Below the pieces are notes generated by a model, which saw only the letters and a list, made by a program, of their open reading frames with translations, did not search any database and was not told the origin of the DNA. The translations under genes were made by a program, and so were the position numbers. Of a stretch of DNA of 64,000 nt, positions 1 to 64,000 are shown one piece after another (position 1 is the stretch's first letter; each line of letters starts with the position of its first letter). The stretch covers positions 1-64,000 of the forward strand of contig CALUYS010000002.1 in the NCBI GenBank assembly GCA_944325065.1, given 5' to 3'. The stretch comes from Candidatus Gastranaerophilales bacterium. Its GTDB lineage: Bacteria; Cyanobacteriota; Vampirovibrionia; Gastranaerophilales; Gastranaerophilaceae.

Positions 1-2
1 AT

Positions 3-233
3 TTTATAGGATATGGATTAATGTTATTTCTTCCTATTATACTTTCCGGAATATTTTTTATATGTTGGACAATAGAAGACACATTTGGCTTAAAAATAAA
101 AAATAAGTTCATTTTAGAAAATAAAATCTATAATATTTTTTTTATTATTGGATTTTCAATAATGCTTCTATATTTGTCAATATTCACTATAACAATATTT
201 TATGTGCTTTTTAATTCATTATTTATAAAATAA
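3..233 (+). CDS. C-terminal end of a small membrane protein (partial)
   Basis: The reading frame is open from the window edge to a TAA at 231-233, so the gene probably begins upstream; an internal ATG at 21 has no clear ribosome binding site. The visible 76 residues contain two hydrophobic stretches (about residues 5-23 and 44-72) separated by a short Lys/Asn-rich segment, as expected for two membrane-spanning helices. No family can be named from this fragment. About 190 bases of A+T-rich sequence separate it from dnaK, and no clear terminator is visible. Confidence 0.5.
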   Translation, partial: FIGYGLMLFLPIILSGIFFICWTIEDTFGLKIKNKFILENKIYNIFFIIGFSIMLLYLSIFTITIFYVLFNSLFIK

Positions 234-377
234 CATTATTGTTATTTGCAGTATAAACTATTTAAAATACTTTTTAAATTCGTAAAAATCTTTAAGTAAA
301 ATGACAGAATTATTAAAATATTAATTTTTTGTTTATTTTTTTAATTTTTATAAAAAAAAGTGATATAAAAATAATAG

Positions 378-2276
<1,899 letters not shown>

Positions 2277-2307
2277 AACCTGTAAAGAAGCAAAACTTGT
2301 AAAGTAA

Positions 2308-2340
2308 AAAGACTGAAACTAAATTGTTTCAGTCTTTTTT
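2308..2340 (+). terminator. Rho-independent terminator of dnaK
   Basis: A perfect stem (AAAGACTGAAAC at 2308-2319 pairing with 2326-2337, 6-nt loop) is followed by a T run. It lies 31 bases after the dnaK stop, which suggests dnaK is transcribed alone. Confidence 0.9.
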
Positions 2341-2715
2341 AGTATTAAATTATATCACTTAAAATCAAAAGTTCAAATTTGTTAAAATTTGAATATGGTA
2401 AAAGTAAATAAATTTAATTATATCTTTTTTATAAAAAGCTTAATTATTCTAATTTTTCATAAAGATAACTATTAAGTCAAATAATATTTAAAAGACAATT
2501 AAGACCTTATGATTACATAGTAAAATATTGTATATGATTAGAGTCAACTTATAAGACAATTAGCAAAAAACTTAGTATACTTTAACAAAAAAAGTATAAT
2601 AAAAAGCTTAAAGAGCATAGCAAAAACTCAAAACTTTATTTTAAATATAAAATAAAGAATATATTTGTAATTTGTCAATAAACTTATTTTCTTATATAAT
2701 ATAAAAAATAATTTA
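2341..2715. other. Intergenic region without a recognisable gene
   Basis: Very A+T-rich spacer between the dnaK terminator and the gmk promoter. I see no open frame with a ribosome binding site. It holds short direct repeats (ATAAAAAGCTTAA near 2434 and 2599; AAGACAATTA near 2492 and 2553) and a weak hairpin near 2371-2388. A small RNA cannot be excluded but nothing supports one. Confidence 0.5.
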
Positions 2716-2743
2716 TTGTATTTTAAAAAAGTTTTAGTATAAT
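2716..2743 (+). promoter_or_regulatory. gmk promoter; predicted leaderless start
   Basis: -35 TTGTAT (2716-2721), 16-bp spacer, -10 TATAAT (2738-2743). Only 6 nt separate the -10 box from the gmk ATG at 2750, so transcription should begin at or next to the A of the start codon. There is no Shine-Dalgarno sequence, which fits a leaderless mRNA. Confidence 0.7.
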
Positions 2744-2749
2744 CGATTT

Positions 2750-3322
2750 ATGGAAAAAAATAAAACAAAGTTATTTATAATATCAGGTCCATCAGGTGTG
2801 GGGAAAGGGACTCTTTTAAAATCATTTTTGGATAAACACAGTGAAAATGTTCGTTTGTCTATATCATTTACTACACGTTCAGCTCGAGAGGGTGAAATTG
2901 ATGGAGTTAATTATTTTTTTATAAATGAAGAAAAATTTAAAAATGCAATTAAAAATAATGAGTTTCTTGAATGGGCAAAATATTCTGATAACTATTATGG
3001 AACAAAGGAAGCTTATATTTATAAAAAATTATCAGAAGGTTATAACTTAATACTTGAAATTGATACCCAAGGTGCCTTTCAGGTGAAGAACAAAATAAAA
3101 GATGCAAGCTTGATTTTCATCATGCCTCCATCAATAGACGAACTTGAAAAACGTTTAAGAGGACGAAATACCGAAACTGAAGAAGCTATAAAAAAACGTA
3201 TGGATTTTGTTAAGTGTGAAATTGAAAATTCAAAAGATTTTGATTATGTTATCATTAACGACAATCTTGAGCGAGCTTTAGAGGAGCTTACTTCTATATT
3301 TAAAAAAGAAGCTCGCATGTAA
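2750..3322 (+). CDS. gmk: Guanylate kinase
   Basis: Phosphorylates GMP to GDP with ATP in purine nucleotide metabolism. The P-loop GPSGVGKGT is at residues 13-21, followed by the GMP-binding region with TTRSAREGE and the DGVNYFF segment typical of bacterial Gmk; 190 residues is a normal length. The start codon lies 6 nt after a strong -10 box and has no ribosome binding site, so the mRNA is probably leaderless. Two carbon-metabolism genes follow on the same strand after 34 bases and may be co-transcribed, since no terminator intervenes. Confidence 0.96.
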   Translation: MEKNKTKLFIISGPSGVGKGTLLKSFLDKHSENVRLSISFTTRSAREGEIDGVNYFFINEEKFKNAIKNNEFLEWAKYSDNYYGTKEAYIYKKLSEGYNLILEIDTQGAFQVKNKIKDASLIFIMPPSIDELEKRLRGRNTETEEAIKKRMDFVKCEIENSKDFDYVIINDNLERALEELTSIFKKEARM

Positions 3323-3356
3323 AATTAGTTAATAATATTAGAAAAAGGGAATAAAA

Positions 3357-4184
3357 ATGAATTTGTTAGAAAAGAAAATGGTTGAAACGTTAATTGATTT
3401 AAAAGAAAATCATCATGTAGTTGGTATAAAAGCAGAATTTGAAGCAGAAGGGACACGATTAGAAGAAGCTTTAAGATTAAAAGAGGTTGTGACAAGAGCT
3501 GGGCTTGACTTGGCTATAAAAGTTGGTGGCTGTGAAGCAATTAAGGATATGTATGATGCAAGAACTATTGGTGTAAATACAATTATTGCACCCATGATCG
3601 AAACCGCTTATGCTATGAAAAAATACGTTATAGCTACAAAATTTGTTTTTCCTGAAGAAGAAAGAAAAGAAATAAAATTTTTAATAAATACTGAAACAAT
3701 AACTGGATATAACAATATTGATGAAATGATACAATCAGAATATTTTGATGAAATAAGCGGTATTGTCTTAGGTCGTGTTGATATGACAGGATCTATGGGA
3801 TTAACACGTGAAGATATAAATTCAGATGAAATTTTTGACCTAGCAAATGTTTTAGCAACAAAAATGCAAAAGTTAAACAAAGATTTTGTAATAGGCGGTG
3901 GTGTTTCAGCATATTCTTTGCCGTTTTTCAAAAAATTACCAAAAAATTCACTAAGTCGATATGAAACAAGAAAAATTATTTTTGATGCAAAAAAATCACT
4001 TGATGACAAAAATGCTGATAAAGGAATTTTAAAAGCTGTCGGGTTTGAGTTAATGTGGTTAAAGAATAAACGTGAATTTTATAAAATGATATTTGATGAG
4101 GATGCACAAAGATTAAATATGCTAGAAGCTCGTTATAAAAAACTTATTGATGAAGCTATGATGCAAGCGAATTGTGTATTATAA
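3357..4184 (+). CDS. HpcH/HpaI aldolase / citrate lyase family protein
   Basis: TIM-barrel protein of the HpcH/HpaI aldolase and citrate-lyase beta family, 275 residues. The family cleaves or forms carbon-carbon bonds in oxo-acid or acyl-CoA substrates using a divalent metal. Recognisable features are IAPMIET, whose Glu is a likely metal ligand, and LGRVDMTGSMG, whose Asp is the likely second ligand. An AAAAAGGGA site (3342-3350) supports the start. It is followed after 19 bases by a thiamine-diphosphate enzyme, so the two probably act in one short pathway. Such pairs occur in bacterial polysaccharide loci, but no substrate can be read from the sequence and nothing nearby is a capsule gene. 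Confidence 0.8.
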   Translation: MNLLEKKMVETLIDLKENHHVVGIKAEFEAEGTRLEEALRLKEVVTRAGLDLAIKVGGCEAIKDMYDARTIGVNTIIAPMIETAYAMKKYVIATKFVFPEEERKEIKFLINTETITGYNNIDEMIQSEYFDEISGIVLGRVDMTGSMGLTREDINSDEIFDLANVLATKMQKLNKDFVIGGGVSAYSLPFFKKLPKNSLSRYETRKIIFDAKKSLDDKNADKGILKAVGFELMWLKNKREFYKMIFDEDAQRLNMLEARYKKLIDEAMMQANCVL

Positions 4185-4203
4185 GAAAATCAGGATAATA
4201 TTA

Positions 4204-6033
4204 ATGTCAAAAATAAAGTTAAGTGATTTTATTGCAAAGTATTTAAAAGAACGCTATCAGATTAAACATTTTTTTATGGTATCAGGTGGTGGAGCGATGC
4301 ATTTGAATGATAGTCTTGGTCGTTATATAAATTATACCGCAAATCACCATGAGCAAGCTTGTGCAATAGCTGCTGAAGGATATAGTCGTTTAAAAGGTAA
4401 TACTTTAAGTGTAGTCAATGTAACAACAGGTCCAGGCGGGCTTAATACATTAAATGGAGTGTTTGGACAATGGACCGATTCTGTACCTGTTTTATATATT
4501 TCAGGTCAAGTGAAAACCCCTACAACCATGCAGTATTACCCAAATTTAAATATGCGTCAGCTCGGTGATCAAGAAGTCGATATTATTTCTGTTGTTAAAC
4601 CACTTACAAAATATGCAAAAATGGTAACCAATAAAAATGAAATAAAATATCATCTTGACAAAGCAATATATGAAGCAACTACTGGACGTTATGGACCTGT
4701 TTGGCTTGATATTCCTATTGACATTCAAGGTTCAATTGTTGAAGAAGATGAACTTGTTGAATTTAAACTTCAAAATGGAAAAATAGAAACGGTTTGCAAA
4801 AATGATGAACTTGAAGAAGTATTAAATAAACTTGCTATGGCTAAGAAGCCTCTTATTGTTTGTGGACACGGGGTTCGTCTTTCAGATCAAATCGATAATT
4901 TTTATAAGCTTATTGGAAAATTGAATGTACCAGTTGTTACTACATTTAACGGATTTGATATTATAGAAGATGATAATCCATTTTATATAGGCAGAATTGG
5001 AACTGTCGGTCAACGTGCTGGAAATTTCACTTTGCAAAATGCAGATTGTGTTTTATTTCTTGGAACTCGAAACAACATAAGACAAGCTAGTTATAATTAT
5101 AAAAATTTTGCTAAAAATGCTTTTAAAATTGTTGTTGATATTGATAAAAACGAATTATATAAACCAACAGTTGATGTCGATTTGAGAATAAATGCTGATT
5201 TAAAAACTTTTATTCCACAAATGCTAGCAAAATTGAGCGAAGATAATTTTCAATTAAATGTTTCTCCAAAATGGCTTTCATTTGCACAAAACCTAAAAAA
5301 TAAGTATAGCTTTGAAAAAACAAATGAATATCAACAAAACGAAAACGAAGCTTTAAATCCTTATTACTTTATCCGTCAACTTACAAAGGAACTTGATGAG
5401 AATGATATAGTTATAATGGCAAATGGTTCAGCTTGTGTTTGTACATATCAAGTGGCAAATGTCAAAAAAGGTCAGCGATATATATTAAACTCTGGCAATG
5501 CTTCAATGGGGTATGATTTACCCTGTGCTATTGGAGCAGCAGTTAAAAACCTTGAATCCAAAGATAATACAAAACGACGTATTGTTTGTATTGCAGGCGA
5601 CGGCTCAATAATGATGAACTTGCAAGAGCTCGAAACGATAAAATATAACAATTTGCCAATAAAACTTTTTGTGTTGAATAATAATGGTTATTCATCAATC
5701 CGTCAAACACAAAGAAACTTTTTTAAAGGTCACATGACAGGGAGCGGAAACGACTCTGGTGTTTCCGTTCCTGATTTTTATAATATTGCAAAAGGATTTA
5801 ATTTAAATGCAGTTAAAATAGATAAAGCTAAAAATTTAAATGCACAAATAAAAGAAGTGCTTAAAGTTGATGGTTTTATCTTGTGTGAAGCAATGCTTCA
5901 AACTGAGTATTCTTTTTCCCCAAAATTATCTAGTCGTAAGCTTGATGATGGAACAATGGTTTCACCAAGTTTAGAAGACATGTTCCCCTTTATTACAAGG
6001 GAAGAATATCAAGAAAACATTTTCCAAATATAA
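4204..6033 (+). CDS. Thiamine-diphosphate-dependent enzyme, acetolactate synthase-like
   Basis: Three-domain ThDP enzyme of the acetolactate synthase / benzoylformate decarboxylase superfamily, 609 residues. The N-terminal PYR domain has the conserved Glu in HHEQACAIAAEGY (E50), the middle domain is Rossmann-like, and the C-terminal PP domain carries the cofactor motif GDGSIMMN followed downstream by VLNNNGY. The frame is open from an ATG at 4174, but AGGA at 4192-4195 is correctly spaced for the ATG at 4204, so I use that. It is unlikely to be the housekeeping IlvB: no IlvN regulatory gene is adjacent, and the aldolase-like partner lies directly upstream. A role in making an unusual sugar or oxo-acid is possible but unproven. 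Confidence 0.82.
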   Translation: MSKIKLSDFIAKYLKERYQIKHFFMVSGGGAMHLNDSLGRYINYTANHHEQACAIAAEGYSRLKGNTLSVVNVTTGPGGLNTLNGVFGQWTDSVPVLYISGQVKTPTTMQYYPNLNMRQLGDQEVDIISVVKPLTKYAKMVTNKNEIKYHLDKAIYEATTGRYGPVWLDIPIDIQGSIVEEDELVEFKLQNGKIETVCKNDELEEVLNKLAMAKKPLIVCGHGVRLSDQIDNFYKLIGKLNVPVVTTFNGFDIIEDDNPFYIGRIGTVGQRAGNFTLQNADCVLFLGTRNNIRQASYNYKNFAKNAFKIVVDIDKNELYKPTVDVDLRINADLKTFIPQMLAKLSEDNFQLNVSPKWLSFAQNLKNKYSFEKTNEYQQNENEALNPYYFIRQLTKELDENDIVIMANGSACVCTYQVANVKKGQRYILNSGNASMGYDLPCAIGAAVKNLESKDNTKRRIVCIAGDGSIMMNLQELETIKYNNLPIKLFVLNNNGYSSIRQTQRNFFKGHMTGSGNDSGVSVPDFYNIAKGFNLNAVKIDKAKNLNAQIKEVLKVDGFILCEAMLQTEYSFSPKLSSRKLDDGTMVSPSLEDMFPFITREEYQENIFQI

Positions 6034-6040
6034 CAAAATA

Positions 6041-6244
6041 TTAATTTTTTGAAGCTAATGCTTTTAAAGAACTTAACATTTCCAAAGCAAAAACTTTGTG
6101 TTTCATATTTTGTGAATTTTTTATTTCAAATATGCGAATAATACGGTTTATTTCGTTTAATGATTTAAAATCATTTGCACGATAAACATTTTCGACTGGT
6201 TCAACTTTTATACCTAATGATACTTCAATTTGATGTTCTTGCAT
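6041..6244 (-). CDS. Small conserved-looking protein of unknown function
   Basis: A 67-residue protein with no recognised domain. It is charged, with a probable amphipathic helical C-terminal half. A good AAAAGGA site lies 9 bases before the ATG on the minus strand, which argues for a real gene. It is convergent with the thiamine-diphosphate enzyme gene, with 7 bases between stops. Function unknown. Confidence 0.6.
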   Translation of the reverse strand: MQEHQIEVSLGIKVEPVENVYRANDFKSLNEINRIIRIFEIKNSQNMKHKVFALEMLSSLKALASKN

Positions 6245-6443
6245 TTTCTATATCCTTTTATAAACTTTATCTTTTTATGTATATATAAAGTATATTTAAA
6301 TAAAAAAATTTACTTTTTACAAGCATAGTGTTAACTTTTGTAAAGATGAATATAAAATAAGTTCACATAACCTAACATTTTTAAAATAATAGATGTATAA
6401 TAAAAATAAGTTTTAGAATATAAGAGAGTATAGGGGATAAAAT

Positions 6444-7271
6444 ATGAATATTAATATTAGTTATGAAACGTTTTTTATGCCACTTGTTTTAACTATACTA
6501 GCAGGATTATCGACAGTTTTAGGTGGGATGTTGACGTTTTTTGTAAAAAAAGGGAACTTAAAAGCATTATCAGTTGGGCTTGCTTTTTCAGCTGGTGTAA
6601 TGATATTTTTGTCGCTATCTGAAATATTATCGGAATCAAGAGAATTTTTAATACCAACATTTCATACAAAGTCACAGCTTATAACAATGTTATCATTTTT
6701 ACTTGGATGTTTAACGGCATTTTTAATTGATTATTTTATCCCCGAACACTATGAAGATGAGTTTTTATCGGCTTCAGAAAATGAAGAAGAAAATAGAATA
6801 TATAAACAAAAAATCGAAACAAAAAAAATAAAAAGAGCAGGTTTGCTTGCTGCACTTGCTATATTTATTCACAATGTGCCTGAGGGTATTGCAACATTCT
6901 TTGTTTCATCGCAAACAATAAAAATGGGTATTCCCATTGCCATTGCAATCGCAATACATAATATTCCTGAAGGTATTGCTGTTGCTTTGCCTATTTATCA
7001 AGCTACAGGAAAAAAACGCATAGCAATATGGTATTCGTTTTTATCAGGCATGGCCGAACCATTGGGAGCAGTATTAGCCTTTATAGTTTTACAACAATTT
7101 ATAACTAACGATTTTATAGGTGTCTTGTTTGGCATGGTAGCAGGGATTATGGTATATATTTCACTTGATACCCTCCTGCCACTTGCACGTAAATACGGTG
7201 AAGATCACCTTGTTTTGATAGGTATAATCTCAGGTATGTTTTTTGTAGCATTTGGTATGCTTTTAATTTAA
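6444..7271 (+). CDS. zupT: ZIP family divalent metal transporter (ZupT type)
   Basis: Inner-membrane importer of zinc and possibly iron or manganese. The sequence has about eight hydrophobic helices and two signature transport-site motifs, HNVPEGIATFF and HNIPEGIAVALPI, whose His, Pro and Glu residues line the metal path in ZIP proteins. A charged loop (around residues 100-130, rich in Glu and Lys) separates the third helix from the metal-binding helices. The length of 275 residues fits ZupT. An AGGGGATA site precedes the ATG. It stands alone between intergenic regions; no Zur-like operator is evident. Confidence 0.93.
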   Translation: MNINISYETFFMPLVLTILAGLSTVLGGMLTFFVKKGNLKALSVGLAFSAGVMIFLSLSEILSESREFLIPTFHTKSQLITMLSFLLGCLTAFLIDYFIPEHYEDEFLSASENEEENRIYKQKIETKKIKRAGLLAALAIFIHNVPEGIATFFVSSQTIKMGIPIAIAIAIHNIPEGIAVALPIYQATGKKRIAIWYSFLSGMAEPLGAVLAFIVLQQFITNDFIGVLFGMVAGIMVYISLDTLLPLARKYGEDHLVLIGIISGMFFVAFGMLLI

Positions 7272-7274
7272 ATT

Positions 7275-7304
7275 AAATTAAATATACTTTGTTATATTTA
7301 ATTT
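7275..7304. terminator. Possible bidirectional terminator (A+T-only hairpin)
   Basis: A perfect 12-bp inverted repeat (7275-7286 with 7293-7304, loop CTTTGT) sits between the convergent zupT and the small coiled-coil gene, overlapping the latter's stop. The stem is all A/T, so its strength as a terminator is uncertain. Confidence 0.4.
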
Positions 7305-7511
7305 AGTTTCAAATGTATTAATTTTTTTATTAAGTGATTCTATTCTATCGTATAAAACAACAGAAATATTTTCAATAGCATCTACTTTTAGTAGTTCACT
7401 TTCTCGAATTGTATCAAGCAAAATTTTTGTTAAACTTTCAATAATAATTATTTCTTTTTTTACATCTTGAAAAGGTTTTTCAATTTTAGATATTTTATCG
7501 CTTTTATTCAT
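7278..7511 (-). CDS. Small coiled-coil-like protein of unknown function
   Basis: A 77-residue, strongly helical protein rich in Lys, Glu, Ile and Leu with heptad-like spacing, so a short coiled coil is likely. An AAAAAAGGA site lies a few bases before the ATG on the minus strand, supporting translation. No family is recognised. It is convergent with zupT. Confidence 0.6.
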   Translation of the reverse strand: MNKSDKISKIEKPFQDVKKEIIIIESLTKILLDTIRESELLKVDAIENISVVLYDRIESLNKKINTFETKLNITKYI

Positions 7512-7728
7512 TTTTTATCCTTTTTTGTATATATTTATAACAAATTTTATTATATTCTAATTCAAATAATATTTCAAATATAAAAAAAATGCAATTTTCT
7601 TGGAAATTTATTGTAATTTTATTATAATTAACGTACAATAAATAATAAATATATATAAAATTTAAATTTATTTAAAAATCAATTATACAAAGGGTCAAAA
7701 CAAAAAAGAAATATTATAATATAAGTAT

Positions 7729-8625
7729 ATGTTAAAAAATCATGTTAAATTCTTTTTTTTAATATTCTTATCATTTATTATTGTTTTTAACATTAATTTA
7801 AATGCAAATGCAATAAAAATTGGTTTGTATGAAAATGTGAGAAAAACTTCACTTGCATCAAGCGGTGAAGCATATTTAATAAATGGCAAAACTGGCGAAA
7901 GACTTTTTACATTTAATAAAATGAAGTATTATGATTTTAAAACTTATAGAAATAATATAGCAATCATAATAAATGGGCAAACTTATAATACGAAAACAAA
8001 TAATATCGTCATAACATCAAAAAATCCAAATGACTTTTTATGTGCAAAAAATCGCTGGTATCGTGGGAATATGATGATAAAGCTTGTTAATGGTGGCTTG
8101 ACTGTCATAAATGATTTAAGTTTGGAGGATTATTTAAAGGGAGTTGTACCATCTGAAATGCCTTCAGGTTGGGATATTGAAGCACAAAAAGCTCAAGCAA
8201 TTGCTGCAAGAAGCTATGCTATTGCAAATTTAGGTAAACGCTCATCGTATGGTTATGATTTAAAAGATACACCTGAAGACCAAGCTTATGGAGGTGCTTC
8301 AAGTGAAACCAAGAAAACAAATAATGCGGTTGAACAAACAAAAGGTATAGTTTTAACGTATAATAAAAAAGTTATTCCTGCATTTTATTGTGCATCAGCA
8401 GGGGGACAAACAAAAGCTTCTGGTGATGTTTGGTATCAAGATTTACCTTTTTTAAAATCAGTACCTTCTTTTGACGAGCATATTTCAAAAAATGGCCATG
8501 GTGTCGGGATGTCTCAACATGGTGCTAATAACCTTGCAAAAATGGGTTATAATGCATACCAAATCTTAAATTATTTTTATTCAAACACTCATTTTGGAAA
8601 ACTTGATTCTTCATGGAAAATTTAA
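7729..8625 (+). CDS. SpoIID/LytB domain protein, exported
   Basis: Predicted exported peptidoglycan lytic transglycosylase of the SpoIID family, which cleaves glycan strands lacking stem peptides. Residues 1-28 form a signal peptide ending after ANA. The SpoIID core includes LEDYLKGVVPSEMPSGW, with E143 matching the catalytic Glu, then AQAIAARSYA, and near the end GHGVGMSQHGA. The length of 298 residues suits a free-standing SpoIID domain. A TATAAT at 7715-7720 lies only 8 nt before the ATG, so the leader is minimal. The end overlaps nth by 13 bases. In a non-sporulating bacterium it likely serves wall remodelling. Confidence 0.9.
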   Translation: MLKNHVKFFFLIFLSFIIVFNINLNANAIKIGLYENVRKTSLASSGEAYLINGKTGERLFTFNKMKYYDFKTYRNNIAIIINGQTYNTKTNNIVITSKNPNDFLCAKNRWYRGNMMIKLVNGGLTVINDLSLEDYLKGVVPSEMPSGWDIEAQKAQAIAARSYAIANLGKRSSYGYDLKDTPEDQAYGGASSETKKTNNAVEQTKGIVLTYNKKVIPAFYCASAGGQTKASGDVWYQDLPFLKSVPSFDEHISKNGHGVGMSQHGANNLAKMGYNAYQILNYFYSNTHFGKLDSSWKI

Positions 8626-9260
8626 AAATATTAAATAACATTGATTTAATTGTTGAAACTCTACAAAATAACCCAACAAAAAAAAGTGATTTTGTTGAGT
8701 TTATGGAAAATATTCAAGATCCTTTTATTGTTCTAATTGCTTGTATTTTAAGTTTAAGAACAAATGATAAAATAACAATTGGTGCAACAAAAAGAATGCT
8801 TGAACTTGGCAATACACCTTCTCAATTTGCAAAACTTGATATTGACACTTTATCAAAAACCATTTATCCCGTCGGTTTTTACAAAAATAAGGCAAGTCAG
8901 ATTATTGAACTTTCAAAAGAACTTGTTAATAATTATAATTCAATTGTACCAAATACGATTGAACAACTTGTAAAGTTCAAAGGTGTTGGACGCAAAACAG
9001 CAAATTTGACTCTAGCCAAAGGTTATAATATTCCTGCAATATGTGTTGATGTTCATGTTCATAGAATTTCAAATAGGCTAGGTATTTTAGTCTCTAAAAC
9101 ACCAGATGAAACAGAAATGATTTTAAGAAAAATTTTACCCGTAAAATACTGGCTTGATATCAATACAATACTTGTTACTCACGGGCAAAATATCTGTAAA
9201 CCTCAAAAACCAAAATGCCATATTTGTCCTTTATCTAATCTTTGTGCAAAAAGAATATAA
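8613..9260 (+). CDS. nth: Endonuclease III (DNA glycosylase/AP lyase)
   Basis: Base-excision repair enzyme that removes oxidised pyrimidines and nicks the resulting abasic site. The helix-hairpin-helix is KFKGVGRKTANL with catalytic Lys K128, followed by VDVHVHR with catalytic Asp D146. Four cysteines at 195, 202, 205 and 211 follow the C-x6-C-x2-C-x5-C pattern of the [4Fe-4S] cluster. At 215 residues it is full length. The ATG lies inside the end of the SpoIID-like gene, so the two are translationally coupled. Confidence 0.97.
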   Translation: MENLKILNNIDLIVETLQNNPTKKSDFVEFMENIQDPFIVLIACILSLRTNDKITIGATKRMLELGNTPSQFAKLDIDTLSKTIYPVGFYKNKASQIIELSKELVNNYNSIVPNTIEQLVKFKGVGRKTANLTLAKGYNIPAICVDVHVHRISNRLGILVSKTPDETEMILRKILPVKYWLDINTILVTHGQNICKPQKPKCHICPLSNLCAKRI

Positions 9261-9436
9261 TTTGGTACAAATATTTATTTTTATATATCTTTTCGATGAA
9301 ATAATTTTTTACTTCGACTTAAATAACAAAATTATAGTCAAAAATATTTTTAATATATATAAATATGGTATAATTAATTGAAATATAAAATGATAATAAG
9401 ACACAATTCAAACTATGTTAATGTGAAAGGGAATTA

Positions 9437-12400
9437 ATGACTGAACAAACTATAAACTATAAAATAAAGCCAAATGAAAAGCAAGAAGAGTGTATAAAAG
9501 AAATTAATGGTAAAATAATGGTGCTTGCAGGACCTGGGACTGGCAAAACTTTTACTTTGATAAATCGTATAAAGAATATGCTAACTTCAAACATTAACCC
9601 CGATAGCATTCTTTGTTTGACTTTCTCTGATGCTGCTGCAAATGAAATGCGACAAAGACTTATTAAAGAACTTGGTATTGTTGCAACGAAAGTCGATATT
9701 TATACTTATCACTCTTTTTGTAATTCGATAATTAAAGCATACCCTAACCAGTTTGAACTTAATGAGAATGTAAAGCTTATTAACCCTACTGTTTCGCTTG
9801 AGTTAATGAAAAAAACTATTGATGAAGTTGAGCCTAAAGATTTTGTTCCACAAAGAAGTGATAAATATTTTTATGCTAAGGATTTTATTTCATATGTATT
9901 AAAATTAAAATCTCTTCGGATTTCAAAAGATGACTATCTAAATTATTTAAACACTAATCCAAATTTTAAACCAAAATTAAATGAATTAAAATTTGAAGTT
10001 CTTGAACGGGAAAAATCAGGAAATTTAAAAAATAAAACACGTTATCAGCAAATTCAAAAAATTGAAAAGGATATAGCTAAAGCTCAAGAATTATGGGAAA
10101 TTTATGAAATTTATAAAAATAAAATGTTTGAAAATAATTATATTGATTTTCAAGATATGATAAACTTTGTCATAAATCAATTTGAAGCAGATAATTTATT
10201 TTTAAAAGAAATAGCTAATAAATATAACTACTTAATGGTGGATGAATATCAAGATACAAATTCACTTCAAAATAATATTATCTTTAAGTTGCTTGATGAA
10301 ATGGAAAATAAAAATATAATGGTTGTTGGTGATGATGACCAAATAATATATGGGTTTCAAGGTGCAAAATTAGATAATGTTGAAAATTTTTTGACAAAAT
10401 ATCCCGATACAAAAGTAATATGCTTAAATGAAAACAATCGTTCTGCCCAAAATATTTTAGATTTAAGCTATTTAATTATAAATCAAGACAATAATCGACT
10501 TGAAAACAACAAAAACTTCAATAAATTTAATATTACAAAAAAATTAATAGCAAAAAATAATAAAATTATTGAGCAAGAACGAAAAATAAAATTCTATCAG
10601 TTTGGTGAAACAATGCAAGAGTATAATTTTATTGTTGAAAATATTGATAAACTTACAAAATCAAATAGCATGTCAAAAGATAAAAACAATGAAGTAGATT
10701 TATCCCAAATTGCTATTATTTCAAAAAAAAGAGCTGACTTATCTATTTTTGCAGAACTTTTAAAAAATAAAAATATTCCATATCAAATTGATGAAGGAAA
10801 AAGCATATTCACCATTCGTGCTTCAATTTTAATTTATTTTTATCTCAAAACACTTGATAATCACATTTTAAACTCTGACAAACTCTTTGGGATTTTACTA
10901 TCTTCACCTTTTGAAATTGACCTAAACGACTATAATCGACTTTTAATGGAACAAAGAATAAATCAAAAAGATTTTATTACTAATATGGAATATCTATTGG
11001 AAAAAGAAAACGAATTTGTTGATGTGAAAAAGATTAAGGATTTTTTAAACACATTTAATTATTTAAAAGACTATGCTTCAAAAAATGATTTATATGAAAC
11101 AATTATTGAAATAATAAATAGAACTGGCATTTTAGAATATTATTTTAAATCCGATAAAAACAAAATGGAAAATATTATGTCAATAAAAAAAATTATTGAC
11201 GAAGCAAAAGAACTTAAGGATTTAAACCCGTTAGTTAGTATAAATGATTTTGTTAAATATTTTGATGAGGCTTTAAAAAATGAAATAGATATAACAATAG
11301 ACAAAAATAATATGGTTCAAAATGCAGTTCAATTGATAACATACCACGGTTCAAAAGGTCGTGAATTTGATTATGTTTATTTGCCAAATTTGACTGCTTC
11401 AAGTTGGGAAGATTTTCGTAAGAATGGTGATTATAAATTTGTTACTGATGAAGTGCTTGACCCTGTTGTTGAACAAGAAAAAAAAGATGCAGAACTTTTA
11501 AAACTGCTTTTTGTCGGCATAACAAGAGCAAAATTTGGTTTGACAATGTCTTTTGCTTCAAGCAACAATGAAAAACCTCAAGAACTTACAAAATATTTAA
11601 ATATAGCATTTGATAAAAAATTTGATTTTGAAAACTATCAAATTGACTACAATCGAAATTTGTTTGAAAATGAATATTTTAAATTTTTATCAAAGGATAT
11701 TTATAACCATCAAAAAGCTTTTGAACAAGAGATAAAGCAACGTATAAATAATATTATACTAAGCCCTACAAGATTAAACGATTACTTATCTTGCCAGAGA
11801 AAATTTTTCTACTTAAAAGTTTTAAATATAGATATTCAACATGCAAATTGGGATAATGCAAATTATGGTACAGCTATTCATAATGTTCTTGAAAAAGCAA
11901 CAAATTTTGCTTTTCAAAATAATTGCTATCCTAAACTTGAAGAAATACTTCAATGGTTTAAGCATAATATTGATAATAGTACATTTACAACAGTCGAGAA
12001 AAAGGAAATGTTTCAAAAACGAGGAATTGATGCATTAAATGATTATTATTCTAGGTTTATTGAAACACCAATAAAATCAATAACACATGTTGAATATAGT
12101 TTTAAAAACGTTGAAGTTAAGGGTAATTTTATTTCAGGTAAAATTGACCGTATTGAGAAAAATAAAGATGGCACATATGAATTATATGACTATAAAACAG
12201 GAACACCGGTAAGTTCCAAAAAAATAGCAATAGGTGAATTACATGAAGATTATTTTAATCAGCTATGTTTTTATAAATATGCTTTTGAAAAAATGACAAA
12301 TAAAAAAGTTTCAAAAGTTGGCTTGATTTATGTTGAAAATCATAGCAAAACAGTATATAAAGAATTAACTAATAAGGATATGGAATATATAGAAAATTTA

Positions 12401-12514
12401 ATTATAAAAACATATAAAGATATAAAGGATTTACGTTTTAATGAACTATCAAAATCAAATGATATTTGTAAATATTGTGCTTATAAACATTTATGTAAAT
12501 TAGAAATATTATAG
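9437..12514 (+). CDS. UvrD-family helicase fused to a PD-(D/E)XK iron-sulfur nuclease domain
   Basis: A 1025-residue protein joining a superfamily-1 helicase to a RecB/AddB-type nuclease. The Walker A motif is GPGTGKT (residues 32-38), Walker B is MVDEYQDTN, and helicase motifs V and VI are visible in TYHGSKGREF and LLFVGITRAK. The C-terminal 250 residues hold the nuclease signature KIDRI ... YELYDYKTG, plus a cysteine in YLSCQRKFFY and a terminal C-x2-C-x5-C, together forming the [4Fe-4S] staple seen in AddB. It likely processes double-strand breaks. No separate recB, recC, addA or addB is adjacent. AAAGGGA (9426-9432) sets the start. Confidence 0.9.
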   Translation: MTEQTINYKIKPNEKQEECIKEINGKIMVLAGPGTGKTFTLINRIKNMLTSNINPDSILCLTFSDAAANEMRQRLIKELGIVATKVDIYTYHSFCNSIIKAYPNQFELNENVKLINPTVSLELMKKTIDEVEPKDFVPQRSDKYFYAKDFISYVLKLKSLRISKDDYLNYLNTNPNFKPKLNELKFEVLEREKSGNLKNKTRYQQIQKIEKDIAKAQELWEIYEIYKNKMFENNYIDFQDMINFVINQFEADNLFLKEIANKYNYLMVDEYQDTNSLQNNIIFKLLDEMENKNIMVVGDDDQIIYGFQGAKLDNVENFLTKYPDTKVICLNENNRSAQNILDLSYLIINQDNNRLENNKNFNKFNITKKLIAKNNKIIEQERKIKFYQFGETMQEYNFIVENIDKLTKSNSMSKDKNNEVDLSQIAIISKKRADLSIFAELLKNKNIPYQIDEGKSIFTIRASILIYFYLKTLDNHILNSDKLFGILLSSPFEIDLNDYNRLLMEQRINQKDFITNMEYLLEKENEFVDVKKIKDFLNTFNYLKDYASKNDLYETIIEIINRTGILEYYFKSDKNKMENIMSIKKIIDEAKELKDLNPLVSINDFVKYFDEALKNEIDITIDKNNMVQNAVQLITYHGSKGREFDYVYLPNLTASSWEDFRKNGDYKFVTDEVLDPVVEQEKKDAELLKLLFVGITRAKFGLTMSFASSNNEKPQELTKYLNIAFDKKFDFENYQIDYNRNLFENEYFKFLSKDIYNHQKAFEQEIKQRINNIILSPTRLNDYLSCQRKFFYLKVLNIDIQHANWDNANYGTAIHNVLEKATNFAFQNNCYPKLEEILQWFKHNIDNSTFTTVEKKEMFQKRGIDALNDYYSRFIETPIKSITHVEYSFKNVEVKGNFISGKIDRIEKNKDGTYELYDYKTGTPVSSKKIAIGELHEDYFNQLCFYKYAFEKMTNKKVSKVGLIYVENHSKTVYKELTNKDMEYIENLIIKTYKDIKDLRFNELSKSNDICKYCAYKHLCKLEIL

Positions 12515-12521
12515 TAATAAA

Positions 12522-13232
12522 TTAAGAATCATTTTTAGTTTTTAAACCAGTTTCAAACCCTGGCATAAGAAGAGCAAGAGGAATAAATCTTGAGAATATT
12601 TTTCCCCAACTTTTAGCAGCACCTCCACCTTGTGTAAGCATTGATGCAGCTAGACAAGTATCATCAAGTTGTGAAGATAAATCTTTAACGCTCATTTTTC
12701 TTTCTTTTTGAGAATTAAAAATTTTATTATTTATAGCATTACCAATCTTATTACCAATAAACATGCCACCAATTAGTGAGCCAATTGTAATAATAGCTTT
12801 GGTTAAATTTTTAGCTTTGGTATTTTTAAATTTATTAGCAGCAAATTTTTCAAAAGCTTTAACAGTAATACCAACAGTTGAGATAGGTATAATAATATTA
12901 GCTATCATTTGAAAAATACCTTCTTTAAACTTAGCTTTAATGTTTTGTTTTTTATCAAACAAACTTCCGCCAATAAATCCGCCTAAAACAGAACTACCAG
13001 CAATTCCTATCATTTCTTTTTCACCATAATCAATCTTGCTTATAAGCCAGTCTTTAGGTTTATTCCAATTAGTAAAATTAGGTTTAGCTAAGATTTTATG
13101 TCCTTGTCTTTTTCCAATTAAAGCGATAGCAGCTCCAACAAAGGAACATGTGCCAACTGTTGAACCTGCTATTACTTTTTTATTTATTGGTTTTTTTTTA
13201 CTTATATTTGATGTTTTGGTTGTAACTTCCAT
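12522..13232 (-). CDS. Membrane protein of unknown function
   Basis: A 236-residue protein with a basic Lys/Thr-rich N-terminus and several Gly- and Ala-rich hydrophobic segments (around residues 20-40, 75-90, 105-125, 143-165 and 212-226), suggesting multiple membrane helices. No family is recognised. It lies 60 bases downstream of clpP on the same strand and could be the last gene of that cluster, but a clear ribosome binding site is lacking, so the start is uncertain. Lineage-restricted proteins of this style are common in gut Melainabacteria (inference). Confidence 0.6.
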   Translation of the reverse strand: MEVTTKTSNISKKKPINKKVIAGSTVGTCSFVGAAIALIGKRQGHKILAKPNFTNWNKPKDWLISKIDYGEKEMIGIAGSSVLGGFIGGSLFDKKQNIKAKFKEGIFQMIANIIIPISTVGITVKAFEKFAANKFKNTKAKNLTKAIITIGSLIGGMFIGNKIGNAINNKIFNSQKERKMSVKDLSSQLDDTCLAASMLTQGGGAAKSWGKIFSRFIPLALLMPGFETGLKTKNDS

Positions 13233-13292
13233 AATAATATAAAAACCGTAAAAAATATTTTTGTTATTTTTAATAGTAAAATTAACAAAACG

Positions 13293-13883
13293 TTACGAAA
13301 GTGTTTCTGGAGTAACGACCTTATCAATCATACCATATTCAAGAGCTTCTTGAGGGGTCATAATATAATCACGATCAGTATCTTTTTCAATTTTCTTTAA
13401 GGATTGCCCTGTATTTGAAGCTAAAATTTCATTTAATGATTTTTTAATACGAATAATTTCAGCAGCTTGAATTTCAATATCAGTTGCTTGACCTTGAGCA
13501 CCGCCTAGAGGTTGGTGGATTAAAACACGAGAATGTGGTAAACACATACGCTTTCCTTTTGCACCTGATGAAAGTAAGAATGCTCCCATTGAAGCAGCCT
13601 GACCTAGACATATTGTTGAAACATCTGCTCTTATATGCTGCATTGTATCGTATATTGCAAAACCTGCTGTAACGCTTCCACCTGGACTATTTATATACAA
13701 CATAATATCTTTTTCAGGATTTTCACTGTCAAGAAGTAACAATTGTGCCACTATCAAATTTGCAACCATATCATCAACAGGTGTTCCTAAGAAAATAATT
13801 CTCTCACGAAGCAAACGTGAAAAAATATCAAATGAACGTTCTCCACGTGATGACTGTTCTATTACTACAGGTACAAAACTCAT
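13293..13883 (-). CDS. clpP: ATP-dependent Clp protease proteolytic subunit
   Basis: Serine protease that forms the double-heptamer barrel of the Clp protease and degrades proteins unfolded by ClpX, ClpA or ClpC. The catalytic triad is S98 (GQAASMGA), H123 (LIHQPLGG) and D172 ([10 protein letters not shown]). The length of 196 residues is typical. AGGAG precedes the ATG at the expected distance. It follows tig with 37 bases between them, the common tig-clpP order, but clpX is not adjacent in this window. Confidence 0.98.
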
Positions 13884-13920
13884 AGACTAACTCCTATCTT
13901 TTACTAATATCTTTTTTTAA

Positions 13921-15216
13921 TTATACTAAATTTACAGTATTTTTTTCAGCCAAGAATTTGCTTACCTTATCCATTAAGGCTTGTTGACCAATACCGTGAA
14001 TTATATTACTATTTTTTCTTATTTCTTCATAAATTACATCCAAACTTGTATTATATGCATAGGCTAAATCTTCAATTTTAGATTGTAATTCCTGTGGAGT
14101 GACTTGAATATTTTCATTTTGAGCTATTTTAGCAATAATTAATGTATTTTTAATTCTATTTTTAGCTTCATCTTTTATATTATGCATCAATTCAGGGTTT
14201 TTAGATTCAAGTAACTTCCCGAACTCAATTCCTGTACCACCTTGGAATTGAGTAGCATATTCATTTAATATATTACGAGATTCACGTTCCACCATTGCAT
14301 CAGTTACAATAACCTCACCAATTTTCATAACTTCATCAAATATTTTCTTTTCTTTACGACGAATATTTTCTTTTTCTTCATATTCTTTTAGATATTTTTC
14401 AATATCAGCTTTTAATTCATCTAAAGTTTCAAAACTTGAGACTTTTTTTGCAAATTCATCATTAAGTTCTGGTAATATTTTTTCTTTTATTTCATTTATT
14501 TTTATATTAAAAACAGCATCTTTTCCTTTTATTTTTTCATCGTGATAATCATCTGGGAATTTAACGTTTATATCAAATTCTTCATTAAGGTTATGTCCAA
14601 CAATTGCTTCAGCAAAGCCAGGTATAAATGCACTATTAGCTAAATCAAGTAAATAGTCTTTTCCATCACCATGTTCAATCGGTTCACCATCAATAAATCC
14701 TTTAAAATCAATAACAACGCTATCTTCTGTCGTTGCTGTTTCGTGTGTTGCAGTTTTTAATTCTGCACTTTTTTTAACAAGATTGTCAAGTTCTTCTTGA
14801 ACATCATTTTCTTTTCTTGTGTATTTTTCAGTTTCAAAAGTTAAATCTTTATAATTTTCGATTTTAACTTCAGGTCTTAGCTCAACTTCAGCTTTAACAG
14901 AAACAGGTTCACCTTTTTCAAATTTATAATCTGTAACCACAGGTTCAACAAGTATATCCAAATTGTTGTCAACGATTGCTTTATGAAATGCTTTTGGCAA
15001 CATAGACTCAATAGCTTCACGTTTAATATAATCAGCACCAACGTGCTTTTCAAGTATATGTTTTGGTGCTTTCCCACGGCGGAAACCTGGGATGTTAACA
15101 CTATTCCCTATTTTACGACAAGACATATCGTATGCTTTTTGAGATTCTTTATCATCAAATATTATTTCTAAATTTGCTAATGTATTATTTTCATTTTTTT
15201 CAACTTTAATTTCCAT
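13921..15216 (-). CDS. tig: Trigger factor (ribosome-associated chaperone and prolyl isomerase)
   Basis: Binds nascent chains at the ribosome exit tunnel. The N-terminal ribosome-binding domain contains the signature segment PGFRRGKAPKHIL (around residues 43-55), the middle is an FKBP-type peptidyl-prolyl isomerase domain, and the C-terminal third is the helical substrate cradle. The 431-residue length is normal. GAGGAAAAA lies before the ATG. It forms a tight minus-strand cluster with waaA upstream (82-base gap) and clpP downstream. Confidence 0.97.
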   Translation of the reverse strand: MEIKVEKNENNTLANLEIIFDDKESQKAYDMSCRKIGNSVNIPGFRRGKAPKHILEKHVGADYIKREAIESMLPKAFHKAIVDNNLDILVEPVVTDYKFEKGEPVSVKAEVELRPEVKIENYKDLTFETEKYTRKENDVQEELDNLVKKSAELKTATHETATTEDSVVIDFKGFIDGEPIEHGDGKDYLLDLANSAFIPGFAEAIVGHNLNEEFDINVKFPDDYHDEKIKGKDAVFNIKINEIKEKILPELNDEFAKKVSSFETLDELKADIEKYLKEYEEKENIRRKEKKIFDEVMKIGEVIVTDAMVERESRNILNEYATQFQGGTGIEFGKLLESKNPELMHNIKDEAKNRIKNTLIIAKIAQNENIQVTPQELQSKIEDLAYAYNTSLDVIYEEIRKNSNIIHGIGQQALMDKVSKFLAEKNTVNLV

Positions 15217-15298
15217 TTTTTTTCCTCAATTGTCTTCAAATTACTTTTTATTATAAAACAAATATATAAATTATGCAAAGAGCCTAAAAACTTGTTTT

Positions 15299-16567
15299 TT
15301 ATTTAAAAATAAGTTTATATGCTTTATCAACAGCACCTTTATTTTCTATAAAAACATCTTTACAATTTTGCATAGATAAATTGTAAAACGCTTTATCACA
15401 AAGAAGTTTAATTGTTATATCATAAAATTCATTTTCATTATTAACAATAAATGCAGAATTTTTGTTTTTTAAAATATTATAAACATCCTTAAAGTTAAAA
15501 TAGAAAGGGCCGCTTATTGTAGGTTTGTCCCACAAAGTTGCTTCAAGAGGGTTATGTCCTCCTGTTTTTACAAAACTACCGCCAATAAATGCGAAATCAC
15601 ATATTGAATATAATTTGCTTAATTCTCCCATTGTGTCAAGTAAAATTATATCATTTTTCTCAAAAGTAGCATTTTGGGAACGTTTACCAAATTTTATGTT
15701 TTCTTTTTTTAATAAGTTTATAACTTCACTATATCTTTCAGGATGTCTTGGTGCAAGTATCATTTTAAAGTTCGAATTAGACTGTTTAACTTTTTTATAC
15801 ACATTAATAACTATTTCATCTTCACCTTTATGTGTTGAGCCTGATATCATCATTTTTTTATCTTCAATTTTAAATTGTGATTTTAAATTATATATTTCAT
15901 TTTTATTTAAAATTTTTATAATATCAAACTTCAAATTACCCATCACTTCAACAATATTTCGGTTTGCACCTATATCAACAATCCTTAATGCATCCTCTTT
16001 TGTTTGCATTAGTATTTTTGTATATTTATTTAAAATGCGAGAGAAGAAAAAGCCTAATTTTTTATACCCACAATATGAATTTGGAGAAATGCGACCATTT
16101 ATAATGTATAATTCAATTTTCATTTTTTTAGCAATATTAACAAAGTTTGGCCATATTTCAGTTTCTGCAATTATAACCTTCTTTAAATTAAGCTTTTTTA
16201 AAAATAATTTAACACTAAAATAAAAATCATAAGGAAAACAAAATATCCCATCTACTTTGTTTTTAAACTTTTTCTCGGCTAAATCATATCCTGTTTTTGT
16301 AACAGTTGAAATAAAAATTTTGCTTACATTTCTATCTCTATTATCCAAAACTTTATTTATAAAATTTTCAACAGCATTGATTTCTCCAACTGAAACTGCA
16401 TGGATTAATATATTTTGTGTTTCTTTAAAATCATCTTTGAATTCAAAAAATCCAAGCTTTTTAAAAAATCCAAATCTGAACTTTTTGACTTTTAAAAATA
16501 AAATTAAAAGAATAGGAAAACATATTATAACAAAAATTAATTGAAAAATGTTATAAATAAAAAGCAT
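15299..16567 (-). CDS. waaA: 3-deoxy-D-manno-octulosonic acid (Kdo) transferase
   Basis: Adds Kdo from CMP-Kdo to lipid A precursor on the inner face of the cytoplasmic membrane (GT30). An N-terminal membrane anchor (residues 1-26) is followed by HAVSVGE with the catalytic Glu at 62, AETEIWPN, INGRIS, GNLKFD, GSTHKGEDE, LAPRHPER and FIGGSFVKTGGHNPLE, all hallmark WaaA segments. At 422 residues it is full length. Its presence implies a lipopolysaccharide-bearing outer membrane. The ribosome binding site (AGAGG) is unusually far from the ATG, so the exact start is slightly uncertain. Confidence 0.95.
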   Translation of the reverse strand: MLFIYNIFQLIFVIICFPILLILFLKVKKFRFGFFKKLGFFEFKDDFKETQNILIHAVSVGEINAVENFINKVLDNRDRNVSKIFISTVTKTGYDLAEKKFKNKVDGIFCFPYDFYFSVKLFLKKLNLKKVIIAETEIWPNFVNIAKKMKIELYIINGRISPNSYCGYKKLGFFFSRILNKYTKILMQTKEDALRIVDIGANRNIVEVMGNLKFDIIKILNKNEIYNLKSQFKIEDKKMMISGSTHKGEDEIVINVYKKVKQSNSNFKMILAPRHPERYSEVINLLKKENIKFGKRSQNATFEKNDIILLDTMGELSKLYSICDFAFIGGSFVKTGGHNPLEATLWDKPTISGPFYFNFKDVYNILKNKNSAFIVNNENEFYDITIKLLCDKAFYNLSMQNCKDVFIENKGAVDKAYKLIFK

Positions 16568-16631
16568 GTATAAGCCAAAACCTCTTTATTAAATATATTA
16601 ACTTTTCTCATATAATCAAAAATTAAATATA

Positions 16632-16659
16632 TTGTCAAATATTATTTAATACATATAAT
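16632..16659 (+). promoter_or_regulatory. Promoter of the NUDIX gene; predicted leaderless start
   Basis: -35 TTGTCA (16632-16637), 16-bp spacer, -10 TATAAT (16654-16659), then 6 nt to the ATG at 16666. There is no Shine-Dalgarno sequence. The arrangement matches the gmk promoter almost exactly. Confidence 0.7.
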
Positions 16660-16665
16660 AAGAAA

Positions 16666-17193
16666 ATGAAAGAATTTAAAGAAAAACAGATTTATCGAAA
16701 AGAAATATATAACGGTCGTGTTATTGATGTTGTATGTGATGACATTATTTTGCAAGATGGTAGAAATTCAAAGCGAGAAGTAGTTTTACATCCAGGTGGT
16801 GTTGTTATTCTTGCTATTGATGATAATGATATGATTTATATGGTAAAACAATATCGTTATGCTATACAAAAAGAAATATATGAACTTCCAGCTGGTCGAC
16901 TTGAAAAAAATGAAGACCCATTTTTATGTGCAAAAAGAGAATTAGAAGAAGAATGTGGACTTGTTGCCAACTCATGGATATGTTTGGGTGAAATATATTC
17001 TTCTCCTGGAATTTTGAACGAAAAACTTTATTTGTATAAAGCAATAAACTTAAAACACACAAAACAAAATCTCGATGATGGTGAATTTTTATCTGTTTGC
17101 AAATTTAATTATAACACAATAATAAATATGATTAAAAACTTTCAAATTCAAGATGCCAAAACAATTTGTGCTTTTTTGTTTAATAATATTTAA
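16666..17193 (+). CDS. NUDIX hydrolase, probable ADP-ribose pyrophosphatase
   Basis: Hydrolyses nucleoside diphosphates linked to another group, most likely ADP-ribose to AMP and ribose 5-phosphate. The complete Nudix box G-x5-E-x7-REL-x-EE-x-G spans residues 77-99. Upstream ELPAGRLE and VKQYRYA segments match the NudF/ADPRase subgroup; 175 residues is typical. The start is leaderless by promoter position. The last codons and stop lie in the first copy of a 16-bp perfect tandem repeat. Confidence 0.92.
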   Translation: MKEFKEKQIYRKEIYNGRVIDVVCDDIILQDGRNSKREVVLHPGGVVILAIDDNDMIYMVKQYRYAIQKEIYELPAGRLEKNEDPFLCAKRELEEECGLVANSWICLGEIYSSPGILNEKLYLYKAINLKHTKQNLDDGEFLSVCKFNYNTIINMIKNFQIQDAKTICAFLFNNI

Positions 17194-17209
17194 GTTTAAT
17201 AATATTTAA
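17178..17209 (+). repeat. 16-bp perfect tandem duplication at the end of the NUDIX gene
   Basis: GTTTAATAATATTTAA occurs twice in direct succession (17178-17193 and 17194-17209). The first copy encodes the last residues and TAA stop of the NUDIX gene; the second is non-coding. It looks like a recent replication-slippage duplication. Confidence 0.8.
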
Positions 17210-17291
17210 ATATTAGTTGCAATTTTTTTCTGTTTAAGTTTTAATTTTATCCGGTCTTTAAATATTTTTTTAAATAGGAGGAAAGTTAGTA

Positions 17292-19022
17292 ATGAAAATT
17301 ACATCAAGTTGGCAATCTTTTAATGGTTTAAATGCTAAAGAACTAAAATATCTATGTAAAATAGATAACTCAAAGATGTTAAAACCATTAAATGTAATAA
17401 ATAAAGATATGGTAAGTTTTGGTAGTATAAAAAAAATATCTGTTACTAATCTTGACAAAGCAGATGTAAAAGAAGCAGCATTAAGTCTTGTTTCATCAAC
17501 ATCAGGTCATAGAGCAATATATCCAAGCAATATCTTTAATCGGGATTTAATGAAATTATTTGCGGCTGGTATAGGAGAATGGGTAAAAAACAATCCACTC
17601 AAAGATAAAAGTAAAAAACCAACTGTTATGATAGGTGGTGATACAAGAAAAGCTTCAAAAGAATGTATACAAGATATGGCAAATGTTCTTGTTTCACAAG
17701 GGATAAATGTAAGAATAAATAAAAAACCTATTCCAACACCGTTGCATTCTTTATATGCCAAAGAAAATAAAGATGATGTAAATTTATCAATACTTCTCAC
17801 TGCAAGTCATAATCCTTGGGAATATGCAGGTGTAAATTTTGTGACAAAAGATGGTGCTATTGCAGGAAGCGAAATTACTCAAGATATTGCAAATGAAATA
17901 ATAGCTATAAGTGACAAGGGTGGATATTTTATTAATACAAAAAATAAAGGAGAAGAAACAGCAGTTGATGAAGATTCTTATCAATTATATAAAACAAAAA
18001 TTGAACAATCAGGATTAATTGATTTTGAAAAAATAAAAGAATCTGGTATCGAAATAAATTATGATAGCTTAGATGGCACAGGTCAATTTGTTTTACCAAG
18101 ACTTCTTAAGGAGAAAGGAATCTCGATTAGAAAAATTTCACCTGAAAACCGAAAACTTGAAGGTCCAAATCCTGAAGCTAAAAATTTAATTCCTTTAATG
18201 CAAAAAGTAAAAACAAGTAATGCAAAACTTGTAATAGGTCTTGCAAATGATGGTGATGCAGACCGTTTTGGAATTATTGATAAAGACGGTTCATTTATTA
18301 CTCCAAATGATGTGATATTACTTGCAGCTTATCACTTAAATAAAAACAAAGGAAAACAAGGTTCAATTGTTAAAAGTCAAACTACATCATCTCTACTTGA
18401 TGCTTTTGCAAAAACATACGGATTTAAATTACATACAACACCCGTTGGTTTTAAGTATATTGGAGAAGATATAATTAAAATCCGTGAAAATGAAAATTTA
18501 GATATACTTATTGCAGGTGAAGAATCAGGAGGATTAACAGTCCCGAATCATATACCTGAAAAAGATGGAATAATTGCAGTTATGCTTATAACAGATTTAA
18601 TGGCAAATGAACAAAAATCATTATCTCAAATACTAAACAATATAAAAAAAGAAATGAAAGTCCATTTTCAAGCTAACTCATTTAGTAAAACATTAGATGA
18701 TGATAAAAAGAAAGAAAAAATTATTAATAAGATGGAAGGTATATACAATAAAGCTATAATTAATGGACATATTCAATTTGCAAATGGTTTTGATATTGAT
18801 ATTGAAAGAACAAAAGCACATCGTCAGGAAATGATAAATTATAGTGGTAAATCAGATGGTGTAAAATTATTTTTCACAAATGGTTCATCAGTTTTAATTC
18901 GTAAAAGTGGTACAGAGCCAAAAGTTCGTGGATATGTTGAAGCATACGGAGAAAATGATAATGAAGCACTTGAAAATATGAATAAATTAAGCAATATTCT
19001 CTTAAATAATATTATGCAATAG
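17292..19022 (+). CDS. Phosphoglucomutase/phosphomannomutase family protein with N-terminal extension
   Basis: Alpha-D-phosphohexomutase that moves phosphate between positions 1 and 6 of hexoses, linking glycolysis to glycogen or envelope sugars. The phosphoserine loop is TASHNPWEY (S172), the metal-binding loop DGDADR (320-325), the sugar-specificity loop GEESGG and the phosphate-binding loop RKSGTEPKVRGYVE. At 576 residues it exceeds the usual 450-550, partly because residues 1-50 form a basic extension with VSFG at 41-44, similar to three other proteins here. AGGAGGAAAG (17276-17285) is a strong start signal. A terminator follows. Substrate choice (glucose or mannose) cannot be read with certainty. 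Confidence 0.92.
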   Translation: MKITSSWQSFNGLNAKELKYLCKIDNSKMLKPLNVINKDMVSFGSIKKISVTNLDKADVKEAALSLVSSTSGHRAIYPSNIFNRDLMKLFAAGIGEWVKNNPLKDKSKKPTVMIGGDTRKASKECIQDMANVLVSQGINVRINKKPIPTPLHSLYAKENKDDVNLSILLTASHNPWEYAGVNFVTKDGAIAGSEITQDIANEIIAISDKGGYFINTKNKGEETAVDEDSYQLYKTKIEQSGLIDFEKIKESGIEINYDSLDGTGQFVLPRLLKEKGISIRKISPENRKLEGPNPEAKNLIPLMQKVKTSNAKLVIGLANDGDADRFGIIDKDGSFITPNDVILLAAYHLNKNKGKQGSIVKSQTTSSLLDAFAKTYGFKLHTTPVGFKYIGEDIIKIRENENLDILIAGEESGGLTVPNHIPEKDGIIAVMLITDLMANEQKSLSQILNNIKKEMKVHFQANSFSKTLDDDKKKEKIINKMEGIYNKAIINGHIQFANGFDIDIERTKAHRQEMINYSGKSDGVKLFFTNGSSVLIRKSGTEPKVRGYVEAYGENDNEALENMNKLSNILLNNIMQ

Positions 19023-19040
19023 TTCATCAAATATAATTAT

Positions 19041-19072
19041 AAAGGCATCAATTGAAAAAATGCCTTTTTTTC
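19041..19072 (+). terminator. Rho-independent terminator after the phosphohexomutase gene
   Basis: An 8-bp stem (AAAGGCAT 19041-19048 with 19060-19067) is followed by a T-rich run. It begins 18 bases after the stop. Confidence 0.85.
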
Positions 19073-19082
19073 TTTTCTTTTA

Positions 19083-19352
19083 GGGATTTATATACGAGAT
19101 TATACTAAATTAATCCCAATCCATCGTACTGAATTTATTTACCATAAATGGAACATTTAACTTGCACGACTCAACTTCGTTTGTCTAAAAGAGAAATTTT
19201 TATTTTTTTTTGTTTATTAAATACTTAAACACACTATGCTTCGCTGGGTATAGAGGGTCACAAGTTTGTACCTTTACCGTGTTCACTTTATAAAGTTGAC
19301 CATGACAATTTTAAATGGTTTTGTTTAGGTGTAAACTAGTATATAAATACCC
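19083..19352. mobile_element. MITE-like element 1 with terminal inverted repeats
   Basis: A 270-bp non-coding element. The left end GGGATTTATATACGAG and the right end CTAGTATATAAATACCC are inverted copies of each other over about 25 bp with few mismatches. The same ends occur in the element at 45857. Possible 8-bp target duplication: TTCTTTTA (19075-19082) on the left and TTATTTTA (19353-19360) on the right, one mismatch. No transposase frame is inside, so it would need a transposase in trans. It fills the 335-base gap between two convergent genes. Confidence 0.7.
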
Positions 19353-19357
19353 TTATT

Positions 19358-20383
19358 TTATTTACTATTTTCAAGTATCTGTTTTATAGCTATAAAATAC
19401 CCGTCATTATTTATATGTTCGGTTTTAAATTCAGCTTCTTTAAACACACAATCTTGAGCATTTCCCATAGCAATTGAGACACCATTACCTTGATTAACCG
19501 TTCTCATCATATCAAGGTCATTTTCAGCATCACCAATAGCTGCACATTCATCAAGATTAATCCCAATATAATCAGTCAAAAATTTTATAGCCTGACCTTT
19601 TGATGTTGTTTTGTTACTTACCTCACAATACCATGTTCCAGAATTAAAAACTGTAAGTTCATTTTCAACATCAAGTTCTTTTCTTAACACATCGCGTGTT
19701 GGGTTCATTTCATCCATAGATTTTGAGTTTTTTTTTAAAAATAAAACTTTAGTTACACTTTTTTCAACTATTTCATTTATTGGCATATAAGCTGTATCAA
19801 GGTTTTGATTTGTAGGCAATTTTGCATCTTGACTGTTTGAAGTTGGAACACCTTCAATATAAAAAACCATTTTAAGTTGGGGGTCTTGCTCTGTCAATTT
19901 TAAGCCTATCTGTGCTATTTTTTTAACGGTTTGAGGTTTTATTTTGTCTTCAAAAAGAATATTACCGTCTTTATCAAGCACAGCACCACCTTGCTGGGTT
20001 ATTAAATAGTCAGACTTTACACCTATATCCTCCATAACAGGTTTTAATTCAAAAGAACTTCGACCTGTAGCATAAATAACAGAAATGCCAGAATTTTGAA
20101 GCATGTGAATTCCTTTTCTTGCTGTTTCAGGAATTTTGCCATCGTATTTACGTATTGTCCCATCAATATCCGTAAAAAACATCTTTATTGGCTTTTTCTT
20201 TGAAATTTTTAAACTTGTAATAGGCTTTATTAACTCTTTCTTGCCTTTAAAACTTACAGTATCTTGCATGACCTGATTTAAATTCCTTGATTTATAAAAC
20301 ATATTTAAAATAGTTTTTTTGTTTATTTTATTATTAATGTTTTTTCTTGTAAAGCTATAATTATCAATATTATAAATTTTCAT
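19358..20383 (-). CDS. HAD-superfamily (Cof-type, IIB) phosphatase with N-terminal extension
   Basis: Predicted sugar-phosphate phosphatase. HAD motif I is DIDGT (residues 72-76), motif II is YATGRSS, a Cof-type alpha/beta cap lies in the middle, and motif IV is GDAENDLDM near residue 295. Typical Cof proteins start just before motif I; here about 65 extra residues precede it, basic and Asn/Lys-rich, with VSFKG at 43-47. The same kind of extension appears on the phosphohexomutase, the giant GH13 protein and the 742-aa membrane protein. TAGGAG gives a good start. Substrate unknown. Confidence 0.88.
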   Translation of the reverse strand: MKIYNIDNYSFTRKNINNKINKKTILNMFYKSRNLNQVMQDTVSFKGKKELIKPITSLKISKKKPIKMFFTDIDGTIRKYDGKIPETARKGIHMLQNSGISVIYATGRSSFELKPVMEDIGVKSDYLITQQGGAVLDKDGNILFEDKIKPQTVKKIAQIGLKLTEQDPQLKMVFYIEGVPTSNSQDAKLPTNQNLDTAYMPINEIVEKSVTKVLFLKKNSKSMDEMNPTRDVLRKELDVENELTVFNSGTWYCEVSNKTTSKGQAIKFLTDYIGINLDECAAIGDAENDLDMMRTVNQGNGVSIAMGNAQDCVFKEAEFKTEHINNDGYFIAIKQILENSK

Positions 20384-20462
20384 GCTTTTTCTCCTATTTA
20401 AAGCTATTAAGCATAATTATAATACTGCGAATATAGCATTTTGGCAATTTTTTTTAAATAAT

Positions 20463-21911
20463 TTAAACTTTTCCACCTAAAGCTTTATATAAGCTTATTT
20501 CGCTAGCAATGACATCTATTTTACTTGTAACAACAAGTTTATTAACAGAAAGTAATATTTCTTCTTTTTGTAATAAATCAAGTTTAGAGATTACACCTTC
20601 ATCGTATTTATTTTTTGTAAAATTAAGATCTTTTTGCTCCATATTATAAGTTAAGGAATTTTTTTCAAATTTTTGGTTATCAAGTTTTAACGAGCATAAA
20701 GCATCATTAACTTCCTGAATTGCAACAAGATTTGTTTTATAATAATTTTCAAGTGTTTGTTCATAAATATTCTTGTTTAGTTTTAAATTAGCGACTTTTC
20801 GACCGCCTGAAAATAAAGAAACCATTCCTGAGCCAACAAGCCCTGCAATAGCAGATTTCCAATCCATACTTGAATACATCGAACCACTTTGAAATCCAAG
20901 TAAACCAATAATATTAAATGAAGGCAAGAATTCTTTTTTAGCAATTCTAACATCAATACCTGATTTTTCAACATTTTTCTGAGCTTTCAAATAATCTGGT
21001 CTATTTTGGATAACATCACTTAAAATAAACTTAGGGATTTTATGTTCTTTCTTTAATTTTTCATAACTAATACGTTTAAATTCATTAATATTTTGAGGAC
21101 TTTCACCAATTAAAACAGCAAAAGAATTTAAAGCAAATTCTTGAGATTTTTTTAAATCAATCAAATCAATGGTTGAATTTAAATAAGCTTTTTCAGCATT
21201 AACTAAGTCAGATGTAGAAATTAAGCCTTCATTATGACTCATTTTCATTAACTCATAAATATTTTTACGTTTGTTAATTATTTCATTTTGAATCGATATT
21301 AATTTATCAAGTTTAACAATATTAAAATAACATGTTCCAACTTGTGATAATATAGCTAAATAAGCAGCTTGTTTATCATAAAATGACATCTCATAAGTTT
21401 TTTTTGCACTTTTTGTTTTATCATGGTTTTTTAAAAATAAATCAATTTCATAATTTGCAATAATAGGTATTGAAAAAAAACCATCAAAGCTTGATGTGCC
21501 CGGCAATTTTATGCCGCCTGGAGAAACACCTGCACTTAATGACGGCAATTCGTTGGCAAATTGAACTTTCATTTGTTGATATGTTTGTTCAACTTTAAGT
21601 GATGCGATTTTTAAATCACGATTATTTGATAGTGCCTTTTGTATATAACCACTTAAATAATCGTCTTTATAATTATGCCAAAAATCTATATTTAATGACA
21701 ATATTTCATTTTTATTGTTCTTATCTTTTTGTTGTTTGCTTTTTTTATTCTTATTTTTTTTAGTTTCTTTTGTTATCCCAGTTTTTATAATGCTTTTTTT
21801 ACTTTGGTTTTGTTCATTTGCAAAACAGATACAAGGCATAAAATTAAGTTGTATAAAACTTAAAAGAAGAAAACCTGCTACAATTTTTTTAATATTTTTA
21901 AACGTTTTCAT
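20463..21911 (-). CDS. TolC-family outer-membrane efflux channel
   Basis: Outer-membrane component of a tripartite exporter. An N-terminal signal peptide (about residues 1-32) is followed by a Lys-rich linker, then the two repeated OEP domains of long helical hairpins (roughly residues 75-275 and 290-480), as in TolC, OprM and NodT. Total length 482 residues is normal. GAGGAA precedes the ATG. It is divergent from marR-emrA-emrB across a 615-base regulatory region, so it most likely completes that pump. A cysteine near the signal-peptide end could permit lipidation, but no clear lipobox is seen. Confidence 0.9.
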   Translation of the reverse strand: MKTFKNIKKIVAGFLLLSFIQLNFMPCICFANEQNQSKKSIIKTGITKETKKNKNKKSKQQKDKNNKNEILSLNIDFWHNYKDDYLSGYIQKALSNNRDLKIASLKVEQTYQQMKVQFANELPSLSAGVSPGGIKLPGTSSFDGFFSIPIIANYEIDLFLKNHDKTKSAKKTYEMSFYDKQAAYLAILSQVGTCYFNIVKLDKLISIQNEIINKRKNIYELMKMSHNEGLISTSDLVNAEKAYLNSTIDLIDLKKSQEFALNSFAVLIGESPQNINEFKRISYEKLKKEHKIPKFILSDVIQNRPDYLKAQKNVEKSGIDVRIAKKEFLPSFNIIGLLGFQSGSMYSSMDWKSAIAGLVGSGMVSLFSGGRKVANLKLNKNIYEQTLENYYKTNLVAIQEVNDALCSLKLDNQKFEKNSLTYNMEQKDLNFTKNKYDEGVISKLDLLQKEEILLSVNKLVVTSKIDVIASEISLYKALGGKV

Positions 21912-21972
21912 TTAATTCCTCACATTTTTAAAAATTTATACTTTTTAATTTATGTACAAATTATAATTTTAA

Positions 21973-22022
21973 TTGTAACAAAAATTATATGTTTTAAAAA
22001 ATACATGTTGCATTTGTTACAA
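21973..22022. promoter_or_regulatory. Paired TTGTNACAA palindromes between divergent tolC and marR operons
   Basis: TTGTAACAA (21973-21981) and TTGTTACAA (22014-22022) are each near-palindromes and together form a 10-bp inverted repeat with centres 41 bp apart. The right copy covers the -35 TTGTTA (22014-22019) of a promoter whose -10 TATTAT is at 22036-22041. The left copy lies where transcription of the tolC-like gene would begin if TATAAT on the minus strand (21984-21989) is its -10. The layout suits MarR binding to control both directions; this is inferred, not known. Confidence 0.5.
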
Positions 22023-22077
22023 AGTTATGGTAGCATATTATAAAGATAAAAGCAAGAGGGTGAAAGAACAAGAAAGG

Positions 22078-22128
22078 ATGAGGGGCGTTAGCTCATTGAA
22101 TCAAAAGGGAAAAAATGGAAAATCATGA
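22078..22128 (+). CDS. Candidate leader peptide 1 (16 codons)
   Basis: A short frame beginning M-R-G-V-S-S-L with AAAGG directly before the ATG. Its end overlaps the ATG of the following 23-codon frame (22115), the same arrangement as leader peptide 2 and marR. The surrounding sequence GGTGAAAGAA ... AAAGGATGAGGG is repeated at 22480. Translation is predicted only. Confidence 0.4.
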   Translation: MRGVSSLNQKGKNGKS

Positions 22129-22186
22129 ACTAAAAGTTAATACAATAAATGCAACCCATATGCAGCTGCGAACAATTATCACTTAA
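22115..22186 (+). pseudogene. 23-codon frame, possibly the stub of a duplicated regulator gene
   Basis: It begins ATGGAAA like marR, sits behind a copy of the marR leader sequence and stops after 23 codons at the border of a G+C-rich insert. It may be the beginning of an ancestral gene truncated by that insert, or simply a spurious frame. No homology can be claimed at this length. Confidence 0.3.
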
Positions 22187-22440
22187 TGAAACGTTAGCAA
22201 GCAGCCGTCTGTTTGAGCACAAAGTGCGAGTTAAGGCTGCTCGGGTTGAGTTTAGTGAGAATGTGAGCAGCAAATCGGGTTGCGGTTTTGGTTACTTTTT
22301 CCACAAAAGCGGATTTGCGTACGGATGGAGTGAAGCGAATCCGGATAGCGAACAGAACGAGCCGACTTGAGCGAAGCTCAAAAGGTGAGACTCTGTGAGC
22401 GTGGAGCAAATCCAAGACAGTAACCCCGTCCGGAGGACAT
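22187..22440 (+). ncRNA. G+C-rich, hairpin-rich element in the efflux operon leader
   Basis: About 250 bases with base composition clearly richer in G+C than everything around it. It contains several perfect or near-perfect hairpins: GCAC/GTGC (22217-22227), GCTGCTC/GAGCAGC (22236-22242 with 22265-22271), a 9-bp stem with one wobble (22310-22318 with 22335-22343), TTGAGC/GCTCAA (22367-22381) and GTCC/GGAC (22428-22438). Overlapping open frames on both strands (about 73 codons each) lack ribosome binding sites and seem a by-product of composition. It may be a structured regulatory RNA or a mobile repeat. It would be transcribed in the marR leader. Confidence 0.45.
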
Positions 22441-22497
22441 TAAATATAAATATAATTAAAACAAAAATCAATCTACGTTGGTGAAAGAATGGAAAGG

Positions 22498-22539
22498 ATG
22501 AGGGACACAAGCCCGTTATATAAAAAATGGAAATTATAA
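22498..22539 (+). CDS. Candidate leader peptide 2 (13 codons) overlapping the marR start
   Basis: A short frame M-R-D-T-S-P-L-Y-K-K-W-K-L with GGAAAGG just before its ATG. Its stop (537-539 of the 22,000 block) lies inside marR, beyond the marR ATG at 22527, which itself lacks a ribosome binding site. Ribosomes finishing or stalling on this peptide could therefore control marR translation. The arrangement copies leader peptide 1. Prediction only. Confidence 0.45.
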   Translation: MRDTSPLYKKWKL

Positions 22540-22985
22540 AATTTACGGATACAATTTTTTATCGTATTGAAAGAAGTGCACGTTATATAAATTTATTAAG
22601 TAAGGATTTTTTTGAAAAGTTAGATATATGTCTTACAAGTGATGAATTTAGAACGTTAGATACATTGGTATATAATTCCGAAATATGTCAGCGAGACCTT
22701 GCTCGCCTTATTTTAAGAGATAGGGTGTATACAGGGCGTATTTTAAACTCACTTGAAAAAAAAGGACTTATTAAAAGAAAAAATGATATAAAAAATAATC
22801 GTTTAATCAGAAAACCAATAGTTACAGAAAAAGGGATCGAAATCTATCATAATTGTCTTGAAAAAATTGAACCAAAAATGCAAAATGTATTTAGAACATT
22901 TTCAAAAGAACAAATGGAACAACTATCAAAAATGCTTGATTTATTTGAAAACGCAATATCAAATGAAGTTGTTATTGAAGTTTAG
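22527..22985 (+). CDS. MarR-family transcriptional regulator
   Basis: A 152-residue winged-helix regulator of the MarR family, which typically represses efflux genes and is released by small phenolic or toxic ligands. A helix-turn-helix lies around residues 47-68 (CQRDLARLILRDRVYTGRI), followed by the wing and the conserved LEKKGLIKR segment; N- and C-terminal helices form the dimer interface. It is the first gene of an operon with emrA-like and emrB-like genes (29-base gap). The ATG has no ribosome binding site but overlaps a short upstream frame, suggesting translational coupling. Confidence 0.93.
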   Translation: MEIIKFTDTIFYRIERSARYINLLSKDFFEKLDICLTSDEFRTLDTLVYNSEICQRDLARLILRDRVYTGRILNSLEKKGLIKRKNDIKNNRLIRKPIVTEKGIEIYHNCLEKIEPKMQNVFRTFSKEQMEQLSKMLDLFENAISNEVVIEV

Positions 22986-23014
22986 TTTAATTTATAAATA
23001 AAAGGATAAAAACT

Positions 23015-23968
23015 ATGAAAAAAATACCAAAAAAAATTATAATATCAGTACTGGTTGTTATTTTAGCGGTTTTTGGACTGGCTTTTTATATACATTCAAG
23101 TCATTATCAACATACTGATGATGCTTATTTAGAAAGCCATATGGTACAAGTTGCCCCAAAGGTATCAGGTCAGATTATTGAAGTTTATATTGACGATAAT
23201 GATAAAGTAAAAGCAGGTGATCTTGTTGCAAAGATTGATCCAGCAGATTATAAAGTTAGATATGACGAGCTTAATGCACAGTATGAAAAAACAATGTTTC
23301 AACAAAGTGTTGCTAAAGCTAATTTAAATGCTGCCAATTCAGAAATTGAACTTGCACAGAAAGATTTAAACCGTTATAGAAAATTATATGAAGCAGGTGC
23401 TGTTTCAAAACAAATACTTGATAGTCAGCAAACAAAATACGATTTGGCAGTTGCTCATCAGCATCAAGCACAAAATGATGTTTTTTCAAACGCTAAAAAT
23501 AAAGTTGCGGATGCTGATTTAAAAAGAATAAAGGCACAAAAGGATTTAGCAAAACTTAATTTAAGTTATACAAATATATATGCCCCTCAAGATGGTTATG
23601 TTACAAATAAACGTGTTGAAAAAGGTGCATATGTACAACAAGGTCAAAGTTTATTTACTTTAGTTTCAGAAGAAACTTGGGTTGTTGCTAATTTTAAAGA
23701 AAGTCAATTAGCAAATATGAAACCTGGGCAGGAAGTTGAGATAAAAATTGATACGTTTGGTAATAAAATATTTAAAGGGAAAGTAGACAGCATACAAAAA
23801 GCATCAGGTGCAAAATCTAGTTTATTCCCGCCTGAAAATGCTGTTGGTTCATTTGTTAAAATAGTTCAAAGAATACCTGTCAAAATTGTATTTACCGAAA
23901 AAATAGATACAACAAAATATCAACTTGCAGCTGGAATGTCTTGTGTACCAAAGGTTAAAGTAAAATAA
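23015..23968 (+). CDS. emrA: HlyD/EmrA-family membrane fusion protein
   Basis: Periplasmic adaptor joining the inner-membrane pump to an outer-membrane channel. One N-terminal membrane helix (about residues 8-27), the split lipoyl domain (VAPKVSGQIIEVYIDDNDKV and the matching YAPQDGYVTNKRVEKGA), a helical hairpin between them and a C-terminal beta-barrel are all visible. The 317-residue length is normal. AAAGGA lies before the ATG. Only 4 bases separate it from the emrB-like gene. EmrA is the closest named type; the substrate is not known. Confidence 0.92.
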   Translation: MKKIPKKIIISVLVVILAVFGLAFYIHSSHYQHTDDAYLESHMVQVAPKVSGQIIEVYIDDNDKVKAGDLVAKIDPADYKVRYDELNAQYEKTMFQQSVAKANLNAANSEIELAQKDLNRYRKLYEAGAVSKQILDSQQTKYDLAVAHQHQAQNDVFSNAKNKVADADLKRIKAQKDLAKLNLSYTNIYAPQDGYVTNKRVEKGAYVQQGQSLFTLVSEETWVVANFKESQLANMKPGQEVEIKIDTFGNKIFKGKVDSIQKASGAKSSLFPPENAVGSFVKIVQRIPVKIVFTEKIDTTKYQLAAGMSCVPKVKVK

Positions 23969-23972
23969 AAAT

Positions 23973-25535
23973 ATGAATATATCATCAACAAATCAACAAC
24001 AAATAAATTGGACACCTAAACATTCACCTTGGCTTTTAGCATTGCCAACAATGTTAGCAGCATTTATGTTTGTATTAGATGAAACTATTGCAAATGTTGC
24101 TTTGCCTCATATGGCAGGAACATTTTCTGTTTCTCGTGAAGAATCAACTTGGATATTAACAAGCTATCTTGTTGCATCTGGTATAATCATCCCAACTGTG
24201 GACTGGTTCTGTAAAGTTATGGGAAGAAAAAATTTTTTTATATTTAGTATAATTTTATTTACTGTTTCGTCATTTTTATGCGGTATTGCAAGTTCAATGG
24301 GGATGATGATATTTGCACGTATTTTTCAAGGTTTTGGTGGCGGTGGTTTGCTTCCTATAAGTCAATCTGTTTTACTTGAGTCTTTTCCACCAAACAAACG
24401 ACCTCAAGCTATGTCGGCGTTTGGACTTGTTGTTGTTATAGCTCCTATTGTCGGACCTGTTATCGGTGGATATATAACCGAAAATTTTAGTTGGCCATGG
24501 ATTTTTTTTATTAATGTTCCTATTGGATTTTTAGCAGTTTACTTAACAAAAACATTTTTAGAAGACCCTCCTTATGCAAAAAAACAAGATAATGTTAAAA
24601 TAGATGCTTTAGGATTTTTCTTACTTACATTATTCTTGGTTACTTTACAAGTAACGCTTGATAAAGGTAATAATGCTGACTGGTTTAATGCAACTTGGAT
24701 TTGCCAACTTGCAACAGTTTCTGGTATTTCAGCTATTTTATTTGTAATATACCAGCTTAAGACAAAAGAGCCTCTTGTTGATTTAACCGTATTTAAAGAC
24801 AAAAACTACGCAATTGCAACAGGCGTACAAATTGTAATGCAAGCGGTTTTACTTGCTTCATTAACAATTCTTCCTCAATTTTTACAAGGATTAATGGGTT
24901 ATGATGCATTTTTAAGTGGTTTATCAATGATGCCTCGAGGATTAGGTAGTCTTTTAGCTATGGTTATTTGTGGTACTTTGTCAAATAAAATAGACCCACG
25001 CCTTATGGTTGGACTTGGACTCGCTTCGATGGGACTTGGCGGTTGGTTTTTAGGTGAGTTAAATCTTCAAATGGCAAATGCTAATATCTATTTCCCTAAT
25101 TTTCTTTTTGGACTTGGTTTAGGTTTGGCAATGATTCCTATTATCTCATTATCAGTTATAACCCTTCGTAACGACCAAATGACAAACGCTTCTGGAGTTC
25201 AAAATCTTCTTAAGAATATAGGCGGTGCAATTGGTACATCAATTGTTGCTACTTTGATTACAAGGTACTCTCAAATTCACCAGCATTATATGGTTGATCA
25301 TCTTCATAATCTTAATCCTGTTTATGAAACAAAATTATATTCTCTTAAATCTGCTTTAATGCAATATTTTGACCCCGTTTCGGCTTTACATATGGCAAAA
25401 TATTCACTATACGGAGATTTACAGACACAAGCAACTTTATGGGGATTTATTGAAGTATTTCGTTTCTTTGCAATGGCTTCTTTTGCTATTATTCCACTTT
25501 TATTACTATTAAAAACTTCAAAAAACAAAAATTAA
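23973..25535 (+). CDS. emrB: MFS drug transporter, DHA2 family (EmrB type)
   Basis: Proton-driven multidrug exporter with 14 predicted membrane helices, 520 residues. The first helix has the conserved FVLDETIANVALP, motif A is present as DWFCKVMGRKNFF, and motif C as GPVIGGYI, the antiporter signature. It is the last gene of the marR operon and, with the EmrA-like adaptor and divergent TolC-like channel, can form a complete tripartite pump. The stop TAA overlaps the stop of the convergent 742-aa gene (TTAA at 25532-25535). Confidence 0.93.
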   Translation: MNISSTNQQQINWTPKHSPWLLALPTMLAAFMFVLDETIANVALPHMAGTFSVSREESTWILTSYLVASGIIIPTVDWFCKVMGRKNFFIFSIILFTVSSFLCGIASSMGMMIFARIFQGFGGGGLLPISQSVLLESFPPNKRPQAMSAFGLVVVIAPIVGPVIGGYITENFSWPWIFFINVPIGFLAVYLTKTFLEDPPYAKKQDNVKIDALGFFLLTLFLVTLQVTLDKGNNADWFNATWICQLATVSGISAILFVIYQLKTKEPLVDLTVFKDKNYAIATGVQIVMQAVLLASLTILPQFLQGLMGYDAFLSGLSMMPRGLGSLLAMVICGTLSNKIDPRLMVGLGLASMGLGGWFLGELNLQMANANIYFPNFLFGLGLGLAMIPIISLSVITLRNDQMTNASGVQNLLKNIGGAIGTSIVATLITRYSQIHQHYMVDHLHNLNPVYETKLYSLKSALMQYFDPVSALHMAKYSLYGDLQTQATLWGFIEVFRFFAMASFAIIPLLLLLKTSKNKN

Positions 25536-27760
25536 GCATTTTGTATATTAGTTTTTGGTGTTGTTCGTTGTGACAATTTTTTCTTACCTATTAATTTCGA
25601 CATAAATTGGTAATATTTACCTTTTAATCCCCGTGCATTTTCATTTTTTTCTTCTAATTGTTCAATTTGTTCTTTTGTTTTTTTCAATATAGGCATACCT
25701 ATTGAACTTCTTGATGTAACTTCCATTGCAGCTTGTGAAGTAGCTGTAATTGCTGACATACCCATTAAAGATTTGTGATACTGAGATTCAAATGTTGAAT
25801 TAAATAATTTAATAAACATAGATGAATACATTAAACTTGAAATTCTCTGTACGATACGTTCTTTTGCTTTTTGCCAAGCTCCTTCTTTGTCTTCACCATT
25901 AGATTTTAACATAACCATATTATAATTATCTGCTATAAGGAACAAACTTGCCACTCCACTTGATATAAGTTTTGTAACTAGTGCCATATCGGCATTTGAC
26001 TTTGATGACGTATTTTGATTATTAAATGAATTATATGAACAATTTTTTACATATTTTTTAAATTCCTTATCATTTAAATTTAACTTATCATTTAAATCCC
26101 TGTAAGCATTTGTCATGATGCCAACTTTATCAATACCTTTTGATGCTTTTGTGGCTTTTGGATTAAGTTCCATAAAATCTCTTATCCCTTCACCAACTTT
26201 AGATTTTTTGATGACATCAATTGATGTAATACCACTTATTAAACTTGAAAATAGTTTATATGGAAACATTAAACAACTTTTTGCAAATCTTGGAATACCA
26301 AGTGCAAAATCAACTAAAGGTTGTGCAAATTTTCGGTTTACTTTTCCAAGTTTTATTTTCTCAGGTATTTTATCACCTTGATTCAAACTTTTTAACATTG
26401 TTTCATAATTATCTGCAAGTTTATCAAATCCATTTTCACGCAACTTTTTAGTAAGTTTTTCAAAATCTGATTTATCAACCTCAAGTGTTTTTGTAGTAAG
26501 TTGGTTATATTTTTTATTATATTCACTTGAAACTTTATCCATAAATTCCTTAACTTGAGGTATTTTCTTTAACCCCTTGCCACCAAGCCCTATTGCAATT
26601 GATAAACAAACATACTTAAATAATGTATTTAAGGTGAACAAACCTTTCTCTTCTTCTTTTTTATTTTGAGTTTTATCTTTGCTATTTGAAGTTGTATTTG
26701 TGAAAACAAATTTTTTACCTGATTTCTTTTCCTCAATCTGATTATATTTTTGTGCTTGTTCTTTATTTACAAAAAATACAGGCTTTCCGGCTAGTGTACG
26801 AGATAAAGTTTCACTTAACAAAACTGTTGTTGCGATAATTAAAGGTGATGCCCAACTAGTTGCATTGACAATTTGCGTTAAAGCACCAAGCGTAATAAGT
26901 TGAAGATAAGCAGTAGTACCAATCCGTACAAGTTCTTGATTACGCCTTATTTTACCTTCTTTTGTTGATTCATTTGGGTCATTTGTAACTAAACTTGCAA
27001 GGTTATAAGCATCATTAGCCAGAAAATATGTAGAAACACCCCCTGATACAAGACGGTTTAATGAACGCTCATGAACTGTATTATATTTACCTGCTTTTGG
27101 GTCAAAAAACTTTTGCGATATTTTGAATATGGTATCATCAGCATCAGTCTTATTCATAACTTTTGACACCTGCTCAACCATGCCTTTTAATGCATTATAC
27201 TTTTCTTCAGCACGGGCTTTTTTGCGAATATTTTTTAGAAATTTTGTATTATATATATTATCGAAAATATTGTCTTTATTCGTTTTAAACAATTTTTTAA
27301 CAATGTTTGATGAACTTTTTAATGCCCAATTTATTATATCAAAAGGCATTTTAACTATTGGATATATAGCTGCTTCATATATTAAGCGTAAAACACCTTT
27401 CTCTTTAAACCTTATTTTATCTCCATTAATTTTTATATTATCAGGCAAGTGTTTCTTTGTTGAATCAAGGAGTTCTTTTGGGTCAATACCTGTTGTTTTT
27501 TTAACTTTTTCAAAAATTTTATTATAATCACTTATTTCATCATTATAACCACTTAAGAATTTTACCATTTTCTTAAAATCCTTAAAAAAAGAGCCTCCAA
27601 AACTTATCGTAGACGATGATTGTTTTAAAGGCTCTTTCTTTATATCTTTTTTTAAGGCTAAATTATCAATTTTGGAAACACTTCGCCATTTTAATTTTTC
27701 GTTATCTCTTCCACTATATTGTTGCTCAACAATGCAAGCCCCATAATGACTTATTTTCAT
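25532..27760 (-). CDS. Large membrane-associated protein of unknown function with internal duplication
   Basis: A 742-residue protein of no recognised family. The N-terminus has the basic extension ending in ISFGG (52-56). Two halves resemble each other: LVSGGVSTYFLANDAYNL in the first half matches LISSGVASLFLIADNYNM in the second, and in both about 60 residues later a Thr/Ser/Ala-rich hydrophobic helix leads into a G-(K/M)-P segment and a Lys/Gln-rich tail. Several hydrophobic stretches suggest membrane insertion. AGAGGATA precedes the ATG. It is convergent with emrB, with overlapping stops. Confidence 0.75.
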   Translation of the reverse strand: MKISHYGACIVEQQYSGRDNEKLKWRSVSKIDNLALKKDIKKEPLKQSSSTISFGGSFFKDFKKMVKFLSGYNDEISDYNKIFEKVKKTTGIDPKELLDSTKKHLPDNIKINGDKIRFKEKGVLRLIYEAAIYPIVKMPFDIINWALKSSSNIVKKLFKTNKDNIFDNIYNTKFLKNIRKKARAEEKYNALKGMVEQVSKVMNKTDADDTIFKISQKFFDPKAGKYNTVHERSLNRLVSGGVSTYFLANDAYNLASLVTNDPNESTKEGKIRRNQELVRIGTTAYLQLITLGALTQIVNATSWASPLIIATTVLLSETLSRTLAGKPVFFVNKEQAQKYNQIEEKKSGKKFVFTNTTSNSKDKTQNKKEEEKGLFTLNTLFKYVCLSIAIGLGGKGLKKIPQVKEFMDKVSSEYNKKYNQLTTKTLEVDKSDFEKLTKKLRENGFDKLADNYETMLKSLNQGDKIPEKIKLGKVNRKFAQPLVDFALGIPRFAKSCLMFPYKLFSSLISGITSIDVIKKSKVGEGIRDFMELNPKATKASKGIDKVGIMTNAYRDLNDKLNLNDKEFKKYVKNCSYNSFNNQNTSSKSNADMALVTKLISSGVASLFLIADNYNMVMLKSNGEDKEGAWQKAKERIVQRISSLMYSSMFIKLFNSTFESQYHKSLMGMSAITATSQAAMEVTSRSSIGMPILKKTKEQIEQLEEKNENARGLKGKYYQFMSKLIGKKKLSQRTTPKTNIQNA

Positions 27761-27909
27761 TTTTATCCTCTTATATTAATATATATAGTCTCATTTATAA
27801 AATATCTAAACATATTTTTTTTTGTTAGTTTTAAAAATAAAAGTTTACAAAACTTTACAAAAAAAGTTAATATTATTATAATAAATTTAAAGATTGGAGT
27901 AACATTGTT

Positions 27910-28827
27910 GTGCCGATAATTGATTTATCAAAAGAATATTTGAATAATTTCAAACTTTATCTTGAAGTTGAACGTAATTTTTCTATACATACAATTCGTG
28001 CATATTCTTCTGATATTTTAAGTTTTATTATTTATCTTGATGAATTTAAACTTGAAAATGTCAACTATCAAAAAATCAAAGAATATTTAAGTTTTATTGC
28101 TCGTTTTAACTATTCTAAAACCACTATAACACGGAAAATATCAGCAATAAGAATGTTTTATAAATATTTATATCGAGAAAATATTGTTAAAAATAATCCA
28201 TTAAAAGGTGTTATGGCTCCAAAAGTTCAAAAAAAATTGCCTATATTTTTGACTGAAGATGAAATTAATCAAATATTAAACACAATACCCATTGATACTG
28301 TTCAAGGATTTCGTAACCGAACTATTTTTGAACTTTTATATTCAACAGGTATAAGAGTTTCCGAATTAACTTCTTTAAACTTTGGTAATTTAAATTTGGA
28401 GGAAAATGAAATAAAAGTTTTGGGCAAAGGTAATAAAGAACGTATTGTTTTGTTTTCAAACACGACAAAAGATTTTTTAAGAACATACATTGATACAGCT
28501 CGCAAAATGCTTTATCAAGACGGTTATAAAGATACAGTAAATCAAGACACTCCATTATTTGTAAATAATACGGGATATCGTCTACAAGCCCAAAGTGTAA
28601 GAAAAATATTAAAAAATATAATAAAACAAATTGAACTTCCCAAAAATGTTACGCCGCATAAATTTCGACACAGCTTTGCTACTAAAATGCTTGAAAACGG
28701 GGCTGATTTGCGCGTAGTGCAAGAACTTTTGGGACACGCTAGCATATCAAATACCCAAATTTATACACATATAAGCTCTAAACACCTAAAAGATGTATAT
28801 AATAAAACTCATCCAAGAGCAGTTTAG
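27910..28827 (+). CDS. Tyrosine recombinase, XerC/XerD type
   Basis: Site-specific recombinase of 305 residues, the length of XerC/XerD, probably acting at dif to resolve chromosome dimers. The catalytic set is complete: R149 (TGIRVSEL), K173, H250 and R253 (HKFRHSFA), H276 (LLGHAS) and nucleophile Y285 (IYTH). The N-terminal SAM-like core-binding domain is intact. The start is GTG at 27910 with GGAG at 27896-27899. No integrase-type genes or attachment sites surround it, so a housekeeping role is likelier than a prophage role. Its end overlaps the convergent envelope-protein gene. Confidence 0.93.
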   Translation: MPIIDLSKEYLNNFKLYLEVERNFSIHTIRAYSSDILSFIIYLDEFKLENVNYQKIKEYLSFIARFNYSKTTITRKISAIRMFYKYLYRENIVKNNPLKGVMAPKVQKKLPIFLTEDEINQILNTIPIDTVQGFRNRTIFELLYSTGIRVSELTSLNFGNLNLEENEIKVLGKGNKERIVLFSNTTKDFLRTYIDTARKMLYQDGYKDTVNQDTPLFVNNTGYRLQAQSVRKILKNIIKQIELPKNVTPHKFRHSFATKMLENGADLRVVQELLGHASISNTQIYTHISSKHLKDVYNKTHPRAV

Positions 28828-29957
28828 CTTTTTTTCTGACGGCTCACACGTTTTAAATTCATTGCCAAATCTTGACGCCCTGAACGTTCATATATTTTAG
28901 TCATTGAATCCAAAAATTTCTGACCATCTATTTGATTAGCATAAGTAGCAGTTTTATTTATATTATTTCTAATTTGAATATTATTGTTATTATTATTATT
29001 CAAAGCATTTTCTTTTTGTGGCAATATTGAATTTGGAAATGTTATATTTTCTTGTTGTTTTTTCCTTTGTGTTGTTGGTTGTTCTCTTGTTATATTTTTA
29101 GTTTTTAAATTAAGAGAGGATGTTGTTTTATATGGGCTCTTTTCACTTTTTTTATACTCGTTTATGCCATATTGTTGTGATATTATTTCTGATGTTAAAG
29201 CATTTGCTCCATTTGATTTTAAACTTCGAAGTGTTGGAATTGTTTTATCATTTATTGTAATATCATAACCTTCAAGTTTTTGTTGCTTTAAGCTTTGTGA
29301 TGATAAGCCGACAATTTTTGTATCCTTTTCGTTTTCTTTATTCAAAAATTTATTACCCACTATTATAACAAATAAAAATACTATTGCATAAAATATAAAA
29401 TCAAAATGATGACTATTTATTATATTTTTTATAATTCTTTTAACATATAACAATTTTGCTGTATTAACATGAAAATTTGCACTTAAATATTCTAAAATAT
29501 TATTATTTTGTGAATCAAAATTATCATAGCTTGACTTAATAGGCTCATATTGATTAATTGGTTTATCAAGTATTATATTATTCTTTTTACTTGGAACAAA
29601 TTGCTTTATTGCACTTGGAAGTACAACAACACCTGTATTTGCAATATTTTCTCCTTCAATAACAATTTGAAGATTATTTTTGGAAGGTTCTTTAACAATT
29701 ACATTTTTTACATGTAATACATTATTATATATAGTGCTTAATTTTTCGTCAGCTTTAATATTTTTCAACTCAAGTACAACAAGATTATCATTTTTAACCT
29801 CTTTAAAAACCTCAACACCATTAACAGTTTTTAATGTAATCTGATTGCCACCATCGTTTGAATCAATTTGTATAGTATTTAAATAATTTTGCGAAAAAGC
29901 ACTTACATGACTTGAAATAAATATTATAGCAAATAATAAAATTCTAAAAAAACTCAA
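28824..29957 (-). CDS. Exported, single-span envelope protein of unknown function
   Basis: A 377-residue protein with a signal peptide (residues 1-22), an extracytoplasmic beta-rich domain of about 100 residues resembling AMIN domains in its pattern (LVVLELKNIKA, VIVKEPSKNNLQIVIEG), one membrane helix near residues 187-206, and a long disordered Asn/Gln/Lys-rich C-terminal region with a run of seven Asn. AMIN domains target proteins to peptidoglycan or pili, but the assignment is tentative. The start is TTG with AGGGGG upstream. It overlaps the xer gene by 4 bases at the stops. Confidence 0.65.
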   Translation of the reverse strand: MSFFRILLFAIIFISSHVSAFSQNYLNTIQIDSNDGGNQITLKTVNGVEVFKEVKNDNLVVLELKNIKADEKLSTIYNNVLHVKNVIVKEPSKNNLQIVIEGENIANTGVVVLPSAIKQFVPSKKNNIILDKPINQYEPIKSSYDNFDSQNNNILEYLSANFHVNTAKLLYVKRIIKNIINSHHFDFIFYAIVFLFVIIVGNKFLNKENEKDTKIVGLSSQSLKQQKLEGYDITINDKTIPTLRSLKSNGANALTSEIISQQYGINEYKKSEKSPYKTTSSLNLKTKNITREQPTTQRKKQQENITFPNSILPQKENALNNNNNNNIQIRNNINKTATYANQIDGQKFLDSMTKIYERSGRQDLAMNLKRVSRQKKS

Positions 29958-30067
29958 AACTCACTATCCCCCTCATATAATTGTGTCATATTATATAAAA
30001 TAAGAATATCTTTTATTTTACCTTTTTACATCAATCTTGAGATATATTTTTCATATTAACCACTAGA

Positions 30068-30982
30068 TTAATAAATATAAGCATCATCAATCATTTTTAT
30101 TTTAAATTTCGCATTTTTTTGAATTGTTATATCCATCCCTTTTGTAAATATTGCAAGAAAAGGTGATAATGCAACATTTACACTATATGTTAAAACTCCA
30201 AAACATAATGGCAAAGGTGTAAAAATAAGAGTATATGGATCTTTTGTTAAACGAACTGATGATTTATATGTCTGTTTTATAATCTTTCTTCCATAACTTG
30301 TTTTTTTATATATATTTTTTAAATACATTCTTTTTCCTTTAATATTATTAAAGAAAATATGTTTATTATCTGCTAGTATTACTTTTGCTTCAAGTGGGTA
30401 AATTTTATTTTTATACTTAATCGAATGAACTTTTATAACAATCAACCCACCATTACCTGTAAATTGGGCACTATGAGAATCAATTATTTTTCCATAAAAC
30501 AAGGTACCAATAGGAATGGTAATATATTTAAACGTTTGCGGTTTTATTGAAGCAAAAACAACATTTGTTCCAATACGACTTTTTGAAGATATTGTATTCA
30601 TTAGCTTAACATCAAAAGTTTTACCACTATTTAACTTTATTGAATGATTATTATATGAACTTTGTATTACTATTTTTTTTGTTTCTTTACTTATCTTTTT
30701 ATCTTCTTTTGGTTTAATTACTTTTTGATTTAAATTTTTCTTAGCTTTTGTCTTTTGTTGAGATGAATATTTTATTGGAACAATTTCTATTGCAGGTGAT
30801 TTTTTTTTATTTTCAATAGTTTTAACATTTTCGCTTGTTTTTGGCAAAGGAGGCAAATTATCAAGGTCATATTCTTCTTTTATTTTGTTATGGATTGAGT
30901 CATCAATTATCATATCAGCACAGGCAAAACCATTTGATAAAAAAAACAAAATTAAAATTAATATTGATAAAAGTTTTTTCAT
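30068..30982 (-). CDS. Exported protein of unknown function
   Basis: A 304-residue protein with an N-terminal signal sequence (about residues 1-22), a Lys/Pro-rich low-complexity linker (residues 45-100), then a beta-rich domain with SRIGTNVVFASI, IPIGTLFYGKII and GNGGLIVIKVHSIKY segments that recall the beta-barrel of VirB10/TrbI-like envelope proteins, though no other conjugation genes are present. A hydrophobic stretch lies near residues 250-275. The ATG is 6 nt from a strong -10 box, so the mRNA is predicted leaderless. Confidence 0.65.
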   Translation of the reverse strand: MKKLLSILILILFFLSNGFACADMIIDDSIHNKIKEEYDLDNLPPLPKTSENVKTIENKKKSPAIEIVPIKYSSQQKTKAKKNLNQKVIKPKEDKKISKETKKIVIQSSYNNHSIKLNSGKTFDVKLMNTISSKSRIGTNVVFASIKPQTFKYITIPIGTLFYGKIIDSHSAQFTGNGGLIVIKVHSIKYKNKIYPLEAKVILADNKHIFFNNIKGKRMYLKNIYKKTSYGRKIIKQTYKSSVRLTKDPYTLIFTPLPLCFGVLTYSVNVALSPFLAIFTKGMDITIQKNAKFKIKMIDDAYIY

Positions 30983-30988
30983 ACGTTA

Positions 30989-31017
30989 ATTATATGGTAA
31001 AAATTGTTTTATGTTAA
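30989..31017 (-). promoter_or_regulatory. Promoter for the 30982 minus-strand gene; predicted leaderless
   Basis: On the minus strand, -35 TTAACA (31017-31012), 17-bp spacer, -10 TATAAT (30994-30989), then 6 nt to the ATG at 30982. It overlaps the divergent promoter for the winged-helix gene, so the two probably compete for RNA polymerase or share a regulator. Confidence 0.7.
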
Positions 31018-31033
31018 CACTTGGTGGTATAAT
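31004..31033 (+). promoter_or_regulatory. Promoter of the winged-helix gene (extended -10)
   Basis: -35 TTGTTT (31004-31009), 18-bp spacer, extended -10 TGGTATAAT (31025-31033). The predicted start of transcription is about 4 nt before the ATG at 31044. Confidence 0.6.
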
Positions 31034-31043
31034 AATATGTATT

Positions 31044-31349
31044 ATGATGGATGAAAATGACTTAAAAAAAGTTGGTCTTGAATTAATGTTTTTGACAGAA
31101 CAAAAATGCTCCAATCCTCATGGCATAACAGCCGTTGAACTAGCTCGTATATTAGAGTTAAATATTGATATTGTTAAGAAAAGCTTAAAAATTTTATATG
31201 ATAAAGGCATTATAAAAGTCAAAGGATTAAACCCAAAATATTGGTCTTTTGACAATTATAATTTCCAACGTATGGATGAAAATGACGAAATTTTTATGCT
31301 TTTATGTTCTTTTGATGATGTTGATTTTGATAGGTATTTTAGCTACTAA
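31044..31349 (+). CDS. Small winged-helix DNA-binding protein
   Basis: A 101-residue protein starting MMDENDLKK (ATG at 31044 or 31047; a further upstream ATG at 31011 would lie upstream of the promoter's -10 and is rejected). The pattern GITAVELARILELNIDIVKKSLKIL followed by YDKGIIKVKG is a helix-turn-helix plus wing. It probably regulates transcription. The C-terminal 25 residues are acidic. It is divergent from an exported protein with overlapping promoters, so autoregulation of that pair is plausible. Confidence 0.7.
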   Translation: MMDENDLKKVGLELMFLTEQKCSNPHGITAVELARILELNIDIVKKSLKILYDKGIIKVKGLNPKYWSFDNYNFQRMDENDEIFMLLCSFDDVDFDRYFSY

Positions 31350-31355
31350 TTTTTC

Positions 31356-31384
31356 TTTACTTTTTAATATGTCAATATTAAAAT
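31356..31384 (+). promoter_or_regulatory. Possible promoter of the GT9 gene, near-leaderless
   Basis: -35-like TTTACT (31356-31361), 17-bp spacer, -10-like TAAAAT (31379-31384), then 9 nt to the ATG at 31394. No Shine-Dalgarno sequence is present. An overlapping TAGAAT (31384-31389) is too close to the ATG. Confidence 0.45.
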
Positions 31385-31393
31385 AGAATCGTT

Positions 31394-32404
31394 ATGAATG
31401 AGCAAAAAAAAATACAACATATTCTTCTTTTAAATTTTGGTGGTTTAGGTGATGAAATATTATTTTTACCAACAATAAAAACTTTAAAAAAATTGTATCC
31501 AACATCTAAAATAACTCTTGTTCTTGAGCCAAGAGGAAAAGCTATAAAGAATTTGACTTCTTTAATTAATGAAGTAAAAGTATTTGATGTGAAGGGGAAA
31601 AACAAATTCTTTGAATTTTTTAAATTGCTTTTATTTATGCAACTTAATCGGTTTGATATGGTGATATCATCTGGGTCAAACAAACTTATTCCTATTCTTT
31701 TATTTTTATCAGGTATAAAAAAACGATATGGATATGATACTGGAAAATTGAGTCAATGGTTTTATACAAAGGCTATAAAATTAAATAAAAATCAATATGC
31801 TGCAAATATGTATCACGATTTGCTTGATGATTTAACATTAATTGATAAAATATGTATTCCTAAAATTGATTTAAATAATAAAAATACTAATATATTCCCA
31901 AATAGTATTTTAATTCACCCTGGAGTAAGTAAAATATCAATTCAAAAAGGGATAGTAAAAACTATTGAGGTTGGAAAATGGATTAAACTTATTCAAAAAC
32001 TATTATTAATGGGCAAAGTTGTTTATTTAGCAGGCGGCCCCGATGATGATGAAATTATTAGTCAAATATCAAGTCAAATCCCAAATGATACACAAAATTT
32101 TGTAAATATGTATGGAAAAACACAAAATATAGTGGATTTAGCAAATCTTATTTCAAGCTGTGAAATAATAATATGTTCTGATTCTGCCCCAATGCACATT
32201 GCAATTGCTTTAAATAAAAAAACAATTACTATTTTTGGTCCAACTGATGAAAATAAACTTATGCCAAAAGATAATTGGAAATTTATACCTGTGTATACAA
32301 AAAAAGTATCTTGTAGACCTTGTTTGTGGGATAAACGACAAACAACATGTCAAAATTTGAATTGCTTGGATATTGATATTGATGATATTATTTCAAAATT
32401 ATAA
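31394..32404 (+). CDS. Glycosyltransferase family 9 (heptosyltransferase-like)
   Basis: Predicted ADP-heptose:LPS heptosyltransferase, acting at the inner membrane on lipopolysaccharide core. The N-terminal LLNFGGLGDEILFLPTI is the GT9 acceptor-domain signature, and the C-terminal half holds IHPGVS, YLAGGPDDDE and CSDSAPMHIAIAL with GPTDENK, the nucleotide-sugar region; a Cys-rich tail (CRPCLW ... CQNLNCL) is common in this family. At 336 residues it is full length. It overlaps the convergent ykgJ-like gene by 6 bases. Confidence 0.9.
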   Translation: MNEQKKIQHILLLNFGGLGDEILFLPTIKTLKKLYPTSKITLVLEPRGKAIKNLTSLINEVKVFDVKGKNKFFEFFKLLLFMQLNRFDMVISSGSNKLIPILLFLSGIKKRYGYDTGKLSQWFYTKAIKLNKNQYAANMYHDLLDDLTLIDKICIPKIDLNNKNTNIFPNSILIHPGVSKISIQKGIVKTIEVGKWIKLIQKLLLMGKVVYLAGGPDDDEIISQISSQIPNDTQNFVNMYGKTQNIVDLANLISSCEIIICSDSAPMHIAIALNKKTITIFGPTDENKLMPKDNWKFIPVYTKKVSCRPCLWDKRQTTCQNLNCLDIDIDDIISKL

Positions 32405-32983
32405 CCAATCAACCATAGGCTTTACTTCACCAAAATCAATACCTATATAGTCTGTAATTTCATTTTTATATAAAAAATTTAAACTTAAATTAAATGCAAT
32501 AGGTTCGTTTTTGTATCCTTCTTTTTTATATAATTCGGTTGAAATAAGTTTAGTTTTAGGGTCATAAACTTTTGCATAATTTAAACCTTTAAAAACACAA
32601 TTTGGAACTTTTGTTTTGTTATTTTTATCAAAATAAGCAAGTCCAAAAGTTCTACATATTATTCCACGATATGAATAAATAGAACACTTCTTATCTATTA
32701 AAAAAGGGCATTCATATATAAAATCAGCTTCAGCTTTTTTCCAATCGGATTTATCTTTTTTTATTTTTAATATTTTTTGTTGGATATGATTTTGCAAAAA
32801 AGGACTTAATCTTTCAAGCCCAAATTTTAAATATTGTGCTTCAATATATGTATAAGGATAATTTCCATCACAACAACAATAACAGCAACCTTCTTTGCAG
32901 AATATATATTCTTTCTGACTTTCGAAAAATTTTAAAAGTTTTTGATTTAAAGCAAATAAATATAATTCGTATTTTTGAAACAT
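32399..32983 (-). CDS. YkgJ-family cysteine-cluster protein
   Basis: A 194-residue protein of the YkgJ / zinc- and iron-chelating domain family, whose biochemical role is unclear. The cysteines occur in CKEGCCYCCCDG near the N-terminus and in CPFLIDKKCSIYSYRGIICRTFG, the expected spacing for a metal cluster. Its ATG is 2 bases after the lepA stop, so it is translationally coupled to lepA. Confidence 0.85.
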   Translation of the reverse strand: MFQKYELYLFALNQKLLKFFESQKEYIFCKEGCCYCCCDGNYPYTYIEAQYLKFGLERLSPFLQNHIQQKILKIKKDKSDWKKAEADFIYECPFLIDKKCSIYSYRGIICRTFGLAYFDKNNKTKVPNCVFKGLNYAKVYDPKTKLISTELYKKEGYKNEPIAFNLSLNFLYKNEITDYIGIDFGEVKPMVDWL

Positions 32984-32985
32984 TA

Positions 32986-34788
32986 CTATTCTTCATTCAA
33001 GCTCAAAACAGCCATAAAAGCTTCTTGAGGGACTTCAACACGTCCTACAGCTTTCATACGTTTTTTACCCTTTTTTTGTTTTTCCAAAAGTTTTCGTTTA
33101 CGAGAAATATCACCACCATAACACTTGTCAAGTACATTTTTTCTCATAGCTTTAATGTTAGTTCTGGCAAGTACACGTCCTCCGACTGCAGCTTGAATTG
33201 GCACTTCAAACATTTGGCGTGGTATAATTTCTCGAAGTTTAGCTGTAAGTTTTTGACCAATATGGTAAGCATTATCTTTGTGTACAATAGCAGATAGTGC
33301 ATCAACAGATTCTCCTGCAAGTAAAATATCAATTTTAACCAAATCTGAACGTTTGTAATCCGAAAAATCGTAATCCAAACTTGCATAGCCTTTTGACCTT
33401 GATTTCAATTGGTCATAAAAATCAGTAATAACTTCACTTAAAGGGATTTCATACTCAAGATTAACACGAATAGAGTCAATATAATGCATATTAATAAATA
33501 TACCACGTTTGCCTTGTGCCAGATCCATTAAAGTTCCAACATAATCATTAGGAGTAAAAATATTTACTTTAACATAAGGTTCTTCAATGTAGTCACGGTA
33601 TTGTGGCTCAGGTAAATTTGCAGGGTTATCAATTTCAACCATTTCACCATTTGTCTTATAAACTTTATAAACAACAGAAGGTGCTGTTGTGACAATTGAT
33701 AAATTATATTCTCGCTCTAAACGTTCTTGTGCAATTTCCATATGAAGCATTCCCAAAAACCCACAACGAAAACCAAAACCAAGTGCTTGAGAGGTTTCAG
33801 GTTCAAAAGTTATAGAAGAATCATTTAACTTAAGTTTTTCAAGTGCATCTTTTAAATCATGATAGTCATCGTTATCAACGGGATATACACCAGAAAATAC
33901 CATTGGCAAAGCTTCTTTATAACCTTCAAGTGGTTCTTTTGCACCATTTTCGTATAATGTTATAGTATCTCCAACAAAACGAGTAATATCTTTTATTGAT
34001 GCAGCTAAATATCCTACTTCACCTGTTTTAAGTTCATTTTGAGGTACTCTTTTGGGGTTTAGATATCCAACTTCTGTCACCTCGTAGGTTTTATTATTTG
34101 CCATAAATTTTATACAATCGCCAACTTTAATACTACCATCAACGACTTTAAAATAGCAAATGGTGCCTAAATATTTATCATAAGCACTATCAAAAACAAG
34201 AGCACGAAGGGGCTTATTTGATGTATCATCAGGTGGTGGAACGTATTTTATTATGGCTTCAAGCACTTTATCAATATTTGTTCCTTCTTTTGCACTAACA
34301 GGTATTGCCATACTTGCATCAATACCCAACACTTCTTCAATTTCAGTCTTAACCCTTTCAATATCAGCTGAAGGCAAATCTATTTTATTTATAACAGGTA
34401 TTATTTCTAAATTTTGTTCCATTGCAAGATATACATTTGCAAGAGTTTGTGCTTCAACTCCTTGTGTTGCATCAACAATTAACAAAGCTCCTTCACAAGC
34501 AGCAAGTGAACGGGACACTTCATATGAAAAATCAACGTGCCCCGGTGTATCTATTAAATTCAGAATATAATTATTACCATCTATTGATTTATATTTCATT
34601 CTTGCACTATTAAGTTTTATTGTAATACCACGTTCACGCTCAATATCCATAGTGTCCATAAGCTGGTCTTGCATATCTCTTGGGGAAATTGTTTCTGTTG
34701 CTTCAAGAAGTCTGTCTGCAAGTGTCGACTTACCGTGGTCAATATGGGCAATTATACTAAAATTTCGTATATTATTTATTTTATTCAT
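32986..34788 (-). CDS. lepA: Elongation factor 4 (ribosomal back-translocase)
   Basis: Translational GTPase that acts on stalled or mistranslocated ribosomes. G1 is AHIDHGKST (residues 14-22), G3 is DTPGH, G4 is NKID, followed by EF-G-like domains II, III and V and the LepA-specific C-terminal domain with the basic [16 protein letters not shown] segment. At 600 residues it is complete. The ATG lies 6 nt after a textbook -10 box and has no ribosome binding site, so it is predicted to be leaderless. Confidence 0.97.
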
Positions 34789-34794
34789 AATTAA

Positions 34795-34823
34795 AGTATA
34801 GCGAAAATATCATTATTTGTAAA
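34795..34823 (-). promoter_or_regulatory. lepA promoter; predicted leaderless start
   Basis: On the minus strand, -35 TTTACA (34823-34818), 17-bp spacer, -10 TATACT (34800-34795), then 6 nt to the ATG at 34788. There is no Shine-Dalgarno sequence. Confidence 0.75.
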
Positions 34824-35026
34824 ATATTCTTAATATCCACTTAAAATATGATTTTAGATTATATTACATTCTACTACATCAAATATTACCCGACTGGAGA
34901 ATATGTATCAAAATTATTTAAAATAATATATATAATTATAAAAAAGATTGTTTTTTCTTTTTATATATATTTACCATATCAATTGCATTAATATATTAAA
35001 ATGCTTTTTATTTTAAGGAGTCCAAA

Positions 35027-35725
35027 ATGGAATCAAATTTACAAAGTATTATTAAAGTTATAATCATTGAGGATTATAAACTTACCCGTGTTGGCTTGCG
35101 TTCTTCTTTAAATGATTTTAAGAATATTCAAGTTATAGGTGAAGCTTCAAGTGGCGAAGAAGGTCTTGAAAAAGTATTTGAATTAAAACCAGATATAGTG
35201 CTTATGGATTTGGGGCTTCCAAAAATGAATGGTCTTGAAGCTTTAGAGCAAATAAAAAAGGAACTTCCTTCATGCAACGTAATTGTTTTAACTTCACACG
35301 AACGTGAAGAAGAAGTAACCGCTTCTTTAGGTTTAGGTGCTAAAGGCTATTGCTTAAAGGATATTACACCAAATGCACTTGCTGAAGCTATTCGAAATGT
35401 TGCTCAAGGAGCTTGTTATATTTCACCTCAAGTATCCGATTTGGCTTTAAAAGCATTCCCAAAACCTGGAAATACTTCAATATACTTAAACGGAATATCT
35501 AACTCATTAAATAATTCAAATGAAAACAATAAAATTCTTCTTACTGAACGTGAACAAGAAGTTTTAAAACTTTTAGTAGATGGAAAAAGTAATACTGAAA
35601 TTGCTAGTGAACTTATAGTTAGTGTTCATACAGCAAAAGCTCACGTATGTTCAATTCTTCAAAAATTATGTGTTGAAGACAGAGTTCAAGCTGCCGTTAA
35701 AGCAATACGTCAAGGACTTGTATAA
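35027..35725 (+). CDS. Two-component response regulator, NarL/FixJ type
   Basis: A 232-residue transcription factor. The receiver domain has acidic residues E15/D16, phospho-acceptor D61 (LMDLGLPKMNG) and the conserved Thr and Lys (LTSHE, YCLKD). After a Ser/Asn-rich linker, a LuxR-type helix-turn-helix occupies about residues 168-232 (LTEREQEVLKLLVDGKSN). TTTAAGGAG lies before the ATG. No histidine kinase is adjacent, so it is an orphan here; upstream DNA (34824-35008) shows no gene. Confidence 0.94.
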   Translation: MESNLQSIIKVIIIEDYKLTRVGLRSSLNDFKNIQVIGEASSGEEGLEKVFELKPDIVLMDLGLPKMNGLEALEQIKKELPSCNVIVLTSHEREEEVTASLGLGAKGYCLKDITPNALAEAIRNVAQGACYISPQVSDLALKAFPKPGNTSIYLNGISNSLNNSNENNKILLTEREQEVLKLLVDGKSNTEIASELIVSVHTAKAHVCSILQKLCVEDRVQAAVKAIRQGLV

Positions 35726-35735
35726 CTATAAATTA

Positions 35736-36296
35736 TTAAACAAAAACTTTTGAATTTTTATTATCAAAAACAAATTTTGCACTTAATTTTATTGCTTCAA
35801 TATTTGAAGTTAGCATATGCAATTTATTTTTGGGTATTAGTTTATTTAACGCTAATATCAAAGATTCAATTTTTAATAACTTAGTTTTGCGAACCATTGC
35901 ACTTAAAGCTACTATATTTATAAACGAAAGTTGAATGTTTTTGGTTAAATTTTTTAATGTTATAAAAAAGTAGTTAATGTCATCTCTACTTTTTGTAACT
36001 TCATTTTCACTTGCACAGACTATAATTAATCCATCTTTTTTTACATCTTTTTCAAAACGATTAAATGAAGGAATATTTAAAGCTATTAAAATATCAGGCT
36101 TATTAATTATTGGTGAACCTATCTCGTCATTTGCAATTTTAACAGAACAATTAGCACTACCCCCTCGCATTTCTGCACCATAGGATGGTATCCATGTTGT
36201 ATTCATATTCTCAATAATAGCAGCATAGCTTAAAAGTTTGCCTGCAAACAAAACACCTTGTCCTCCATATCCTGCTATTATTATACTTTTTTCCAT
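35736..36296 (-). CDS. 2-oxoacid:ferredoxin oxidoreductase, gamma subunit
   Basis: Subunit of an oxygen-sensitive enzyme that oxidatively decarboxylates a 2-oxoacid to acyl-CoA, reducing ferredoxin. The N-terminal GYGGQGVLFAGKLLSYAA is the gamma-subunit signature, followed by YGAEMRGGSANCSV. At 186 residues it is complete. GAGGAAA precedes the ATG. It is the last gene of a delta-alpha-beta-gamma operon. The order and sequence style match VorDABC/KorDABC; oxoisovalerate or oxoglutarate are the likely substrates. Confidence 0.93.
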   Translation of the reverse strand: MEKSIIIAGYGGQGVLFAGKLLSYAAIIENMNTTWIPSYGAEMRGGSANCSVKIANDEIGSPIINKPDILIALNIPSFNRFEKDVKKDGLIIVCASENEVTKSRDDINYFFITLKNLTKNIQLSFINIVALSAMVRKTKLLKIESLILALNKLIPKNKLHMLTSNIEAIKLSAKFVFDNKNSKVFV

Positions 36297-36333
36297 TTTT
36301 TTAATTTCCTCACAATTATAAAGCTTACTTTAT

Positions 36334-37080
36334 TTAACTTGTTATATCTTTAAAAACACCGAGCTTATAGTATTTAGACACATTTTCAACGATATGTCTA
36401 TTGGCATCCACAGGACTCATCCCCCAATTTGTAGGACAAGAACTTAAAACTTCAACAAAAGAATAACCTACATTATTAATTTGGTTTTGAAAAGCTTTTT
36501 TAAGTATTTTTTTTGTGTCATCATATAATTTGGAGCTGCCTACGGCACATCTTGCTACAAAAGCTGCACCGTCACAAGTTGCGACCATTTCAGCTGCTTT
36601 TATAGGATAACCATATTTGCTAACATCTCGTCCAAAAGGTGTTGTTTTTGTTTTTTGGTTTGGCAAACTGGTTGCACTTGCTTGTCCACCTGTCATGCCA
36701 AAATTTGTATTGTTTATACATATTGTTGTTATATTTTCACCACGCAAAGCAGTATGACAAGTTTCATTAAAACCAATAGTCAAAGCATCTCCATCGCCTT
36801 GGTAGGTAAATACAAATTTGTTTGGCTTTGAACGCTTCACACCCGTTGCCACACACGGAGAACGACCATGTGAAGCACCAACTACATCTAGTTTAAAAAA
36901 TTTTTCCAAAAATATAGAACAACCAACAGATGATACAGCAATTGTTTCACCTTGTATATTAAATTCGTCAATTAATTGTGCAATAATACCCAACACATAA
37001 CCATGACCACAACCAGGGCAGAAAGTATATTTAAAATTTTCAATAAAACATTTTGACTCTTGATATACCAGTTTTTCCAT
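36334..37080 (-). CDS. 2-oxoacid:ferredoxin oxidoreductase, beta (thiamine diphosphate) subunit
   Basis: Binds thiamine diphosphate: the motif GDGDALTIGFNE leads to NNTNFGMTGGQAS, as in KorB/VorB partners. CPGCGHGYVLG near the N-terminus is the conserved segment of this subunit family. A GTG at 37089 is in frame 9 bases upstream, but the ATG at 37080 gives the usual start, so I use that; the protein is 248 residues. It follows the alpha subunit closely within one operon. Confidence 0.93.
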   Translation of the reverse strand: MEKLVYQESKCFIENFKYTFCPGCGHGYVLGIIAQLIDEFNIQGETIAVSSVGCSIFLEKFFKLDVVGASHGRSPCVATGVKRSKPNKFVFTYQGDGDALTIGFNETCHTALRGENITTICINNTNFGMTGGQASATSLPNQKTKTTPFGRDVSKYGYPIKAAEMVATCDGAAFVARCAVGSSKLYDDTKKILKKAFQNQINNVGYSFVEVLSSCPTNWGMSPVDANRHIVENVSKYYKLGVFKDITS

Positions 37081-37093
37081 TTTTAACACACTT

Positions 37094-38173
37094 TTAACTT
37101 TCTATATTATTATTTATATCAATAATTTTTTCTAAAATTTCATCACTATTTATAATACCACCACCAGGTTTACCCATAAATTTAACAGCACATTTCCCAA
37201 AAACACTACTTCTTACATCTTTTAACATTTGCCCCAAATTCATTTCAACATCCAAAACAATTTTTACATTTGAACATATTAAATTACCTAGTTTATTCGA
37301 TGGGAATGGACTTAAAGTTATAGGACGAAATAACCCAACTTTTATTCCCATTTCACGTGCTTGTTTAACGGCTGTTTTTGCAACACGAGCAACCGTACCA
37401 AATGCTGTTATAATAATATTAGCATCATCAGTTAAAAAAATTTCATATCTTATTTCGTTCTTTTCTATTTCTAAAAATTTTTTATTTAAATCATAATTAA
37501 GTTTTTCTAATTCACCCAAATCCATATGAAGTGATACAAGATTTCGTGGTTCACGATTTTTTGCACCATTTAATGCCCATTTTTCAATATTGTAATCGTA
37601 ATCATTGTAAGGATTTTTGTTTATTGAACAAGGTTCCATCATTTGACCTAAAATACCATCTGCAAGAAGTATAACGGGACATCTATATTTAAAAGCCAAA
37701 TGAAATGATAAATATGTTAAATCAATAGACTCCTGAATTGTTGAAGGTGATAAGACAATTACTTTATAATCACCATTACCTCCACCGTAACAAGCCTGAT
37801 TATAATCACCTTGAGATGGTGCAATATTACCTAGACCAGGACCACCTCGCATTACAGAAACTATCACACCTGGAACTTGCTGACAATACATAGCTGATAT
37901 AGCTTCTTGCATTAAAGCTATACCACAAGATGATGATGATGTCATGGCTTTTGTGCCAGTTGAGCCTGCTCCTATAACCATATTGATAGCTGCAAGTTCA
38001 CTTTCACAAGGGATAAATATCCGACCCTCTTCTATCATAGCTTTACTTAAATACTCTCCTATTTCACTTTGTGGTGTAATAGGATAACCAAAATAACACT
38101 CACAACCAGCATTTATAGCTGCTTTTGCTATTGCTATATTCCCTTTCAAAAGTATTTTTTCTTCATCTTCCAT
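37094..38173 (-). CDS. 2-oxoacid:ferredoxin oxidoreductase, alpha subunit (VorB-like)
   Basis: The 359-residue subunit with the pyrimidine-binding domain and the domain that binds coenzyme A. FGYPITPQSEIGEYL and MTSSSSCGIALMQEAIS are characteristic, and the overall style is closest to the VorB subunit of 3-methyl-2-oxobutanoate oxidoreductase. A TTAGGTGA site overlaps the end of the ferredoxin gene. With its partners it supports branched-chain amino-acid fermentation or reductive synthesis of 2-oxoacids under anaerobic conditions (inference). Confidence 0.93.
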   Translation of the reverse strand: MEDEEKILLKGNIAIAKAAINAGCECYFGYPITPQSEIGEYLSKAMIEEGRIFIPCESELAAINMVIGAGSTGTKAMTSSSSCGIALMQEAISAMYCQQVPGVIVSVMRGGPGLGNIAPSQGDYNQACYGGGNGDYKVIVLSPSTIQESIDLTYLSFHLAFKYRCPVILLADGILGQMMEPCSINKNPYNDYDYNIEKWALNGAKNREPRNLVSLHMDLGELEKLNYDLNKKFLEIEKNEIRYEIFLTDDANIIITAFGTVARVAKTAVKQAREMGIKVGLFRPITLSPFPSNKLGNLICSNVKIVLDVEMNLGQMLKDVRSSVFGKCAVKFMGKPGGGIINSDEILEKIIDINNNIES

Positions 38174-38182
38174 ATATTTTTT

Positions 38183-38392
38183 TCACCTAAAAACTTTACA
38201 AATAGCAATATCAGGACAACTCTTGGCACATATTTGACATCCAATACATTTTTGTTCACTATCAATAAATTTAGCATAATTCGTATTATACCTATTTAAA
38301 TCATCACTTAATATAATAAGATTTTGAGGACAAGCATCAATACATATGCCACAACCTTTACATCTATCTTGATCTATTACAATTCTTCCCAT
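38183..38392 (-). CDS. 2-oxoacid oxidoreductase delta subunit, 2[4Fe-4S] ferredoxin
   Basis: A 69-residue ferredoxin-like electron carrier. Two C-x2-C-x2-C-x3-C motifs are present, CKGCGICIDACP and CIGCQICAKSCP, each able to ligate a [4Fe-4S] cluster. AAAGGA precedes the ATG. It is the first gene of the operon and passes electrons from the thiamine site to external ferredoxin. Confidence 0.94.
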   Translation of the reverse strand: MGRIVIDQDRCKGCGICIDACPQNLIILSDDLNRYNTNYAKFIDSEQKCIGCQICAKSCPDIAICKVFR

Positions 38393-38502
38393 AAGTCCTT
38401 TAATATTTTTTTCCTTCTTAAATTATAACACTTAAATAAAATATTGCTTCACATTTTTTTAATGCTATACTATTTCCGTACTAGAATAAGGAAATATTAA
38501 CA

Positions 38503-40209
38503 ATGAATACACTATCCAAAATTTCTCAAAAAAGAGTTTCCTCCCAAATTCTACCTCTTCATACTGAGACATTAAAAAAAATAAAAACACAAGAAGAACC
38601 TTTAAGTAAAATTAATTGGAGCTTGCTTAAATATTGCAACCCCAAAAAACTTACACAAAGCCAAATTAATATTTATAAAATTTATTTACAAATCATCAAA
38701 GATAAAAAAATAACCTATCCACCATTCTTTATATTTGAAGATCAACCGCCAAAACCTTTAATAGGAGCTTTTTATGTATCTGCTACTAATACTATTGTAT
38801 ATTGTTCAAGTAGTAATACTAGATCAGATAAATATATCAAAAGTGTTTTAGAACACGAGCTTAATCATTATAATGACCATATGAAAATAGCTTTTATAAT
38901 ATTACTTGCCGAATCTAATTCTCCTTTAATTAAAGAAAATGATAAAAAATTTATTGAATTTTATAAACAACAAATTTCAAGCATAAGAAATATTTACCCA
39001 TATGGCAAAGAAATAGATAGTAGAGTTAATAGAAAAATGAAAACATACCAAAAATATTCATTAAGCGAGCAAAAAGATATTGTTGAAGAAGGCAGACAAC
39101 ATTTAAAAGATTTCTATGCTATAAGAAATATTGGGATATTTTTACAATTAATTTTAAACTCTCAAAAAAATGATTTTGAATTTGAAAATAATGATGAAAA
39201 ACTAATTATTGTTAAAGAAGTTTTAGAAAATTTTAAAAATAGCAAAACATTAAATAATACTGAAAAACAAACTATTGAAAGTATTTTAGATAAAATAAAT
39301 CCAATAACAGGATTTTCCTATAATTTAAGACATGCAAAAAAATCTATTCTCCACCTAACAAATGAAGAAAAAAAACAATTAGATAAATCTTTAAGACAAT
39401 ATTGCGATAAAGGAATTCTAACAGAACATAAAAGTTATATGATTACAGATAAGATTTTGAATTCTCAATTTATAATAAACTTAACACATTTAAATAAATA
39501 TTATTTAGGTAAAAATCTTACACAATTTGAAATATATAGACCTTTATATAAACAATATGATGCTTATATAAATAAAAAAGGACTAAAAAATGCACCATTC
39601 ATTCTTCCAACTATCAATGTTCCAAATAATATGCACATTAATTCAGATTATACTGTATCATTAGATGATAAAATTTCAACAAATGAAGGTTTATTTGATT
39701 TGATACTTAAATCATATATTTTAAAAATGCTGATAAAGCATGAAAGATTACCTAATTTAAATGATAGTAATTTATTATTTTATAAACATATAAATAGAAA
39801 TTGCAATCTAATAATTAAGTCTACTGCAGAGCTTTTACAAAAAAATGAGAAACACTTAAAGGATTTAGAGGATGAATATAATGAAAATGGTCTCGCTATT
39901 CGTATTCTTAAAAACGATTGTGTAAGCGAGATATTAAGAAGTATTTTGCCTCGAAAAAAACCTATAGATGAAATAACACAAACATTTAAAATCTTAGCTT
40001 TATTTAAAATTTTGACAACTTTGAGTAATAATTTATGCGATATTGATGAAGATAAAAAAACAGAAATTGGTAATATAATAGAAGTACTTAAGAAATTTTA
40101 TATCGAGCAATTATTGCCAGAACCACCAAGATCTGTAACTTTTACAGATAAGCAATATAGCTTGCTTCAAGATATACAAAAAAATCCTGATTTTTATTTT
40201 AATTTGTAA
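38503..40209 (+). CDS. Unknown protein with a HEXXH zinc-protease motif
   Basis: A 568-residue Lys/Asn/Ile-rich protein without an assignable family. HELNH at residues 118-122 fits the HEXXH zinc motif, in a helix preceded by a beta-type segment (TNTIVYCSSSN) as in metallopeptidases; EEG near residue 196 could supply a third ligand in the gluzincin manner. No signal peptide is apparent, so it looks cytoplasmic. AAGGAAA precedes the ATG and a strong terminator follows. A second protein with HEIGH and EEG lies at 52812. Enzymatic activity is inferred only. Confidence 0.65.
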   Translation: MNTLSKISQKRVSSQILPLHTETLKKIKTQEEPLSKINWSLLKYCNPKKLTQSQINIYKIYLQIIKDKKITYPPFFIFEDQPPKPLIGAFYVSATNTIVYCSSSNTRSDKYIKSVLEHELNHYNDHMKIAFIILLAESNSPLIKENDKKFIEFYKQQISSIRNIYPYGKEIDSRVNRKMKTYQKYSLSEQKDIVEEGRQHLKDFYAIRNIGIFLQLILNSQKNDFEFENNDEKLIIVKEVLENFKNSKTLNNTEKQTIESILDKINPITGFSYNLRHAKKSILHLTNEEKKQLDKSLRQYCDKGILTEHKSYMITDKILNSQFIINLTHLNKYYLGKNLTQFEIYRPLYKQYDAYINKKGLKNAPFILPTINVPNNMHINSDYTVSLDDKISTNEGLFDLILKSYILKMLIKHERLPNLNDSNLLFYKHINRNCNLIIKSTAELLQKNEKHLKDLEDEYNENGLAIRILKNDCVSEILRSILPRKKPIDEITQTFKILALFKILTTLSNNLCDIDEDKKTEIGNIIEVLKKFYIEQLLPEPPRSVTFTDKQYSLLQDIQKNPDFYFNL

Positions 40210-40247
40210 ATTTTTGTAAATTAATATATTGAAATATATCAATAATT

Positions 40248-40287
40248 ATCCTTTAAGAATACTTTATATATTCAAGAAGGATTTTTT
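40248..40287 (+). terminator. Rho-independent terminator after the HEXXH gene
   Basis: An outer stem ATCCTTT/GAAGGAT and an inner stem GAATA/TATTC separated by a small internal loop, followed by a T run at 40283. Confidence 0.8.
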
Positions 40288-40314
40288 ATAAAATTAAAAA
40301 AGGGGAAAATTGGC

Positions 40315-40449
40315 ATGATAAGTGAAAAGAAGTCACAAGAAAAAGAACTTAGGAGTAAAATAACTAATGTTTTAAGCAAAACCAATACAAAATTTTTAAT
40401 TAATAATTTAGAAAAAAGGATATTGCTTTTAAGCTTAACAAACAAATAA
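40315..40449 (+). CDS. Small protein of 44 residues, unknown
   Basis: A short frame with an excellent AAAAAGGGGA site 8 bases before the ATG. The product is basic and helical (Lys, Leu, Asn and Ser rich), with no recognised family. It sits alone in the 560-base gap after the HEXXH gene. The ribosome binding site is the main evidence; the gene could also be a remnant. Confidence 0.45.
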   Translation: MISEKKSQEKELRSKITNVLSKTNTKFLINNLEKRILLLSLTNK

Positions 40450-40499
40450 AGGCATCTATTTTTGTAAAAAAATGTTAAGTTTTAAGATATATTAAGAAA

Positions 40500-40639
40500 A
40501 TTTTGTCATTAAAAATCATGAAAACACATGCACCACATGCATTTTGATGTTAAAAATTCCTCAAAACATGTCATATCATGCGAAACAAGATTTACAATCG
40601 GCGAAAATGTTGTTAGCCAATATTTTCGCCGTTTTATTT
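40500..40639 (+). ncRNA. Candidate small RNA ending in a strong terminator
   Basis: A non-coding stretch with five CATG-containing repeats (for example ACACATG, CACATGC, AACATG, ATCATG) ends in a hairpin CGGCGAAAAT/ATTTTCGCCG (40599-40608 with 40622-40631) and TTTTATTT. The terminator is well formed and lies 150 bases after the small gene, so it may end either that transcript or an independent small RNA. No clear promoter was identified. Confidence 0.35.
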
Positions 40640-40770
40640 AGAAATGTTAAGGTTCAAGTCAATTCTCTTGTAAATGCCATGTCAATAGATATAATTGTTA
40701 TTATCAGGTGAAAACAAAAACACCTTAATGATTGATAGTTTTATAGATATGTGGGTTTTTGGAGGATATA

Positions 40771-40995
40771 ATGCCAAGAAGAAGTAGAGATATGGGCAAA
40801 TCTACCTCGGTTAGAAGGTGGACAAATACAGCGTTGGAATGTTATAAACGTGGATGCGTTTGTGAGGGCTGTTTTTATAGTGATTTTTTTAATACGAGTA
40901 ACCAGACTTGTCAGATGAAAGCATCTGTTTTAGAATTAGTGCGTGTGCTTGGTAAGCCTGATATTGAAATTCCTCAGTTTCTTCTTGATGATTAA
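40771..40995 (+). CDS. Small cysteine-rich protein of unknown function
   Basis: A 74-residue protein starting MPRRSRDMGKS. GGAGG at 40761-40765 is correctly spaced for the ATG at 40771, so an in-frame TTG at 40759 is rejected. Four closely grouped cysteines in CYKRGCVCEGC and one in QTCQMKA suggest zinc or iron-sulfur binding. The W-T-x-TA-x-x-CY and QMK-x-x-VLELVR segments recall small uncharacterised proteins of Clostridia and related anaerobes, from memory only. Function unknown. Confidence 0.7.
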   Translation: MPRRSRDMGKSTSVRRWTNTALECYKRGCVCEGCFYSDFFNTSNQTCQMKASVLELVRVLGKPDIEIPQFLLDD

Positions 40996-40999
40996 AACT

Positions 41000-41329
41000 T
41001 TAATGACACAGTTTTAATCGTCTTTTTACAATTAAATTATTAGTTATTAAATCTTGTTCAGAATTATAAATTTTTATATAATTATCTGCTTTTGTTAAAA
41101 ATAAACTTAAAAAATTAATTGGATTTTTATTAATTAATTTTATATCTTTTCCATTAATAAACTTTATAAATTTATAATCAATATTTTTTAAGTTTGTAAT
41201 ATCTAAAGCTTTTTTATATTTTTTATATTTAGCATACAATTTATTTAAATTTCTAAACAATGCTTCACTGATTACTGTTGCATTTATTGTTATAATTATA
41301 AAATTTTTACTTATTTTATAACTAATCAT
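41000..41329 (-). CDS. Small protein of unknown function, possibly STAS-like
   Basis: A 109-residue protein. The pattern of an N-terminal beta-strand pair, a helix, then ALDITNLKNIDYKFIKFI resembles the strand-helix core of STAS (anti-sigma antagonist-like) domains, but a conserved Ser is not evident, so this is tentative. AGGGA precedes the ATG on the minus strand. It is convergent with the Cys-rich gene (4-base gap) and divergent from purM. Confidence 0.5.
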   Translation of the reverse strand: MISYKISKNFIIITINATVISEALFRNLNKLYAKYKKYKKALDITNLKNIDYKFIKFINGKDIKLINKNPINFLSLFLTKADNYIKIYNSEQDLITNNLIVKRRLKLCH

Positions 41330-41436
41330 ATATATATATCCCTAACACATATTAATTATCCTACATTTTATAAAGGATTTTAACTATACAAAAGTTGGGT
41401 TTTTATATAACTCGTGTTTAGTTATATTTGTTATTT

Positions 41437-41465
41437 TTGTTTTTATTTTTGTATTAAAATATAAT
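41437..41465 (+). promoter_or_regulatory. Promoter overlapping the purM start
   Basis: -35 TTGTTT (41437-41442), 17-bp spacer, -10 TATAAT (41460-41465). The -10 ends 1 nt before the ATG at 41467, so a transcript from it would begin a few bases inside the annotated gene. Either another, weaker promoter (TTGTTA at 41428) is used, or translation starts downstream. Confidence 0.5.
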
Positions 41466-41466
41466 T

Positions 41467-42441
41467 ATGAAAATAACATATAAAATAACAGGTGTGGACT
41501 ATGATTTTGATAGTAAAATAAATAGCCATTTGGAAAATGTTCTTGATAAAAACTTAGTAAAAAATTTTGCTTCATTATTTTATATTAATAAGAACAATTC
41601 TAAAAATATTGTACTTGCTGCAACTTGTGATGGTGTGGGTACAAAAATTATACCACTTTTAAAATACAAAATGTTTAAAACTATTGCAAATGATCTTGTT
41701 GCTATGAATTTCAACGACCTTGCAACTAAGGGTGCTCATCCTTTATTTTTTCTGGATTATATTGCAAATAACAATATAGCCGTTGAAGATTTAAAAACAT
41801 TTCTAAGTGAATTAAATAATATTCTTAAAAAATATAATTGTAAACTTATTGGTGGGGAAACATCACAAATGAAAGATATAATTAAAAAAAATATTTTTGA
41901 TGTTTGTGGATTTGTTGTTGGTTATTCAATAACAGGTGGAAATAATATAAAACCAATTGAACAAAATGATATCCTTATTGGGCTAAAATCAAACGGAATT
42001 CACAGCAATGGTTTTACACTTATTCGTAAGCTATATGAAAAAAAACAATTATCTCAAACTGAATTTATTGAAACATTAAAACCTACTTATATTTATATTA
42101 ATCAAATTTTAGAACTATTTAAATTAAACATAATTAAAAATGTTGCAAATATTACAGGTGGTGGACTCTGTGGAAATATTAGCCGTATTATACCTAATGG
42201 TTTAAAAGCTTCTATTTCAAAAAATATAATTCTGAATAATATGGATGATATTTTTACAAAATTAATAAATATAATTGGAGAAAAAGAAGCTTTTAATGTT
42301 TTCAATATGGGAATTGGTATGGTTTTGGTTATTGATAAAAGCAATTATGATATAGTTAAAAAAATATGTAATAAATATAGACCTATTATGATTGGAGAAG
42401 TTATTAAAGATGACAAAAATTGCAATTTTTGCTTCAAATAA
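41467..42441 (+). CDS. purM: Phosphoribosylformylglycinamidine cyclo-ligase (AIR synthetase)
   Basis: Fifth step of purine synthesis: ATP-dependent ring closure of FGAM to AIR. TYKITGVDYD at the start, ATCDGVGTK, NDLVAMNFNDLATKGA, LIGGETSQM and VANITGGGL are PurM signatures. The length of 324 residues is slightly short but complete. It overlaps purN by 32 bases, so the two form an operon. The position of the promoter raises doubt about the first few codons. Confidence 0.94.
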   Translation: MKITYKITGVDYDFDSKINSHLENVLDKNLVKNFASLFYINKNNSKNIVLAATCDGVGTKIIPLLKYKMFKTIANDLVAMNFNDLATKGAHPLFFLDYIANNNIAVEDLKTFLSELNNILKKYNCKLIGGETSQMKDIIKKNIFDVCGFVVGYSITGGNNIKPIEQNDILIGLKSNGIHSNGFTLIRKLYEKKQLSQTEFIETLKPTYIYINQILELFKLNIIKNVANITGGGLCGNISRIIPNGLKASISKNIILNNMDDIFTKLINIIGEKEAFNVFNMGIGMVLVIDKSNYDIVKKICNKYRPIMIGEVIKDDKNCNFCFK

Positions 42442-42964
42442 TGGCTCTAATTTTGAGGCTATTATTCGTTATTTTAGACATATAAAAAATAGAAATATAA
42501 AAAAACATAATCTTCATTTTATTTTAGTTACAAATAATAAATTTGCGTATGCAATAAAACGTGCAAAAAGTTTAAAAATAAAACATTTTGTTGTTGAACA
42601 TGAAAATTTAAATAATTTTTTAACTAAAAATAAATTTGACCTATGTATTTTAGCAGGTTATATGAGAATTATTGATAAATCAACATTAAATCATTCAAAG
42701 TTTGTTAACATTCATCCATCATTATTGCCATATTATAAAGGTAAAAATACAATAAAACGAATATATAAAGATAAATCGTGTAATTCATCAGGTATTAGTA
42801 TTCATTATGTTAATGAGTTTGTTGATGCCGGAGAAATTATTATACAAAAAAAAATTAAATTAAATCAATATCTAAGTTATTCAGAATATGAAAAAAAAAT
42901 ACATAACGCTGAATATAAGTTATATCCGAAAATTATTGAAAAACTTTTAATATCTTTATGTTAA
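42410..42964 (+). CDS. purN: Phosphoribosylglycinamide formyltransferase
   Basis: Transfers a formyl group from 10-formyltetrahydrofolate to GAR in purine synthesis. IAIFASNNGSNFEAI at the N-terminus, LAGYMRII, the catalytic-region NIHPSLLPYYKG and VDAGEIIIQ are typical; 184 residues. GGAGAAG (42394-42400) is spaced for the ATG at 42410; an in-frame ATG at 42392 has no such support and is rejected. It is translated within the end of purM. Confidence 0.93.
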   Translation: MTKIAIFASNNGSNFEAIIRYFRHIKNRNIKKHNLHFILVTNNKFAYAIKRAKSLKIKHFVVEHENLNNFLTKNKFDLCILAGYMRIIDKSTLNHSKFVNIHPSLLPYYKGKNTIKRIYKDKSCNSSGISIHYVNEFVDAGEIIIQKKIKLNQYLSYSEYEKKIHNAEYKLYPKIIEKLLISLC

Positions 42965-43009
42965 AATAAATTTTGTGGGGATATTAAAAAAAAATAGTAA
43001 AAGAAATAT

Positions 43010-45079
43010 ATGAAAACAAACTGGAAAGTTATTGACAGTAAAAGTAATTATCAAAATGTTGAAGAAGAGTTTTTTAAGATTATTGGCAATAAAAAGCTTG
43101 CTCAAATTTTGATAAATCGAAAAATTGATAATTTGGAAAAATTAAATAATTTTTTAAATCCAAATAATAAATTTGCTTTTGATTATAATGTTTTTGAAGA
43201 TATGGAAAAAGTTCTAAGACGTATTGATAAAGCACTAAAGGATAATGAAAATATTATTATATATGGTGATTTTGATTGTGATGGAGTGACTTCAACTGCT
43301 GTTTTATATAAAACTTTAAAAGAACTTGGTGCAAGTGTTGATTTTTATATTCCAAATCGTATTGAGGAAAGTCATGGTCTAAATACAAAAGCACTTGTAA
43401 AAATTTTATCAAAGAAAAGAGCAAAACTTATAATAACTTGTGATTGTGCAACATCAGATATTGAAGAAGCAAAATTTATAAAAAACTTCAACTGTGATTT
43501 AATCATAACAGATCATCACATTTCAAAAAAAGAACTTCCAAATGCTTATGCAATTTTAAATCCGAAAGTTGAAGGTTCATTAAAAGAAAATTTAACTTTA
43601 AGCCAAATAGAAAGTTTAAATGAACTTTCAGGTGTTGGAGTTGCTTTTAAACTTGCTCTAGGTTTGATAGAAAAGTATAATTTGTCAAATGAACTAATGG
43701 ATGATTTAATCGTTTTAGTAACAATAGGAACAATCGGAGATGTGGTACCGCTATTAAACGAAAATAGATTTTTTGTAAAAACAGGATTAAGCATAATACA
43801 TAAAGCAAATAAAGGAATACAAAAACTTCTGGATTCGCATCCATATATATTGTCCAATAAAAATATAACAAGTGATTTTATAGCATTTCATATCGTTCCA
43901 AAGATTAATGCAGAAGGTAGGCTAAGTAAAATAAATGAAGCTCATAATCTTCTTGTTTCTAAAGATGAAAATGAAATTAATTATGCCATAATGACGCTTA
44001 CTACACTAAATATAGAACGACAAACATTATGTAATGAAATATTTATTGAAGCAAAAGATATGATTGCCAATGAAGTGCTTGAAAAAAATGATGCAATAAT
44101 ATTATATAATCCTAATTGGCACCCAGGGATTATAGGTATTGTTGCTTCAAAAATTGTTGAAAAATATAATCGTCCTTGCCTTTTGTTTACATATGATAAA
44201 ACAAACAATCTTTATCGAGCATCAGGTCGAAGTGTTGATAAAGTTGATATGCATCAACTTATTGAAAGTCAAAGTGAGTTTTTAGAATTTTATGGTGGAC
44301 ATAAAGGAGCTTGTGGATGTGCATTTTCACCTAATAGAATATCTTTTGAAAAACTTAAAGCTAATTTTAACCAAACTTTAAATGAAATGACAAATGATTT
44401 AGTATACAATAAATATATATATATTGATTGTTGTATTGATTTTGAAGATTTAAATATCGATTTTGTTAGAAAGTTAAACCAATTTGAGCCTTTCGGTGAA
44501 GGTATGAGACCACCTTTATTTTTATTAAATAATGTAATTCTTACAGAAAAAAGAATTATTGGAGCAAATAATAATCATTTGAAATGTATTATAGTTTCTA
44601 AAAATAACCCCAATATATCATTTGAATGTTTTTTGTGGAACAAAACTGATATTCAAGCTGATATAAACTCCCAAATTGATATAATTTTTGTTCCAAAACT
44701 TTCTCAATTTAATGGTGAAACAAAAGTACAACTTGAAATAATTGATTTTGATTGTGTTAATAAAAAATATACATTAAAAGAGCTTATAAAAATGGCTTGT
44801 GGTATGGTTGTTTATGCTTCGAAGTATAAAAATGGTGAAATAGATATAAAATTAATAGCGAATAAATTGTCTGTGAGTTTAAAATTTATTGTTTTGTTTT
44901 TAAAAATCTTAAACGATATAAAAATGATTGATATAAAACAATATAACAAAGATTGTATAAAATATGAATTTTTAGCCTCAAAAGAAATGAATGCAATAAC
45001 TAATCATAACAAATTTTCAAATTTGAGTAATGAATATAAAAAAATTAATAATAGAAAAGAATATGAGTTAAGTATGTAA
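43010..45079 (+). CDS. recJ: Single-stranded-DNA exonuclease RecJ
   Basis: 5'-3' exonuclease of the DHH phosphoesterase family, acting in recombination and mismatch repair. YGDFDCDGVTSTAVLY (motif I), ITCDCATSD, ITDHHIS (DHH) and GTIGDVVPL are visible, followed by the DHHA1 domain with GGHKGACGCAF and an OB-fold. The 689-residue length includes a C-terminal helical or winged extension of about 100 residues. No clear ribosome binding site is seen before the ATG. It follows purN after 45 bases and may be co-transcribed. Confidence 0.95.
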   Translation: MKTNWKVIDSKSNYQNVEEEFFKIIGNKKLAQILINRKIDNLEKLNNFLNPNNKFAFDYNVFEDMEKVLRRIDKALKDNENIIIYGDFDCDGVTSTAVLYKTLKELGASVDFYIPNRIEESHGLNTKALVKILSKKRAKLIITCDCATSDIEEAKFIKNFNCDLIITDHHISKKELPNAYAILNPKVEGSLKENLTLSQIESLNELSGVGVAFKLALGLIEKYNLSNELMDDLIVLVTIGTIGDVVPLLNENRFFVKTGLSIIHKANKGIQKLLDSHPYILSNKNITSDFIAFHIVPKINAEGRLSKINEAHNLLVSKDENEINYAIMTLTTLNIERQTLCNEIFIEAKDMIANEVLEKNDAIILYNPNWHPGIIGIVASKIVEKYNRPCLLFTYDKTNNLYRASGRSVDKVDMHQLIESQSEFLEFYGGHKGACGCAFSPNRISFEKLKANFNQTLNEMTNDLVYNKYIYIDCCIDFEDLNIDFVRKLNQFEPFGEGMRPPLFLLNNVILTEKRIIGANNNHLKCIIVSKNNPNISFECFLWNKTDIQADINSQIDIIFVPKLSQFNGETKVQLEIIDFDCVNKKYTLKELIKMACGMVVYASKYKNGEIDIKLIANKLSVSLKFIVLFLKILNDIKMIDIKQYNKDCIKYEFLASKEMNAITNHNKFSNLSNEYKKINNRKEYELSM

Positions 45080-45174
45080 ACTTTTGTAAAAAATTTATGA
45101 GATTATAGCAAAAAATATTATTATGGTTTTTAAATATATGATACTATCAATTTTTATAATAAAGGAGGGAAAAT

Positions 45175-45519
45175 ATGGAACAAGTTAAAGGACTAACACC
45201 CTATCAGTGTCAGTCACCACAGTATAATGCTGTTAAAATAGATATTCATCAACCAAAAGTACAAACTCCAAAAAATAACTGTTGTAAAGGAGAAAATAAA
45301 TATTCCTTATATGGTCAAAAAGGAAAAAATATAGCAACAATGCCTCTTCCTTCAAATGTAGTTTTGAAAAAAGAAGAAACAAAAGCAAAAAATACTATAA
45401 TAGAAGATAAAAAACCTATGGTTGAAGAAGCAAAAAATCAAGTAGTTGAATCAAAAACAACAGAACCAATCATACCTAACGCAGAAGAACCTATTTTAGT
45501 TGAAGAACCTGTTGAATAA
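45175..45519 (+). CDS. Small low-complexity protein of unknown function
   Basis: A 114-residue protein with an N-terminal segment LTPYQCQSPQYNAVKIDIHQP followed by a disordered Lys/Glu/Pro/Val-rich tail ending in an acidic run. A very strong AAAGGAGGG site precedes the ATG and a strong terminator follows, suggesting high expression. No family is recognised; the N-terminal motif looks lineage-specific. Confidence 0.7.
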   Translation: MEQVKGLTPYQCQSPQYNAVKIDIHQPKVQTPKNNCCKGENKYSLYGQKGKNIATMPLPSNVVLKKEETKAKNTIIEDKKPMVEEAKNQVVESKTTEPIIPNAEEPILVEEPVE

Positions 45520-45610
45520 TTAAAAATTACTATTATAAAAAATGATTAGATTTTCATTGCATTCTACAAACTAGATAAAATAAAAAAAGTTTGTTCAAGA
45601 AACTTATAAC

Positions 45611-45642
45611 AAAAGGTTCCTGTTAATACAGGAACCTTTTTT
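45611..45642 (+). terminator. Strong rho-independent terminator
   Basis: A perfect 12-bp stem (AAAAGGTTCCTG 45611-45622 with 45629-45640) and 6-nt loop followed by T residues, 92 bases after the 114-aa gene. Confidence 0.9.
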
Positions 45643-45650
45643 AATTTGTT

Positions 45651-46698
45651 CTATTGAAACATTCCGTTGGTGTAATTATATATATTTCCCTTTCCTAGAA
45701 ATTGATTGGATAATATTATTTTTGTTTTTAATTTTTTAATGTTATTTAATATTATTAGCATTGTAAGATGTTTTGATATATTATGAGCAATAAGCTCTTC
45801 TGTTAATATATCTTTAACAGTTGATAAATAAGCACTTTTTTATCTTTCTAATACAAGGGATTTATATACGAGTTTACACTAAATATGAAACATTCGTCAC
45901 TACGAGCTTTAGCGTAGCAACCGCGAAAACTATACTCAACACAAATAAGATAATTGGATTGCCCCGAAAATCAAAGATTTTCTCACAATGACAATAAGTT
46001 TATGTAAAATTGTATATAATCACCTAATACAAATATGCAATTTCAGTACATAACTTTAAAGATTTTGTATGTTGAAATTGCCTATTCAAGATATTTGGAC
46101 AAGACGTATGTTTCTGTGTTTTTCTATAATTTCTTTATATTTTTTTCTTTTTAACTTGTGTTTTGATATCATATTCATTAATTCATTGTATATTTTTATT
46201 TTCTTTTTACTGTAACTCCATATTAACTTTCTAAATTCATTGTTCTTGTCCTATATCTTGCAAGCTTTTTTTGATTATTAAATTTTTTTCTAGCAAGATT
46301 TTCTTTGTGTTTTTTTATAGTAATAACTACTTTGATTGACTCTTGAACAAGCACATAAAAAAAAAAGACATCGAATGATGAATAGGATGTAAAATCAATA
46401 AATTCAAAATTTTAAGTTACTTCTTTTAACTCCTGCTTGGGAACTTTTTTAGGAATTTTACCTGTTGTTTAAGCATTTAATTTCTTATTTGAGCTTTTGA
46501 AGTTTTTCGTTTATTGTGAATATTGTTTTTCTTGGGTTATATAATGTTTCCAAGCTCTTTATTTTCTTTTAAGAGTCTTTCTATTCCAAAAGGTATCATG
46601 AATTTATTTTCAACAACACAAACATTTTTTATGGTTGTTCTTGACCTATAAGTATATTTACGTCTATTTCTTCTTTAATAAATACTTGCAATGGAGAT
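45651..46698 (-). pseudogene. Decayed IS3-family transposase, interrupted by a MITE
   Basis: No intact frame exists in this 1.26-kb gap, but the minus strand translates in pieces to IS3-type OrfB. From about 45651 to 45847 one frame reads SAYLSTVKDILTEELIAHN and later LGKGNIYNYTNGMFQ, matching the rve integrase core and its HSDQG region in degenerate form. Just upstream of the inserted MITE another frame reads LKLCTEIAYLY, matching the WVTDITYL segment, so removing the MITE rejoins neighbouring parts of one transposase. Further upstream (to about 46640) frames with ERLLKENKEL and a basic IWSYSKKKIK segment suggest OrfA end and OrfB start. Several frameshifts and stops make it non-functional. 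Confidence 0.6.
45848..46032. mobile_element. MITE-like element 2 with 9-bp target-site duplication
   Basis: The element proper spans 45857-46023 (167 bp) and is flanked by perfect direct repeats CTAATACAA (45848-45856 and 46024-46032). Its left end GGGATTTATATACGAG and right end TTGTATATAATCAC are imperfect inverted repeats, matching the ends of the element at 19083. The middle resembles common bacterial intergenic repeats (CGTCACTACGAGC ... GATTGCCCCG ... CACAATGAC). It has no coding capacity. It sits inside the IS3 transposase remnant. Confidence 0.78.
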
Positions 46699-46745
46699 AA
46701 AACCCTAAAACCATTTTTTTTATTTTCTATAGGTTTTAGGGTTTC
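46699..46745 (-). terminator. Probable terminator of the Ycf23-like gene
   Basis: A 13-bp inverted repeat (46700-46712 with 46732-46744) lies 37 bases after the stop of the minus-strand gene. Read on the minus strand the right arm ends GGGTTT followed by TATC, so the U tract is short; it could instead be an end of the decayed IS. Confidence 0.45.
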
Positions 46746-46781
46746 AGTTAAATAAAGTTGTTTTTTCTATTAAAATAAAAT

Positions 46782-47540
46782 TTAAACAGCTTGTAAAATT
46801 TTCTTTTTATTTTTTTGAGCAATTTTAACGATTTGTGTGGCAGTTGCTGTCATTTCAAGAAGTGAATTAAGTTTATTGATACAACTTCCAACCCCAATTG
46901 CACTAGCACCAGCTGCAAAAGCCATACTAGCAGTTACAGCTGTAAGTCCGCTTGCTGTCATAACAGGGATTTCAACATTGCGTGATAATTCAATTGTATT
47001 AGCTATACTTACTGTTGCCATTTCAATAAGTCCACGAGTATTGTTGTTTTGAACATTTGCAACGCAAGCACCTTCTGTTTGGATTAAGTCAACATCAAGC
47101 CTTTCTAATTCTTTTGCTAATTTTATTTGTTCTTCTATAGTTATATGACCTGGAATAGTAACAGACATAAATACGCTTTTATCATTTATAAGTTCTTTTG
47201 TCTTTTTTGTTATTTCAAGGATTTGACCTGCATCCATAATTTTGCCTAATTTGTATAAAGCATCATAATTACCGATTTCAACAGCTACATCACCAAGCTT
47301 AGCAGCATTTGCAAGTTCACTTGGGTCAATTGAAGAAACAAAAATAGGTAAATTAGTTGTTTTAAGTGCCATTTTAATAATTTTTTCATCAGCAGATACA
47401 TCAATAGCTGATGCTTTTGCAATAGTTGCGGCTTTAACTATCATTTTAGCTTTTTCAATATCAAAATTGTTAATACCTGAAATGACTTTTACTGCACATT
47501 TCTGATTTAAATGCTGTTTAAAAAGCTCAATACGACTCAT
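46782..47540 (-). CDS. Ycf23/DUF561 family protein
   Basis: A 252-residue predicted TIM-barrel protein of the DUF561 (Ycf23) family, known mainly from cyanobacteria and plastids; its function is unknown. KVISGINNFD near the N-terminus, VEIGNYDALY, LIQTEGA, SRNVEIPVMTASGLT and AAGASAIGVGSCINKLNS are the recognisable family segments. AAAGGAG precedes the ATG. It stands alone. Its presence in a genome without photosynthesis genes in view supports descent from the cyanobacterial phylum and suggests a basal role unrelated to photosynthesis. Confidence 0.82.
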   Translation of the reverse strand: MSRIELFKQHLNQKCAVKVISGINNFDIEKAKMIVKAATIAKASAIDVSADEKIIKMALKTTNLPIFVSSIDPSELANAAKLGDVAVEIGNYDALYKLGKIMDAGQILEITKKTKELINDKSVFMSVTIPGHITIEEQIKLAKELERLDVDLIQTEGACVANVQNNNTRGLIEMATVSIANTIELSRNVEIPVMTASGLTAVTASMAFAAGASAIGVGSCINKLNSLLEMTATATQIVKIAQKNKKKILQAV

Positions 47541-47664
47541 TATTTAATTTCTCCTTTTACTATTTCTCTTTATTACGATTTTTATTATAACATATTTTTT
47601 TAATTTGTTACAAAATAAAAAATCGATATTTATTTGGACTTTTTACTATTTTTTATATTTCACA

Positions 47665-48030
47665 TTAATGTTGATTACATTCAATTTCAGAAATTAAATA
47701 ATTAGCTACCCAAGCCATATGATGATTTTTTGAAGCAAAAACTTTAAGATTTTCAACAGCATCAAGTCCAATACGAATAAGGCTCATAGCAACAATTCCA
47801 CGGACTTGTCCTTTAACTTCATTTAAAGAATTAACAAGATATGGGACAGCACTTTTGCCTAATTTTACAATATCATTTTCAATTTTTGCACGAGTTTTGC
47901 TATCTTCTGTCATGAAAAGTTCTTCAACTAATTTTTCAACTGATGTTTTTTTTATAAAATTAATTTCTTCTACATTATAATTTTTATTACTTTTGATAGC
48001 CAAACCTGCTGCCATATTTTTAATCTCCAT
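47665..48030 (-). CDS. Small HEAT-repeat protein
   Basis: A 121-residue all-helical protein. The segment KLGKSAVPYLVNSLNEVKGQVRGIVAMSLIRIG is a HEAT repeat, with weaker flanking repeats. Such proteins serve as binding scaffolds. AAGGAAA precedes the ATG. It is divergent from the restriction-modification gene. A longer HEAT protein is at 61358. Confidence 0.7.
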   Translation of the reverse strand: MEIKNMAAGLAIKSNKNYNVEEINFIKKTSVEKLVEELFMTEDSKTRAKIENDIVKLGKSAVPYLVNSLNEVKGQVRGIVAMSLIRIGLDAVENLKVFASKNHHMAWVANYLISEIECNQH

Positions 48031-48162
48031 TACTATATTTCCTTAATTTTATTATAAACGGATATTTTACAAAATTAAGAAATATTTATAAAATCTTTAC
48101 ATCGAAAATAATTTTATAAAAAGCATATTTTATGATATTATTAAAAGAAAAAAGTTTAAAAT

Positions 48163-50955
48163 ATGATAAAAACTGGATTTAAACAGAAAGAATCAATAAA
48201 AGAATTTGTTGAATATTGGAAAGATAGAGGATATGAAAAAGGCGAAAGTCAGCCATTTTGGATTTCTTTATTGAAGGATGTTTTTGATGTTGACCATCCT
48301 GAGAAATATATTTCTTTCGAAGACAAAGTTTTTTTAGACAACACAAGTTTTATTGATGGATATATTGAAAAAACAAAAGTTTTAATTGAGCAAAAAAGTT
48401 TGGGTAAGGATTTGAATAAACCGATAAAACAATCTGATGGGAGTTATTTAAGCCCTTTTCAACAAGCTAAGAGATATATAACAGAATTGCCCTTATCAAA
48501 ACATCCTCGTTGGGTAGTAACTTGTAATTTTTCTGAGTTTTATGTTTATGATATGGAACGCCCAAATTGTGAACCTGAAATTATTAAGCTTGAGGATTTA
48601 CCAAAAGAGTATTACCGACTTCAATTTTTGGTTGATAAAACTAACGAACATATTGAGAAAGAAATACAAGTCTCAATAGATGCTGGCAAAATGGTTGGAC
48701 TTTTATATGATGCATTTTTGAAACAATATATTAATCCGGATAATGATGAAACACTAAAAAGCTTAAATATTTTATGTGTGCGTTTGGTATTTTGTTTATA
48801 TGCTGAGGATGCTGGAATTTTTGGGAAACATAATTGTTTTTGTGATTATTTAAGAGAATTTGATGCAAGGAAAATGCGTAATGCTTTAATTGATTTATTT
48901 AAAGTTCTTGATACGAAACTTGAACATAGGGATCCATATTTAGATGCATCTCTTGAATCATTTCCTTATGTAAATGGTGGTTTATTTGCTGATAAAGATA
49001 TTGAAATACCTAATTTTACAGATGAAATAAAAAATTTACTTATAAACAAGACCGGTTTTGAATTTGATTGGTCACAAATAAGCCCTACCATTTTTGGTGC
49101 TGTTTTTGAAAGTACATTAAATCCTGAGATTAGACGAAAAGGCGGGATGCATTATACTTCTATTGAAAATATTCATAAGGTTATTGATCCTTTGTTTATG
49201 AATGATTTAAAAAATGAATTTGCTGCCATTTGTAATATAAAACAGGAAAAAACAAAAATATCAAAGTTAAAAGAGTTTCAAAACAAAATAGCATCCTTGA
49301 CATTTTTGGATCCTGCCTGTGGAAGTGGAAATTTTTTAACAGAAACATATATTTCATTGCGTAAACTTGAAAATGAGATTTTATATGAATTACAAAAAGG
49401 GCAAATAAAATTTGGTTTAGTTGAGAATCCAATAAAGGTTTCTATTTCTCAATTTTTTGGGATTGAAGTAAATGATTTTGCTGTTACAGTTGCGAAAACA
49501 GCTTTATGGATTGCAGAATCACAAATGTTAAAAGAAACTGAGAATATTGTACAAATGGATTTAGATTTTTTGCCCTTAAAAACCTATGCAAATATTGTTG
49601 AAGGGAATGCTCTTCGTATTGATTGGAATAATGTTATTCCAAAAGATAAACTTAATTATATTATGGGCAATCCGCCTTTTGTTGGTTCAAAATATTCAAA
49701 TGAATTACAAAAAAAAGATATGGATTTTGTTTTTAACCATTCGAAAGAAATAAAATATAGAACTTTAGATTATGTTTGTAGCTGGTATAAAAAAGCAGTG
49801 GATTATATTTTAAATACTAATATTGAAGTTGCTTTTGTTTCGACTAATTCTATTTGTCAAGGGGAACAAGTTGCTATATTGTGGAAGCCATTATTTGACA
49901 AAGGTATAACAATTAATTTTGCTTACCGTACCTTTCGCTGGGATAGTGAAGCAAGTTTGAAAGCACATGTTTATTGCGTAATTATTGGATTTAGTGCTGT
50001 AAAATGTGATAAACAAAAAATAATATATGATAATGGTACACAAAAACAAGCTAAAAATATTAATGCTTATTTAATTGATGCTCCTAATGTTTTTATTGAA
50101 AGTAATAATAAACAGATAAGTGGCAAAAAGAAAATGATTGCACCAAATAAACCATGTGATTATAACAACTTAAAAATAGAATCAAGTGAATATTCTGATT
50201 TTATAAAAAAATGCCCGCAAGCAATTAAATGGATAAAAAAAATGGTCGGAGCACAGGAATTTATCAACAACAAAGATAGATATTGTTTGTGGTTAGTTGG
50301 TTGCTCTCCAAAAGAATTAAAATCTATGTCATTAGTCTTAGATAGGGTTGAAAAATGTAGGCAGGCAAGATTAGACGCGAATACAGCAGAGTCTATAAAA
50401 TTAGCAAATACGCCTAATTTATTTAGAGAACAGATTAATCCCGAGCAATATCTTTTGATACCTTGTGTATCATCTGAAAGAAGAAAATATATTCCGATTG
50501 GTTTTTTAGATAAAAATACAATTCCTGTTATGGGTGTTTTAATTGTGCCTGATGCAAAATTGTATCATTTTGGAGTTTTGACCTCAAATGTCCACATGGC
50601 TTGGATGAGAGCAGTGTGTGGAAGATTGAAAAGTGACTACCGTTATTCAAAAGACATTGTTTATAACAATTTCCCCTGGTGTGAACCAAATGATGAACAA
50701 AAAGCAAAAATTGAAAAAACAGCACAAGCCATCCTTGATGCCCGTGCTTTGTTTCCTCAATGTTCATTAGCTGATTTATATGATGATTTAACTATGCCTC
50801 CTGAACTTAGAAAAGCTCATCAGGCAAATGACAAAGCTGTTATGCAAGCATATAATTTAGATATTAAAACAACAACAGAATCATCTTGCGTTGCCCATCT
50901 TATGGGATTATATCAACAAAAAATAAACGAAATAAATAAAACAAAAATAAAATAA
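48163..50955 (+). CDS. MmeI-type (type IIL) restriction-modification enzyme
   Basis: Single-chain enzyme carrying both DNA cleavage and adenine methylation with one target-recognition domain, 930 residues like MmeI (about 920). Order: N-terminal PD-(D/E)XK nuclease with D65 and IEQKS (E76, K78); helical spacer; methyltransferase with SAM motif DPACGSGNFL (383-392) and catalytic NPPF (about 503-506); target-recognition domain with PNLFR and YLLIPCVSSERRKYIP; C-terminal helices with YRYSKDIVYNNFPWC. All key residues are intact, so it should be active. No separate methyltransferase or specificity gene is adjacent. It has no clear ribosome binding site. Probably acquired horizontally. Confidence 0.9.
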   Translation: MIKTGFKQKESIKEFVEYWKDRGYEKGESQPFWISLLKDVFDVDHPEKYISFEDKVFLDNTSFIDGYIEKTKVLIEQKSLGKDLNKPIKQSDGSYLSPFQQAKRYITELPLSKHPRWVVTCNFSEFYVYDMERPNCEPEIIKLEDLPKEYYRLQFLVDKTNEHIEKEIQVSIDAGKMVGLLYDAFLKQYINPDNDETLKSLNILCVRLVFCLYAEDAGIFGKHNCFCDYLREFDARKMRNALIDLFKVLDTKLEHRDPYLDASLESFPYVNGGLFADKDIEIPNFTDEIKNLLINKTGFEFDWSQISPTIFGAVFESTLNPEIRRKGGMHYTSIENIHKVIDPLFMNDLKNEFAAICNIKQEKTKISKLKEFQNKIASLTFLDPACGSGNFLTETYISLRKLENEILYELQKGQIKFGLVENPIKVSISQFFGIEVNDFAVTVAKTALWIAESQMLKETENIVQMDLDFLPLKTYANIVEGNALRIDWNNVIPKDKLNYIMGNPPFVGSKYSNELQKKDMDFVFNHSKEIKYRTLDYVCSWYKKAVDYILNTNIEVAFVSTNSICQGEQVAILWKPLFDKGITINFAYRTFRWDSEASLKAHVYCVIIGFSAVKCDKQKIIYDNGTQKQAKNINAYLIDAPNVFIESNNKQISGKKKMIAPNKPCDYNNLKIESSEYSDFIKKCPQAIKWIKKMVGAQEFINNKDRYCLWLVGCSPKELKSMSLVLDRVEKCRQARLDANTAESIKLANTPNLFREQINPEQYLLIPCVSSERRKYIPIGFLDKNTIPVMGVLIVPDAKLYHFGVLTSNVHMAWMRAVCGRLKSDYRYSKDIVYNNFPWCEPNDEQKAKIEKTAQAILDARALFPQCSLADLYDDLTMPPELRKAHQANDKAVMQAYNLDIKTTTESSCVAHLMGLYQQKINEINKTKIK

Positions 50956-50961
50956 ATATTT

Positions 50962-52785
50962 TTATCTACTTGTTGTCTTAAAATATTCAAAAACCGCTTT
51001 AGCTGTTCGTTTATTAACAATAAGTGAAAGCTCTTCTTGCGTTTTGGTTTTTATTACTTCAACACTTTGATAAGCTTTTAAAAGAAGCTCTTTTGATTTA
51101 TTTGAACATCCTTTAATCTCATCAAGTTGGCTTTTTATAGAGGACTTTCCTCTTAAATCTCGATGAAAAGTTATAGCAAAACGGTGTGCTTCATCACGGA
51201 TTTGTTGAAAAAAATATAAAGCTTTTGAATTACGTGGCAAAATAATAGCGTCTTTTATATGTGGCAAAAAAAATTCTTCTTCTCGTTTTGCAAGCGATAC
51301 AATATCTTGATTTTTTATCCCGAGTTCATCAAAAATATTCACAACAGAAGAAAGCTGACCTTTCCCTCCATCAATAATTATTAAGTCTGGAAATTTTTCA
51401 TTGTTTTTCAAAAGTTTAGAATATCGTCTTTGCACAACTTCACTCATTGAGGCAAAATCATCAGGCTTATCAATTACAGTTTTTATCTTAAACTTACGAT
51501 ATGCGGATTTTTTCTTTATTCCATTTTCAAAAACAACCATTGAAGCAACTGTATTTGTTCCTTGAATATGAGAAATATCAAAACATTCTACTAGCGATGG
51601 AAATTTATTTAAACAAAGCTTTTCCATAAGATAAGAACCTATTTCATTATAATCAGTTTGAATTTCATTTAGTTTCTTTTGTTTTAATTTTTCCATATAA
51701 CTTTTTGCGTTCTTTATGGCTAATGTTTTTAAGTCTTCATATTTTTTTGTTGTGCCTTTAATAATTTTTACATTTTTTTTTGCTTTTGAGCTTAACCAAT
51801 CGTTATAAAGTTTTATAGTGTCGTCGTCAAGTTGATAATTTATTATAATTTCATCGGGAAAGTCTATATTTGACAAAATTTCATAATATTCCTTTAAAAA
51901 AAATTCAATTACTTCAGTATAATTATCAAGTGATGAAAAATCAAAAGAAAATTCACGTTTATCAATTAATCTTCCTTCTCTAATTTGAAGTAAAGTGAAA
52001 ACAAATAAATTTCCATCATTTAAAAAAGCAATAATATCTTGGTTTTTGTTAGTATTTTCAAAAATGACCCTTTGTGTTTCAAGTGTTTTTTCAATGTCTA
52101 AATAGCTGTCACGATATTTTGCTGCTTTTTCATATTCAAAATTGTCGGAATATTTTTGCATTTCTTTTTTCAATTCTGCAATAAGCTCACTTTTTTTGCC
52201 TGATAAAAACAACTCAACTTTGTTTAATATTTTTTTATAGTCTTCAATAGACACCATTTTTTGACATGGTGCACAACAACGACCAATATCATAATACATG
52301 CAAGGTCTTGATTTAAATTTTGGTGTCTTGCATTGTTTTAATGGAAATATTTTTTTTAATAAATCCAATGTAGCATACATCGCACGGGAATCCGTATAAG
52401 GTCCAAAATATTTACCTTTAATAGTATTTCTATTCCCTTTTCTTGCAACAATCACTCGAGGGTAATCCTCATCTGTTATTACAAAATATGGATATTTTTT
52501 ATCATCTTTTAAAAGTACATTATATTTTGGTTTGTATTTTTTTATCAAATGAGATTCTAATATTAAAGCTTCAACTTCAGTATTTGTAATTATAAATTCA
52601 ATTTTTACAATTTGTGGAACCAATACACGAAGTTTTGGAGTGTCCAAAGTTTTGTGAAAATAACTTAAAACTCTTTTTTTTAAATTCTTTGCTTTACCTA
52701 CATAAATTATCTCATTATTTTTATCGTAATATTGATATGAGCCTGGTAAATCTGGCAGAGTTTTTAATTGTTCTTGAATATCCAT
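50962..52785 (-). CDS. uvrC: Excinuclease ABC subunit C
   Basis: Makes both incisions in nucleotide-excision repair with UvrAB. The N-terminal GIY-YIG domain starts LPDLPGSYQYYDKNNEIIYVGKA, followed by a Cys cluster (CMYYDIGRCCAPC), the UVR domain (FEYEKAAKYRD), the RNase H-like endonuclease domain (IDGGKGQLSS) and a helix-hairpin-helix tail. At 607 residues it is full length. A TATAAT on the minus strand (52801-52796) lies 10 nt before the ATG, so the leader is very short and lacks a ribosome binding site. Confidence 0.97.
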   Translation of the reverse strand: MDIQEQLKTLPDLPGSYQYYDKNNEIIYVGKAKNLKKRVLSYFHKTLDTPKLRVLVPQIVKIEFIITNTEVEALILESHLIKKYKPKYNVLLKDDKKYPYFVITDEDYPRVIVARKGNRNTIKGKYFGPYTDSRAMYATLDLLKKIFPLKQCKTPKFKSRPCMYYDIGRCCAPCQKMVSIEDYKKILNKVELFLSGKKSELIAELKKEMQKYSDNFEYEKAAKYRDSYLDIEKTLETQRVIFENTNKNQDIIAFLNDGNLFVFTLLQIREGRLIDKREFSFDFSSLDNYTEVIEFFLKEYYEILSNIDFPDEIIINYQLDDDTIKLYNDWLSSKAKKNVKIIKGTTKKYEDLKTLAIKNAKSYMEKLKQKKLNEIQTDYNEIGSYLMEKLCLNKFPSLVECFDISHIQGTNTVASMVVFENGIKKKSAYRKFKIKTVIDKPDDFASMSEVVQRRYSKLLKNNEKFPDLIIIDGGKGQLSSVVNIFDELGIKNQDIVSLAKREEEFFLPHIKDAIILPRNSKALYFFQQIRDEAHRFAITFHRDLRGKSSIKSQLDEIKGCSNKSKELLLKAYQSVEVIKTKTQEELSLIVNKRTAKAVFEYFKTTSR

Positions 52786-52811
52786 AATAATAATTATTAT
52801 ACAATGTTTTT

Positions 52812-53621
52812 TTAATTTTTTTGAATTAAGTTTTTCAAATCAAAAAACATTTTTAAAGTTATAAACGTAAAACCATATTTAAGAAGATATACTGAAAAGG
52901 ATAATCCATTATTTTTAAGTATCTTTCTATATAAATCTCTATTGACAAGCTTCTTAGCTTCAAAAGACCCTTTTATGCTTGCAAGACCTTCTTCAATTAT
53001 ACTGGGAATTACTGGAATTGATGTAATTAATGCATCTTTTTTTGAGGAAGATTGTTTTTGTGTTTTAGAGGTATTAAATATTTTTTCTACAAAAATTAAA
53101 TACATAAAAATAGAAGAGTAATTTGAAAATTTACAAAGATTTTGCCATAATTTTGAATAATTATAATTTAAAGCATGCCCTATTTCATGAAAAATGGAAA
53201 GTTGTAGTTTTTTTTCTGGCATCAATATTTTGTTGTATTTTGAAAAGAAAGCAGCATTTTTACCTTCTCTAATTAATTTAACTACATTATTATTCTGTAA
53301 TTCAGGCTCTAAATTTTTAAAATTTTGTTGATTTACATATATAAGTTTTAAATTATTTGATTTTAATTTTTGATTATTTTTAATATTTTCTTTTGCAGCA
53401 TTTTGAACATTTGATATTTCTTTTTCGCTAATTATATTAGTTTTAAAAATCATATCTATAATTGAATTTTTTATTATATTTTTAGTATAATAAATACAAC
53501 TCCAATCAGCAAATCTTTCAATTAAATTAAATTTATATCTACATAATTGGTAATAATTTCCAGATGATATGTTTTTATTTTGTTTTGTATTTACTTTAAG
53601 AGTATTAATTTTATTTATCAT
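52812..53621 (-). CDS. Unknown protein with HEXXH zinc-protease motif
   Basis: A 269-residue Lys/Asn-rich protein. HEIGH at residues 145-149 is a HEXXH zinc motif, and EEGLAS (E210/E211) about 60 residues later fits the third-ligand position of gluzincins. Hydrophobic segments around 168-182 and 248-262 may be membrane helices. GGGGA lies 10 bases before the ATG. It shares the HEXXH plus EEG pattern with the 568-aa protein at 38503 but little else. Protease activity is inferred. Confidence 0.62.
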   Translation of the reverse strand: MINKINTLKVNTKQNKNISSGNYYQLCRYKFNLIERFADWSCIYYTKNIIKNSIIDMIFKTNIISEKEISNVQNAAKENIKNNQKLKSNNLKLIYVNQQNFKNLEPELQNNNVVKLIREGKNAAFFSKYNKILMPEKKLQLSIFHEIGHALNYNYSKLWQNLCKFSNYSSIFMYLIFVEKIFNTSKTQKQSSSKKDALITSIPVIPSIIEEGLASIKGSFEAKKLVNRDLYRKILKNNGLSFSVYLLKYGFTFITLKMFFDLKNLIQKN

Positions 53622-53793
53622 AACTAATAATCCCCAATCTTATAAAAAAAACGACAAAAAACGTTTTCGTAATTTAATATATTAAATAATTTTTAATAAT
53701 CTAGGTTATTTTCTTTGTATTATTTATTAAACTTCGAAAAATTTAAAAAAGCAAATAGGAATTGTCAAAATATTAAATTAATAGAAAAAAATG

Positions 53794-54555
53794 TTATTGT
53801 GGATATCGTGAAGTTGCAGAAATCAGCATTTTGGCAAGTTTATCTGCACCATGGAACTTTCTATTTTTCAAAATATGAGATGCTTTCTTAACATTATATT
53901 CAATCATTTTATGTTGGATTGTAAAATTATTTAAATTTTTATTTTCATTAATTTCTAAAATAATATAACAACTTTTGGGATTTAAACTAAAAGGACGTCC
54001 AATAGAACCTGCATTAGCAATTGTTTTTCCTGTATTTGTTTGAAAACCGCATGGCAAGTGTGTATGACCGCAAAAAATAATATCAGCATCACAATTCTTA
54101 ATAATTTCTTCAACTTCTTCAATTGTTAAATCGGGATGAATATTTTCGTCAATTCGTCTTGGTGACCCATGACATAGAAGTATTTTTTTCTCATCAAATT
54201 TCAAAGCCAAAGTTGTTGGAAGTGAATTTAAAAATTCAATTTGATATTTTTTCAACAATTTTAAATCATCAAGATATGCATTTGCCATAATATCGTTTTT
54301 AATTTTAAGATCTTGATAAATTTTTTCATTTTCAAGTGATGCTAACATTTTGTCGGTATTTCCAGCAATTAAATAAAAATTTTCATTTTTATTTAATTCA
54401 ATAATTTTATCAATAGTTTGGCAAGGTTCAGGTCCAGCCATAGCAATATCACCTAAACAAAAAATTTTTTGACAGTTTTCTTTATTTATATCATATAAGA
54501 CAGCTTCAAGAGCTTGCATATTTCCATGTATATCTGAAATGACAGCTATTTTCAT
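53794..54555 (-). CDS. Metallophosphoesterase, YfcE/MJ0936-like
   Basis: Calcineurin-like phosphodiesterase of 253 residues. The dimetal site is visible as VISDIHGN (D8, H10), CLGDIAMAGP, AGNTD, LLCHGSP and FCGHTHLP, in the expected order. Likely substrates are small phosphodiesters; none can be assigned. ATGGAG lies before the ATG. It is divergent from the giant GH13 gene. Confidence 0.88.
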   Translation of the reverse strand: MKIAVISDIHGNMQALEAVLYDINKENCQKIFCLGDIAMAGPEPCQTIDKIIELNKNENFYLIAGNTDKMLASLENEKIYQDLKIKNDIMANAYLDDLKLLKKYQIEFLNSLPTTLALKFDEKKILLCHGSPRRIDENIHPDLTIEEVEEIIKNCDADIIFCGHTHLPCGFQTNTGKTIANAGSIGRPFSLNPKSCYIILEINENKNLNNFTIQHKMIEYNVKKASHILKNRKFHGADKLAKMLISATSRYPQ

Positions 54556-54700
54556 AATTTCAACTCCATTAAAATTATTTTTTTATTTTTATTATATAAT
54601 AAATGTAAAGTTTTGTAAAAAAAATACTTAAGACTAGCAAATTTTGTTTTTAGAGTTTTTATATAATTGAACGTTTGTCTGCTACACAGGAGTTATTCGA

Positions 54701-57700
54701 ATGAAAATTGATAGAAAACAGAGTTTTTGTGAAAATAAATTTAATAATAGCAAAATCATTCAAGATAATCATGGTTTAAAATATAGAAAAAGTTTAAATG
54801 TTGACACAGTTTCATTTTCAGGAATGCGAACTGTTGTTGGGAGTGATGGTCATTTAGTCGACAAATTTTATTTACCTAAGAATATAAAAGCATCGAATAT
54901 TAAGCTATGTATGCAAAAAGTAGCTCAAACATTAGGTGTTGGGAAATATAAAAATATGAGTTTTTATAATGTAGATGAGACTTCTACAAAGACTTATGAT
55001 TTGCAACAAGAAGATGAAAAAAATGCAAGCATAGAGATACCAACTTCAAAATCTGATAGAGCGTATTTTTTTCAAATAGATGGACAAAGAGTTTTGGATG
55101 CAGGAAGAATAAATAATTTATTCCAAGGTGATTTAAAAACGATTGCTGATAAATCTAAAATGGTTAATATATTAAGTGATTTTGGGGATGTTACAGTTAA
55201 TAAGGCAGGGAACATGACTTTAATCTTTCCTGATTCAGTTACAGATAAACGTGATAAAAAAAGGAATTGTGTAAATCAACTTGGAGGAAAGTTAGCTAAT
55301 ATTACAAAAATGATTGATGATTTCCAAAAAGCTGGGTATCATCGTTTGGTTCTCACTCCAACAACATCTGATCCTATGTCATCACATAAATATTGGGCAG
55401 TTAATTTGTACCAGACTGATAAAGGCTTGGGAACAGAAAAAGATTATGATGAAATGATTGCTATAGCTAATAGACACGGAATAAATACAATTTCAGATGC
55501 TGCTTTTGGTAAAACAGGTATTGTGAGCTATCAATTTCAAGACGTACTTTTAAGAGGTAAAGATTCACCATATTGGGATTATTATAGTATCAATAATTTA
55601 AATAATGGTTTAATTGATATTGGTGTATTAACTGAGGATACGACAAATATAGGCTTTAAGTTTATAAATAGTCCAAACCGTTCTGACTATGATCCTAAAA
55701 AAGATACTTATGTCCAGATTTTTGATAAGCGTTTAGTGACAGATGAAGAAGCTATTTCAAACAAACTTATTATGGGGTATCATAATGATGATATAAAAAG
55801 AGAAAACCAAAATGATTTAATTGGTTCAAATCGTGCAGTTGTTCCATATTATTTCCCTGTTAATCCAAATGAATTGACAAATGGAAAAGAGAAAAATTTT
55901 GATATAGATAATTTAGAATTTGAAAATTATCGTATAACAAAAGCAAAATATGTTGGTTTTGATCAGTGGGATGGTATGCAAGATTTAGTAAAAGAAAAAT
56001 TTTATATGGATAATTTTGATAATCTTGATTTCAACTTAACGCAAGGTGATTATGAAAAACGCCAAAAAGGTTGTTGGAAAGTTCAAGATGCTGAAATTCT
56101 TGCAGGTGGTTATTCAACCAAAAGAGTGGCAAATGTAATTAGTGAAGATACAGCTTGTATTTTGCATAAAATGGGAGTGATGGGGAAAAGTGCTTCTGAA
56201 ATTTTAAAAATGATAAAAGCTGATGATTCACAAATAAAAAATCTTGTTAAAACAGCGCCAAATGAAATAGATGAAAAAAGTATTGAAAATTCACTTGCTG
56301 ATAAATATGTCATAAAAGATGTTGATTTTTTTTCAGATGCAGATGATTATATAACAAAAGAGTTAATGTCTAATCCATTTGAAACATTGGATGTTTCACA
56401 ATCATTGCTTGCTATTTTAAGTAGTTCTGCAATAAGCAAAAGAGCATCTGTTGAAAGTGAAGTTGGTAGATCACGTTTTGAAGTTATGAAAGGCTATAAT
56501 GATGGTGATCATGATGTCGAAGCTTATCAAAATGTCGATGAAAAAGATTTAAAATCATATAAAGCTACGGATGAAATGTTTACACAAATCCTTTTACCAA
56601 TTGCAAAAGATATTTTAAAATCTATTGAAACGGATGATAAAAAAATATTTGATGGTAATTCACTTACTGATGTGGGTCGTTATGCTGTAAAATTTATGGC
56701 ACCTGATATATTTAAATTCACAATGTATAAGGCTTTAAATCCAGAAATTAAACCAACTATTGATCAGAAATCTGGTCGTATGTATTTCAATTTAACAGAT
56801 GAACAACGAGAAAAACTAAGTTTACGTAGTTTAAATAGTTTTAATAGGACAAATCCTGAGTATGATGCGTTAAATGTCATAAATTCAATAAAAAATGGTC
56901 TTGAAAATATTACAGATTCTGATAAAAAAGAACTTGGTGATATATTGAAAAAGCGTTTTGCTAATTACGATAAGACATCCTTAAAATTGGCATCAATGTT
57001 AATCGATAAGGCAGAAACAGGTCTTGATTGGAGACTTGATGCAGCTAAAGATGTTTCAAATATTAATCTTCTTCGTACACATCAGGAAACATATGATAAT
57101 GTCATGGATAATGTAACAAGATTTTGGAGTAAATTTGAAAAAGTAGTTCATTCACAAAATACACATTCATATATTGTAGGTGAATTTACTGATATGGGTG
57201 AGTTTAATCCTGGAGAAGATACAAAAGAAGGATATAATGGAGATGAAAATTCAAAATATCCTACAGGTGATATAGCTGAAATGGAAATTCGGAAAAATTC
57301 GAATATGACATCTTGTGCTAATTTTAATTATACTTGGAGTTTGCAAGAATTTTTCGGACCGGATTCAACAAATGGCAATTTGCATGGTGATTATGGTGCA
57401 GATTGGTTGTTTGGAAGATTTGTTACTCAAGGATGGGTAGCTAATCCGGGGTTTGCAAATTCAGATGATATCCGTAATGTAAACCAATCATATACATTTA
57501 CTGAAAATCACGATAAACCAAGAATATTATCTACTTTATCCATGGATGTTGGTTTATTATTCTCACAATTTGATAAAGAAGAACATAAAAAAATGGCAGC
57601 AAAAGTTGTAAACGGTGATTTTAAAAATGAAAATTATAGTGCTATTGATTTTACAAAATTAAATGCAAAATCAATAGCAATGGGATATCGATTAAATCAA

Positions 57701-58606
57701 GCACTTGATTCTTTATTAAATGCTAAGAAATTGGATGCAAAATTAGTTTCTGAATTACGCAAAACTATTGGTAAGCTTTCAAGTGATTATACAAAACAAA
57801 ACAATGAAGCATTTGGTGTAAAACCATTAAATGATGCAATTGTAGATGTTTTGGAAGAAACAGCTTCTTTGAAAACAAAATCAAATGAAGATAAAGCTAA
57901 AATTGCAGATAATATTTTAGAGCAAATAATAAAACCAGCAGCAAGCAAATATGTTCGTTTATATAAAATGCTTTCGACATTGCCTGGATGTACAACTGAT
58001 TATTTAGGAACGCAAATGGGTCTAACAGGATGGGAAGCATTATCGAAAAATCCTTATCAGCAATGTCGTGCTGCTATTCCTGATAAAAACGAATTGCCTA
58101 AATGGTTAAAAGAATGTTTGGTTAATCCTATTAATGAAATACAACAAATGAAACAAAAAGAATATTTAAATCCGTTAATTGATGGTGATACACATGCTTT
58201 ACCTTTTGCACAAGGAAAAGAGAGTAATGTTAATGTTGCAAAAACATCAGATGGAACAAAAGTTAAACTTGCTCCATTTTTAAGATATACTCATCAAGAT
58301 GGTAGTGTTTTAATAAATGTGTATTCTTTCGAAGGTATAAATAATGGGAACTATTTAGATGAAGTTCAAAATCACGATTTGGAACTTGAAGAACTTGTTA
58401 TATATGATCCACAAAATAAAAAAGATCCTCGTTTCTCACCTTTCCAATTTAAAGAAGACTCAAAATTTAAGCTTGAGGGTGATGATAAAACAATTTATGT
58501 TGTTGAAAATAAAAAAGATGGTAAGTGTGTTATCAAAAAACAAGGCGGTGGAAATATAATAATAAAAGCTAAAGACCAAAATACTTCTATATTTTATATG
58601 TTATAA
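54701..58606 (+). CDS. Giant GH13 (alpha-amylase superfamily) protein with N-terminal SFSG extension
   Basis: A 1301-residue protein. GH13 conserved regions are present in order: region I (D266 in SDAAFGK), region II with nucleophile D780 (GLDWRLDAAKD), region III with acid/base E828 (YIVGEF) and region IV with H937/D938 (TENHDKPRI), so it may be catalytically competent. Regions I and II are about 510 residues apart, against roughly 100 in ordinary members, implying a large inserted domain (about residues 290-690) of unknown fold. The N-terminus is basic with VSFSG at 37-41 and no signal peptide. AGGAG precedes the ATG and TATAAT lies near 54660. It likely acts on glycogen or maltodextrin. 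Confidence 0.75.
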   Translation: MKIDRKQSFCENKFNNSKIIQDNHGLKYRKSLNVDTVSFSGMRTVVGSDGHLVDKFYLPKNIKASNIKLCMQKVAQTLGVGKYKNMSFYNVDETSTKTYDLQQEDEKNASIEIPTSKSDRAYFFQIDGQRVLDAGRINNLFQGDLKTIADKSKMVNILSDFGDVTVNKAGNMTLIFPDSVTDKRDKKRNCVNQLGGKLANITKMIDDFQKAGYHRLVLTPTTSDPMSSHKYWAVNLYQTDKGLGTEKDYDEMIAIANRHGINTISDAAFGKTGIVSYQFQDVLLRGKDSPYWDYYSINNLNNGLIDIGVLTEDTTNIGFKFINSPNRSDYDPKKDTYVQIFDKRLVTDEEAISNKLIMGYHNDDIKRENQNDLIGSNRAVVPYYFPVNPNELTNGKEKNFDIDNLEFENYRITKAKYVGFDQWDGMQDLVKEKFYMDNFDNLDFNLTQGDYEKRQKGCWKVQDAEILAGGYSTKRVANVISEDTACILHKMGVMGKSASEILKMIKADDSQIKNLVKTAPNEIDEKSIENSLADKYVIKDVDFFSDADDYITKELMSNPFETLDVSQSLLAILSSSAISKRASVESEVGRSRFEVMKGYNDGDHDVEAYQNVDEKDLKSYKATDEMFTQILLPIAKDILKSIETDDKKIFDGNSLTDVGRYAVKFMAPDIFKFTMYKALNPEIKPTIDQKSGRMYFNLTDEQREKLSLRSLNSFNRTNPEYDALNVINSIKNGLENITDSDKKELGDILKKRFANYDKTSLKLASMLIDKAETGLDWRLDAAKDVSNINLLRTHQETYDNVMDNVTRFWSKFEKVVHSQNTHSYIVGEFTDMGEFNPGEDTKEGYNGDENSKYPTGDIAEMEIRKNSNMTSCANFNYTWSLQEFFGPDSTNGNLHGDYGADWLFGRFVTQGWVANPGFANSDDIRNVNQSYTFTENHDKPRILSTLSMDVGLLFSQFDKEEHKKMAAKVVNGDFKNENYSAIDFTKLNAKSIAMGYRLNQALDSLLNAKKLDAKLVSELRKTIGKLSSDYTKQNNEAFGVKPLNDAIVDVLEETASLKTKSNEDKAKIADNILEQIIKPAASKYVRLYKMLSTLPGCTTDYLGTQMGLTGWEALSKNPYQQCRAAIPDKNELPKWLKECLVNPINEIQQMKQKEYLNPLIDGDTHALPFAQGKESNVNVAKTSDGTKVKLAPFLRYTHQDGSVLINVYSFEGINNGNYLDEVQNHDLELEELVIYDPQNKKDPRFSPFQFKEDSKFKLEGDDKTIYVVENKKDGKCVIKKQGGGNIIIKAKDQNTSIFYML

Positions 58607-58631
58607 AAAATAATCATAATTAAATAAAAAT

Positions 58632-58664
58632 AAAACCTTCTCTTCTTTAAGAAGAAAAGGTTTT
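58632..58664. terminator. Bidirectional terminator
   Basis: Stem AAAACCTT/AAGGTTTT with an inner TCTTC/GAAGA stem (one mismatch), flanked by T-rich sequence on the plus side and A-rich sequence on the other, between the convergent GH13 and 97-aa genes. Confidence 0.8.
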
Positions 58665-58679
58665 ATAATTTATTAAAAA

Positions 58680-58973
58680 TTATAAATCTTCTTTAAGTAA
58701 GGAGAAAGCAACAATATTGTCATTTGTGATATTTAACCAGTCATAAGAAGGATAATCATTACATCCACATTCATCACAAGAACAGTTATCTCCAAAATCA
58801 CAATCATCAAATGAGTCACATATCATAGCATCTTGTAACGTTAAAATATCTTTTTCTTTATTTTCTCCACCATACAATGTTCCATAAACTTTAAAACTAT
58901 TAGTAAATATAATAATTTTATCAGTATCATTTGATTCCTTAGCTAATTTGTATATTTTCTCACAAATGTTCAT
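58680..58973 (-). CDS. Small protein with an acidic cysteine cluster
   Basis: A 97-residue protein. DKIIIFTNSFKVYGTLYGG and YDWLNITNDNIVAFSL resemble the strands of a small beta-barrel also seen in the 116-aa protein at 60924 (VYILTADYDIKGTVYVAK). Between them is an Asp-rich loop with six cysteines (around residues 52-72, CDSFDDCDFGDNCSCDECGC), likely to bind metal. AAGGAG gives a strong start. Function unknown. Confidence 0.7.
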   Translation of the reverse strand: MNICEKIYKLAKESNDTDKIIIFTNSFKVYGTLYGGENKEKDILTLQDAMICDSFDDCDFGDNCSCDECGCNDYPSYDWLNITNDNIVAFSLLKEDL

Positions 58974-59282
58974 AAATTTTCTCCTTATTAAATTTTCTAA
59001 TTTTTATACCAAAAAAAGTATCCTATAAATTCAATTAACAAACATTGACTTAGTGATTATATACAGTTCGGCTATAAAATAAAAAATAATAAAAATATAA
59101 AAAAAAGCTATGAATAATATATTTCATAGCTAGTCAGATTAGGGATATGTGTGTATCGTTATTGAATATAATTATCAACCGATTACTTGGATATAATAGC
59201 AATAATCAAAAAATTCTACATCATACTTTATGTGGAATAATATTATTATAAATACATTAAATAGATTATTGAAAAAGAATTA
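58974..59282. other. Intergenic region with a minus-strand terminator and a possible MITE end
   Basis: Holds no convincing gene. It contains the terminator of the secreted GH13 gene and, at 59053-59068, GTGATTATATACAGTT, which matches the inverted end of MITE element 2 at 14 of 16 positions; no second end was found. The promoter of the 97-aa gene should also lie here. Confidence 0.4.
59100..59131 (-). terminator. Terminator of the secreted GH13 gene
   Basis: On the minus strand the stem AGCTATGAA/TTCATAGCT (59131-59123 and 59114-59106) is followed by a run of T. It lies about 150 bases after the gene. Confidence 0.75.
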
Positions 59283-60821
59283 TTATAAGTTTTCGCTATA
59301 TACTTGGATTTCAGCATTTTGTAGATCTGTAATTATTTTATTTTTACTATATATTGTCTTATTTGATAATGATGTAATTTGTTTCAAACTATTATTATAA
59401 TTTACATAAACAAAAACATTTTTAAAACATTTATCATAATCATTGTTAAATAAAACAATAATTTTTTGTTTATTATATTCGATTTGATAAGCAAACACAT
59501 TTTTATTAGAAGTTTTTAAAATTGAAAATCGACCATTATTTATAATTGCTTGATTTTTAACACGGAAATCAAGTGCTTTTTTGAACATGTTTATTAAATC
59601 AATATCATCATTTTTAGGTTTACGTGAAAAATTAAATATATCAAGTTTGCCTTCATGAACATATGCAATATCATTATCAGTAAAGGTATAATTTAGTTTT
59701 TTATTAGAGAATTTATAAATATAGTTATCTGCCCCATATATTCCATCAACAAAATAAGGATTAATATTCAAAGTAGCATTAAGCCACATAGTAAGAATAG
59801 AGAAATTTTTTCCTCCAATTAATATAGGGCTGAGTTCGTCATGTGTTGAAAAGCATCCAATTACTGATTTTTTATTATTAAATTTTTTAAATAATTTTTT
59901 GTTGAAAGAAATCAGTTTTTCAAATTGTGTAATATTTTTAAAACTTTTTAAATTAAAAAATGAGCCATAATATCCGTCGAAACCTGCTTTTAAAAGATTA
60001 AAATAATTAGTATAAGGTGCATAATCAGAAATAGGCTTTTTCCAACTATCAGAGCTTTCAGCCAAAAATAAAAATTCACTATCTTTTAATCTTGTATAAT
60101 CAATTAAATTTTTCCAGAAAAGATAAGGTTTAATAGCAGCAACATCTGCACGGATCCCATCGACATTTAATTCAAGCATTAAATTAATAAATTTAATATG
60201 TTCTTTGTATAAATCATCAAAAAGTTTACCGTTGTCATCTTTTGTTTTAAATAGTCTAACATCAACCCAGTCAAGCGGTATAATACTTTGAAGATTATGA
60301 TTTTTTACAAAAAGATTAGGGTTTGTTAAAAAGTAATCATAAGCTCCACAACTAGGGAGGTCAATAATAACGCGTATATTACGTTTATGGCATTCTTCAA
60401 TAAACTTTTTTGCTTCTTTTTTTATAGTTTCACTATCACTTGAATAACTAAGTTCTGGGTTTAATTCACTGAAACTTGATAGTGCATATAAAGAACCTGC
60501 TGTTCCCAATGATTTTATTTTGCCTATTTTAGTTATAGGAAGAATATGAAGTGTATTAATATTAAATTGTGTTAATTCATCAAGTCGAGATATTGCATTA
60601 AGGAAAGTACCTTTTCTTTCATTTTCATTATCAAAATCTATGATATCATTATTGTTAGCATCATTTGCATTGAATGTACGCAGGTTAATTTCATAGATTA
60701 TTGCTTGGTTATTTAAAAATAAAGTTCTTAAGTCATTTTTATAATTTTGAGTTTCTTGTGAAAAAACACAAGAAATACTCAAAAATAAAAAATATCCAAT
60801 TAAAATAAATACTCTTATCAT
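59283..60821 (-). CDS. Secreted GH13 (alpha-amylase family) glycosidase
   Basis: A 512-residue GH13 enzyme with a signal peptide (residues 1-20). Conserved regions are IIDLPSCGAYD (I), DGIRADVAAI (II, nucleophile Asp), FLFLAESSDS (III, acid/base Glu) and CFSTHDELSP (IV, HD pair); the C-terminal beta domain closes the protein. It should act on alpha-glucans in the periplasm or outside. An extended -10 lies 7 nt before the ATG and there is no ribosome binding site. With the cytoplasmic GH13 protein and phosphohexomutase it suggests alpha-glucan use. Confidence 0.88.
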   Translation of the reverse strand: MIRVFILIGYFLFLSISCVFSQETQNYKNDLRTLFLNNQAIIYEINLRTFNANDANNNDIIDFDNENERKGTFLNAISRLDELTQFNINTLHILPITKIGKIKSLGTAGSLYALSSFSELNPELSYSSDSETIKKEAKKFIEECHKRNIRVIIDLPSCGAYDYFLTNPNLFVKNHNLQSIIPLDWVDVRLFKTKDDNGKLFDDLYKEHIKFINLMLELNVDGIRADVAAIKPYLFWKNLIDYTRLKDSEFLFLAESSDSWKKPISDYAPYTNYFNLLKAGFDGYYGSFFNLKSFKNITQFEKLISFNKKLFKKFNNKKSVIGCFSTHDELSPILIGGKNFSILTMWLNATLNINPYFVDGIYGADNYIYKFSNKKLNYTFTDNDIAYVHEGKLDIFNFSRKPKNDDIDLINMFKKALDFRVKNQAIINNGRFSILKTSNKNVFAYQIEYNKQKIIVLFNNDYDKCFKNVFVYVNYNNSLKQITSLSNKTIYSKNKIITDLQNAEIQVYSENL

Positions 60822-60828
60822 AATGTTT

Positions 60829-60837
60829 ATTATAACA
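60829..60837 (-). promoter_or_regulatory. Extended -10 promoter of the secreted GH13 gene; predicted leaderless
   Basis: On the minus strand TGTTATAAT (60837-60829) lies 7 nt before the ATG at 60821. The -35 is weak (TTTACA at 60860-60855, 20-bp spacer), as is common with extended -10 promoters. Confidence 0.6.
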
Positions 60838-60923
60838 TATATGTATGAAAAATTTGTAAATTTGTGGAAATTATTATAAATTTGTAATATAATCTAAACA
60901 AGAATGGAATAGAGGATATATAG

Positions 60924-61274
60924 ATGAGTAAACATATTGATACAACGCCAATTGAAGTATATATATTAACAGCTGATTATGATATTAAAGGCACTGTGTA
61001 TGTTGCAAAATATACAGATTCAAATCGTGAACTAACAGATTTATTGAATGATAAAGAAAGGCGTTTTTTAGCTGTAACAAATGCTGAGATATTACCTCGT
61101 AATTCCTCTCAAGCACCACGTCGATATAATTTTTTAGAGGTTCATATGGATTATGTTCTAATGGTGCATCCGATATCTCAAGCTTTGTTTAAAGAACCTA
61201 CACCAGATTTTTCAATACAATTAAGCAAGTTTAAGGAATTGAGAAATAAATTAAATCAAACAAAGCCTTTTTAA
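60924..61274 (+). CDS. Small beta-rich protein of unknown function
   Basis: A 116-residue protein with PIEVYILTADYDIKGTVYVAK, then KERRFLAVTNAEILPR and YNFLEVHMDYVLMVHPI, a strand pattern of a small Sm-like or DUF6812-like beta-barrel (tentative). AGAGGA precedes the ATG. It shares the barrel pattern with the 97-aa protein but lacks the Cys loop. A bidirectional terminator follows. Confidence 0.7.
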   Translation: MSKHIDTTPIEVYILTADYDIKGTVYVAKYTDSNRELTDLLNDKERRFLAVTNAEILPRNSSQAPRRYNFLEVHMDYVLMVHPISQALFKEPTPDFSIQLSKFKELRNKLNQTKPF

Positions 61275-61295
61275 TTATTATTAATTTTTCATTAA

Positions 61296-61335
61296 AAAAT
61301 GGGCTAAATTTTTTATTAAAAATTTAGCCCATTTT
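61296..61335. terminator. Strong bidirectional terminator
   Basis: A perfect 18-bp stem (61296-61313 with 61318-61335) with loop TATT, containing GGGCTAAA/TTTAGCCC, between convergent genes. Confidence 0.92.
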
Positions 61336-61357
61336 AAGATTTATTTTAATATTTAAA

Positions 61358-62209
61358 TTAAGCACTAATTTTCTTACTTTGCATAGCTCCTGGAATTTGT
61401 TGCCAATTAGCAGCCATAATTTTTTTGAAAGACTTTAATGCTGTATCTTCTAATTCACCTAATTCTTCAGCTTCCATAATGAGCTGACGTAAAGGTAGTA
61501 AAGCTCTTTGGTCACGAAGTACACCTAAAGCAGCTGCAGCACCTGCACGAACTAAATCATTTTCTGATTTATTCTGCATAACTTCAATTAAAGCTGGAAC
61601 AGAAGATTTATCGTTTAATTTACCCAAAGATGTAACAGCGTAAATACGAACATTTACCCATTCATCTTTTAACATTTCAATAATATGAGGAACTGCTTTT
61701 TTATTTCCTATTTCGCCTAAAGCACGGGTAATATCACAACGAACATTTATTTTTTCGTTGTGTAACGATTCAATCAACGCATCGGTGGCAATGTCACCAA
61801 TTTCGATCAAGGCATCAGTTGCCGTAATACATACTTGTGGGTTTTCATCATTTAAAGCAGTGACTAAAGGTTCAACAACTTCTTCTCCGCCTAGTCGTCC
61901 TAAAGCACGAGCGGCACGAACACGTACATCAACATTTCGATCTTCACGGAGCGATTCTATTAATGGTAAAGTTGCCTGACAATCTCCTAATTCTCCTAAA
62001 GCACGGGCTGCATATAAACGAACAGAACCATTTTTATCGTTTTTTAATACATTAATTAAGGGGGCAACTGCATTAATATCACCCATTTCGCCTAATACAC
62101 GGGCAGCATTATATCGAACTTTTTCTGAATTGCTAGTTTGTAAATCTTCAAGTAATTCGACAAATGTTTTTTTTGACTGTTTTTTTCTTGAATTCACACT
62201 AATTGACAT
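61358..62209 (-). CDS. HEAT-repeat protein of the PBS-lyase repeat type
   Basis: A 283-residue solenoid of about seven HEAT repeats of roughly 31 residues, each with the V-R-x-x-AA-x-ALGE-x-GD pattern (for example VRYNAARVLGEMGD and VRLYAARALGELGD). The repeats match the PBS lyase HEAT-like family of cyanobacterial phycobilin lyases, but no phycobilisome genes occur here, so it is a protein-binding scaffold and not an evident lyase. TGGAGGAAAAG precedes the ATG. Its codon and base composition are richer in G+C than neighbours. Confidence 0.85.
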   Translation of the reverse strand: MSISVNSRKKQSKKTFVELLEDLQTSNSEKVRYNAARVLGEMGDINAVAPLINVLKNDKNGSVRLYAARALGELGDCQATLPLIESLREDRNVDVRVRAARALGRLGGEEVVEPLVTALNDENPQVCITATDALIEIGDIATDALIESLHNEKINVRCDITRALGEIGNKKAVPHIIEMLKDEWVNVRIYAVTSLGKLNDKSSVPALIEVMQNKSENDLVRAGAAAALGVLRDQRALLPLRQLIMEAEELGELEDTALKSFKKIMAANWQQIPGAMQSKKISA

Positions 62210-62589
62210 GCTTTTCCTCCAGCATTTAAATAATTCACACTACACATTTATATAAAGTATTTCATTAAATAAAAATTGCTAAATTTTTCAAGATTGTTAA
62301 GTTTCATTAATAATTGTTATCCCAACACTTTATTTAACTTACTTTCTTATTATAACATTTTTTTCAATATTTTCCTACTATATTAATATTAATTAACAAA
62401 AAGATTTGAATTGTTTTTATAATGTAAAGTGTATTTTAATAGTGTCAATGTTTTGCCTTGTTAATAAAACTTAACATTGTTGCATTATTTTTTGTTTTTG
62501 TTATATATCAACAAAAATAGTATGTGGATAATAGAATTTAAAAAGAGTGTGAAAAAAGTTTATATTAAAGACGTAAAATTTTAAGGTAA
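62210..62589. other. Intergenic A+T-rich region without a recognisable gene
   Basis: Contains one consensus DnaA box (TGTGGATAA, 62522-62530) and a near match TTATCCCAA near 62319, too few for an origin, plus the promoter of the HEAT-repeat gene. I see no RNA gene. Confidence 0.4.
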
Positions 62590-62929
62590 AATAAATTTAC
62601 GGGAAAAATATTATTTGGATTTTTTAGATTTATTATAGTGCTAATTCTTTTGTTTATTTTATTTATTGGATGTTATATTGTCAAAAGAAGAATATAACTT
62701 TATTATTCCTATTCCAAAATATATGCAAAACAAGAGGATAAAGAACTTGCTATATTAATTGAAAATATGATAAAAAAATTTATTACTTAAAAATGAAAAT
62801 AATCAAAATGAAAAAGATATAAAAACTAGACAAGATACTTCTTATGGTAAAAAAACAAATAAAAAGTCTACATCATCTTCAAATGATGGTCATTGGGTAA
62901 TGATAAACGGAAATCATCGTTTTTATTGA
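62590..62929 (+). pseudogene. Frameshifted small membrane-anchored protein
   Basis: Three successive frames read as one small protein: a hydrophobic helix (ILFGFFRFIIVLILLFILF then CYIVKRR, stop at 62695), a charged helix (YSKIYAKQEDKELAILIENM) and a Lys/Ser-rich tail ending SNDGHWVMINGNHRFY (stop 62927-62929). No ATG begins the first part. Two frameshifts explain the breaks. The terminal GHWVxINGxH is like tails of some phage proteins, but this is a weak hint. Confidence 0.4.
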
Positions 62930-62982
62930 AAATTAAATTTTATTATAAATTATTTTTTTTGAAAAGGAATTTTATTTTGTCT

Positions 62983-63090
62983 TCTGATGCAATATGCAAC
63001 ATAAGTATTCCAAATATAACGATATTAATAAATGAGAAGAATGAAGCTAAATTACTTGACATTTTTTACTCCGTATTCAAGCATTCCTAA
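62983..63090 (+). pseudogene. Short frame of doubtful status
   Basis: A roughly 36-codon frame that could start at a TTG preceded by AAAAGGAA, continuing ... NITILINEKNEAKLLDIFYSVFK. The same frame is open from 62893. No family is recognised; it may be a gene remnant in this eroded region. 63091-63336 holds no convincing gene. Confidence 0.25.
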
Positions 63091-63336
63091 AACAAAATTT
63101 ATGATAGTCTTTATAAATATTGTTAACTTGCAGATGATAAATTTTTGTTTATTATCATTTTTAGCCTTTACAAATAATCAATTAATGAAAGCGAAAAAAT
63201 CTGTTTAAAAAAGAAATCAAAGTATTTTATAGGAATTAATTTTTAAATATGAAACTTATCCTTGCATAAAATTTAATATATTAAATTTATTTTTCAATTC
63301 GTTATAATCGGAGTTTGAAATGAATATAAAGCACAA

Positions 63337-63501
63337 CTACTCATCATCATGAGCCTTTTTATATTTTTGAATTGTTAACTTATCTTTTTCAACAATGAGT
63401 TCAACTTCGTCAATAGCCGGATTGACCTTTAATAAATCAAGAATTGATATTGGAATAATTAAACCCCAACTATTTCCTATATTACGAAGTTTTTTATGCA
63501 T
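63337..63501 (-). CDS. AbrB/MazE-like antitoxin
   Basis: A 54-residue protein reading KKLRNIGNSWGLIIPISILD with EVELIVEKDKLTIQK later, the swapped-hairpin SpoVT-AbrB fold of MazE-type antitoxins and small DNA-binding regulators. GGAAAGAG lies just before the ATG. No toxin gene is recognisable next to it in this window, so it may be an orphan. Confidence 0.65.
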   Translation of the reverse strand: MHKKLRNIGNSWGLIIPISILDLLKVNPAIDEVELIVEKDKLTIQKYKKAHDDE

Positions 63502-63601
63502 TTTCTCTTTCCATTAATTATATATAATAATATTATATACATTATGTTGGACAAAAGATTACTATTATGTTATAACTTAATAGTAACAAAGGTAAATATT
63601 T

Positions 63602-63915
63602 ATGAAGCAAAAAAAAGAAACTGTTATTTTAAATCTTGATAATGATATGTTTATTTACAAAAGACATATTTGGGGTAGTTTTCAAGATGTTTTAAAAAAT
63701 GAAAAGGAATTTATAATAAAACTTGCAGAAGAATATGAGGTTAAATTGTATACAAAAAAAATAAAACTACCATTGAAGACGTGTTAGCACAATATGGTCT
63801 TAATAAATATTTTAAATCAGTAATAACAACAAAACCAAGAAAGTATTTATATATTAAATATTATACTCCTTATGCATTTACATCTCAAGCCTTTTTGGGG
63901 AAGCCCCCGGCATAG
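63602..63915 (+). pseudogene. HAD-like protein gene broken by a -1 frameshift at A8
   Basis: The first frame (63602-63787, 61 codons) starts MKQKKETVILNLDNDMFIYK and continues after a -1 shift at a run of eight A (63754-63761) into NKTTIEDVLAQYGLNKYF and VITTKPRK, the layout of a small HAD/NIF-like phosphatase (yeVkLYTkK, then GLNkYF). HAD motif I is degenerate (NLDND instead of DxDxT). It overlaps a minus-strand gene at its end. It may be decayed, mis-sequenced, or a programmed slippage site. Confidence 0.5.
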
Positions 63916-64000
63916 TGTTGTTATAAATATTTAAATCCTCATGTTTTGATTTATAATATTGTCTTAAATATTGGTTATTTTTAATTTCTTCTTCGCAGTA
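63878..64000 (-). CDS. C-terminal end of a protein (partial)
   Basis: On the minus strand a frame is open from the window edge to TAA at 63880-63878: 40 residues, Tyr/Asn/Glu-rich and ending PGASPKRLEM. The protein continues beyond the window. No family is recognised; the final codons are richer in G+C than the surroundings. Confidence 0.45.
   Translation of the reverse strand, partial: YCEEEIKNNQYLRQYYKSKHEDLNIYNNTMPGASPKRLEM

Follow-up and report, generated by a model that had tools for sequence, protein, structure and literature searches.

The 168-bp element at positions 45857-46024 of the window, by which we mean the whole stretch of 64,000 nucleotides of Candidatus Gastranaerophilales DNA that was analysed, is very probably a non-autonomous IS1595-type transposon (MITE), judging from the likeness of its ends to those of transposase-bearing elements. 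It is a real and recently multiplied element that lies inside the remains of another one, so to speak a parasite living on another parasite, in a gut bacterium related to the cyanobacteria. It has what defines a MITE, being short and non-coding (the longest open stretch in six frames is 44 codons), bounded by imperfect terminal inverted repeats that match at 19 of 26 positions, flanked by a target duplication and present in several copies.

The element, its copies and its host repeat

45564..45856 (-): left part of the host repeat, an IS3-type transposase remnant by its paralogues (L191, 96% identical, and further copies in decay on C6 and C14)
45849..45856 (+): left target-site duplication TAATACAA, 8 bp, an exact repeat that is single in the empty paralogue
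45857..46024 (+): MITE, 168 bp, delimited by copy comparison and flanking duplications
45857..45882 (+): left terminal inverted repeat GGGATTTATATACGAGTTTACACTAA
45999..46024 (-): right terminal inverted repeat, five-copy consensus GGTGACTATATACAATTTTACATAAA
46025..46032 (+): right target-site duplication TAATACAA, exact repeat
46025..46749 (-): right part of the IS3-type transposase remnant, with paralogous stretches on C6 (two), C19, C14 (two), C1 and C29

The window alone gives marginal evidence for the element. In a scan restricted to it, the 19/26 ends with an exact 8-bp repeat were the best of 6981 pairs, and a score of 19 was also reached in two of 20 first-order random windows. This is settled by the rest of the genome (1.86 Mb in 37 contigs), in which five full copies are found, on contigs 2, 3, 4, 10 and 16, each with its own exact 8-bp duplication (TAATACAA, TAAATTAA, TTAATTTT, TAATTAAA and TTAAATTT). 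The copies differ from one another at 3-7 of their 168 bases and from the consensus at 1-4. Searching for more copies had been proposed in the sequence-only reading, an earlier description made from the letters of the window, and the search returned four full copies beyond the one in the window. The MITE had no match in phage and plasmid records, and an Rfam scan around it found none at gathering scores.

The same reading had described a perfect 9-bp target duplication around a 167-bp element with inverted ends. The inverted ends are there, as is the 9-bp direct repeat (CTAATACAA, 45848-45856 and 46024-46032), but the true duplication is 8 bp and the element is one base longer, because all five copies have a CC terminus, the other four are 168-bp elements between 8-bp duplications, and the empty paralogue has an A instead of a C directly before TAATACAA. 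The ninth repeated base, a C, closes the element in one occurrence and belongs to the flank in the other.

The host had been read as an IS3 transposase remnant, and this assignment, which is made by sequence comparison, is supported by way of a paralogue: the copy on contig 6 matches PF13333 (rve_2) with an E-value of 8.2e-15, and no integrase family of Pfam was matched by the pieces of the remnant in the window itself that were scanned. Contigs 1, 6, 14 and 19 of this genome also contain stretches of the repeat. The paralogue L191 at the end of contig 29 is an empty site, which aligns without a gap to the joined flanks (element and one duplication removed) and is identical at 427 of 442 positions. 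The MITE therefore entered a pre-existing repeat, which bears out the nested order that had been claimed. An empty site had been expected in relatives; the one found is paralogous and in the same genome, and a search with the right flank against 39 genomes gave no clear one in another species, with short partial matches present.

Other elements with such ends are seen in the window and in its genome. The window has a second, decayed or older one at 19083..19351 (+), 269 bp long, whose flanking repeat matches at 7 of 8 positions with an offset of one base. The same genome also has two more types of element with ends of this kind, both between exact 8-bp duplications, one of 152 bp (L115:669-820, G000:C24) and one of 509 bp (L007:1018-1526, G000:C3). 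Near the MITE, a gene of 930 residues (48163-50955) resembles a restriction-modification methylase by eye, and the window scan found no such ends beside it.

The probable link to IS1595-type transposases

The ends and the duplication had been offered as a lead to the transposase family, and the ends point to IS1595-type relatives, with a duplication of 8 bp and not 9. The pattern GGGAYTTATATANNAGTTTACACNNA, with one mismatch allowed, matches in 21 of 191 family genomes (Gastranaerophilales), and the reversed control pattern had no match. In two pairs, whose ends are separated by 8.2 and 8.7 kb and flanked by exact 8-bp duplications, an IS1595-type transposase is enclosed. Relatives of this transposase are found in 37 of 333 family genomes at an E-value of 0.001, a count that includes weak matches such as fragments and parts of other long frames.

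The similarity of the ends is close. The left end of the MITE differs at 2 of 26 positions from one end of the large element L171 and at 3 from one end of L081 and of L082, and the consensus of the right end differs at 3 of 26 from both ends of L178; none of 20000 shuffled MITE ends came that close, the best shuffles having 6 (left) and 5 (right) mismatches. The two MITE ends are unlike each other (19/26), and the transposon groups whose ends they resemble are not the same and come from separate other genomes. The earlier reading had proposed to find a full-length relative with a transposase; 12 transposase-bearing elements with similar ends are found in other genomes, none of them with both ends identical to those of the MITE. 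In the genome G116, a 202-bp MITE (L099) and a large element (L082) have an identical 26-bp end, the duplication of the MITE matching at 7 of 8 positions. By eye, the interior next to the MITE ends differs from that of the large elements and only the ends are common to both, so that simple internal deletion of the large elements seen does not account for the MITEs.

In all, 41 distinct elements with such ends, from 139 bp to 11.7 kb, have exact 8-bp repeats (this set being limited to exact duplications without offset). Their target is 88-91% A+T at each duplication position, compared to 62-87% in the 12 nucleotides to each side of it. By eye, these 41 sites are often preceded by CAA and followed by TTG, which may be a palindromic target preference. 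In the passages of PMC8101967 that treat the IS1595 family, its members are described as usually having 8-bp duplications, and the Merlin elements, which are related, are said to have GG ends. The likeness to this family lies in the DDE_Tnp_IS1595 domain of the large relatives, the 8-bp duplications and the GG... ends; the differences are that the MITE has no transposase and that the large relatives span 3-12 kb and carry cargo genes.

The helper is inferred and not resident, because the window's genome holds only a decayed IS1595-type fragment (contig C10, with a stop and 56 query residues matched). This fragment is closest to the transposases of L179, L177 and L178 (54, 46 and 46%), and the 10 kb around it (L109) contain no such ends. 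An intact IS1595 transposase is absent from both the window's genome and its congener G001, the latter having 55 matching ends and no IS1595 transposase match at all. For five of the 21 end-bearing genomes a transposase match is listed, namely that of the window (G000, the fragment), G116, G144, G159 and G206; some of the matching ends in G116 and G159 belong to the large element itself. The delimited elements of G001 (for example L095, L052, L026 and L036) are long, at 509-1359 bp, and the longest stop-to-stop frame of L052 has 104 codons.

We propose that an IS1595-type DDE transposase, supplied in trans, would bind the two 26-bp GG... ends and excise or copy the MITE. The MITE would then be joined to an 8-bp staggered cut in AT-rich DNA, here within an IS3-type copy that was already dead. 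The helper is probably gone from the window's genome, and the core of the MITE, an inverted pair of REP-like hairpins, would travel as a passenger.

Duplications of 8-9 bp are also made by other transposase families, and one could suppose that another DDE family of this kind, such as IS256, moves the MITE. IS256-type genes are present in the order, in 5 of 39 genomes, but PF00872 (IS256, the one rival family searched) has no match in the window's genome or in 23 other genomes of the family, and an IS256-type helper was rejected for this reason. IS1595-type elements of the same bacterial family, on the other hand, carry ends that are 2-3 mismatches away from those of the MITE, which makes a helper from another DDE family improbable. 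The hairpins in the core could also be taken to mean that the MITE spreads as a REP or REPIN by an HUH (Y1) tyrosine transposase, with the terminal repeats being incidental. Genes of the Y1_Tnp type do occur in 21 of 58 genomes, but none is found in the window's genome or its congener, and the exact 8-bp duplications and GG...CC ends suit a DDE transposase.

REP loci in genomes without such ends also speak against the HUH route: 20 of them, sampled in four genomes, have no flanking ends with a duplication. We consider this route very unlikely. A repeat arisen by chance, or a segment copied through recombination, would agree with the marginal score of the window but is refuted by the five copies, each of which is flanked by a different exact duplication, and by the empty site, so that we give it next to no credence. 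An IS1595-type transposase acting in trans is what we retain as the most probable means by which the MITE moved.

Large IS1595-type transposons and their cargo

The IS1595-type elements whose ends resemble those of the MITE are considerably larger. For twelve transposase-bearing elements both boundaries could be placed; these have exact 8-bp duplications and GG... ends that match at 23-26 of 26 positions, where the duplication-delimited boundaries were part of how the elements were found. Their sizes are 3089, 4882, 5244, 5670, 7953, 8151, 8698, 8999, 9499, 10951, 11626 and 11672 bp. A transposase match with no two-end delimitation is present at L110, L162, L163, L165, L167, L169, L170, L173, L174 and L179, several of which are near contig ends.

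The class assignment rests on PF12762 (DDE_Tnp_IS1595, described in Pfam as ISXO2-like), which is matched by the transposases of L081 (7.8e-34) and L177 (1e-42); the other ten were assigned by tblastn similarity (40-79%). Among the matches listed for plasmid relatives of the transposase, five of eight were annotated as IS1595-type by their depositors. An N-terminal zinc finger domain is attributed to all IS1595 groups but IS1016 in PMC8101967. No zinc-finger family was found at an E-value of 0.001 in the L081 and L177 transposases, the two that were scanned. Compared to PDB sequences, the best E-value for the transposase was 0.08. By general definition an insertion sequence is compact and has little beyond its transposase gene, and since all twelve large elements carry further genes we have filed them as IS1595-type transposons and not as insertion sequences. 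The IS1595 insertion sequence is described with a single transposase gene in PMC8101967, and according to PMC7986276 several IS families include members that carry passenger genes (tIS).

The large elements share parts of a common frame. Eight of the twelve have a DUF2130 gene whose start is 135-183 bp from the left end; Pfam confirmed it in both elements scanned. These eight (L081, L082, L164, L166, L168, L171, L172 and L175) also have the palindrome TAGGTACCTA, at 121-136 bp from the left end and close to where DUF2130 starts, and the four that have no DUF2130 lack it in their first 300 bp; it may be an operator. Behind the transposase, nine of the twelve have a small gene of about 160 residues. 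This gene is found in 22 of 333 family genomes, with some of these matches weak or partial, and in 354 genomes of the order (the family split of which is not given) all 22 matches were within this family. The small gene had no Pfam match (two scanned), no plasmid match and nothing significant in PDB sequences. Four elements also carry a tyrosine recombinase gene and a fifth a fragment of one, the L168 protein being assigned to PF00589. In viral contigs two stretches fit a pattern and none was confirmed. A 3-kb element in another genome (L097:3799-6797, G184) is flanked by an exact duplication, and none of its frames of at least 100 residues is a transposase; it carries a flagellin-like gene of 638 residues, as judged by eye.

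Restriction or other defence-type genes are found in 11 of the 12 large elements by Pfam and PADLOC:

L081: EcoRII-like enzyme, C5 methylase and an HhH-GPD-like protein just below cut-off
L082: SinI-like enzyme and C5 methylase
L168: type IIG enzyme and HKD/SNF2-type helicase; L164 alike by sequence
L166: AbiTii
L171: Eco57I-type methylase and helicase; L172 alike by sequence
L175: C5 methylase, Vsr and Mrr
L178: Eco57I-type
L177: N6 methylase
L180: Fic and SLFN-AlbA2
L176 (3.1 kb): one cargo gene, outside the Pfam scan and counted as none recognised

The twelve are not fully independent, because the pairs L164/L168 and L171/L172 carry related cargo. As a control we compared, at a PADLOC threshold of 1e-10, 49 cargo proteins (18800 residues) with 69 flank proteins of the same loci (18471 residues). 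The cargo was matched by 154 models and the flanks by 13, these figures being models and not proteins; among the matches listed for the cargo, 25 of 25 were restriction-modification or DNA-methylase models, and none of the flank models was named restriction enzyme or methyltransferase. The machinery of Tn7 is usually described as consisting of several genes, and these elements differ from Tn7-like transposons in having one IS1595-type transposase gene and the small gene. They are alike in that many defence genes are carried as cargo, going by PMC8649781.

REP-like hairpins and the spread of short elements

The core of the MITE contains two hairpins, which are compared here with the CGTC-tagged REPs as the text of PMC3733652 describes them:

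45895..45923 (+): first REP-like hairpin, tag CGTC, 5-bp stem
45955..45993 (-): second REP-like hairpin, inverse orientation, AT start, tail CCA, stem longer and interrupted; consensus tag CGTC (4/5 copies), TGTC in the window copy

In the passages on their structure (PMC3733652), CGTC-tagged REPs have the tag CGTC, many of them TGTC, with stems of 8-9 bp that begin with AT, loops of 4-5 bases and mostly a head-to-head dimer arrangement. These REPs are said there to be apparently without a dedicated transposase (Di Nocera et al. 2013), and in one species, Halothiobacillus neapolitanus, all CGTC-1 dimers are described within a GGG...CCC palindrome. The hairpins found here are similar in the CGTC or TGTC tag, in the AT-first stem and 5-base loop of the common type, and in the head-to-head dimers; one folded example of this type consists of the tag TGTC, a stem of 8 bp that starts AT, a loop of 5 bases and CTC. 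What differs is that the dimers lie inside transposon ends with an 8-bp duplication. The palindrome surrounding the dimers here is the end pair of an IS1595-type MITE with target duplication.

This arrangement is common to most of the short elements. Of 30 distinct elements below 360 bp with such ends, 26, the window's MITE among them, have an inverted hairpin pair, with GTCA at both inner sides in inverse orientation, and the remaining four have GTCA on one side. Shuffling the cores in 200 rounds gave the pair in a mean of 0.64 and a maximum of 4 of 30. The distance from the 26-bp end inward to GTCA is 12-14 or 24 bp in most cases; for the MITE of the window the distances are 13 and 6 bp. By shared 12-mers the 30 elements fall into 10 groups, seven of which include an element with the pair. 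The set was defined by an exact 8- or 9-bp duplication within a two-base offset (7-of-8 pairs were excluded) and comes from loci fetched by end patterns and not at random, five of the elements being the window genome's own copies. In the same test none of seven longer elements (509-2999 bp) without IS1595 transposase had the pair on both sides.

That REP pairs ride in MITEs is supported by these counts. A general spread of REPs by the IS1595-type route is unsupported, because the hairpins are far more common than the ends (143 of 182 genomes compared to 21 of 191) and also occur without them. In G033, G145, G150 and G168, the 20 REP loci mentioned above, which were all taken from genomes without such ends and not at random, and some of which run into a contig end, have no flanking inverted ends with an exact 8-bp duplication.

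A joint reading of the short and the large elements can be put forward tentatively, and we hold it with somewhat less than even confidence. The IS1595-type transposases would be a route by which CGTC-type REP dimers spread, these dimers being the usual core of short MITEs in this bacterial family. The same transposases would carry large defence-laden transposons with a fixed frame, in which DUF2130 is on the left near TAGGTACCTA and the transposase and the new small gene are on the right, and both DUF2130 and the small gene would be part of the transposition machinery. In the open-licence papers that were covered, mostly top-ranked titles and the beginnings of abstracts, there was no description of these transposons or of the link between REPs and MITEs.

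The ends of this MITE, from uncultured gut bacteria, point to the transposase family behind it. Following them has brought to light IS1595-type transposons that carry restriction systems, and it offers a testable answer to how CGTC-tagged REPs, apparently lacking a transposase dedicated to them, can spread.
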